From Bacteroidales bacterium (GTDB lineage: Bacteria > Bacteroidota > Bacteroidia > Bacteroidales > JAGOPY01): a DNA stretch of 41,441 nucleotides. The notes below the pieces were generated by a model, which had not been told where the DNA came from, made no database searches, and worked only from the letters and a program-made list of their open reading frames with translations. This document shows, piece after piece, positions 1 through 41,441 of this stretch. The DNA is taken from NCBI GenBank assembly GCA_030638325.1, contig DAOWEV010000210.1, positions 1 to 41,441 of the forward strand. The letters are read 5' to 3'. How positions within the stretch are numbered: the stretch's first letter is position 1; each line of letters starts with the position of its first letter. Both the position numbers and the translations under genes were made by a program.

Positions 1-80
1 AAGGGGAATAAGGGTATAAAGGTATAAGGGTATAAGGGGTATAAAGGTATAAGGGTATAAGGGGTATAAAGGTATAGGAG
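1..80. repeat. tandem array, 25-bp unit ggtataagggtataaggggtataaa
   Basis: Units at 21-45 and 46-70 are identical, with partial units on both sides; window edge truncates it. Confidence 0.85.
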
Positions 81-84
81 TGCC

Positions 85-156
85 GTTCCCCTATTTCCCC
101 TATTTCCCCTATTTCCCCTATTTCCCTTATTCCCCCTATTCCCCCTATTCCCCCAT
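85..156. repeat. tandem array, 9-bp unit CCCCTATTT/CCCCTATTC
   Basis: About 8 consecutive 9-mers read directly. Confidence 0.85.
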
Positions 157-219
157 TGCAGCTTGCGGGTTGCAAAATGAAACTCGTAACCCGTAACTCG
201 TATCCCATAACCCGTAAAT
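157..219. repeat. heptamer array (TGCRGST / CGTAACC / CGTAACT)
   Basis: TGCAGCT TGCGGGT TGCAAAA TGAAACT CGTAACC CGTAACT CGTATCC CATAACC CGTAAAT, contiguous 7-mers. Confidence 0.8.
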
Positions 220-259
220 AAAATCCTGACAATAATTCAACCAATTTGCAAATTCTTTG

Positions 260-267
260 TACTTTTG
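260..267 (+). promoter_or_regulatory. Bacteroidota -7 box TAnnTTTG (TACTTTTG) for the SRP RNA
   Basis: Matches TAnnTTTG and lies 3 nt before the SRP RNA 5' end; no clear -33 box. Confidence 0.55.
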
Positions 268-270
268 CAG

Positions 271-369
271 CGGGTAAGTCTTATGCGACCAGCTCCCGCT
301 GAATCCCCCCAGGTCCGGAAGGAAGCAAGGGTAGGCGGTTGTAGCGGTGCGACATAAGTAGCTTACCCT
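271..369 (+). ncRNA. ffs: bacterial small signal recognition particle RNA (4.5S-like)
   Basis: Conserved apical motif CCAGGTCCGGAAGGAAGCAAGGGTA; terminal stem gggtaag(272-278)/cttaccc(362-368) and cttatg/cataag. Confidence 0.93.
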
Positions 370-404
370 TTTTTACTGAATATTCTTTGTAATTATACAT
401 ACTC

Positions 405-1013
405 ATGCTTTTAAAGATCTACCCCGACAATCCCAGCCAGAGGCTCATTCGGACAGTTATGGAATGTCTGAGCAATAATGGTATTGTGATCTTTCCAACA
501 GACACCATCTATGCCCTGGGATGTAATATTTTCAGTCCGAAAGCAATCGACAGGATTGCAAAGATCAAGGGAACCAAAAAAGAGAAAGCCAATTTCTCCT
601 TTTTGTTCTATGATCTGAGTCAACTCTCAGACTTCACCAAACCTCTCAGCAATGAAGTATTTAAGTTAATGAGACAGACGCTGCCCGGACCGTTTACATA
701 CATTCTTGAGGCCAGCAACAAAGTTCCCAAGATCTTCCACAACCGTAAAAAAACCCTCGGTGTCAGGATACCTGAAAACAACATCATCAGCGAGATCATC
801 CAGGAACTGGGCAATCCTTTGATGTCTACATCCATACGTGATGAAGATGAGATACTGGAATACACGACCGATCCTGAACTCATTTATGAAAAATACCGGC
901 ACCTGGTCGATATTGTCATCGACGGTGGTTATGGCGACAACCAGCCATCCACAGTGATCGACTGTACCGGTGGTGAGATCGAGATGATCAGGGAAGGGAA
1001 AGGGAGACTGTAG
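405..1013 (+). CDS. L-threonylcarbamoyladenylate synthase (Sua5/YciO/YrdC family)
   Basis: Motifs GIVIFPTDTIYALGCN, KxR-type KGTKKEKANFSFL, PGPFTYILEAS, GVRIPE, STVIDCT. Confidence 0.92.
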   Translation: MLLKIYPDNPSQRLIRTVMECLSNNGIVIFPTDTIYALGCNIFSPKAIDRIAKIKGTKKEKANFSFLFYDLSQLSDFTKPLSNEVFKLMRQTLPGPFTYILEASNKVPKIFHNRKKTLGVRIPENNIISEIIQELGNPLMSTSIRDEDEILEYTTDPELIYEKYRHLVDIVIDGGYGDNQPSTVIDCTGGEIEMIREGKGRL

Positions 1014-1016
1014 GCA

Positions 1017-1058
1017 GTTGATTAACGATTAACGATTAACGATTAACGATTTTAGATT
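1017..1058. repeat. heptamer array AACGATT
   Basis: GTTGATT, AACGATT x4, TTAGATT in one register. Confidence 0.85.
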
Positions 1059-1136
1059 TTTAAATTACCAGGTAAATCATTCACACTCTGAAATAAATCG
1101 AAGGGATGGGAAAGATAAAAATTTCTGATTTGCTTA

Positions 1137-1166
1137 TTGCCAACTCAAAAAATCATCTTATCTTTG
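1137..1166 (+). promoter_or_regulatory. promoter TTG-N19-TATCTTTG for tRNA-Lys
   Basis: TTG 1137-1139, 19-nt spacer, TATCTTTG 1159-1166; matches the Bacteroidota -33/-7 consensus. Confidence 0.65.
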
Positions 1167-1184
1167 CACCCGCTTTTCAGGAAA

Positions 1185-1257
1185 GATTCCGTAGCTCAGC
1201 TGGTAGAGCAACGGCCTTTTAAGCCGTGGGCCCTGGGTTCGAATCCCAGCGGGATCA
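1185..1257 (+). tRNA. tRNA-Lys (anticodon TTT)
   Basis: Acceptor GATTCCG/CGGGATC pairs; D arm AGCTCAGCTGGTAGAGC; anticodon loop CTTTTAA; T arm GGGTTCGAATCCC. Confidence 0.95.
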
Positions 1258-1284
1258 CTTTTCAGATGACATTTCCGAAAAATC

Positions 1285-1309
1285 AGAGACGAGGCGGCGC
1301 CTCGTCTCT
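1285..1309. repeat. REP-like palindrome, 11-bp stem, 3-nt loop
   Basis: agagacgaggc-ggc-gcctcgtctct, perfect. Confidence 0.85.
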
Positions 1310-1334
1310 ACATAATTTTCAAACAAAATCTTCA
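1310..1334. repeat. 25-nt direct repeat, copy 1 (ACATAATTTTCAAACAAAATCTTCA)
   Basis: 24/25 identical to 2557-2581. Confidence 0.85.
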
Positions 1335-1335
1335 G

Positions 1336-1354
1336 ATGGGGGCATTGCCCCCAT
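1336..1354. repeat. palindrome atgggggca-t-tgcccccat
   Basis: Perfect 9-bp arms. Confidence 0.8.
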
Positions 1355-1374
1355 ACCTCCAAATAACTAAAATG

Positions 1375-2301
1375 TCAATTGTCTTTAAGGCACCGGACAG
1401 GAAAACCGGATTCCTTATCAAGGTGGTTGTACCGGCCAATTCCTGATATATGGTAAGCCAAATGCCGGGTCCACGCGCTGCTACTATTGAACTCAACAGA
1501 AGACCAAAAGTCGGTGCGGCGACCCATGGCGTCGAAATTAGTATTGGCGTTGCGGTAACCGGTAGACAACGCGGAAAAGCCATACAAATCAGTACCATTG
1601 CCGCCTGAAATCCAGCCACTGGTAGATTTCAAATTTAGACCGGCATCAAGGCCGCGCAACCCTAAGCTATCCCATTCAGGATCTCCTACTCCATAATAAC
1701 TGTCAACCGTGCCTTCCAGCACCTTCCACTCCTCGTCTGTAGCGATATGCTATCCTGGTGGGCAAATTCCCTGTATGGCTGTATCAGTTGAATATCCCAT
1801 CATCTCATTCCAGGTATAGAAAGCACCATAAATACTACAATTCGAGGTGTTGTTTGCGTAACAATATTTTTCAATGGTATCATTGTTTGTCGGTGTTGAG
1901 CTTCCCGGAATGAATATCCCGACATTCAGGTTTTCGGCTATCCAGCATTGGGTGCCAATCTGAACTGTTGAATATGATTGTCCTTCATAGTCTACACTAT
2001 CTCCGCATTGCCAGTCGTAAATTGTATCGTTTGGATTGATATCGAAAGACAACCACCTTGAACCATCAAGATACCAGAAATCCAAAGAATCAGTATTGAA
2101 GATCAATAAACCGGTTGAAGGATTGCTGATGTATCTTTGTTCCCAGGTGGTCATCCTGGATAGAAGAAATCCTCTGGAAGAAGACTTTACATCAAGCATG
2201 GCAGAACTGTCAGGCGCACTGCCATTAGTGTTTATGCCCACCTGGGCAATTGCCGATAATGATAGCATGAGGGCCATCCCTATAACAGATACTATTTTCA
2301 T
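1375..2301 (-). pseudogene. FISUMP-domain (Fibrobacter succinogenes major paralogous domain) protein interrupted by one in-frame amber codon
   Basis: ORFs 1750..2301 and 1375..1722 share one frame. The codon between CPPG and HIATDEEW is TAG (1750-1752) where FISUMP proteins have W (CPPGWH). C-terminus GFPVRCLKDN is typical. Confidence 0.85.
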
Positions 2302-2450
2302 GTTTGATTTGGTTATGCCTTTGAGATTCAGAAAGCGGTTAATTATTTATTACGAAAGGACTTTCAAAGGCAATCCCGGAACAGGCGTGAATCTCAATTA
2401 CAGATGTTCCGCAAAACACCATTTTCCAGTATTGAAAAAATCCTTCATCA

Positions 2451-2481
2451 CAAATATATAAAATTATATTGAATATGTCAA
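2451..2481 (-). promoter_or_regulatory. promoter TTG-N20-TATATTTG upstream of the FISUMP gene
   Basis: Minus strand: TTG (2479-2481), 20-nt spacer, TATATTTG (2451-2458). Confidence 0.5.
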
Positions 2482-2556
2482 CACTTAAAATATAATTTAT
2501 GGATATAAATAAGGGGTTTGGATATGAAAATCCGGGAAACCCCGGGTTTTAACCCC

Positions 2557-2581
2557 ACATAATTTTCAAACAAAATTTTCA
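2557..2581. repeat. 25-nt direct repeat, copy 2 (ACATAATTTTCAAACAAAATTTTCA)
   Basis: One mismatch to 1310-1334; preceded by hairpin gggttttaaccc (2544-2555). Confidence 0.85.
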
Positions 2582-2765
2582 TCTTCTTTTTTTTATTCTC
2601 ACTTTTGCAATCAAACAGATGTATGAGACAGTGATAATCCACCCAAAAAGAAGGTGGCTTTGATTTGCACTCTTTGGATACTGAATGATGGAAGGATGGA
2701 AAAATGGGATTGTTGAATAATGCCTGCCTGGACAGACGGACAGGGAATAATGGAAAAATAACTAA

Positions 2766-2785
2766 CTCCGTCCTTTAGGGCGGAG
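2766..2785. repeat. REP-like hairpin ctccgtcct-tt-agggcggag
   Basis: 9-bp arms, one mismatch. Confidence 0.65.
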
Positions 2786-2806
2786 AAAAAAATAAGAATA
2801 ATAACC

Positions 2807-2818
2807 GGGCTTTAGCCC
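2807..2818. repeat. REP-like hairpin gggctttagccc
   Basis: 5-bp arms; reverse complement (11/12) of gggctaaagcct at 2899-2910. Confidence 0.6.
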
Positions 2819-2831
2819 AAAACTTATAATT

Positions 2832-2912
2832 ATGTCCTATGTAAGAATTCGGTTACACTGTGTTTGGGGTACTAAAAGTGTAGTTTCGAAAAGATTAAGG
2901 GCTAAAGCCTGA
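2832..2912 (+). pseudogene. N-terminal remnant of a REP-associated (Y1/IS200-like) transposase
   Basis: ATG at 2832 reads MSYVRIRLHCVWGTKSVVSKRLRAKA then TGA; resembles the N-terminus of RAYT transposases (M.Y.RI..H.VW.TK.R). Confidence 0.65.
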
Positions 2913-2930
2913 AATTTTTGATATCCTTAT

Positions 2931-2950
2931 CCCCGGCATGAATGCCGGGG
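2931..2950. repeat. REP-like palindrome ccccggcat-ga-atgccgggg
   Basis: Perfect 9-bp arms. Confidence 0.8.
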
Positions 2951-3055
2951 TTAGTCAATTATCTACGCATATTCCGGATGAACCATTTTCATCATGCATA
3001 GCAAAAAAAGAACATAACCACCATCAAAAAAGGTGAATTTCTGATTCAAATTAAT

Positions 3056-3820
3056 ATGACAAAAACCCTCTTAAAAAATTTCCTGAAGAAAATGGGGTAT
3101 GAGATCAGGAAAATCGACAAAACTGTAAATCCGGATGGCATACCCCTGGACATGACAGAACCAGCCTTTATCGACTTCTATAATAAGTGTAAAGATTATT
3201 CTGTTTGCTCGGTCGAACCTATGTATGCACTGTTCAAAGCCGTAGAATATATAGTCAGGAATAAAATAAACGGAGATCTTGTTGAATGTGGCGTTTATAA
3301 AGGCGGAAGTGCGATGATGATGGCCTATTCCCTGATGCATTTCAATGATACCAACAGAAAGATCTACCTCTATGACACCTTCGAAGGAATGTCGGAACCT
3401 ACTGATCATGACATTGATATTGAGGATCATTATGCCGGGGATCTTTTAAAAACCGGCAACCAAGAAGATAATGGCGTTTTATGCTACAGTCCCATCGAAG
3501 AAGTGAGAAGAAATATGGAATCTACCGGATACAATAAAGAAAACCTGGTATTTGTAAAAGGTAAAGTGGAAGATACTATCCCTAATAATATTTCCGAAAA
3601 GATAAGCCTCCTGAGACTGGATACTGACTGGTACGAATCAACTTACCATGAATTGGTCCATCTGTATCCTTTACTCGTGAAAGACGGAGTTCTTATCATA
3701 GATGATTACGGACACTGGAAAGGAGCGAGAAAAGCCGTGGACAAATATTTCAAATCCCGGTCTGTAAATATGTTATTGAACAGGGTGGATTATACCGTTC
3801 GTACCGGCATTAAAAAATAA
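3056..3820 (+). CDS. TylF/MycF-type (macrocin O-methyltransferase family) SAM-dependent methyltransferase
   Basis: GDLVECGVYKGGSAMMMA, YLYDTFEGMSEPT, LRLDTDWYESTYHEL, GVLIIDDYGHWKGARKAVD. Confidence 0.88.
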   Translation: MTKTLLKNFLKKMGYEIRKIDKTVNPDGIPLDMTEPAFIDFYNKCKDYSVCSVEPMYALFKAVEYIVRNKINGDLVECGVYKGGSAMMMAYSLMHFNDTNRKIYLYDTFEGMSEPTDHDIDIEDHYAGDLLKTGNQEDNGVLCYSPIEEVRRNMESTGYNKENLVFVKGKVEDTIPNNISEKISLLRLDTDWYESTYHELVHLYPLLVKDGVLIIDDYGHWKGARKAVDKYFKSRSVNMLLNRVDYTVRTGIKK

Positions 3821-3887
3821 GTTGGTGTGGAAACACGGTTTTATCCTATTTTTGCGTTTCTGAATTATTATTATAAGTCAGCTTGTA

Positions 3888-3943
3888 TATTGTACATTGT
3901 AAATTGTAAACTGTAAATTGTAAACTGTAAACTGTAAATTACA
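3888..3943. repeat. heptamer array AATTGTA/AACTGTA
   Basis: TATTGTA CATTGTA AATTGTA AACTGTA AATTGTA AACTGTA AACTGTA AATTACA. Confidence 0.85.
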
Positions 3944-3963
3944 GGCAACTAACAATCAACAAA

Positions 3964-5274
3964 ATGAAAATAACAATTGTCGGAACCGGATATGTCGGCC
4001 TTGTAACAGGAGCCTGTTTTGCGGAGGTTGGTATCGATGTTACATGTGTTGATATTGATGAGAGAAAGATAGAGAACCTCAGGAAAGGAGTTATTCCGAT
4101 CTTTGAACCAGGCCTGGAAGAAATTGTCATTCGTAATATTGAGAAAGGCCGGCTGCATTTCACGACTGAACTGAAATCCTCACTGAAAGATACTGAGGTT
4201 ATCTTCAGCGCTGTCGGCACACCCCCCGATGAGGATGGCAGCGCCGACCTGAAATATGTTCTGGATGTTGCAAGGGAAGTCGGCAGGAACATGAATGGAT
4301 ACGTGCTGATAGTCACAAAAAGCACCGTTCCGGTGGGCACTGCAAAACGCGTTAAAGAAGCCATGCAGGAAGAGCTGGATGCGCGTGGCGAAAATCTTTC
4401 TTTCGATGTGGCCTCAAATCCTGAGTTCCTTAAAGAAGGAGCAGCCGTTGACGACTTCCTGAGGCCGGACCGTATAGTGATCGGGATTGAGTCTGAACGT
4501 GCTGAGGAGATCATGAGCAAACTGTATAAGCCGTTTACACTGAATGGGCATCCTGTGATCTTCATGGACATCGCATCCGCTGAGATGACCAAATATGCAG
4601 CCAATGCTATGCTGGCAACCAGGATCAGTTTTATGAACGATATTGCCAACCTGTGTGAAATTATCGGGGCTGATGTTGATAAAGTACGGAAAGGCATTGG
4701 CAGCGATCCCCGGATCGGCCATAAATTCATTTACCCGGGTATCGGTTATGGCGGATCGTGCTTCCCGAAAGATGTAAAAGCGCTCATAAAATCCGCAGAT
4801 GAAAACGGGTACAGCATGCGGATATTGAAATCCGTAGAGGATGTTAACGATGATCAGAAGTCAGTGTTATTCAATAAAGCCGTTCGACATTTCAAGGGAG
4901 ACCTGAAAGGGAAAACAATTGCTCTCTGGGGCCTCTCTTTCAAACCGCAGACTGATGATATGCGGGAAGCGCCTTCACTGGTGCTCATAGATAAATTCCT
5001 GAAAGCCGGTTGCAAAGTGAAAGCCTACGACCCGGTAGCCATGAAAGAAGCCAGGCGGATCATAGGCGACAGCATTACCTATTGCCGGGATCAGTACGAA
5101 GCCCTGGAAGGCGCCGATTGTTTGCTGCTAATCACTGAATGGAAGGAATTCAGGATCCCCAATCTGAAGGTCATGAAAGAAAAGATGCAAAGCCCGGTCA
5201 TTTTCGACGGCCGTAATATTTATGATGTTCAGGAAATGAAGGAAATGGGATTCGCCTATTACCGGATCGGGTAA
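3964..5274 (+). CDS. ugd: UDP-glucose 6-dehydrogenase
   Basis: MKITIVGTGYVGLVTGACFAE, VPVGTAKRV, NPEFLKEGAAVDDFLRPDRIVIG, GYGGSCFPKDVKAL. Confidence 0.95.
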   Translation: MKITIVGTGYVGLVTGACFAEVGIDVTCVDIDERKIENLRKGVIPIFEPGLEEIVIRNIEKGRLHFTTELKSSLKDTEVIFSAVGTPPDEDGSADLKYVLDVAREVGRNMNGYVLIVTKSTVPVGTAKRVKEAMQEELDARGENLSFDVASNPEFLKEGAAVDDFLRPDRIVIGIESERAEEIMSKLYKPFTLNGHPVIFMDIASAEMTKYAANAMLATRISFMNDIANLCEIIGADVDKVRKGIGSDPRIGHKFIYPGIGYGGSCFPKDVKALIKSADENGYSMRILKSVEDVNDDQKSVLFNKAVRHFKGDLKGKTIALWGLSFKPQTDDMREAPSLVLIDKFLKAGCKVKAYDPVAMKEARRIIGDSITYCRDQYEALEGADCLLLITEWKEFRIPNLKVMKEKMQSPVIFDGRNIYDVQEMKEMGFAYYRIG

Positions 5275-5347
5275 TAGAAGCTCAAAGACTCAAGAAAATT
5301 CTTAAAATTGACTGTTTTTAACGACACTAGTCTTTAATCAAAATCTT

Positions 5348-6286
5348 ATGAAGAAGCGCATTCTGGTAACAGGCGGGGCCGGTTTTCTCGGATCTCACCT
5401 ATGCGAAAAGCTCCTGGACGAAGGCCATGAAGTCATCTCACTCGATAACTATTTCACAGGGAACAAAATGAATATTGTCCACCTGCTTGACAATCCCTTT
5501 TTTGAGGCCGTGCGGCACGACGTAACCATGCCGTTTTTTATCGAAGTTGATGAAATCTACAACCTGGCTTGCCCGGCTTCCCCAGTACACTATCAGTACA
5601 ATCCAATCAAAACCATAAAAACCTCAGTTTCCGGGGCCATCAACATGCTGGGGCTGGCCAAGCGGATCAAAGCCAGGATATTACAAGCATCTACCAGCGA
5701 AGTTTATGGAGACCCGCAGGTGCATCCCCAGACGGAGGATTACTGGGGTCATGTGAACCCAATCGGTACCAGGGCATGTTATGACGAAGGCAAAAGATGT
5801 GCAGAATCATTGTTTATGAATTACCATATCCAGAACAAGGTCAGGATCAAGATCATGCGTATCTTTAATACATATGGCCCGAGGATGCACCCGAACGACG
5901 GCCGGGTAGTCTCTAACTTCATTGTGCAAGCACTCAAGAATGAAGATATTACCATTTACGGGGATGGTTCACAAACCAGGAGCTTTTGCTATGTGGATGA
6001 CCTCATTGCAGGTATGATACGCTTCATGGAATCCGGGGAAGAATTCATTGGCCCCGTTAATATTGGGAACCCCGACGAATTTACCATTCTTGAACTCGCT
6101 CAGAAGGTGATCGGCCTTACCGGCTCCCGGTCCAGGCTTGTCTATGCACCCCTGCCGGAAGATGATCCCATGCAAAGGCAACCCAATATAAGCCTTGCCA
6201 AAAAGGAACTTGACTGGGAACCTGTGATCAAGCTGGAAGAGGGACTTTTAAAGACCATTGAATATTTCACCCGGATTATTTCTTAA
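5348..6286 (+). CDS. UDP-glucuronate decarboxylase (UDP-xylose synthase type SDR)
   Basis: [84 protein letters not shown]. Confidence 0.93.
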
Positions 6287-6292
6287 CACAGC

Positions 6293-6326
6293 ACAAGGTT
6301 GCGAACAAATTGATTAACGATTAACG
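6293..6326. repeat. 34-bp direct repeat copy 1 upstream of rfbD
   Basis: acaaggttgcgaacaaattgattaacgattaacg; 32/34 identical to 7322-7355. Confidence 0.85.
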
Positions 6327-6350
6327 ATTGTAGATTAACGATTTAAGATT
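6316..6350. repeat. heptamer array AACGATT/GTAGATT/TAAGATT
   Basis: Five contiguous 7-mers. Confidence 0.8.
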
Positions 6351-6412
6351 TATGGTATTATTAACTTTCGGATAGAAAATAATAAATAAGAAATAATAAA
6401 TAATAAATCAAA

Positions 6413-7267
6413 ATGAACATTCTTGTTACAGGCGGAAACGGACAGCTCGGGATGTCAATAAAAGACCTGGCTCATAGCTTCGATAACTACAGTTTTATCT
6501 TTACTGATATTGATGAACTGGACATCACGGACCTGAATGCCCTGCATCAATTCTTTTCAGATCACAGCATAGATATAATCCTGAATTGTGCTGCCTACAC
6601 AGCCGTCGACAAAGCTGAAACCGAATATAATCAGGCTTTGATGATCAATAGGGATGCTGTTCAGAACCTGGTTTTTATTGCAAACGATCATGATGTTTCA
6701 CTGATCCACGTTTCTACAGACTATGTTTTTGATGGAAGATCAAAGCGGCCTTACCTGGAATCAGACCCGGTTTCTCCCACTTCAGCATACGGAAGATCCA
6801 AGGTAGCTGGTGAGAAAATAATATTGGAGAGATCGCAGAATGCCGCGATTGTACGTACTGCCTGGCTGTACTCACCTTATGGGCAGAATTTCGTGAAAAC
6901 CATATTGAAAAAAGGTAAAGAACAGGGTGAGTTGAGGGTCGTCGCCGATCAGGTTGGTAGCCCGACCAGCGCTGCTGACCTGGCCAGTGCAATCCTGCAC
7001 CTTGCAAATGATATGCCCGAAGAGGGGGTTCAGATATATCATTACGCTAATGAAGGTGTCTGCAGTTGGTATGAATTTGCCATGGCGATCCTGGATATTG
7101 GAAATATAGCATGCAAGGTACATCCGGTCAAGTCTGAAGACTATCCGGTTCCTGCACCAAGACCCGCATACAGTGTAATGGATAAATCGAAAATCCAAAA
7201 TCATCTAAGACTGACTGTTCCTGCATGGCGTGAAAGCCTGGAAACATGCATTGATAATATGAAATAG
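6413..7267 (+). CDS. rfbD: dTDP-4-dehydrorhamnose reductase
   Basis: MNILVTGGNGQLG, NCAAYTAVDKAE, HVSTDYVFDG, YGRSKVAGE, RTAWLYSPYGQNFVKTIL. Confidence 0.93.
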   Translation: MNILVTGGNGQLGMSIKDLAHSFDNYSFIFTDIDELDITDLNALHQFFSDHSIDIILNCAAYTAVDKAETEYNQALMINRDAVQNLVFIANDHDVSLIHVSTDYVFDGRSKRPYLESDPVSPTSAYGRSKVAGEKIILERSQNAAIVRTAWLYSPYGQNFVKTILKKGKEQGELRVVADQVGSPTSAADLASAILHLANDMPEEGVQIYHYANEGVCSWYEFAMAILDIGNIACKVHPVKSEDYPVPAPRPAYSVMDKSKIQNHLRLTVPAWRESLETCIDNMK

Positions 7268-7321
7268 AGAATAGAACATCCCTGCACCCGTGCACCCAAA
7301 CACATAAACACCTATCGCAGA

Positions 7322-7355
7322 ACAAGGCTGCAAACAAATTGATTAACGATTAACG
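7322..7355. repeat. 34-bp direct repeat copy 2 downstream of rfbD
   Basis: acaaggctgcaaacaaattgattaacgattaacg, two mismatches to copy 1; continues into GRCGGTT heptamers. Confidence 0.85.
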
Positions 7356-7478
7356 GTAGGCGGTTGACGGTTGACGGTTGGCGGTGGGATAGTAGGACTG
7401 TAAGACGGTAGGATGGTAGGACTGATGGATTGTAATTCAAATAAGCGAATAAACAAATAAACGAATAAACACAATAGT

Positions 7479-9227
7479 ATGTCAAAAACGCTCATTGATA
7501 AAGAAACATTAAGGAAAGCCGAAGCCTGGACCACAGGTGATTTCGATCAGGAAACAAAAGACAAAGTCAGAGAGCTGCTGGAGAATGACCCGCAGGAAAT
7601 CGTTGAATCATTCTACAGAGACCTGGAGTTCGGTACCGGCGGCCTGCGGGGCATCATGGGTGTGGGCACCAACAGGATGAATAAATATACCGTTGGTATG
7701 GCTACACAGGGACTGGCAAACTACCTGAAAAAAATGTTCAATGATGTTGATGAGATCAGGGTTGCCATAGCATATGATTCCAGAAATAACAGTGAGTATT
7801 TTGCCAGGATCACTGCAGAAGTGTTCTCTTCCAATGGCATGAAGGTGTTCCTGTTTGAGAGCCTCCGCCCTACCCCGGAGCTGTCATTTGCGATCAGGCA
7901 GTTACATTGCCAGAGTGGGATAGTAGTCACGGCCTCCCATAACCCGAAAGAGTACAATGGCTATAAAGCATACTGGGATGATGGCGGGCAACTGATCCCC
8001 CCGCACGATAAAAATGTCATAGAAGAGGCACAGAAGATATCCGGCATCAATGAAGTTATGTTTGAAGGCGATCACAGTCATATAACCATCATAGGTGAAG
8101 AAATCGATGAGGCTTACATGGATAAAGTCAGGGCACAGTCGCTATCACCTGAATTGATCCGCAAACATAAGGATCTGAAGATCGTATATACATCTCTTCA
8201 TGGAACTGGCACGGAATTGGTTCCCAGGGCATTGCGTGAATTTGGATTTGAGAATGTGCATATCGTGGAAGAGCAGGCTATACCCGATGGCAATTTCCCT
8301 ACATTGAAATCGCCCAATCCGGAAGAGCCAGTTGCACTTGAGATGGCGCTGGATAAAGCAAAAGAGATCGACGCCGACCTAATCATGGCAACCGATCCCG
8401 ATGCCGACCGTGTTGGGATAGCCGTGAAAGACCTGGAAGGAAAATTTGTATTGCTAAACGGAAACCAGGCTGCCAGCTTGCTGATCTATTACATACTTAA
8501 AAAATGGCAGGAAAACGGCAAGCTGACTGGCCATGAATTCATTGTAAAAACCATTGTCACATCAGAGCTCCTTGCCGACATGGCACGGAAATTCGATGTT
8601 GATTATTATGATGTCCTGACAGGTTTTAAATGGATCGCTGACATCATCAAACAGCAGGAAGGGATCCGGACATTCATCACCGGCGGAGAAGAAAGTTATG
8701 GCTATATGGTGGGTGATTTCGTAAGGGATAAAGACGCTGTCACCTCCTGTGCGTTGATAGCAGAAGCCACGGCCTGGGCCCGTGAACAGGGCAAAGGATT
8801 GTATGAATTACTGATCGATATCTATTCCATCTTTGGATTTTATAAAGAAAAACTCATCTCTATTGTAAGAAAAGGGAAATCAGGCAGTGAAGAGATCCGG
8901 GCCATGATGGATAAATTCAGGAATGATCCGCCGGAGACGATCAACAACAGCACGGTCGTCAGGATCAAAGACTACCTCCTCAGAAAAGACAAGGATCTAA
9001 TTAAGGGTGAAGAAAAAGAGATCACCCTGCCTGCATCAAATGTCCTGCAGTTCTTTCTAAAAGACGGGAGCAAGATCAGCGTCCGCCCCAGCGGAACGGA
9101 ACCAAAGATCAAATTCTACTTCAGCGTAAAAGAAGAGTTAGCGTCGAAAGAGGAGTTTGATAAGGTGAATGCGCTGCTGGACAAAAAAATTGAGAATATT
9201 ATCAACGATCTTGGATTGGAAAGTTGA
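7479..9227 (+). CDS. phosphoglucomutase/phosphomannomutase (alpha-D-phosphohexomutase family)
   Basis: FGTGGLRGIMGVGTNRMN, VVTASHNPKEYNGYKAYW, ATDPDADRVGIAV, TGGEESYGYMVGDFVRDKDAV, VRPSGTEPKIKFY. Confidence 0.94.
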   Translation: MSKTLIDKETLRKAEAWTTGDFDQETKDKVRELLENDPQEIVESFYRDLEFGTGGLRGIMGVGTNRMNKYTVGMATQGLANYLKKMFNDVDEIRVAIAYDSRNNSEYFARITAEVFSSNGMKVFLFESLRPTPELSFAIRQLHCQSGIVVTASHNPKEYNGYKAYWDDGGQLIPPHDKNVIEEAQKISGINEVMFEGDHSHITIIGEEIDEAYMDKVRAQSLSPELIRKHKDLKIVYTSLHGTGTELVPRALREFGFENVHIVEEQAIPDGNFPTLKSPNPEEPVALEMALDKAKEIDADLIMATDPDADRVGIAVKDLEGKFVLLNGNQAASLLIYYILKKWQENGKLTGHEFIVKTIVTSELLADMARKFDVDYYDVLTGFKWIADIIKQQEGIRTFITGGEESYGYMVGDFVRDKDAVTSCALIAEATAWAREQGKGLYELLIDIYSIFGFYKEKLISIVRKGKSGSEEIRAMMDKFRNDPPETINNSTVVRIKDYLLRKDKDLIKGEEKEITLPASNVLQFFLKDGSKISVRPSGTEPKIKFYFSVKEELASKEEFDKVNALLDKKIENIINDLGLES

Positions 9228-9276
9228 TACTTAGAGACTAAATCAATTAGGAATGCGAATTAAGGGTTGGGGTTTT

Positions 9277-9525
9277 GTTTTAACCACAAAGGCACACAAA
9301 GTATTTCACAAAGTACTTCACAAAGGATTAAAGAAAACATTTGATTATTATAATTATAGAAAATATTTCAAATGGCACAAATACTCACTTATTTGAAACT
9401 TTCAGGATGTTAGTCAGGCTTATTGGCAAACTGTAATGTCAGACAATTGAAAGACGGTATTAAACGGGTTATTCTTTAGTCCTTAGAGTGACTTTGTGAT
9501 ATCCTTTGTGCACTTTGTGGTAAAA
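9277..9525. repeat. candidate MITE-like element with imperfect terminal inverted repeats
   Basis: ttttaaccacaaaggcacacaaa (9277-9300) versus cctttgtgcactttgtggtaaaa (9503-9525), approximately inverted. Confidence 0.45.
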
Positions 9526-9584
9526 AAAAACCTTATTTCAATCCTTGATTCGCACTATGAATTAGGAATCAGTTCATTATTCCC

Positions 9585-9654
9585 GTCTTCGGTCTTCGGA
9601 CTTCGGACTTCCGTCTCTCAACTCTCAACTCTCAACTCTTATCTCTCACGCTTC
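9585..9654. repeat. heptamer array changing motif in register (GTCTTCG to AACTCTC)
   Basis: GTCTTCG GTCTTCG GACTTCG GACTTCC GTCTCTC AACTCTC AACTCTC AACTCTT ATCTCTC ACGCTTC. Confidence 0.85.
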
Positions 9655-10114
9655 AAAACACATCAATTATCTTTCCTTTCTTCCCACGAAACTCAAATGA
9701 ATCGCCTTTTTTCAGGTTTTCTATGGCGGCATAAAACGGTACGAAAGGAGAGATAACAAAGTAATCATCTCCATCAACATTCACTTTGCCTATCCCGGCA
9801 GAAATAAATAGCTTCTGTTCCCCGGTAAAAACAATGGCCCCGAAACAGGCCTTATCGGTAAGTCTCTCGGGTTCCACTTTGTCAAGTATATCCAACTGTT
9901 CCATAGCCTTCTGGACCTGTTTTGCAAACATATCCCGTTTCCTCAACAACTGGGTACGGAAGGAATCATAACGATCCTTGGGAGCGCCGTATTCATTGGC
10001 GCTGTCCTGTGCTTCCTTCATCACTTCTTTGAGTTCTTCCGAAGCATCCACCTGGTATTTCCTGCATGCTTCCAGAACCGTTCTTTTCAAGGCTATTTTG
10101 TCAGCTTCTTTCAT
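9653..10114 (-). CDS. GreA/GreB-like C-terminal domain protein, Bacteroidota type
   Basis: N-terminal coiled coil plus VISPFVPFYAAIENLKKGDSFEFRGKKGKIIDV, resembling the Gre C-terminal fold. Confidence 0.55.
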   Translation of the reverse strand: MKEADKIALKRTVLEACRKYQVDASEELKEVMKEAQDSANEYGAPKDRYDSFRTQLLRKRDMFAKQVQKAMEQLDILDKVEPERLTDKACFGAIVFTGEQKLFISAGIGKVNVDGDDYFVISPFVPFYAAIENLKKGDSFEFRGKKGKIIDVF

Positions 10115-10119
10115 AACTC

Positions 10120-10174
10120 CCTAACCCGGACAAACCGGAATTTTAAATTTTAAATTATTAATTTTAAATGTTTT
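10120..10174. repeat. 55-bp dispersed repeat copy 1
   Basis: cctaacccggacaaaccggaattttaaattttaaattattaattttaaatgtttt; 52/55 identical to 40535-40589. Confidence 0.88.
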
Positions 10175-10306
10175 ATAAGAGATTCAGTGGATGTTTATTT
10201 AAAAGGAACTAAAGATAGTAATTTTTTACGGCTTATGCAAGTGTTTATTAATTTTTCCCATTAATTTTGTGACCTGGCAGAATAATGTATCTGAAAAACC
10301 GGCATT

Positions 10307-10849
10307 ATGGAAGAGATCTACAACGAACCCATATATTCAAAAAATGTTCTGGAATTTATCCGTGTGGCACATGAATATTGCCTTTTCATTGAGAAAGGAA
10401 ATGAGCATTCCGGCCATGAGTTCTTTGAATTTATGCAAAGGGTCGGGCCCTTATTGTACCTGAAAGGCTCCCTGCTACCGGAGGTCACGGTTGAATATCC
10501 GGAAGCCAATGAGAGATTTGTTACCGAAGAGGAATATGAAAACGTTTTTAATGAGCTAAGGGGTATTTTCGACATACAGGATATACACTGGCAGGTGGAT
10601 CATGAATATGACCCTGCAGAAGCGCTTGTAAAAGTCAGCCTGGGTGAGAACTTAGCAGATATCTACCAGGACCTTAAGGACTTCCTGCTGCTCTACCAGA
10701 AGAATTCCAGGGCCGCTAAGGAAAATGCTGTTCATGATTGTAAAGATCTCTTCATCAGCAGGTGGGGGCCTAAGCTTCTAAGCTCAATCAAGTATATCCA
10801 CTTTCTTCTTTACCGGGACCGGCCGCTGGAGAGTGACAGTTGGATATGA
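10307..10849 (+). CDS. DUF5063 domain-containing protein
   Basis: Whole-length resemblance (VLEFIRVAHEYCLFIE, YQDLKDFLLLYQ, LFISRWGPKLLSSIKYIHFLLY). Confidence 0.75.
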   Translation: MEEIYNEPIYSKNVLEFIRVAHEYCLFIEKGNEHSGHEFFEFMQRVGPLLYLKGSLLPEVTVEYPEANERFVTEEEYENVFNELRGIFDIQDIHWQVDHEYDPAEALVKVSLGENLADIYQDLKDFLLLYQKNSRAAKENAVHDCKDLFISRWGPKLLSSIKYIHFLLYRDRPLESDSWI

Positions 10850-10850
10850 T

Positions 10851-10885
10851 AATTTTAAATTTTAAATTTTAAATTATAAATTTTG
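10851..10885. repeat. heptamer array AATTTTA
   Basis: AATTTTA x3 AATTATA AATTTTG. Confidence 0.8.
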
Positions 10886-10919
10886 AGCCCACTACGAAAA
10901 GTAGTGAAAACTAAATATA

Positions 10920-11019
10920 GCCACAGATTATTCACAATATTACTTATTTTCAAAGGTGTTCATGAAATCACTTCGTTAAGTTCACAGATTATTAAAAATT
11001 AAATCTGTGAATCTGTGGC
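10920..11019. repeat. nested inverted repeat gccacagatt...ttcacagatt...aatctgtgaatctgtggc
   Basis: Outer arms 10920-10929/11010-11019 and inner arms 10981-10990/11002-11011, both perfect 10 bp. Confidence 0.75.
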
Positions 11020-11217
11020 ATGTTCTTCAATTTTTTTAGATAAACATCTTTTCGGTCTGGACTCAAGTTTTTAATCCAAAACCTTAACCCGTTCACCGCA
11101 TATTGCGCATATGGAGTGGAGCGGGCAACCAACAACCTGCAACTAACTACCAGCATCCATTCGCTTATTTAGGTAGCATTTTTATCCCCCCTGGTGTTTT
11201 TCTCCATGAATAATAAA

Positions 11218-11225
11218 TATCTTTG
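11218..11225 (+). promoter_or_regulatory. -7 box TATCTTTG upstream of feoAB
   Basis: TAnnTTTG match 33 nt before the start codon; no clear -33 box. Confidence 0.45.
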
Positions 11226-11258
11226 CATTCTACTTATTTAGAATTAGTCTAATTAAAC

Positions 11259-13778
11259 ATGCTTACACTGCGAGATCTCAAAGAGGGTGAGAAAGGGATC
11301 ATCACGAAGGTCAAAGGTCGTGGTGCATTCCGTAAGCGTATCACCGAGATGGGTTTCATCAGAGGAAAATTGGTGACTGTCATCAGAAGCGCCCCTTTTC
11401 AAGACCCTGTGGAGTACCAGATATTAAAATCGTTTGTTTCAATACGACGTAGTGAAGCCAACCTCATTGAAGTCATTAGTGAAGCAGAAGCCAGGAAACA
11501 ACTGGGTGACGCTCAATACGAAGGAGTCATTACAGATGAGCAATTGAAGATCAGCGCCCATGAGAAAGGCCGTCAGATCGAAGTGGCCCTGGTTGGAAAT
11601 CCCAATTCCGGGAAGACTACACTCTTTAACTTTGCCTCCCACTCAAGAGGACATGTAGCCAACTATGGTGGGGTTACGATCGACTCCAAGCTTGCAACAT
11701 TCAAACAGGATGGATACGTTTTTAATATTACAGACCTTCCCGGTACCTATTCCATCACTGACTATTCACCTGAAGAACTGTTTGTCAGAAAACATATCCT
11801 GGGCACTTTCCCGGATGTTGTCATCAACGTGATTGACGCCTCCAACCTGGAGCGAAACCTGTATCTGACCACTCAACTGATCGACATGGACATAAAAGTG
11901 ATCGTGGCGTTGAATATGTATGATGAGCTTATTCTGAAGGGCGACCATTTTGATTATAAAAGCCTGGGAAACATGCTCGGAATACCTTTTGTCAGGACAG
12001 TAGCCACCAGGGGCAAAGGCATTAAAGAGCTGTTCCGGAAAGTCATTGATGTTTACGAGGACAAAGACCCGACGGTGCGGCATATCCACATCAATTACGG
12101 TGATGAAATAGAACAGTCGGTCAGGAGCGTACAGGAACCCCTCAGGGAAAACAAGATACTGATTGACAAGACATCTTCACGATATTATGCCATTAAACTT
12201 CTGGAGAAAGACAAGTCCACTGATTTTTCACTTTCCAGTCTTGATAATTACGAGGCGATCCGGAAAAGGTGTGATGAAGAGATAGGGAGACTTGAAAATA
12301 TCCTGGGGGAAGATAGCGAGACACTCATAACAGATGCCAAGTATGGGTTTATTGAAGGAGCGCTTAAGGAAACCTATACACCGGCCAGGATAGAAAAAAA
12401 ATCAATCAGCCAGAAGCTGGATTCCTTCTTCACCGGGAAATACCTGAGTTATCCCATTTTTGTTGCATTTATGTGGGTGATGTTCCAGACAACTTTCATT
12501 GTTGGCAAATACCCTGTTCTATGGATTGAAAGCCTGGTTGCCGTTACAGGCAATGCCGTTGACATAATACTACCTGAAAGCATGTTTAAAGACCTGCTGA
12601 TCGAAGGTATCATCGGGGGAGTAGGAGGTGTCATAGTGTTCCTTCCGAATATCCTGATCCTGTTTTTTTTCATATCGATCATGGAAGACTCCGGTTATAT
12701 GGCGAGGGTGGCATTCATTTTAGACAAGCTGATGCACAAAATAGGTTTGCACGGCAGGTCTTTCATCCCGCTGCTCATGGGCTTCGGCTGTAATGTACCA
12801 GCCATTATGGCTACCCGTACCATCGAAAACAAGACCGACCGGCTGGTGACCATGCTGGTTACGCCGTTCATGTCATGCAGTGCCCGTTATCCTATTTATA
12901 TCCTGCTCATCAGCGCCTTTTTCACAAGCCACCATGGAACGATATTGTTCGGCATCTATGCGTTTGGCATCATGCTGGCAGGAGCTGTTGCATGGTTATT
13001 AAAAAACACGCTCCTCAAATCACAGGAAATGCCCTTCGTGATGGAGTTACCTCCTTACCGGTTCCCTACCGTAAAAAGTATCATGAAGCATACCTGGTTC
13101 AAAGGTTCGCAGTATCTCCGCAAGATCGGTGGTGTGATCCTGATCGCCTCGGTGATTATCTGGGCATTGGGTTATTTTCCTAGAAACACCGGGGTAAATG
13201 ATCATTATGAAGTGATGATATTGCAGCTAACAGAAAAATATAACGATAAGATCTCTGTGGCAGCTCAGTGGGATCCGGAAAGTGTAGAAGGATTAAAAAA
13301 TGAGATGACTGACAGCATCTCAGGCCTGGAATCTGAGAAACAACGGTTACAGCAGGAATATTCATTTATCGGCCGCCTTGGTAAATTCATTGAGCCTGTA
13401 ATAGCACCACTGGGATTCGACTGGCGCACGGGAGTCAGCCTCATTGCAGGCGCCGCTGCCAAAGAGGTGGTGGTAAGCACCATGGGTGTTCTTTATCAAT
13501 CCCATACAGAAAAAGACACCAATGGACTGATCTCAACATTACGCAACCTGACTTACAACAGTGGTAAACTGAAAGGTCAGAAGGTATTCTCCCCCCTCAT
13601 CGCCCTTACCATCATGCTCTTCGTCCTTATCTATTTCCCGTGCATCGCTGTCATTGCCACTATCAAAAAGGAGTCCGGGGCATGGAAATGGTCATTGTTC
13701 CTAATGGTTTACACTACGGCAATGGCCTGGACAATATCCTTTCTCTTTTATCAGGGAGGAACGCTGTTGGGGTTTTAG
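11259..13778 (+). CDS. feoB: ferrous iron transport protein, FeoA domain fused to FeoB
   Basis: FeoA-like N-terminus (MLTLRDLKEGEKGIITKVKGRGAFRKRITEMGFIRG), then GNPNSGKTTLFN, DLPGTYS, NVIDASNLERNLYLT, Gate motifs. Confidence 0.95.
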   Translation: MLTLRDLKEGEKGIITKVKGRGAFRKRITEMGFIRGKLVTVIRSAPFQDPVEYQILKSFVSIRRSEANLIEVISEAEARKQLGDAQYEGVITDEQLKISAHEKGRQIEVALVGNPNSGKTTLFNFASHSRGHVANYGGVTIDSKLATFKQDGYVFNITDLPGTYSITDYSPEELFVRKHILGTFPDVVINVIDASNLERNLYLTTQLIDMDIKVIVALNMYDELILKGDHFDYKSLGNMLGIPFVRTVATRGKGIKELFRKVIDVYEDKDPTVRHIHINYGDEIEQSVRSVQEPLRENKILIDKTSSRYYAIKLLEKDKSTDFSLSSLDNYEAIRKRCDEEIGRLENILGEDSETLITDAKYGFIEGALKETYTPARIEKKSISQKLDSFFTGKYLSYPIFVAFMWVMFQTTFIVGKYPVLWIESLVAVTGNAVDIILPESMFKDLLIEGIIGGVGGVIVFLPNILILFFFISIMEDSGYMARVAFILDKLMHKIGLHGRSFIPLLMGFGCNVPAIMATRTIENKTDRLVTMLVTPFMSCSARYPIYILLISAFFTSHHGTILFGIYAFGIMLAGAVAWLLKNTLLKSQEMPFVMELPPYRFPTVKSIMKHTWFKGSQYLRKIGGVILIASVIIWALGYFPRNTGVNDHYEVMILQLTEKYNDKISVAAQWDPESVEGLKNEMTDSISGLESEKQRLQQEYSFIGRLGKFIEPVIAPLGFDWRTGVSLIAGAAAKEVVVSTMGVLYQSHTEKDTNGLISTLRNLTYNSGKLKGQKVFSPLIALTIMLFVLIYFPCIAVIATIKKESGAWKWSLFLMVYTTAMAWTISFLFYQGGTLLGF

Positions 13779-13803
13779 AGTTGAGAGTTGAGGGATGAGA
13801 GTT
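13776..13803. repeat. heptamer array GAGAGTT
   Basis: TAGAGTT GAGAGTT GAGGGAT GAGAGTT; first three bases are the feoAB stop. Confidence 0.8.
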
Positions 13804-13937
13804 GTTAATATTTCTTAAATCTATTGGTTTGCCTGCAATATATCTTTTCGCATTTTAGTTTATTCAAAAAGATTGCCTCTGCTGATTTCTACAAAAGTCC
13901 ATTTTTTTAGTACTTTATTTATCCAAAATTAGCCGTT

Positions 13938-16900
13938 ATGTTATCATTAAAACGACCTCTAAAAATTGCTTCTGTTTTCCTCATTTTATTGTTTATTATT
14001 TCATCCTGTGAGCATCAGGAAAAAAAACAATGTACTGAACAAGAACTGAGTGAATATGTGCTTGCTTATACCTCGGGCGTTATTTCATCCGGATCTGGTA
14101 TCAAGGTGAGGTTGGCTAATATTCCTGAAAATTGGTATGTTGGGGAAATGATTCCCTATGGGTATTTCCGGTTTGATCCGCCTGTTCACGGTACAGCATA
14201 CCTGAGAGAGTTCAATGTAATTGAATTTGTGCCTGAAAATAATTTTAAATCAGGAAAAGAGTATAAGCTTGATTTCCATCTTGGTAAGATTTTTACTAAT
14301 ACTCCAGGATATTTAAAAACTATTCCATTTAGTTTCACGATCATCAGCCAGGATTTTGAAATAGATGCAATTGGCTTGTCATTGTCAGGGGATGACAATC
14401 TTTATATCTATAAAGGAATCATCAGGACAGCAGACATCATCACTGATTTTGAATTGGAAAAAATATTAAATGCCTGGATTAATAATAAAAAGATGGATAT
14501 CCAATGGGAACATAATGCATCCGGAAGATCGCACACTTTTAAGATTTCCGGGATCCCCCGCCTGGATAATGAGCAGGAATTAATAATTAAATGGGATGGA
14601 AAAGAAATTGATGTCGATAAAACCGGATCGGAAACCGTCAAAATCCCTTCAAAAGAAGTATTTAATATAAGTTCGGTGCAAGTCGTGCAGGAGCCTGAAC
14701 AATATGTTGTTATCAGGTTTTCAGATCCTATTGATAATGAAATGAACCTGGATGGATTAATTACAATGACTTCTGCTGATAAATTAAAATTCACCATAAG
14801 CGGTAATACAATAAAGGTTTATCCGGGCCAGACACTTAATGGAGCACAGAAACTTGAGATATTTTCGGGTATTAAAAACTCCGTGGGGCGACGCCTTCCA
14901 AAAAATTATGAATACATTTTAAGTTTTGAAGACCTGAAACCTGCCGTAAAATTGCTAAGCAATGGTGTGATCCTTCCATCCTCCGAGGGGTTAGTTCTTA
15001 ATTTTGAAGCTGTAAACCTGAAAGCGGTTGACCTTACAATTTTCAGGATATATGAAAATAATATTCCACAATTTTTACAAGTAAACAGAATGGGGGAATC
15101 TAATGAAATGACACGTATTGGAAAGCCAATCCTTAAAAAACAGGTTAAGCTGGCAACGGCCAGCAATACAAACTTTAGCAACTGGAGTGTATATTCGTTA
15201 GAGCTGTCGGAAATAATAAATCAGGAACCCGGGGCGCTTTACAGGGTTCTGATAAGTTTTAAGAAAGAATATTCTACATATGATTGTTATGAAAGTGGTG
15301 AAAATGAAAAGGATGAATTACTGCTTGAAACAACGTATGACCTGGATGAAGAATTCAGTGGTTGGGATGCTCCGTATTATTACAATTCTTACTATCCACA
15401 AGGCTACAGGTGGTCGCAGCGGGATAATCCCTGCCATGTTTCATATTATTATAGAGACAGGTTTAAAAGCACAAACCTGCTGGTTTCTGATCTCGGCATA
15501 ATTGCAAAAGGTGCAACAGACCACTCCATGTTTTTTGCAGTCACCGATCTTAAATCAACAAATACTATTGGTGGAGTAATTTTAGAAGTATATGATTATC
15601 AAAACCAATTACTGGAAACGATAAAGACAGGCCAGGATGGTTTTGCAGAATTAACATTTAATAAAAAGCCCTATTTACTTGTTGCCAGTCATAACAGGCA
15701 AAAAGGATATTTACGATTGGATGATGGGACATCCCTGTCGATGAGCAAATTTGATGTAAATGGCATGCGTGTCCAAAAAGGGCTTAAGGGATTTATATAT
15801 GGTGATCGCGGCGTCTGGAGGCCCGGTGATACATTGTTTCTGAATTTTATTTTGTACGATGAAGATAATGTGCTTCCGGAAGGCCATCCGGTGAAAATGG
15901 AGCTTTATAACCCCCAAGGACAACTCGTGAAAAGCAAGGTGGGCATAGATAATGCATTTGGGATTTATAATTTCACCATGACCACTTATTCATCGGCCCC
16001 AACAGGGAACTGGCGTGCAAAGGTGAGAGTTGGCAACATTGAATTCAGCAGGAGAATAAGGGTTGAAACAATAAAACCAAATCGCCTGAAAATAAAACTT
16101 GATTTGGGCAATGATAAAATCCTTGCCTCTACGGGCTTTGTGAAGGGTAGTATTCAATCAAACTGGCTGCATGGTGCCCCGGCTAAAGACCTTAGGGCAT
16201 CCATTGAAATGACATTAAATAGGAGTTATACAGCTTTTGAGAATTATCCGGATTTTACTTTTACCGACCCCACCAAATATTTTGAATCAACTACATCAAT
16301 AATTTTTGATGATACTCTTAATGATTCAGGGTTTGCCCGCTTTAATTCGCAGTTAGGAAACTCGAGCCGTGCTCCGGGGATGTTAAAAGCCATTTTCTAT
16401 ACACGTATTTTTGAGAAAGGCGGTGATTTTAGTTTTGACTATTATTCTTTACCATATTCTCCTTATAATAAATATATTGGAATAAAACCGCCGGAAGGCG
16501 ATGACAGAAATCAATTGCTTACTGATTCGATTCATAAAATCGAAATTATTACCGTTGATTATCACGGGAACCCTGTACAAACAAAGGGTCTTGTTGTGAG
16601 GGTTCTTAAGGTAAATTGGAATTGGTGGTGGAATGCTACCGATAATGATCTTGCATCTTATTATGGTGATGAATATCTGAACCCAGTGGAAGAGACCAAA
16701 GTATCAACAGATCAGAATGGGAAGGCAAGTTTTAAATTTTCTATCCCTTATCCTTCCTGGGGCAGATACCTTATACATGTTTCCGACCCTGTCGGAGGGC
16801 ATGCCTGTGGTAAAAGTGTGTTTGTCGACTGGCCCGGATATGCCGGCAGAGACCGGGCTGGACATCCTGAAGCAGCTTCAATGCTTAATTTTACTTCAGA

Positions 16901-19511
16901 TAAAGAAAAATACCAGGTTGGAGAAACTGCAACAATCACTTTTCCATCGAGTGATAATAGTCGTGCTCTCGTGAGCCTTGAAAACGGGACCGGAATTTTA
17001 GATACCTACTGGGTGGAAACAACAGATCCTGAGACAAAATTTTCATTGAAGATTACGGAAGATATGTGTCCGAATATTTACGTGAATCTTAGCTTGATCC
17101 AGCCTCATGCACAATCTGCTAATGACCTGCCGATTCGTTTATATGGCATAAAATCATTGCTGGTCGAGGATCTGAACACAAAATTGATTCCAGTTATTGA
17201 GATGCCTGATGAAATCCGTCCTGAAGAAATAGTATCAATTAAAGTTTATGAAGAGTATGGAAAAGCTATGGGATTCACTTTGGCAGTGGTTGATGAAGGT
17301 TTATTGGACCTTACCCGGTTTAAAACCCCGGATCCATGGGGCACTTTCTATGCGAAAGAAGCACTTGGTATAAAAACCTGGGATATCTATGATTATGTGA
17401 TAGGCGCTTATGGGGCGGAACTTGAAAAACTTTTTGCAATAGGCGGTGGAATGGAGGAAGAAGAAAAAGGTAAATCGAAGATTAACAGGTTTAAGCCTGT
17501 AGTGAAATTTTTTGGTCCGTTTGATCTGCCTCAGGGTGAAGAAAAGGAAATCACTTTCATTATGCCAAATTACGTAGGATCAGTGCGGACAATGTTAATT
17601 GCAGCCGGTGATGGTGCCTATGGATCTGCTGAAATTACTTCAGTTGTTAAAAAGCCGTTAATGGTATTGGCAAGTTTGCCGAGGGTTCTTGGGCCGGGCG
17701 AGGAAGTCACCCTTCCGGTTAATGTATTTGCAATGGATAAGGATGTTAAAAATGTTAATATCTCTGTCGAAACAAATAAAAACCTGACAATTCAGGGGCC
17801 TTCTTCAAAGAAAATGGAATTTACCGGTATCGGAACAGAATTGGTTGACTTTAAGCTGGAAGTTGAAGACATTTTGGGTATTGGCAAGGTCAAAATAATT
17901 GCAAAAAGTGGAAATGAAACGGCATCGCAGGAGATAGAGATCGAAATACGAAATCCAAACCCTCCCGTATCAAAATCAGTATTCAAAATACTTGAAGCAG
18001 GAGAAGAAAGCGAATTTCTTGTGGATCTTCCTGGAATTGTGGGGACTAATGAAGCAAGCCTGGAAATTTCATCACTCCCTCCAGTTGATTTTAGCAGGCG
18101 TTTGAAATACCTTTTACGTTACCCACATGGTTGTGCCGAGCAAATTATATCTGCTGCATTTCCACAGCTTTTCCTGGAGAATGTTATGGAACTGAGTAAT
18201 TCTGAAAAAGAAGCATCCGAAAAGAATGTTAAACTTGCCATTAACAAGATACATCGCATCCAGATGAGCAACGGTGGTTTACGGTACTGGCCTGGTTATA
18301 CACATGCAAATGATTGGGTGACATCCTACGGCGGCCATTTCATGCTGGAGGCTGAAAAGAAAGGTTTTACTTTACCTGCGGGTTTCAGGGAAAGCTGGAT
18401 TAAATACCAGAAAACTGCTGCAAATAACTGGAAACGAAAGGTGCAAGACTTCCGGGGTTATTATTACCAGCCCTACCTGAGTCAGGCCTATCGCCTTTAT
18501 ACACTCGCACTGGCCGGGCAAGCACAACTGGGAGCCATGAATCGACTTAAAGAGGAAACCGGGTTAACAGTTGCAGCAAAATGGAGGCTCGCAGGAGCTT
18601 ATGCACTGGCAGGCCAACCCGAAGCTGCTCTCGAATTAATCACCAGCCTTGGCTATGTGGTGGAAGAATATAAGCATATGTCAGCATCATTTGGTTCATC
18701 ATTAAGGGACAGGGCCATGATACTGGAAACCATGAGTTTGCTGGACCTTAATGAAGAAGCTATTCCACTGATGTTGCAGATCTCCGGGCAAATGGGTGAC
18801 CAACACTGGTATAGTACACAAACAACTGCCTTTTGTCTGGTTTCAATCGCAAGCTTTACAGGAAACCAAAAACAACAGGGGGAGCCATTGAAATTTGAAC
18901 TTGGCATTGGTGATGAAGATGGAAAAGAAATTATTAGTGTTAAACCTTATTATCAACTCTCGCTGGATGTTAATGAAAAACAGCAGGAAAAACTTTTTGT
19001 GAACAACACTTCTTCATCCAGCTTATATATAGTAATTAATTCTTCAGGAACCCCGCTTGTGGATGAACAACCGGCAATTGCTCAAAATCTTTCTTTAGAC
19101 CTTACGTTTTTTGATTTGTCAGGAAAGGAAATCGATATAACAAAGATTGAACAGGGAACCGATTTCATTGCTGAAGTTACAATAGTTAACCCTGGAATTA
19201 TGGGGCGTTTAAATGACATGGCATTAACCCAGATCTTTCCCTCCGGATGGGAAATAATCAACACACGACTGGGAGATTATGACCGGGACAATGCAGGCGA
19301 TTCCCCGGATTACCAGGATTTCAGGGATGACCGGGTGTATACTTATTTTGATATCTCTCCAGGCCATAAATTGAAATTCAGAGTATTGCTTAATGCCTCT
19401 TATCTTGGGAAATTTTATTTGCCGGCGGTTTCCTGTGAGGCTATGTACGATAATCATATACAAGCGAGGGAACCCGGGAAATGGGTAAAAGTTGTGAGGG
19501 CTGGAGAGTGA
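13938..19511 (+). CDS. bacterial alpha-2-macroglobulin family lipoprotein (YfhM-like), thioester motif present
   Basis: Lipobox LLFIISSC; GDRGVWRPGDTLFLNFIL (MG2-like); YPHGCAEQ thioester motif; WPGYTHANDWVTSYGGHFMLEAEKKGF. Confidence 0.93.
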   Translation: MLSLKRPLKIASVFLILLFIISSCEHQEKKQCTEQELSEYVLAYTSGVISSGSGIKVRLANIPENWYVGEMIPYGYFRFDPPVHGTAYLREFNVIEFVPENNFKSGKEYKLDFHLGKIFTNTPGYLKTIPFSFTIISQDFEIDAIGLSLSGDDNLYIYKGIIRTADIITDFELEKILNAWINNKKMDIQWEHNASGRSHTFKISGIPRLDNEQELIIKWDGKEIDVDKTGSETVKIPSKEVFNISSVQVVQEPEQYVVIRFSDPIDNEMNLDGLITMTSADKLKFTISGNTIKVYPGQTLNGAQKLEIFSGIKNSVGRRLPKNYEYILSFEDLKPAVKLLSNGVILPSSEGLVLNFEAVNLKAVDLTIFRIYENNIPQFLQVNRMGESNEMTRIGKPILKKQVKLATASNTNFSNWSVYSLELSEIINQEPGALYRVLISFKKEYSTYDCYESGENEKDELLLETTYDLDEEFSGWDAPYYYNSYYPQGYRWSQRDNPCHVSYYYRDRFKSTNLLVSDLGIIAKGATDHSMFFAVTDLKSTNTIGGVILEVYDYQNQLLETIKTGQDGFAELTFNKKPYLLVASHNRQKGYLRLDDGTSLSMSKFDVNGMRVQKGLKGFIYGDRGVWRPGDTLFLNFILYDEDNVLPEGHPVKMELYNPQGQLVKSKVGIDNAFGIYNFTMTTYSSAPTGNWRAKVRVGNIEFSRRIRVETIKPNRLKIKLDLGNDKILASTGFVKGSIQSNWLHGAPAKDLRASIEMTLNRSYTAFENYPDFTFTDPTKYFESTTSIIFDDTLNDSGFARFNSQLGNSSRAPGMLKAIFYTRIFEKGGDFSFDYYSLPYSPYNKYIGIKPPEGDDRNQLLTDSIHKIEIITVDYHGNPVQTKGLVVRVLKVNWNWWWNATDNDLASYYGDEYLNPVEETKVSTDQNGKASFKFSIPYPSWGRYLIHVSDPVGGHACGKSVFVDWPGYAGRDRAGHPEAASMLNFTSDKEKYQVGETATITFPSSDNSRALVSLENGTGILDTYWVETTDPETKFSLKITEDMCPNIYVNLSLIQPHAQSANDLPIRLYGIKSLLVEDLNTKLIPVIEMPDEIRPEEIVSIKVYEEYGKAMGFTLAVVDEGLLDLTRFKTPDPWGTFYAKEALGIKTWDIYDYVIGAYGAELEKLFAIGGGMEEEEKGKSKINRFKPVVKFFGPFDLPQGEEKEITFIMPNYVGSVRTMLIAAGDGAYGSAEITSVVKKPLMVLASLPRVLGPGEEVTLPVNVFAMDKDVKNVNISVETNKNLTIQGPSSKKMEFTGIGTELVDFKLEVEDILGIGKVKIIAKSGNETASQEIEIEIRNPNPPVSKSVFKILEAGEESEFLVDLPGIVGTNEASLEISSLPPVDFSRRLKYLLRYPHGCAEQIISAAFPQLFLENVMELSNSEKEASEKNVKLAINKIHRIQMSNGGLRYWPGYTHANDWVTSYGGHFMLEAEKKGFTLPAGFRESWIKYQKTAANNWKRKVQDFRGYYYQPYLSQAYRLYTLALAGQAQLGAMNRLKEETGLTVAAKWRLAGAYALAGQPEAALELITSLGYVVEEYKHMSASFGSSLRDRAMILETMSLLDLNEEAIPLMLQISGQMGDQHWYSTQTTAFCLVSIASFTGNQKQQGEPLKFELGIGDEDGKEIISVKPYYQLSLDVNEKQQEKLFVNNTSSSSLYIVINSSGTPLVDEQPAIAQNLSLDLTFFDLSGKEIDITKIEQGTDFIAEVTIVNPGIMGRLNDMALTQIFPSGWEIINTRLGDYDRDNAGDSPDYQDFRDDRVYTYFDISPGHKLKFRVLLNASYLGKFYLPAVSCEAMYDNHIQAREPGKWVKVVRAGE

Positions 19512-19512
19512 A

Positions 19513-19554
19513 AATTGTCGATTGTCAATTGTCAGTTGTCGATTGTCAATTTTT
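19513..19554. repeat. heptamer array AATTGTC/GATTGTC
   Basis: AATTGTC GATTGTC AATTGTC AGTTGTC GATTGTC AATTTTT. Confidence 0.85.
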
Positions 19555-19607
19555 AATGATCATTATTTATTAATACCGGATAGATAATAATGCTTAGATA
19601 GCGAAAT

Positions 19608-21971
19608 ATGAGAAGCTTAATACTTGGGATTAAGATGCTTGCGGGTAGTTTAATAATTACCGGAGGGGTGGTTTTTTGGTTTTGCCTGCCAATCAATTTA
19701 TTCAATGACCCATATTCGACGGTCCTCGAAGATAAATATGGAGGGCTACTCGGGGCCAGGATTGCTGATGATGGCCAATGGAGGTTCCCTGAGAATGATG
19801 ATGTTCCAGAGAAATTTGAAAAATCTATCCTTTTATTCGAAGATGAACACTTTTATCTTCACCCGGGAGTTAATCCATTCTCTTTGATCAGGGCAGCTTA
19901 CCAGAATATGAAAGAGGGCGAAATTGTAAGTGGTGGGAGTACCATCACAATGCAGGTGATCCGCATGTCGCGCAAGGGTAAAGCCCGGACACTGCAGCAA
20001 AAGCTGATCGAAATTTTTATGGCTTTGAGGTTGGAAATGAGGATGAGCAAAAAGGAGATTCTTGGCCTTTATGTTTCTCATGCGCCTTTCGGGGGAAATG
20101 TAGTTGGACTGGGAGCTGCTTCCTGGCGATATTTTAACAGGCCACCTCAGGCTCTGTCCTGGGCAGAAGCGGCAACATTAGCAGTTTTACCCAACGCCCC
20201 TGCATTGATTCATCCGGGGAGAAACCGCGATGCTTTAATTACTAAAAGGAATAAACTCTTAAAAAAGCTTTTTGAAAATGGTAATATTGATTCCCTTAGC
20301 TGTTACCTTGCAATGTTGGAAGTACTCCCACAAAAGCCTGTACCCCTGCCACAAAAAGCCCGTCATTTATTAAGCAGGGTCTTCCGGGATAAAAAAGGGG
20401 AAATTGTAAAAACTACGATTGATCCCTATCTACAGGACCAGATTGAAGAAATTGTCCTTAATCATAACAAATTCTGGTCGGATAATCACGTATATAATGC
20501 AGCCATCCTTGTTGCTGAAGTTGAAACAGGTGATATTGTGGCATATATTGGTAATATTCCAAAATACGGGCAAAGAGAACATGGAAACGAGGTAGATATT
20601 ATTCAGTCACGCAGGAGTTCCGGCAGTATCCTAAAGCCGATCCTTTTTGCTGCCAAAAACGATGCAGGTGAAATATTGCCCAATACCCTTGTGCCGGATA
20701 TCCCATTACAGATAGGAGGGTTCACACCCAAAAATTTCAGTCTTTCATACGAAGGCATGGTCCCTGCGCAACAAGCCCTGAGCAGGTCACTAAACATTCC
20801 TTCAGTATTTATGCTTAAGGATTTTGGATTACAGCGTTTTCATCATCTTTTGCGCGATATCGGTATGAGTACCATCATTTACCCGGCCGATCATTATGGT
20901 TTGTCTTTGATTTTGGGAGGGGCTGAAGTTACCTTGTGGGACCTGGTTGGGGTATATGCAAGTTTTTCAAGAACACTAAATCATTTTTATGATTACAGTG
21001 GAAGGTATGATCCCGGAGATTTCAGAAGTTTGAATTTCATTTTTAATAAGCGGAATTATACATCTAAAAACTTTGGGGATTTAGAAAAAACGTCTTTAAT
21101 AAGTGCCTCGGCCATATGGCAAACATATGAAGCCTTGTCGAGGGTCAATCGTCCTGTTGCTTTAAAAAGCTGGCAAAATTTTTCATCCATGGGAAAAGTT
21201 GCATGGAAAACGGGAACCAGCTTTGGTTTTCGTGATGCATGGGCGGTAGGCACGACTCCTGCTTACGTGGTTGGCGTATGGATGGGAAATGCTGATGGTG
21301 AGGGCAGGCCCGGGCTTACAGGCCTTAATGCTGCTGCCCCGGCACTTTTTGATGTATTTTCATTGCTGCCCGGTTCAGGCTGGTTTGATATACCTTACGA
21401 TGAAATGAGCCGGATAGCAGTGTGCAAACAAAGCGGGCACAGACCAGGCATGTATTGCACTGACACTGTTTTCCAATGGGTATGTAATACCGGATTGAAA
21501 ACTGAACCATGTCCATATCATATTCTGACCCATGTAGATCAAAATAAAGAATTTCGCGTGAATATTGATTGTGAAGATCAATCGAATATAATTGCTTCAT
21601 CATGGTTTGTATTACCTGCTGTCCCCGAATGGTATTATGCCAAAAAGCATGCATGCTATAAAAGCTTACCACCTGTACGAAGAGATTGCTATTCCGGTGA
21701 TGAGCCGGCAATGGGGTTTATTTTTCCCGCACCCTCATCTAAAATTTTTGTCCCTACCGACCTGGGTGGAAAAGAAGGTAAAACTGTTTTCAAGCTTGCG
21801 CATAGAATCCCCGAAACCGTGGTATACTGGCACCTTGATGATACATATATCGGCCATACTTCAGGCCAGCATCAAATGGGATTAAATCCCTTACCTGGTA
21901 ACCATGTTATTACGGCCGTTGATGAATCGGGTAATTCAATTTCCAGGGAATTTGAAATTGTTAATGATTAA
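19608..21971 (+). CDS. pbpC: penicillin-binding protein 1C
   Basis: Glycosyltransferase EDEHFYLHPGVNP, GGSTITMQVIRM; transpeptidase SSGSILKPILF, KTGTSFGFRDAWAVG; C-terminal BiPBP_C-like domain. Confidence 0.94.
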   Translation: MRSLILGIKMLAGSLIITGGVVFWFCLPINLFNDPYSTVLEDKYGGLLGARIADDGQWRFPENDDVPEKFEKSILLFEDEHFYLHPGVNPFSLIRAAYQNMKEGEIVSGGSTITMQVIRMSRKGKARTLQQKLIEIFMALRLEMRMSKKEILGLYVSHAPFGGNVVGLGAASWRYFNRPPQALSWAEAATLAVLPNAPALIHPGRNRDALITKRNKLLKKLFENGNIDSLSCYLAMLEVLPQKPVPLPQKARHLLSRVFRDKKGEIVKTTIDPYLQDQIEEIVLNHNKFWSDNHVYNAAILVAEVETGDIVAYIGNIPKYGQREHGNEVDIIQSRRSSGSILKPILFAAKNDAGEILPNTLVPDIPLQIGGFTPKNFSLSYEGMVPAQQALSRSLNIPSVFMLKDFGLQRFHHLLRDIGMSTIIYPADHYGLSLILGGAEVTLWDLVGVYASFSRTLNHFYDYSGRYDPGDFRSLNFIFNKRNYTSKNFGDLEKTSLISASAIWQTYEALSRVNRPVALKSWQNFSSMGKVAWKTGTSFGFRDAWAVGTTPAYVVGVWMGNADGEGRPGLTGLNAAAPALFDVFSLLPGSGWFDIPYDEMSRIAVCKQSGHRPGMYCTDTVFQWVCNTGLKTEPCPYHILTHVDQNKEFRVNIDCEDQSNIIASSWFVLPAVPEWYYAKKHACYKSLPPVRRDCYSGDEPAMGFIFPAPSSKIFVPTDLGGKEGKTVFKLAHRIPETVVYWHLDDTYIGHTSGQHQMGLNPLPGNHVITAVDESGNSISREFEIVND

Positions 21972-22012
21972 TGATGTATTATTTCTATTTTCGGTTCAAC
22001 CGCAAATTTAAT

Positions 22013-22186
<174 letters not shown>

Positions 22187-22216
22187 AAATAATGGCAATG
22201 CCCCAATTTCTATTTT

Positions 22217-23242
22217 CTAATTTCTAACAACCCGGTCAAGCCTGTTAAGTCCCTCAATAGCACGATCATAGGCTGGGTCAAGTTGCAGGCATTTCTTATA
22301 ATCCTTCCTGGATTCAGTATAATTATTAGACAGCTCGTAACTGTACCCACGGTTAAACCAGGCGTCAACATATTTTGTGTTACGGTCGATGGCATCTGAG
22401 AAATACCTTATTGCCAGTTGGAAATCTCTCAGGTAAACGAGGTTGATGTATCCCAGGTTATAATAAGCCTCTGTATAATCGGGGTCAATGGTCAGCAGGT
22501 TCTCATAGTTCCGTATGGCATTATCAAACTCTTCATTTTGCTGGTAAAACATCCCCAGCATATAATAGCCCTCAGGGTCATTGGGCTGACTATTGATAGC
22601 ATTTTCAAAATATCCGATAGCCAGCCGGTCATTTTTTAATGAATAAAGATAACCCAACTGCATAAAGACTTCGTAATAGGTTTGGTCCTGCCCGGTGGCG
22701 ATCATAAAATTACGTACGGCAGAGGCAGTATCTCCTGTCTCCATCAGCGCATAACCCCTGATAAAATATGCAACAGGATTGATGTCATCCAGAGCCAGGG
22801 CTTTTTTTACATATTGAAATGTTTTGTCGTAATCCCTCAACACAAGATATATCTCTGCCTGTTTCAGCAGTCCTTCATTGTTTTCAGGATCCAGTTCTTC
22901 GACTTTCTGCAAGGCTTCCAGGCTGTTAGCAATTTTGTCCATGGCCAGATAGATATCCGAAAGGGTAATAAAATAAACCGCATTCCGGTTATCCAGTTGA
23001 ATTGCCTGATTGATATCGCCAAGAGCGCCATTTAACTCCTGGTCGACAAGAAGAAGCCGGGCCCGTTCATTGTATAGCTTTGCATTTCCGGGATCTTCTT
23101 TCAGTTTTTTGCCAATCTGCTCTATGCGTGTCACCTGACTTGCACCTGAATCATGGCTGTCACCACGATCAGGCGAAGGCACACAAGCCTGCAACAGGCT
23201 AAATAAAATAAACCAAAATAATATGCAGCGCATTTGCTTCAT
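22217..23242 (-). CDS. tetratricopeptide repeat lipoprotein
   Basis: Lipobox LFSLLQAC; multiple TPRs (AYYNLGYINLVYLRDFQLAIRYFSDAIDRNTKYVDAWFNRGYSYE). Confidence 0.9.
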   Translation of the reverse strand: MKQMRCILFWFILFSLLQACVPSPDRGDSHDSGASQVTRIEQIGKKLKEDPGNAKLYNERARLLLVDQELNGALGDINQAIQLDNRNAVYFITLSDIYLAMDKIANSLEALQKVEELDPENNEGLLKQAEIYLVLRDYDKTFQYVKKALALDDINPVAYFIRGYALMETGDTASAVRNFMIATGQDQTYYEVFMQLGYLYSLKNDRLAIGYFENAINSQPNDPEGYYMLGMFYQQNEEFDNAIRNYENLLTIDPDYTEAYYNLGYINLVYLRDFQLAIRYFSDAIDRNTKYVDAWFNRGYSYELSNNYTESRKDYKKCLQLDPAYDRAIEGLNRLDRVVRN

Positions 23243-23381
23243 TATGCAGTCAGATTAAAACTAAGGTATTCGGAAATTTCGGACATCAGCAACCAATAAC
23301 ATTCGACTTGCAACCCATAACCAGGCTCTTAAAAAGCCAAACATACCATCCACCTGGACGGATCAAATTGGATGTTTTCGA

Positions 23382-23474
23382 AATTCAATTCCCGCATAGC
23401 GGTTTCAATTCCTAATTCGTAATTCCTAATTCGTAATTCCTAATTCTTAATTCCTAATTCCTAATTGATTTAGT
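23382..23474. repeat. dispersed repeat with internal AATTCCT/AATTCGT heptamer array
   Basis: Minus strand: ACTAAATCAATTA[...]GAATTAGGAATTGAAACCGCTATGCGGGAATTGAA; shares ends with 30726-30774. Confidence 0.82.
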
Positions 23475-23512
23475 ATCTGTTTAATAGATAAACTTTAACT
23501 AGAAACCACTGT

Positions 23513-24532
23513 TCACTTGCTTTCCCTAAGTTTCTCCCGGATCTTGGTTTCCAACTCCTCAGCAAGCTCGGGATTATCGTTCAGGAGGCTTTTAACGGCT
23601 TCCCGGCCCTGTCCGAGTTTCGTTTCACCGTAACTGAACCACGATCCGCTCTTTTTAATAATTTCAAAGTCAACCCCCAGGTCGATGATTTCTCCGGCTC
23701 TGGAAATACCGGTACCGAAAATAATATCAAATTCCGCTTTGGTAAACGGAGGTGATACTTTATTCTTGACCACTTTGACACGGGTCCTGTTTCCAATATA
23801 CTTCTCCCCTTCCTTGATACTGGTGATCCTGCGAATATCCAGCCTGACAGAAGAATAGAATTTCAATGCATGGCCCCCTGTCGTAGTTTCCGGGTTTCCA
23901 AACATCACCCCGATCTTTTCCCTGAGTTGGTTGATAAAGATGCAACAAGTGCCCGTTTTGGCAATGTTTGCAGTTAATTTCCTCAATGCCTGTGACATCA
24001 GTCTGGCATGCAGGCCCATCTTGGACTCTCCCATTTCGCCTTCGATCTCACTCCTCGGTGTGAGGGCTGCAACAGAGTCAATCACGACAATATCAATGGC
24101 TCCGGAACGGATCAGGTTATCCACGATCTCTAAAGCCTGTTCTCCGTTATCAGGCTGTGAAACCAGCAGGTTATCAATATCCAGGCCCAGTTTTTCGGCA
24201 TAAAAGCGATCGAATGCATGCTCTGCATCAATAAAGGCGGCTATTCCACCTTTTTTCTGGGCTTCGGCAATAACATGCAGGGCCAGGGTTGTTTTTCCGC
24301 TCGACTCGGGACCGAAGATCTCACTGACACGGCCACGGGGAAGCCCTCCGATACCCAAAGCCGCATCCAGCGCTATAGACCCGGTTGAAATAGCCGGTAT
24401 ATCTTCCACAGCCACGTCACCAAGTTTCATGATGGTTCCTTTGCCATAATGCTTTTCAATATTCCCCAATGTCAGTTCCAATGCTTTCAGTTTCTCTTTG
24501 TTGATCTGTTCGTTGCCTTTTTCCTTGCTCAT
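23513..24532 (-). CDS. recA: recombinase RecA
   Basis: [68 protein letters not shown]. Confidence 0.98.
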
Positions 24533-24664
24533 TGTAAAAGTTTTATAAAATTTCAGATTCCCAATTCATTCAATATTTGTGCTGTATGGTCTTTCGTTTT
24601 CACTTTCGTGATGATCTTTTGTATGATCCCATTTTCATCATTTTTCCCGTTTATAAGGGATGAA

Positions 24665-24693
24665 CAAAGATATTTATTTTTAAGCTCCATCAA
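24665..24693 (-). promoter_or_regulatory. promoter TTG-N18-TATCTTTG for recA
   Basis: Minus strand: TTG (24691-24693), TATCTTTG (24665-24672). Confidence 0.55.
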
Positions 24694-24713
24694 TTTGAAA
24701 GATATTAACATTC

Positions 24714-24818
24714 AGCTCTCAACCCACTTCTCACCTCTTCGGACTTCCGACTTCGGACTTCCGACTTCGGACTTCCGACTTCTCTCAACTCTCATCTCTC
24801 AACTCTCATCTCTCATTT
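24714..24818. repeat. heptamer array overlapping the nth 3' end
   Basis: AGCTCTC AACCCAC TTCTCAC CTCTTCG GACTTCC GACTTCG GACTTCC GACTTCG GACTTCC GACTTCT CTCAACT CTCATCT CTCAACT CTCATCT CTCATTT. Confidence 0.85.
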
Positions 24819-25443
24819 CATAGTATTCGCAAAATCCCGTCAGTCCGCACTCATCGCATTTGGGCTTGCGTGCCAGGCAGATGTATCTGCCATGCAAGAT
24901 AAGCCAGTGATGCGCCAGCGGTATTTTTTCCTCCGGGATGAATTTAATGAGTTGCCTCTCCGCCTGCAACGGTGTCCTGGCATTTGTAGTCAGGCCTATT
25001 CTGGCCGCTACCCTGAACACATGCGTATCCACAGCCATAGCGGGCAGGTTATAAACAACCGAAGCAATTACATTGGCAGTCTTGCGGCCTACTCCCGGCA
25101 ATTCCTGCAAGGTTTTTACATCTGCCGGAACCACACCCCTAAATTTTTCTGTCAGCATTTTCGCCATTCCGGTCAGGTGTTTTGTTTTATTGTTCGGATA
25201 AGAACAGCTTTTAACCAGTTCAAATACTTCCTCAAGGGAAGCTTTAGCAAGCTTTTCGGCAGTTGGAAACCTCAAAAAGAAACCTGGTGTTATAATGTTC
25301 ACCCGTTTATCAGTACACTGGGCCGATAAAATAACAGCCACCAGGAGTTGATATGGATCTGCATATTCCAGCTCAGTCTCTGCCTCAGGCTGATGCGTTG
25401 AGAAATATACTATGAAACGATTGTATCTTTCCTTTTTTGTCAA
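24799..25443 (-). CDS. nth: endonuclease III
   Basis: LILSAQCTDKRVN, LPGVGRKTANVIASVVYNLPAMAVDTHVFRVAARIGL, C-terminal CxxxxxxCxxCxxxxxC cluster. Confidence 0.96.
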   Translation of the reverse strand: MTKKERYNRFIVYFSTHQPEAETELEYADPYQLLVAVILSAQCTDKRVNIITPGFFLRFPTAEKLAKASLEEVFELVKSCSYPNNKTKHLTGMAKMLTEKFRGVVPADVKTLQELPGVGRKTANVIASVVYNLPAMAVDTHVFRVAARIGLTTNARTPLQAERQLIKFIPEEKIPLAHHWLILHGRYICLARKPKCDECGLTGFCEYYEMRDES

Positions 25444-25611
25444 TTTTTTTTGTTATTGTGTTGTATTGTTTCTATAATCATGTCATCCCTTCGGGATTTG
25501 TTTTTCGTTCTTTTTGTTTTTTTTAGGCTATAGTCTAAAAATGATATGATATAACATATAAAAAAAATACTTTTTATACAGAGGTTAACTTCCAACTTTC
25601 AACTTTCAACT

Positions 25612-25628
25612 CCTCATTAATAATGAGG
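25612..25628. repeat. palindrome cctcatta-a-taatgagg
   Basis: Perfect 8-bp arms. Confidence 0.7.
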
Positions 25629-25674
25629 GTATATCTATTAATCGGCGAAACCCAAAAATATACCCGAAAATAAT

Positions 25675-25720
25675 AAAAAAAATCCCCGGCTAACTTGCCT
25701 GATGACAAATTTACCGGGGA
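25675..25720 (-). terminator. intrinsic terminator on the minus strand
   Basis: Minus strand: TCCCCGG...CCGGGGA stem followed by eight T. Confidence 0.7.
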
Positions 25721-25759
25721 CCAATTGATTGATAAATATGGTTCAGCCACATATTTAAC

Positions 25760-25836
25760 GGAAGTCGGAAGTCCGAAGTCAGAAGTCGGAAAGGGTTTAA
25801 CAACTTCTGTCTTCCGTCTCCGGACTTCCGACTACA
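25760..25836. repeat. heptamer array inverting in register
   Basis: GGAAGTC GGAAGTC CGAAGTC AGAAGTC GGAAAGG GTTTAAC AACTTCT GTCTTCC GTCTCCG GACTTCC GACTACA. Confidence 0.85.
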
Positions 25837-25855
25837 ATAATGGCAATGCCATAAG

Positions 25856-26041
25856 TTAATTCAGGATCATATTAACCTGACCGGTAAGGCTGGTTTTCAG
25901 TACTGTTAGAGCACTGGAGTATCCCAGCAGGTTTCTGATCACTTTTTTGCTCGGGCGGACATTCACAACCCTATCTGTGAAATACCTGTCGAGTTCGTTT
26001 GTGTACCGGTTTAAATCATTGAGGGTAAAGCTTCTCTCCAT
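25856..26041 (-). CDS. 61-aa protein of unknown function downstream of the ECF sigma gene
   Basis: Complete ORF, same strand as the sigma gene, followed by a terminator at 25675-25720. Confidence 0.5.
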   Translation of the reverse strand: MERSFTLNDLNRYTNELDRYFTDRVVNVRPSKKVIRNLLGYSSALTVLKTSLTGQVNMILN

Positions 26042-26143
26042 ACAAAATTGTTTATTAATAATTAATTTACAATCTTGGAACGGAGAAAACCAATGGTTTA
26101 TTATAGATGTGGAAAACTTTTATCGTAACGCAAGCGATGCGAC

Positions 26144-26731
26144 TTAGACAGTCAGAACAACCTCTTTCTCCTTAATAAGCTTACGGATGTTGATCAGGGC
26201 ATAACGCATACGTCCGAGGGCAGTGTTGATACTTACGCCAGTCTGTTCGGCAATGTCTTTGAAACTCATGTCATAGTAATGCCGCATATACAGCACTTCT
26301 TTCTGTTCTGCCGGAAGGTGTTCGATCAGGACCCGAACATCCTGATGTATTTGATCCGTAACGATCCTCTCTTCAATGGATGGGTCGGTAAATTTGATCG
26401 TCTCGAAAATATCAAAATCCTCATGACTGTTATCAAACAGCGGTAATCTCCTGGACTTCCTGAAATGGTCGATTATCAGGTTATGGGCGATACGCATCAC
26501 CCATTGGATGAACTTGCCTTCTTCCTTATAGGATCCGGCACGGATGGTGTTGATAACCTTGATGAAAGTATCCTGGAATATATCGTCAGCCAATTGCTTA
26601 TCCCGTACGATCATAAGAATATAGGCGAATACTTTGTCCTGGTGCCGGTGGATCAATCGCTCCAGGCTGGTTTGACTACCGTCTAAATATTCGCAAATCA
26701 GCTGCTTATCGCTAATTTTGATAGCATTCAT
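26144..26731 (-). CDS. RNA polymerase ECF sigma-70 family factor
   Basis: DDIFQDTFIKVINTI, EGKFIQWVMRIAHNLIIDHFRKSRR, LPAEQKEVLYMRHYYDMSFKDIAEQTGVSINTALGRMRYAL. Confidence 0.95.
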   Translation of the reverse strand: MNAIKISDKQLICEYLDGSQTSLERLIHRHQDKVFAYILMIVRDKQLADDIFQDTFIKVINTIRAGSYKEEGKFIQWVMRIAHNLIIDHFRKSRRLPLFDNSHEDFDIFETIKFTDPSIEERIVTDQIHQDVRVLIEHLPAEQKEVLYMRHYYDMSFKDIAEQTGVSINTALGRMRYALINIRKLIKEKEVVLTV

Positions 26732-26869
26732 AATGCCTCCCTTTTTAATATTTTATGTTATAAAAAAGGTAAATATTTATTCGATAGCCGTCCTCCTGTT
26801 TTTTAGGTAAGTTGTAAATATTCTTTATAAAACCTGAAAAAAAAATTAAAAATTTCCTTTTCCTGATTG

Positions 26870-26899
26870 CAAAGATAACACCATAATTTAAAAATGCAA
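26870..26899 (-). promoter_or_regulatory. promoter TTG-N19-TATCTTTG for the ECF sigma gene
   Basis: Minus strand: TTG (26897-26899), 19-nt spacer, TATCTTTG (26870-26877). Confidence 0.65.
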
Positions 26900-27011
26900 C
26901 TGATTATTAATATTTTTGCAAATTTATTCTCCATCTTATACGCAAATATTAAAAAATAGTTTTATTTAATGTTAGAGACTGTTTTAAGAATAGCGTAAAA
27001 ATTCAGAAGTA

Positions 27012-29852
27012 ATGCAGAAGAAACCGTTTCAGCAGTTAGATCCGAAGCATTTCATCCTCATTAAAGGAGCCGATATGCATAACCTAAAGCATGTGGATGT
27101 GGCGCTTCCAAGAAACAGTTTCATTCTGATAACCGGCCTTTCCGGGTCAGGAAAATCCAGTCTTGCATTTGACACCCTCTATGCCGAGGGCCAGCGCAGG
27201 TACGTGGAAAGTCTCAGTTCCTATGCACGCCAGTTCCTGGGCCGCATGAGTAAGCCCAGGGTAGAGTATATCAAAGGGATATCTCCGGCAATTGCCATCG
27301 AACAAAAGGTGAATACACGGAACCCCAGGTCTACCGTAGCCACATCAACCGAGATTTTCGAGTACCTTAAGTTATTGTATGCGCGTATCGGAAAAACCTA
27401 TTCTCCCGTCTCCGGAAAACCGGTAAAACGCCATACAGTAAGTGATGTCACCGATCATATCATGAGCCTGCCTGAACAAACCAGGGTTTATATTTACAGT
27501 CCTTTTTACCTCGCTGAAAAACGCAGCAGCAGGGATCAGCTTACTATCTACCTGCAACAAGGCTATAACCGGATTTATTATGGTAAAGAGTTTCTCCGGA
27601 TTGAGGATGTTCTTGAAGATAACTTGAAAATTGAACCTCAGAAAACCCGGATCGTGATCGACAGGCTAATCATAAACAATCATGATAAAGACCAGCAATC
27701 AAGGGTTGCCGACTCAGTCCAGACAGCCTTTTATGAAGGCCATGGATACTGTATTGTAGAAAATGAGAAGGCTGGAAAGAAAAAAAGAAACACATTTTCC
27801 AATAAGTATGAACTGGACGGCATTGAATTTGAAAAGCCTTCCGTGAATCTGTTCAGCTTTAACAATCCTTACGGGGCCTGCAAGCGTTGTGAAGGTTTCG
27901 GAAGCATCATCGGCATCGATGAGGACCTGGTCATCCCCAATAAAACCCTTACTATCTTTGAGAATGCCATTGCCTGCTGGAGAGGAGAAAAGATGGGTAA
28001 ATGGAAAGATGAACTCGTGATGCATGCCTATAAGTTCGATTTCCCTATTCACAGGCCTGTTTATGATCTGACAGAAGCACAAAAACAACTGCTCTGGACC
28101 GGCAACAAATATTTCCATGGCCTGAATGAATTTTTCAAGTATGTTGAAGAAAAGGCCTATAAAATACAATACCGGGTGATGCTTTCCAGGTACAGAGGCA
28201 AGACCCTTTGTCCGGAATGTCGTGGCACCAGGTTAAGGAAGGATGCAAACTATGTCAAGGTCGGGGGGAAATCCATCAGCGATATCCTGCTGATGCCGGT
28301 ATATGATGCCCTGCCTTGGTTTCAGAAAATAAAGCTGAATGACCATGAGCAGCAGATCGCCAGCCGGCTGCTGACGGAGATCACCAACAGGCTGCGTTTC
28401 CTGGATGAAGTCGGGCTGGGATACCTGAGCCTGAACCGGCAATCCTCCACACTGTCAGGAGGAGAATCCCAGAGGATCAACCTGGCTACCTCGCTGGGCA
28501 GCAACCTGGCAGGCTCCATGTACATTTTGGATGAGCCTAGCATCGGATTGCACCCGCGCGACACATACCGGTTGATCGATGTACTGCAGCAGCTCCGCAA
28601 TCTCGGGAATACTGTCATCGTCGTGGAGCATGATGAAGATATGATACGGGCGGCTGATCATATTGTGGACATTGGCCCCCTGGCCGGATCAAAAGGAGGT
28701 GAGATAGTATTTGAAGGATCTTTTCAAGAGCTGGTAAACAGCAACAAAGGCCTTACCGCCAGATACATCAACAAAGAGCTCAGTATTGAATTACCTGAAA
28801 AGCGTCGCCCCTGGAAAGAATATATCGAGGTGCACGGGGCCCGGGAAAACAACCTGAAGGGTATTGACATAAAGTTTCCTTTAAACATATTGACAGTCGT
28901 AACAGGTGTCAGCGGTTCGGGCAAAACATCTCTTGTAAAATCCATCCTGTTTCCTTCCATTAAAAAGATATACGGGGGTTATGGCGAAAAGACAGGCAAA
29001 CTCTCAAGGCTTAGCGGTGATATCGACCGCATTGCTTCCATTGAATTCGTGGACCAGCATCCCATCGGGAGATCATCGAGATCCAATCCTGCCACTTATC
29101 TGAAAGCCTATGACGATATCAGGGCGTTATTCGCTACTCAGCAGCTGGCAAGGGTCAGGGGATACAAGCCCGGATTCTTTTCATTCAACATACCCGGCGG
29201 CCGGTGTCAGGAATGTGAAGGAGAAGGGGTTGTAAAGATAGAGATGCAGTTCATGGCCGACCTGTACCTCACTTGCGAATCCTGTGGCGGCACGAGGTTC
29301 AGAGATGAGGTTCTGGACATTAAATACAAAGGAAAAACCATTGACGATATACTGCACCTGACTGTCAACCAGGCAGTGGATTTTTTTCATGACCCGGAAG
29401 GGAAAAGCTCGCTTAACAGGCGCATCACCGACAAATTAAAGCCACTACAGGATGTCGGACTGGGTTATCTGGAACTGGGGCAGTCCTCCAGCACCCTGAG
29501 CGGCGGTGAAGCACAGCGCATCAAGCTCGCATTTTTCCTGTCAAAAGGAAGCAATCAACAACCAACCCTGTTCATTTTCGATGAACCCACTACCGGCTTA
29601 CATTTTCATGACATCAATAAACTGCTTAACTCCCTTTACGCTTTGATTGAAAAAGGTCACACCATCATTGTCATTGAACACAACCAGGAGGTCATTAAAT
29701 GCGCCGACTGGATCATAGACCTGGGGCCCGATGGCGGGGATGAAGGAGGCCACCTGGTTTTTGAAGGCGTTCCGGAAGAGCTGGTAAATTGCAAGAAATC
29801 CTTTACCGGGAAATTTCTTCGCGAAAAATTGAGAAGCATGAAACGTGAATAG
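27012..29852 (+). CDS. uvrA: excinuclease ABC subunit A
   Basis: GLSGSGKSSLAFDTLYAEGQRRYVESLSSYARQFL, zinc motifs CxxC, STLSGGESQRINLA, EPSIGLHPRD, STLSGGEAQRIKLA. Confidence 0.97.
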   Translation: MQKKPFQQLDPKHFILIKGADMHNLKHVDVALPRNSFILITGLSGSGKSSLAFDTLYAEGQRRYVESLSSYARQFLGRMSKPRVEYIKGISPAIAIEQKVNTRNPRSTVATSTEIFEYLKLLYARIGKTYSPVSGKPVKRHTVSDVTDHIMSLPEQTRVYIYSPFYLAEKRSSRDQLTIYLQQGYNRIYYGKEFLRIEDVLEDNLKIEPQKTRIVIDRLIINNHDKDQQSRVADSVQTAFYEGHGYCIVENEKAGKKKRNTFSNKYELDGIEFEKPSVNLFSFNNPYGACKRCEGFGSIIGIDEDLVIPNKTLTIFENAIACWRGEKMGKWKDELVMHAYKFDFPIHRPVYDLTEAQKQLLWTGNKYFHGLNEFFKYVEEKAYKIQYRVMLSRYRGKTLCPECRGTRLRKDANYVKVGGKSISDILLMPVYDALPWFQKIKLNDHEQQIASRLLTEITNRLRFLDEVGLGYLSLNRQSSTLSGGESQRINLATSLGSNLAGSMYILDEPSIGLHPRDTYRLIDVLQQLRNLGNTVIVVEHDEDMIRAADHIVDIGPLAGSKGGEIVFEGSFQELVNSNKGLTARYINKELSIELPEKRRPWKEYIEVHGARENNLKGIDIKFPLNILTVVTGVSGSGKTSLVKSILFPSIKKIYGGYGEKTGKLSRLSGDIDRIASIEFVDQHPIGRSSRSNPATYLKAYDDIRALFATQQLARVRGYKPGFFSFNIPGGRCQECEGEGVVKIEMQFMADLYLTCESCGGTRFRDEVLDIKYKGKTIDDILHLTVNQAVDFFHDPEGKSSLNRRITDKLKPLQDVGLGYLELGQSSSTLSGGEAQRIKLAFFLSKGSNQQPTLFIFDEPTTGLHFHDINKLLNSLYALIEKGHTIIVIEHNQEVIKCADWIIDLGPDGGDEGGHLVFEGVPEELVNCKKSFTGKFLREKLRSMKRE

Positions 29853-29882
29853 TGAAGCGTGAAATGTGAGATGTGAAGAGAT
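29834..29882. repeat. degenerate heptamer array beginning inside uvrA
   Basis: AAGCATG AAACGTG AATAGTG AAGCGTG AAATGTG AGATGTG AAGAGAT. Confidence 0.7.
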
Positions 29883-29905
29883 GATAATTGCTCGCTGCCC
29901 ATCTC

Positions 29906-29933
29906 AACTCTCAACTCTCAACTCTCAAATCTC
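29906..29933. repeat. heptamer array AACTCTC at the rlmB 3' end
   Basis: AACTCTC x3 AAATCTC. Confidence 0.8.
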
Positions 29934-30671
29934 CACCTGCCGCTGCCTCACCACCTCGTACAATATCATCCCGGCAGAAACAGAGACATTAAATGATGCA
30001 ATGCTACCCTTCATGGGGATGCTTACCGCCTCGTCGGCCAGCTCCAGGATGGTTCGTGAGATACCTTTTTCTTCAGAGCCAATGATGATGGATAGAGGTA
30101 CTTTAAGATCAGCCTGGTACGGCATCAGGTCTGATTTTTCAGTTGCTGCCAGGATATAAAGCCCGCTCTCTTTCAGGTATTTAATAGCGTTGGCCAGGTT
30201 GGAAGAGCGGCACACCGGCACCTTGTGCAGGGCGCCGGCAGATGTCTTCACAGCATCCTCGTTGATCATGGCGCTGCCCTTTTCCGGAACAATCACTGCA
30301 TGTACGCCGGTCCCTTCTGCCGTACGTACTATGGCTCCCAGGTTCCTGACATCCGTGATCCCTTCCAGCACCATCACCAGCGGGGTCTCCCCTTGCTCGA
30401 ACACAAATGGCAAAATATCTTCAATATGCTGATAGGTGATGGCTGAGATAAAGGCTATCACCCCCTGATGGTTCTTCCTGGTAACCCTGTTCAGCTTTTC
30501 GATGGGCACATACTGGTATGGGATGCCGGTATTTTTGACCAGTCCCATCATCTCGGAAGACAACGGGCCGCCTTTCAGGCCCTTTTTCACCAGCACCTTA
30601 TCAATCTCCTTCCCTGCCATGATTGCTTCGATAACCGGCCTCAGTCCATAAATAAAATTTTCTTTGCTCAA
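29925..30671 (-). CDS. rlmB: 23S rRNA (guanosine2251-2'-O)-methyltransferase, SpoU family
   Basis: IYGLRPVIEAI, LVLEGITDVRNLGAIVRTAEGTGVHAVIVP, SIIIGSEEKGISRTILELADEAVSIPMKGSIASFNVSVSAGMILYE. Confidence 0.95.
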   Translation of the reverse strand: MSKENFIYGLRPVIEAIMAGKEIDKVLVKKGLKGGPLSSEMMGLVKNTGIPYQYVPIEKLNRVTRKNHQGVIAFISAITYQHIEDILPFVFEQGETPLVMVLEGITDVRNLGAIVRTAEGTGVHAVIVPEKGSAMINEDAVKTSAGALHKVPVCRSSNLANAIKYLKESGLYILAATEKSDLMPYQADLKVPLSIIIGSEEKGISRTILELADEAVSIPMKGSIASFNVSVSAGMILYEVVRQRQVEI

Positions 30672-30725
30672 ATCTTCACTATTTAATTGGTTTCAGCAAA
30701 AATACAGGAAAATTTGCGGATAGAA

Positions 30726-30774
30726 ACTAAATCAATTACGAATTAGGAATTGAAACCGATATGCGAGAATTGAA
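30726..30774. repeat. dispersed repeat ACTAAATCAATTACGAATTAGGAATTGAAACCGATATGCGAGAATTGAA
   Basis: Same ends as the minus-strand element at 23382-23474; partial copy at 9237-9262. Confidence 0.82.
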
Positions 30775-30780
30775 ACCACT

Positions 30781-30850
30781 TGCAGGTTGCAGGTTTCGAC
30801 TCGCAACCTGCAACCCGTAACCCGTAACTCGTAACCCGTAATAATAAAAT
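30781..30850. repeat. heptamer array changing motif in register (TGCAGGT to CGTAACC)
   Basis: TGCAGGT TGCAGGT TTCGACT CGCAACC TGCAACC CGTAACC CGTAACT CGTAACC CGTAATA ATAAAAT. Confidence 0.85.
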
Positions 30851-30907
30851 CTCAACCCTTGATTCGCATTAATAACTATCTTTGTGAAAAACTAAATTTA
30901 TCAGAAA

Positions 30908-32542
30908 ATGAAGAAAATTGTACTACTTTCGACTATAATGACCGCATCTGTCTGGCTTTTCGGTCAAATTCCTGCTTCTTTTGACCTGAGGGATTACAAC
31001 GGAGAGAACTACGTGACCAGTGTTAAAAGTCAGCAGGGAGGTACTTGCTGGACCCATGGGGCAATGGCTGCCATGGAAGGGAACCTGTTGATGACAGGAG
31101 CCTGGTTTGCAGCCGGTGAGCTTGGCGAACCGGCCCTGGCAGAATATCACCTGGATTGGTGGAACGGATTCAATGAGCATAACAACGATGACCTGGTTCC
31201 CCCGACAGGCGCGGGACTGGAAGTGCACTATGGAGGTGATTATATGGTTACTTCGGCTTATCTTGCAAGAAACGAAGGTGCCGTCAGGGACATAGACGGC
31301 CAATCATATACCAATCCCCCCCTGCGGTTTGATTCGAGTTATCACTATTATTATGCGCGTCAAATCGAATGGTATACCCTTGGCGATGACCTGGAAAATA
31401 TCGAAGTGATCAAACAGGCCGTCATGGATTATGGTGTCATGGGTACCTGTTTGTGTTCCAGTGGCGCGTTCATGAACAACCAATATGTACATTACCAGCC
31501 ACCCAGCAATTCGCAGGATCCCAATCATGCCGTGGCCATCATCGGATGGGACGATGATAAAGTTACGCAGGCCCCCGAGCCCGGCGCCTGGTTAATAAAA
31601 AACAGCTGGGGCTCAGGTTGGGGATTGGGTGGTTATTTCTGGATCTCTTATTATGACAAACACTGCTGCAGGGAACCCCAAATGGGCGCCATCTCATTTC
31701 AGGATGTAGAACTGCTTCAATATAAAAATACCTATTATCATGATTACCATGGATGGCGGGATACCAAAGAAGACCAGGAGGAAGCCTTCAATGCCTTTGT
31801 GGCCGGAGGTAATGAGATACTGAAGGCCGTCAGCTTCTTCACTGCCACAGATAGTGTTATTTACAGTGTGGTCATATATGATGATTTCAATGGCGGGGAA
31901 TTGGAAAATCAACTGGGTGAAGTTTCCGGCACATTGTATCATACAGGTTTTCATACCATTGACATGCCTGAATACATCGGCCTGACCGAAGGGGATGATT
32001 TTTATGTTTACCTCTCCCTGGATGATGGCGGACAGCCTTATGACAGAACTTCAGAGGTACCCGTTCTTTTAGGTTCGAGGTACAGAACACTGGTGGAATC
32101 TGCTGCCAGTCTGGAAGAAAGCTATTATAAAATAGGCGGCGATTGGCTGGACTTTTATAATTACAACGATCCTTCCGGATATCAAAATACCGGGAACTTT
32201 TGCATCAAAGGCCTGACGGTAACCGATACACTCACAGGTATAGGCGATAACCCCGGATCACTAAATGAAGAATTGTTGGGACAAAACTCTCCGAACCCCT
32301 TCGTTTCACAGACAAAGATAAGTTTCTCCCTGCCTGAGTCTGCACATATCTCGCTTCACATATATAACCTTGCCGGTCAGAAAGTTTGTACCCTGATTGA
32401 TGGTCAGGCGCTTGCCGGGAGCCATACCATTACCTGGGATGGCACGGATAATACGGGAAAAAGGCTGGAACCCGGAATCTATGTTTACAGGCTGATAACA
32501 CCACAGGGATCAGCTGTCAGGAAGATGGTTCTTGCTAAATAG
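30908..32542 (+). CDS. secreted papain-like (C1A) peptidase with T9SS type A C-terminal sorting domain
   Basis: [61 protein letters not shown]-terminus NSPNPF...[22 protein letters not shown]. Confidence 0.92.
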
Positions 32543-32610
32543 TAAAGAATCCCCGCACATAGGACTTAGCTTGGAGGAAGCACTGCGTAAGGGTGCATAG
32601 AGCGTTTATT

Positions 32611-32722
32611 AATTGTCGATTGTCAATTGTCAATTGTCGATTTTTTTCTCACGATTCGCTTCTCACGTCTTCGGTCTTCGGTCTTCCGACTTCGGACTTT
32701 CTCTCAACTCTCAACTCTCACC
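32611..32722. repeat. heptamer array with three motif classes in one register
   Basis: AATTGTC GATTGTC AATTGTC AATTGTC GATTTTT TTCTCAC GATTCGC TTCTCAC GTCTTCG GTCTTCG GTCTTCC GACTTCG GACTTTC TCTCAAC TCTCAAC TCTCACC. Confidence 0.85.
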
Positions 32723-33977
32723 GCCGCCAGCTCTGTACCGTTATATACCACGGATCTTTGAAGGTAGGCGATCGCAATAACATATAATCATTAGAAGTGA
32801 ATGGATTGTTTACTTTCACGAAAGTGAAACGGAGAGAGTTGCGATGGTCCGGGTCACCATAAACCCATTCTTCCTGGCCATACCCCCGGTAAACTATGCC
32901 CGGACGACCAAAAACAATGTAGATCAGCCCCCTGTCCGACTTCCATCCTTCAAGATAAGAAGTGAAATAGAAGTTTGCATCCTGTACATTATTATAATAT
33001 TTCTGAATGAGTGATTTTGCCCGCACGGCACTTCCTGCGGTCTTCAGCCAGAATTTATCCAACGCTTCTTTTTTTCCTACCGCTTCAGAGAGCTCTTCAA
33101 ATTCCTTTTTGGTGGTTATGTATCTTAACGGGGCCGCCAATTCTCCAGCCGTGACAAGATCCGGATAATCATCGTAAAACCGGAAAACGGTCATGCCTTT
33201 TCTCTGGGTTGTATCTCTCTGAAAATGATAAAACCCTTCCTTCTCCACTTGCACCCAATCCGATTCACCATTGTAAACCGGAACCTGGAATATACTGTCT
33301 GCCTTGTAATTGAACGACTTCATCTTTTCCTGGACAAAGGGTGGCCGGGCGAAAGGAAAGTCACGGAAATAAGCCCTCACATAAAGCATGCTAATGTCAT
33401 TGTCATTTACTTTGATCCTGAATTTTTCCCTGTTTCCGACATAAGTGGTAAATGCAGGCCGGTTGCTGCGGTTTAAAAGCAGAAAATTCTGAGGGGAATT
33501 CATGTCTTCTTTATTTACCCAGATAAAATCCTTGATGCTTTCTTCCCTGTTAACGTCAACCAATTCAAGCTCCAACACGTATTTATCGGGATATCTGGCA
33601 GGGATCTCAATGACATGGATCATCAGGACATCTCTTCCAAAATTCAATGAGTCAATATAGGTGAGGGTAGCGCTGTCAATGGTCACCTTACTCTCATATG
33701 ACTCCATCAACCTGTATGAAATATGATATTCAACCTGGTAGTTATCACTATAATCAGGTCGCACATAATGCAGGTCCGGCAATTTCACTTCAACATAAAC
33801 ATAGGATACTGAGTCTGAAGCATGATAGACATCGCTCACAAGTTCGGTAAACTTACCGTCGGTCACATATAGGTACGACAGATCATAAACGCTTATCTTT
33901 TTAGGTGGTGAACATGCGATCATCAACAGCATAAGCATCAAAGAAAGCAACAGTGTATTTTTCAGTTTGAACCTCAT
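32718..33977 (-). CDS. GWxTD domain-containing lipoprotein
   Basis: Lipobox LMLLMIAC; FYFTSYLEGWKSDRGLIYIVFGRPGIVYRGYGQEEWVYGD. Confidence 0.85.
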   Translation of the reverse strand: MRFKLKNTLLLSLMLMLLMIACSPPKKISVYDLSYLYVTDGKFTELVSDVYHASDSVSYVYVEVKLPDLHYVRPDYSDNYQVEYHISYRLMESYESKVTIDSATLTYIDSLNFGRDVLMIHVIEIPARYPDKYVLELELVDVNREESIKDFIWVNKEDMNSPQNFLLLNRSNRPAFTTYVGNREKFRIKVNDNDISMLYVRAYFRDFPFARPPFVQEKMKSFNYKADSIFQVPVYNGESDWVQVEKEGFYHFQRDTTQRKGMTVFRFYDDYPDLVTAGELAAPLRYITTKKEFEELSEAVGKKEALDKFWLKTAGSAVRAKSLIQKYYNNVQDANFYFTSYLEGWKSDRGLIYIVFGRPGIVYRGYGQEEWVYGDPDHRNSLRFTFVKVNNPFTSNDYMLLRSPTFKDPWYITVQSWRR

Positions 33978-34097
33978 CAGTTAGATATTTATCAGTAAGT
34001 AATTTTTCCGTAGAATTATTTATTGCATAAAATTAAGCATTTGATCAGGAAAAATAGTAATTCTGTTGCCTGAAATAAAAAAAAGTAATATTTTTAC

Positions 34098-34931
34098 ATG
34101 AACAGGATAGTTGCAAAATTCAAACCTATGATCACTAAATACACTATTTTCCTTTTCTTCCTGGCTTTTGGTAATCAGGCCGTGACTCAAAGCTACATAC
34201 CTGCAAAAACCGTCAGTGACCGGAACCTTGTAAAAAAATTCTTTTGTGAAGAGACCATTTACCCGGAATCATCTTTGGATGCCGGACATGAAGGAACTGT
34301 CAAAATTAAATTCATTGTTGACGCAAATAGTGCAGTCCGGAATATTCGGGTTACAGAGTCGGTGGATGCAAACATTGATGATGAAATGATAAGGGTATTC
34401 AAAATGCTGTTATGGGTTCCGGCTACGAAGTTTGGGGAACCCATCGCATCTGAAAATGAATACACAATTAAATTCAACATCAGGAAATATGAAAAACATT
34501 GCAAACAACGTGGATATGATGAGCTTATGTACCCTCACTTACCGGTTGATACAACTTACAATATATATGGTCTTAAAGAAGTTGACAAAGGCCCCTACCC
34601 TGTTTTCACAGAACCCGGAATGAACCTGCAAAGCTTCTGGAGCCAGCATATAGAATATCCTGAAGAAGCCTTCAAGAACGGTATCACCGGCACAGTGACT
34701 TTAGGCTTCGTTGTGGAGACCCATGGCAGGATATCCAATATTACCATTGTCCAGAGTGTCGGAGGCGGGTGCAATGAAGAAACCATCAAGCTGGTTAAAA
34801 TGCTGAGCTGGATGCCGGCCATCAAAGATGATATGGCTGTTCGCTCTAAGATGCAATTTGGATTAACGTTCAATTTGAATAATGATCCGTCGCACCAGAT
34901 CACTCCCTCCAGTCAAACCAATGGTTTTTAA
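34098..34931 (+). CDS. secreted protein with two TonB C-terminal-like domains
   Basis: Two similar modules: YPESSLDAGHEGTVKIKFIVDANSAVRNIRVTESV and YPEEAFKNGITGTVTLGFVVETHGRISNITIVQSV. Start could be the Met at 34128. Confidence 0.82.
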   Translation: MNRIVAKFKPMITKYTIFLFFLAFGNQAVTQSYIPAKTVSDRNLVKKFFCEETIYPESSLDAGHEGTVKIKFIVDANSAVRNIRVTESVDANIDDEMIRVFKMLLWVPATKFGEPIASENEYTIKFNIRKYEKHCKQRGYDELMYPHLPVDTTYNIYGLKEVDKGPYPVFTEPGMNLQSFWSQHIEYPEEAFKNGITGTVTLGFVVETHGRISNITIVQSVGGGCNEETIKLVKMLSWMPAIKDDMAVRSKMQFGLTFNLNNDPSHQITPSSQTNGF

Positions 34932-34934
34932 ATT

Positions 34935-35435
34935 ATGCGACAGATAGGCCTTCTTTCAGACACCCACGGTTTTATTCATCCTAAAATATATGAGTTTTTT
35001 AAGCCGTGCAATGAGATCTGGCATGCCGGGGATGCAGGGAATCTTGAACTCCTGGATCAATTGAAGGCTTTCAGGCCGTTGCGGGCGGTCTATGGAAATA
35101 TTGACGGCCAGGATATCAGGATCACTTATCCTGAAAAACAAATATTTTTTTGTGAAGATGTAAAGGTATTTATGGTCCATATTGGCGGGTATCCCGGCAG
35201 ATATAATCCCCTTATCAGGAAAATCATAGAACGGGAAAGGCCTAAGCTGTTTATTTCAGGACATTCTCATATCCTGAAAGTCATACCTGACAAAAAATAT
35301 AATTTATTGCATATAAATCCGGGTGCGGCAGGAAAATTCGGATTACACAACAAGATCACCTTTGTACGGTTTGTTATTGATAAGGATAACATTCAAGACC
35401 TTGAGGTGATGGAAATTAAGAGATCACAGGGGTGA
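34935..35435 (+). CDS. YfcE/MJ0936-family metallophosphoesterase
   Basis: IGLLSDTHGFIHPKIYEFFKPCNEIWHAGDAGNLELLD, AVYGNIDG, VHIGGYPGRY, FISGHSHILKV, INPGAAG. Confidence 0.92.
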   Translation: MRQIGLLSDTHGFIHPKIYEFFKPCNEIWHAGDAGNLELLDQLKAFRPLRAVYGNIDGQDIRITYPEKQIFFCEDVKVFMVHIGGYPGRYNPLIRKIIERERPKLFISGHSHILKVIPDKKYNLLHINPGAAGKFGLHNKITFVRFVIDKDNIQDLEVMEIKRSQG

Positions 35436-35439
35436 ATCT

Positions 35440-35530
35440 GGGGATCGGAAGTCCGAAGTCGGAAGCAGGTCAACCGTCGACCGTCAACCGTCAACTGTTC
35501 CCATCTTCGGACTTCCGACTTCGGTCTTCC
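35440..35530. repeat. heptamer array, three motif families in one register
   Basis: GGGGATC GGAAGTC CGAAGTC GGAAGCA GGTCAAC CGTCGAC CGTCAAC CGTCAAC TGTTCCC ATCTTCG GACTTCC GACTTCG GTCTTCC. Confidence 0.88.
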
Positions 35531-35557
35531 ATTAAATTCTGGGTTGAATATAGCAGA

Positions 35558-36034
35558 TTACCTCAACCGGTCGGCAGACCTAATGAGCTTTTCATCTTTT
35601 CTGATAAACTTATCAGCCAGGATCATGAATATCAGGGCAATGAATGGGAAATAGATACCGTAATCGCTCTTATAATCGGGTATTGCATTGATCTTTTGCT
35701 CTATCGTTGGAGCATAGTAGAAAAATATCAAAGCAACAAAAACAAGCAACAGGAAAATTGCGAGACGCAGCAACCGCATTTGCATGACCCTTTTTTTATA
35801 CAGGAATATGGTGATCAGCGACATCAGCCCGGCGACCGCATTCAACAATACCAATGGCAGGGTAAACAAGGAAGAGAATGCCGGGGCGGTATCGGGGGTC
35901 ATGCTCCTGAATTCATAAATATATAGCTTATAATAGGCAAACTCTGATAAAAAACTTGCCAGCGGAAAGAAAAACGCACAAATAGTTGCAGCCGCCGCCA
36001 GCAGTAAAAAAACGGTCTGTATCCTCTGTAACAT
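35558..36034 (-). CDS. DUF4293 family membrane protein
   Basis: MLQRIQTVFLLLAAAATICAFFFPLASF, four predicted TM segments, Bacteroidota-specific family. Confidence 0.82.
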   Translation of the reverse strand: MLQRIQTVFLLLAAAATICAFFFPLASFLSEFAYYKLYIYEFRSMTPDTAPAFSSLFTLPLVLLNAVAGLMSLITIFLYKKRVMQMRLLRLAIFLLLVFVALIFFYYAPTIEQKINAIPDYKSDYGIYFPFIALIFMILADKFIRKDEKLIRSADRLR

Positions 36035-36057
36035 GATGTAGATTGTTTTGTGTATTG

Positions 36058-36086
36058 CAAAAGTATTAAATCATTCAACTATTCAA
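36058..36086 (-). promoter_or_regulatory. promoter TTG-N18-TACTTTTG for the DUF4293 gene
   Basis: Minus strand: TTG (36084-36086), TACTTTTG (36058-36065). Confidence 0.5.
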
Positions 36087-36096
36087 CTATTCAACC

Positions 36097-36870
36097 TCAA
36101 ATAATCTTATTCATAATATTCTTGAACCTCGTATTACTTATGGGGTGGTTTGCAATCACTTTTCCATTAAATATGATGCAGAAAGTTCCGAATGCACATG
36201 GACTATCCTGGGCTTCTTTGTAGTTCCGGAGTTCGATGATGTTGGGTTTCAGACTGTATACCTTCTCAGCTGTCTCAGATATTTCTTTAACATTCTTTAC
36301 CGTGTAAGGACATTGATCTGCCCTGATTATGGTCAAGCCCTTAGCATACTTTTTTAGTCTTTGTTCCCAATTTCCCTTGAATTTTGGGACAACTGCGTTT
36401 GTATTAAATCTTTTCACAAGTAACTCAAAATCCGGTGGTGCTTTATCTGCCTGTTGAAAGCCGTATTTTATAAATATTTCCTTACCCGCCATAAATGCCC
36501 CTTTCCGTGTGACAACTGCCACGCCCTGCATATTTTCCTTGTTTGCATCTTTTACACATTCATCCAATAAAAGCGATGCATAACCTCGCCCCTTGTATGC
36601 ACTTTTATAACCAACAAAAAGACAATGAATGAACATATACCCTATGGCTTCAACAGGTCTCCAGCAATATTCACCCGGAATGTATTCAATCATGCCCTGG
36701 GCCCCACCCTCTTCCGAGTACAATGTTTTGATCTTCAGGCCTTCCGAAAATCGGTCTTTTAACCAACCTAACTTTTCCGGATATCCTGCTGTCTTAATAT
36801 TCTTATATCCGCAGACTCCGTATTTATGAATATTGTCTGCATCTGTATCAATTATCTTTATCGTATCCAT
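36097..36870 (-). CDS. GNAT acetyltransferase fused to a YoaP-like C-terminal domain
   Basis: GNAT: YKGRGYASLLLDECVKDA; C-terminus TIIRADQCPYTVKNVKEISETAEK...FGTFCIIFNGKVIANHPISNTRFKNIM. Confidence 0.82.
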   Translation of the reverse strand: MDTIKIIDTDADNIHKYGVCGYKNIKTAGYPEKLGWLKDRFSEGLKIKTLYSEEGGAQGMIEYIPGEYCWRPVEAIGYMFIHCLFVGYKSAYKGRGYASLLLDECVKDANKENMQGVAVVTRKGAFMAGKEIFIKYGFQQADKAPPDFELLVKRFNTNAVVPKFKGNWEQRLKKYAKGLTIIRADQCPYTVKNVKEISETAEKVYSLKPNIIELRNYKEAQDSPCAFGTFCIIFNGKVIANHPISNTRFKNIMNKII

Positions 36871-36986
36871 TGGTCATCACTCTTTAAATATTGTTTTCTG
36901 AACTTACGGATTTGTTTTAATATTCCACCGCTAATATCCGTAAAATATTCCAAATATGCAAGCAGTTAACAGTAAAGGGAATCAAT

Positions 36987-37021
36987 TTAAAATTTATAAT
37001 TTATAATTTAACATTTAACAG
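36987..37021. repeat. heptamer array TTATAAT/TTAAAAT/TTAACAT
   Basis: TTAAAAT TTATAAT TTATAAT TTAACAT TTAACAG. Confidence 0.75.
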
Positions 37022-37029
37022 GAATCCCA

Positions 37030-37037
37030 TATCTTTG
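37030..37037 (+). promoter_or_regulatory. -7 box TATCTTTG upstream of lgt
   Basis: TAnnTTTG match 17 nt before the ATG. Confidence 0.45.
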
Positions 37038-37054
37038 CAACAAAAGAATCTTGA

Positions 37055-38236
37055 ATGTATCCGAAGATAAGTGACTTCATAAATGACGTTTTCGGCACGG
37101 ATATCCATCTGCCTGTGCAGACTTACGGGTTTTTCCTGGCATGGGCCTTTATAATTGCCGGTTCGCTGGCTTATCTTGAGCTTAAAAGAAAAGAGAAAGA
37201 TGGGTTGATCTCAGCCAGGGAAAGAACTGTTATCAAAGGCAGGCCGGCCTCATGGCAAGAACTTCTAATCACCGGGATTATCAGCTTTATCGTAGGGTAT
37301 AAAATGGCAGGTATCGTTTTGGAATACGATATTTTCAGTACCGATCCACAGGCCTATATATTTTCAAGCCAGGGAAGCTGGATTGCAGGAGTGATCCTGG
37401 CAGCCATATTCGTTTATCTCAAATACAGAAACAAGCAGAAACAAAAGCTGGCAAAGCCCATAACTGTCCGGGAAACTGTGCATCCTTACCAGCTTACAGG
37501 CAATATCATACTGGTGGCTGCCGTGGCAGGGATCATTGGCTCTAAGATCTTTGAAGTGGCTGAGCACCCGGATGACCTGATCAGGGATCCCATGGGTACC
37601 TTGTTTTCTTTCAGTGGCCTGACTTTTTACGGGGGCTTGATCGTGGCGGCTTTTGCCGTGTGCTTTTATGCAGAAAAGAACGGCATTCGCTGGCCGGTCA
37701 TAGCTGACATAGTGGCTCCTTCACTGATGATCGCTTACGGTACCGGCCGTATTGGCTGCCAGGTATCCGGAGATGGCTGCTGGGGTATTGTAAACACCCA
37801 CCCGAAACCGGAATGGATGGGTTTCCTGCCCGACTGGATGTGGGCCTACAATTACCCGCATAATGTCATCAACGAAGGAATCCCGATAGCAGATTGCCAT
37901 GGAGCCCATTGTTTTATCCTGGATCAGCCCGTATTCCCCACACCCTTCTATGAAACAGTAATTGCGATTATCTTCTTCACTGTCCTCTGGAGCATCCGTA
38001 AACGAATCATGATACCCGGGATGTTATTCGCTATTTACCTTATCCTGAATGGAATAGCGAGGTTCTTCATAGAAAAGATCAGGGTCAATATACGTTATGA
38101 TGTCGCCGGTATCAAAGCAACCCAGGCAGGGTTCATCGCAATTATGCTTGTGCTTGCCGGGATCGCCGGTATATTCTATTTCAGATACCGGTATAGAAAA
38201 GCATACACAAATAAGAACCCCGGCCATGGATCTTGA
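37055..38236 (+). CDS. lgt: prolipoprotein diacylglyceryl transferase
   Basis: FYGGLIVAAFAVCFYAEKNGI, IAYGTGRIGCQVSGDGCWG, FYETVIAIIFFTVLW, NGIARFFIEKIRVN. Confidence 0.93.
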   Translation: MYPKISDFINDVFGTDIHLPVQTYGFFLAWAFIIAGSLAYLELKRKEKDGLISARERTVIKGRPASWQELLITGIISFIVGYKMAGIVLEYDIFSTDPQAYIFSSQGSWIAGVILAAIFVYLKYRNKQKQKLAKPITVRETVHPYQLTGNIILVAAVAGIIGSKIFEVAEHPDDLIRDPMGTLFSFSGLTFYGGLIVAAFAVCFYAEKNGIRWPVIADIVAPSLMIAYGTGRIGCQVSGDGCWGIVNTHPKPEWMGFLPDWMWAYNYPHNVINEGIPIADCHGAHCFILDQPVFPTPFYETVIAIIFFTVLWSIRKRIMIPGMLFAIYLILNGIARFFIEKIRVNIRYDVAGIKATQAGFIAIMLVLAGIAGIFYFRYRYRKAYTNKNPGHGS

Positions 38237-39014
38237 ACTACTTACCAACCAGGTTTGCACCCTTTGCAGAGGCACCGGCCAGTTTATTCAGGAGGAAGCC
38301 AGGAAGATCTCTCCCCAGGATATTGAAGAAAAAAGCAGGCACAATTTTGTCACTTATGTTGATAAGGTAGCAGAGGAGAGATTGATAGCCAAACTTTCGA
38401 AAGCCATTCCCGAGGCCGGTTTCATAGCTGAAGAGGGCACCAGTACAATGACAAGCCGGGATGTCAACTGGATCATTGACCCGCTTGACGGCACCACCAA
38501 TTTTATTCATGCCGTGCCCATATATTCCATCAGTATTGCACTCAGATACCATGATGAGATCATACTGGGGGTTGTTTACGAAATTAACCTGAAAGAGTGC
38601 TTTTATAGCTGGAAAAACAGTCCGGCCTTTCTGAACGGGCAAAAGATACATGTATCGAAGGCGAATGGTTTGAACGATTCCCTTTTGGCCACGGGATTTC
38701 CATACGATGACCGGGGAAAAACAGGTAAATACCTGGAGCTGTTCAGGCAGCTATTACTTAACAGCCGGGGCATTCGCAGGCTGGGCTCGGCTGCTGTTGA
38801 CCTGGCTTATGTGGCCTGTGGCCGCTTCGACGGATTCTATGAATACGGACTGAACCCCTGGGATGTGGCTGCCGGTGCCTTTATCGTTCAACAAGCCGGT
38901 GGACAGGTAACAGATTTCAGCGGAGGAGATAATTTTTTGCATGGTAAGCAGTTAATATCCAGTAACGGACTTATCCATCAGGAGATGCTGGATATCCTGT
39001 CGAATTACTTTTAG
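38226..39014 (+). CDS. inositol monophosphatase family protein
   Basis: IAEEGTST, WIIDPLDGTTNFIHAVPIYSISIAL, LGSAAVDLAYVACGRFDGFYEYGLNPWDVAAGAFIVQQAGG. Start trimmed to ATG 38226, overlapping lgt by 11 bp. Confidence 0.93.
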   Translation: MDLELLTNQVCTLCRGTGQFIQEEARKISPQDIEEKSRHNFVTYVDKVAEERLIAKLSKAIPEAGFIAEEGTSTMTSRDVNWIIDPLDGTTNFIHAVPIYSISIALRYHDEIILGVVYEINLKECFYSWKNSPAFLNGQKIHVSKANGLNDSLLATGFPYDDRGKTGKYLELFRQLLLNSRGIRRLGSAAVDLAYVACGRFDGFYEYGLNPWDVAAGAFIVQQAGGQVTDFSGGDNFLHGKQLISSNGLIHQEMLDILSNYF

Positions 39015-39040
39015 GAGTCGTGAAAATTGCTTTATCAGGA

Positions 39041-39110
39041 TACAGAATACAGGTTGCAGGTTACAGGTTGCAGGTTACAGGTTGCAGGTTACAGGTTGCA
39101 GGTTGCAGGT
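39041..39110. repeat. heptamer array TGCAGGT/TACAGGT
   Basis: TACAGAA then nine TRCAGGT heptads. Confidence 0.9.
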
Positions 39111-39177
39111 TGAGTGAAGTTAAACCCCGTAGGGACACTAATCATATAAATTAACCATTGAAAGTAAAAAACTAAAG

Positions 39178-40539
39178 ATGATGAAAGGCCTTTTAATTAT
39201 ATTGTTTATCATAGCTTCCTTCTGGAATTATTCGGGCGGGCAGGATACAGATGATTCCATGAAGAAAGTCAGGATCTATAAATTCGATATCAAGAAGGAG
39301 ATCGCTCCGCCGGTATGGCATTCCACCAAACTGGCCTTTGCAGAAGCCGAAGCTATGGATGCCGACATCGTGCTCCTCCACCTCAACACCTATGGCGGGA
39401 TGCTCGAGTCGGCCGATTCCATCCGGAACCGGATATTGGAATCGGAAATACCGGTATATGTTTTCATCGATCACAATGCTGCTTCTGCGGGTGCCCTGAT
39501 ATCGATCGCCTGCGACAGCATTTACATGGTTCCCGGGGCAACCATCGGGGCGGCGACAGTCGTGGATCAAAAGGGGGAAGTGGTACCTGACAAATACCAA
39601 TCATACATGCGTGCCATGATGCGTTCCACCGCCGAGGCTACCGGCCGTGATCCTGACATAGCCCAGGCTATGGTAGACCCCAGGATAAAGATCGAAGGCA
39701 TCGTCGATTCCGTGAGTGTGTTGACTTTTACTTCCAGCGAGGCGCATCAGCATGGTTACTGCGAAGCTATTTTAAATAATATTCCGGAACTCCTGGAACA
39801 TGCGGGTATTGAAGATTATGAGATCACCGAACAGGAACTGAGCCCACTTGATAAGATCATCAGCTTTCTCATTCATCCCATGGTGAGTGGCTTGCTGATC
39901 ATGGTCATTGTGGGCGGAATATATTTTGAGCTTCAGTCGCCTGGTGTAGGGTTTCCGTTGGGCGCTGCCATCGTGGCTGCGATCATCTATTTTGCACCAT
40001 TGTACCTGGAAGGAATGGCAGATCACTGGGAGATAGTCATGTTTGTTGTGGGTGTGATCCTGATAGCTGTTGAGATCTTCGCCATACCCGGCTTCGGGAT
40101 TGCCGGGGTCAGCGGTATTCTCCTGATCGTTCTCGGACTAACGCTCAGTTTGATCGGGAATGTCGGGTTTGATTTCACAGGCATCAACGCGACTGCAATC
40201 TTTTCTTCATTTTTTCTCGTGATAACGTCAATTTTCCTGGCCATGATACTGTCATACTTTATCACCAGAACCATGTTCACCGAAAACTTTCTTTTCAAGT
40301 CGCTGGCACTGAATACCGTACAAAATTCCGAAGAAGGATACTCGGCCTCATTCCAGGCGTATAAAAATATGATCGGCAAGCAGGGCGAGGCCTTCACTAT
40401 GCTAAGGCCTGCCGGCAAGGTCATCATAGAAGGAAACGTTTACGATGCAACAGTCCTGTCGGGCTTTGTCGAAAAAGGGGACCGGATCGAGGTCGTAAAA
40501 TATGAAACCTCACAATTGTTTGTCCGGAAAATAACCTAA
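39178..40539 (+). CDS. NfeD family membrane serine protease (ClpP-like domain plus C-terminal OB fold)
   Basis: ADIVLLHLNTYGGMLESADSIRNRIL, IDHNAASAGALISIACDSIYMVPGATIGAATVV, multiple TMs, C-terminal GKQGEAFTMLRPAGKVIIEGNVYDA. Confidence 0.93.
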   Translation: MMKGLLIILFIIASFWNYSGGQDTDDSMKKVRIYKFDIKKEIAPPVWHSTKLAFAEAEAMDADIVLLHLNTYGGMLESADSIRNRILESEIPVYVFIDHNAASAGALISIACDSIYMVPGATIGAATVVDQKGEVVPDKYQSYMRAMMRSTAEATGRDPDIAQAMVDPRIKIEGIVDSVSVLTFTSSEAHQHGYCEAILNNIPELLEHAGIEDYEITEQELSPLDKIISFLIHPMVSGLLIMVIVGGIYFELQSPGVGFPLGAAIVAAIIYFAPLYLEGMADHWEIVMFVVGVILIAVEIFAIPGFGIAGVSGILLIVLGLTLSLIGNVGFDFTGINATAIFSSFFLVITSIFLAMILSYFITRTMFTENFLFKSLALNTVQNSEEGYSASFQAYKNMIGKQGEAFTMLRPAGKVIIEGNVYDATVLSGFVEKGDRIEVVKYETSQLFVRKIT

Positions 40540-40589
40540 CCCGGATAAACCGGAATTTTGAATTTTAAATTATAAATTTTAAATGTTTT
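40535..40589. repeat. 55-bp dispersed repeat copy 2
   Basis: cctaacccggataaaccggaattttgaattttaaattataaattttaaatgtttt; 52/55 identical to 10120-10174. Confidence 0.88.
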
Positions 40590-40749
40590 GCCAAAAAATG
40601 ACAAGATATTTTTTTTAAGTCGCTAAAATGTTAAATTCACAAATTGATCTATTGCGAAGCCAAAAGTAAAATTGCTCTGGCCCTCCGGTCTTCGGACTTC
40701 CGACTTGCTCTTTAGGACGATAGGAATTAATCAGGATAAAACCATCAAC

Positions 40750-41259
40750 ATGAACAACCGTATTGAATTAATCCGGGGCGACATTACAAAACTGCAGGTA
40801 GATGCCATTGTGAATGCTGCCAACTCCAGCCTGCTGGGGGGCGGTGGTGTGGATGGGGCCATTCACAGGGCCGCCGGACCGGAGCTCGTGGCAGAATGCC
40901 GGGCGCTCCACGGATGTGCTACCGGAGAAGCAAAGATCACCAAAGGATATAAGTTACCGGCCAAATATGTAATACATACCGTTGGCCCGGTTTTCGGCAG
41001 AAATCCTTCCCGCCAGGAAGAGCAGTTGAAGGGGTGCTATTACAACAGCCTGAAGCTGGCTGTCGAAAACAATTGCAAGACCATAGCATTCCCAAATATC
41101 AGCACCGGGGCCTACGGTTATCCGAAATCAGAAGCTGCCATGATTGCAGTCAATGCTGCCAAGGCTTTTCCGGACAATAACAACTCTATTGAAAAGGTCA
41201 TTTTTGTTTGTTTTGATGATGAAAACTATGCAATCTATAAGAAGCTGTTAAACAGCTAA
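40750..41259 (+). CDS. macro domain protein (O-acetyl-ADP-ribose deacetylase-like)
   Basis: DAIVNAANSSLLGGGGVDGAIHRAAGPELVAECR, GEAKITKGYKLPAKYVIHTVGPV, AFPNISTGAYGYPKSEAA. Start trimmed to the internal ATG. Confidence 0.94.
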   Translation: MNNRIELIRGDITKLQVDAIVNAANSSLLGGGGVDGAIHRAAGPELVAECRALHGCATGEAKITKGYKLPAKYVIHTVGPVFGRNPSRQEEQLKGCYYNSLKLAVENNCKTIAFPNISTGAYGYPKSEAAMIAVNAAKAFPDNNNSIEKVIFVCFDDENYAIYKKLLNS

Positions 41260-41370
41260 GCCACAAACTGACATTGTGTCTTATTAATGATGCAGAATGG
41301 CAGGGACAGCTGCAACCAACAATCCCAACCTCCTCCGACATTACGGAATTTCACTTCCTTCAACCTGCAA

Positions 41371-41441
41371 CCTGATAACTGTTTCCTGATAACTGTTTCC
41401 TGATAACTGTTTCCTGATAACTGTTTCCTGATAACTGTTTC
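41371..41441. repeat. tandem array, 14-bp unit CCTGATAACTGTTT, 5 copies, cut by the window end
   Basis: Five identical units plus one base. Confidence 0.95.

Follow-up and report, generated by a model that had tools for sequence, protein, structure and literature searches.

The run of thirteen heptads at positions 35440-35530 of the window, the whole 41,441-nucleotide stretch of Bacteroidales DNA analysed here (contig 150 in an assembly of 2.75 Mb and 79% completeness), is probably a single decayed copy of a MITE, a kind of non-autonomous transposable element. One of the two terminal repeats of the element family, end A, lies on the minus strand just outside the right heptad arm (Table 1). 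A profile built without this copy recovers positions 35529-35548 at 15.0 bits; within the window this match has E 0.0013 and ranks second, behind the complete copy at 21993 alone. The smaller E-value from a profile that had this copy among its seeds is circular. The end also has A at base 6 together with a heptad interior, matching the heptad subfamily. At the left edge of the block the best match to the other terminal repeat, end B, covers 9-11 of 22 positions, and no left 8-mer equals the right flank TAGCAGAT. It is because end B and the 8-bp target duplication are absent that the copy is called decayed and not intact.

The earlier note had read the block as one element with a 7-nt grammar, not three abutting microsatellites. 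The single element is supported, but on other grounds, namely the 22-nt end, the 8-bp duplications in the family and a motif junction that keeps one register at 16/16 places. An apparent 7-nt code is recast as a testable mobile element. Its ends and the length of its duplication are defined, as are its copies in three families of the order, which makes it possible to mask, count and trace it.

The heptad block and its neighbours

On direct reading, the letters, coordinates and partition of the 13 heptads are all exact. Matches at lag 7 number 54/84 (0.64) within the block compared to 0.27 across the whole window, and its tandem 7-nt units in an intergenic spacer make it a long simple sequence repeat of the heptad-array type. 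The outer arms had been described as near reverse complements, which was confirmed, and they contain a perfect 14-bp stem (TCGGAAGTCCGAAG/CTTCGGACTTCCGA). The convergent neighbours were likewise confirmed by Pfam, as Metallophos_2 on the plus strand and DUF4293 on the minus strand. An Rfam search gave nothing over the gathering threshold, only chance miRNA hairpin matches (E 0.065 and 0.16), and a plasmid search gave no match.

Table 1. Positions of the block, its parts, its neighbours and related copies in the window
Feature	Position	Strand	Basis
Left neighbour, calcineurin-like phosphoesterase (Metallophos_2)	34935..35435	+	Pfam PF12850, E 2.7e-29
Left edge, AATCTGGGGATC...	35436..35446	.	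end B and target duplication expected, absent
Left heptad arm, GGAAGTC CGAAGTC GGAAGCA	35447..35467	+	direct reading
Inner heptads, minus-strand GTTGACG GTTGACG GTCGACG GTTGACC	35468..35495	-	direct reading; TRF 35469-35495, period 7
Recurrent junction, minus-strand CGAAGAT GGGAACA (plus-strand TGTTCCC ATCTTCG)	35496..35509	-	GAAGTC to GGGAACA register, 16/16 loci
Right heptad arm, plus-strand GACTTCC GACTTCG GTCTTCC	35510..35530	-	direct reading
Terminal repeat end A, TATTCAACCCAGAATTTAATGG	35529..35550	-	18/22 to consensus GGTTCAACCACGAATTTAATGG; genome pattern search and left-out profile
Right neighbour, DUF4293	35558..36034	-	Pfam PF14126, E 7.9e-38
Related copy, end A left, end B right, GAAGTC...GACTTC arms	21993..22202	.	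ends 19/22 and 18/22
Related copy, both ends recognisable	25740..25850	.	end A 18/22; end B by profile

Convergent neighbours and a strong RNA fold (-43.7 kcal/mol, z -4.66) are what a bidirectional transcription terminator would offer, with its hairpin kept under selection. This is nevertheless a very improbable account of the block, as no T-run follows the stem and no terminator was called. Moreover, arm complementarity within a locus does not exceed that between loci (p 0.98). Spacers with both arms show no preference for convergent genes either, as they occur at 4/78 in convergent, 3/92 in divergent, and 3/210 and 5/185 in aligned arrangements. Relatives also lack an array at the same convergent gene pair, which is separated by a 27-nt spacer in G007 and by a 0-nt spacer in G015.

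A family with conserved ends and 8-bp duplications

Paired loci share recurrent sequences beyond their arms, at the ends, that are not repetitive. They form imperfect 22-bp terminal inverted repeats, of which end A reads GGTTC[A/T]ACCACGAATTTAATGG and end B reads GGTTTTACTGTTATTTTAATGG, with variants; the end pair of the family is also written GGTTCWACCACGAATTTAATGG and GGTTTTACTGTTATTTTAATGG. A pattern search of the genome for these ends gave 55 matches, including the one at the block, versus 14 in a reversed control, and both ends are paired at 23 loci. An exact 8-nt direct repeat flanks 11 of the 18 well-supported complete copies (for example TTACTTTT, AATTTTTT, AAATTATA and CTTTATCA), and the duplicated target is A+T-rich. 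Flanking repeats of 4-7 or 9-12 nt were found in 0/18 copies and of 3 nt in one. This signal emerged only with the conserved ends taken as the block limits. When direct repeats were sought around all heptad blocks, the fraction with a score of 7 or more was 0.118 within versus 0.095 across, with a low permutation p that is driven mainly by a single locus, L088.

The well-supported copies are 89-243 bp long, inside the MITE range of 50-1000 bp without an internal transposase gene. As such, the family shows the shared terminal inverted repeats, fixed-length target duplication and size of MITEs. The interiors consist of inverted arms of 7- or 8-nt tandem repeats that read inward from each end, and heptad and octad interiors are split by base 6 of end A (A/T 8/4 for heptads vs 2/20 for octads, Fisher p 9e-4). 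G051 and G009, which belong to two further families of the order, contain the same ends, G051 at 18 places and G009 at one, where the copy carries GGAAGTCCGAAG arms; with the genome under study, copies are thus present in three families. Of the two related copies in the window, the one at 25740..25850 was no seed of the end B profile.

Octad arms (ATGATTAA / ATGCTTAA) and exact 8-bp duplications characterise a sister subfamily of the MITE, as seen in the copies at L221:1387-1522, L230:1501-1644, L237:99-242 and L239:1501-1699.

Motif order and the register across the inversion

The proposed grammar was that the 7-nt register runs unbroken through the strand inversion, with arm-to-arm distances in multiples of 7. 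It was examined on neighbouring GAAGTC then GACTTC pairs no more than 150 nt apart in 1.14 Mb of the same genome (n = 16); the opposite order, GACTTC then GAAGTC, gave 0 pairs under the same limits. Innermost arm distances modulo 7 are distributed as 1, 4, 0, 1, 1, 6 and 3 for residues 0 to 6. The class of the block, which is 6 in this measure, holds 3/16 pairs where 2.3 are expected, and the prediction failed. Inverted arms always admit a heptad partition when the distance between them is divisible by 7, which has a 1-in-7 chance, and it was not confirmed that a single register of this kind carries any meaning. With 3/16 pairs in the class, the even register across the inversion of the block is a coincidence, and with no excess of arm complementarity (p = 0.98) a 7-nt grammar through the inversion is unsupported. 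Fold-back copying, or maintained pairing of the arms, was rejected on that same comparison of loci.

Part of the reported grammar is real, namely the motif order and the register at the junction. On a single strand, GAGAGTT stands ahead of GAAGTC at 29:5 and GAAGTC ahead of GGGAACA at 16:3, with GTTGACA/GTTAACA following GGGAACA. The spacing from GAAGTC to GGGAACA is 6, 13, 20 or 27, and so in one register at all 16 places, a register that length changes in whole units would keep. The fixed register across loci indicates that the junction was copied and not created anew at each locus. Read on the minus strand, the odd heptads TGTTCCC ATCTTCG of the block prove to be this junction. A scan of named genomes for the junction gave 5 matches, of which just the Bacteroidales one was inspected; it has no array around it and was taken as chance.

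Short-unit arrays across the genome

Arrays of period 7 are common in the spacers of this genome, with 121 intergenic and 5 coding in 441 kb. In the same 441 kb, period-8 arrays are scarcer (42 intergenic, 1 coding), and periods 4, 5, 6, 9, 10, 11 and 13 have 0 or 1 intergenic array apiece. The motif GGAAGTCNGAAGTC, noted for the left arm of the block, has 102 occurrences genome-wide and 0 in the reversed control. Moreover, same-family relatives bear heptad arrays of different motifs. Among 14 orderly GAAGTC...GACTTC pairs, 4 lie in spacers with an end matching at least 17/22, which places most arrays of the GAAGTC motif outside recognisable copies of the element; some of the other paired spacers have weaker B-like ends, as judged by eye.

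This abundance, the changing motifs of the relatives and the many arrays outside copies would all be expected if the block were three independent heptanucleotide microsatellites that slippage, without any mobile element, had made next to one another in a spacer that tolerates them. Such an origin is unlikely, however, as the motif junctions recur at many loci in one register and order (16/16 and 16:3 for GAAGTC and GGGAACA) and a 22-nt end of dispersed occurrence adjoins the block.

Proposed mobilisation and the search for a transposase

For the preferred reading, a decayed MITE copy, the proposed course is as follows. A DDE transposase acting in trans would have moved the element into the spacer between the gene pair; elsewhere in the order, in other families, this spacer measures 0-27 nt. 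Replication slippage would then lengthen or shorten the arms by whole repeat units, and because slippage moves whole units, the register within an arm would be kept. Afterwards, the copy at the block would have lost its left end. The effect of the element on both neighbouring genes is probably neutral.

Target duplications of about 8 bp are made by ISL3, IS1595, ISAs1, IS256 and IS66. In the stretches read, no autonomous copy or transposase with the same ends was found beside unpaired ends. No IS1595 transposase was found in this genome or in G051, and no ISL3 transposase in this genome. As for REP/RAYT elements, the genome has 9 Y1_Tnp (RAYT) matches, and the 200-nt flanks of the Y1 transposase loci contain no GAAGTC array at the 7 readable loci.

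In G051, a broken ISL3-type transposase adjoins a complete MITE copy on its outside (L257:741-1037; contig 82, about 3396-3770). Its own ends differ from those of the MITE.

Purine polarity of the arrays

Purines predominate in the heptad arrays next to the left gene edge, and pyrimidines in those next to the right one. Where a spacer in the genome sample has several heptad arrays, the first is the purine-richer in 122/168 (122:46), and this persists in spacers without element ends (111/157). The polarity is seen in all four gene arrangements, with the non-array spacer DNA near neutral, and period-8 arrays show it as well (32:7). The purine-inward polarity is found here with many motifs, and in Xanthomonas it was reported with another motif. 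It is a quite unlikely but broader proposition that arrays in different phyla grow by the same directional process, which generates this polarity, and that the MITE arms are one site of its action.

A related proposal is that purine-rich heptads are added to the 3' ends of broken DNA, which are then joined head to head, similar to fused telomeres. Purine-rich arrays do run inward from the gene edge in all arrangements, also without element ends (111:46; FR 10, RF 0), and the same placement has been reported for the GGGAATC repeats of Xanthomonas (PMC4692102). Where element ends and 8-bp duplications are present, however, they better explain the paired arms, and no Ku gene for an NHEJ-type process was found in the 79%-complete genome. 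Growth at broken ends is therefore an extremely improbable origin for the block.

The paired arms, which the element explains, can now be separated from the polarity of heptad arrays elsewhere, which it does not; this polarity had already been reported, without explanation, in Xanthomonas. Furthermore, a MITE whose tandem-repeat arms can be replaced, with 7-nt units in one subfamily and 8-nt units in the other, offers a natural record of short-repeat growth.

Comparison with known repeats

The same order already includes MITEs that contain tandem repeats, namely BrickBuilt and PgRS of Porphyromonas gingivalis (PMC4596501). BrickBuilt and MITEPgRS/MITE464 resemble the present family in being short intergenic MITEs with terminal inverted repeats and a tandem-repeat interior (PMC4596501). 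However, BrickBuilt has 12-bp ends like GAGACCTTTGCA (IS5 type), a 4-nt flanking repeat and a 23-nt unit in one direction, whereas the present family has 22-bp ends (GGTTCWACC...), an 8-bp duplication and inverted arms of 7-/8-nt units, and spans three families. Membership of BrickBuilt was rejected, as the GAGACCTTTGCA ends and the 23-nt unit are not matched. In the open-access literature searched, BrickBuilt is the nearest known kind of element, and the present family differs from BrickBuilt/PgRS in ends, duplication length, unit length and inverted layout.

In many bacteria, heptads outnumber all other long simple repeats (reviewed in PMC4679880). GGGAATC and GGGGA(C/T)T arrays are known from Xanthomonas and Nostoc as dispersed intergenic heptads by the 5'-neighbouring ORF (PMC4692102). 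In Xanthomonas they lie near that ORF whatever its direction, with 70-75 convergent pairs, and often form convergent inverted pairs like the present arms (PMC4692102). The Xanthomonas/Nostoc heptads are G-quadruplex-forming and have no association with mobile elements (PMC4692102), whereas the present GGAAGTC has no G-tracts and its paired arms lie partly inside MITE copies. Similarly, TAACTGA heptamers form intergenic arrays in Beggiatoaceae, Cyanobacteria and some Bacteroidetes, where they are mostly of one motif, stand directly upstream of start codons and have been proposed as a translational regulator (PMC4679880). In contrast, the present arrays have several motifs in a fixed order and occur in every gene context.

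TAACTGA arrays occur in the present genome too, several of them beside GAAGTC-GGGAACA composites. As direct repeats they form 12 arrays in 1.14 Mb, several directly after the GAAGTC-GGGAACA junction (sites include L042:30-78, L085:8051 and 12073-12107, L151:2830-2871, and L163 at 6515 on the minus strand).

Other dispersed sequences near the arrays

Heptad arrays lie within 100 nt of 28/168 contig ends compared to 24/420 positions inside contigs (in the window at 4-76 and 41371-41441), and repeats probably broke the assembly at these ends. A dispersed tail, AAAGCAATTTTACTTTTGGCTTTGAAAAAAACTTGCTAAAAAAACAAG, follows several GAAGTC arrays (approximate sites L074:12465, L080:5905, L087:6560, L090:3770, L150:2040 and L160:14790). 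Finally, the perfect palindrome CCCCGAAAGCTTTCGGGG, or its AATGC / AGCAT variants, lies within or adjoining GAAGTC arrays at 13 places (L142:2936, L074:12438, L085:12019, L151:2734, L160:14732 and 8 more) and may be a second small dispersed element.
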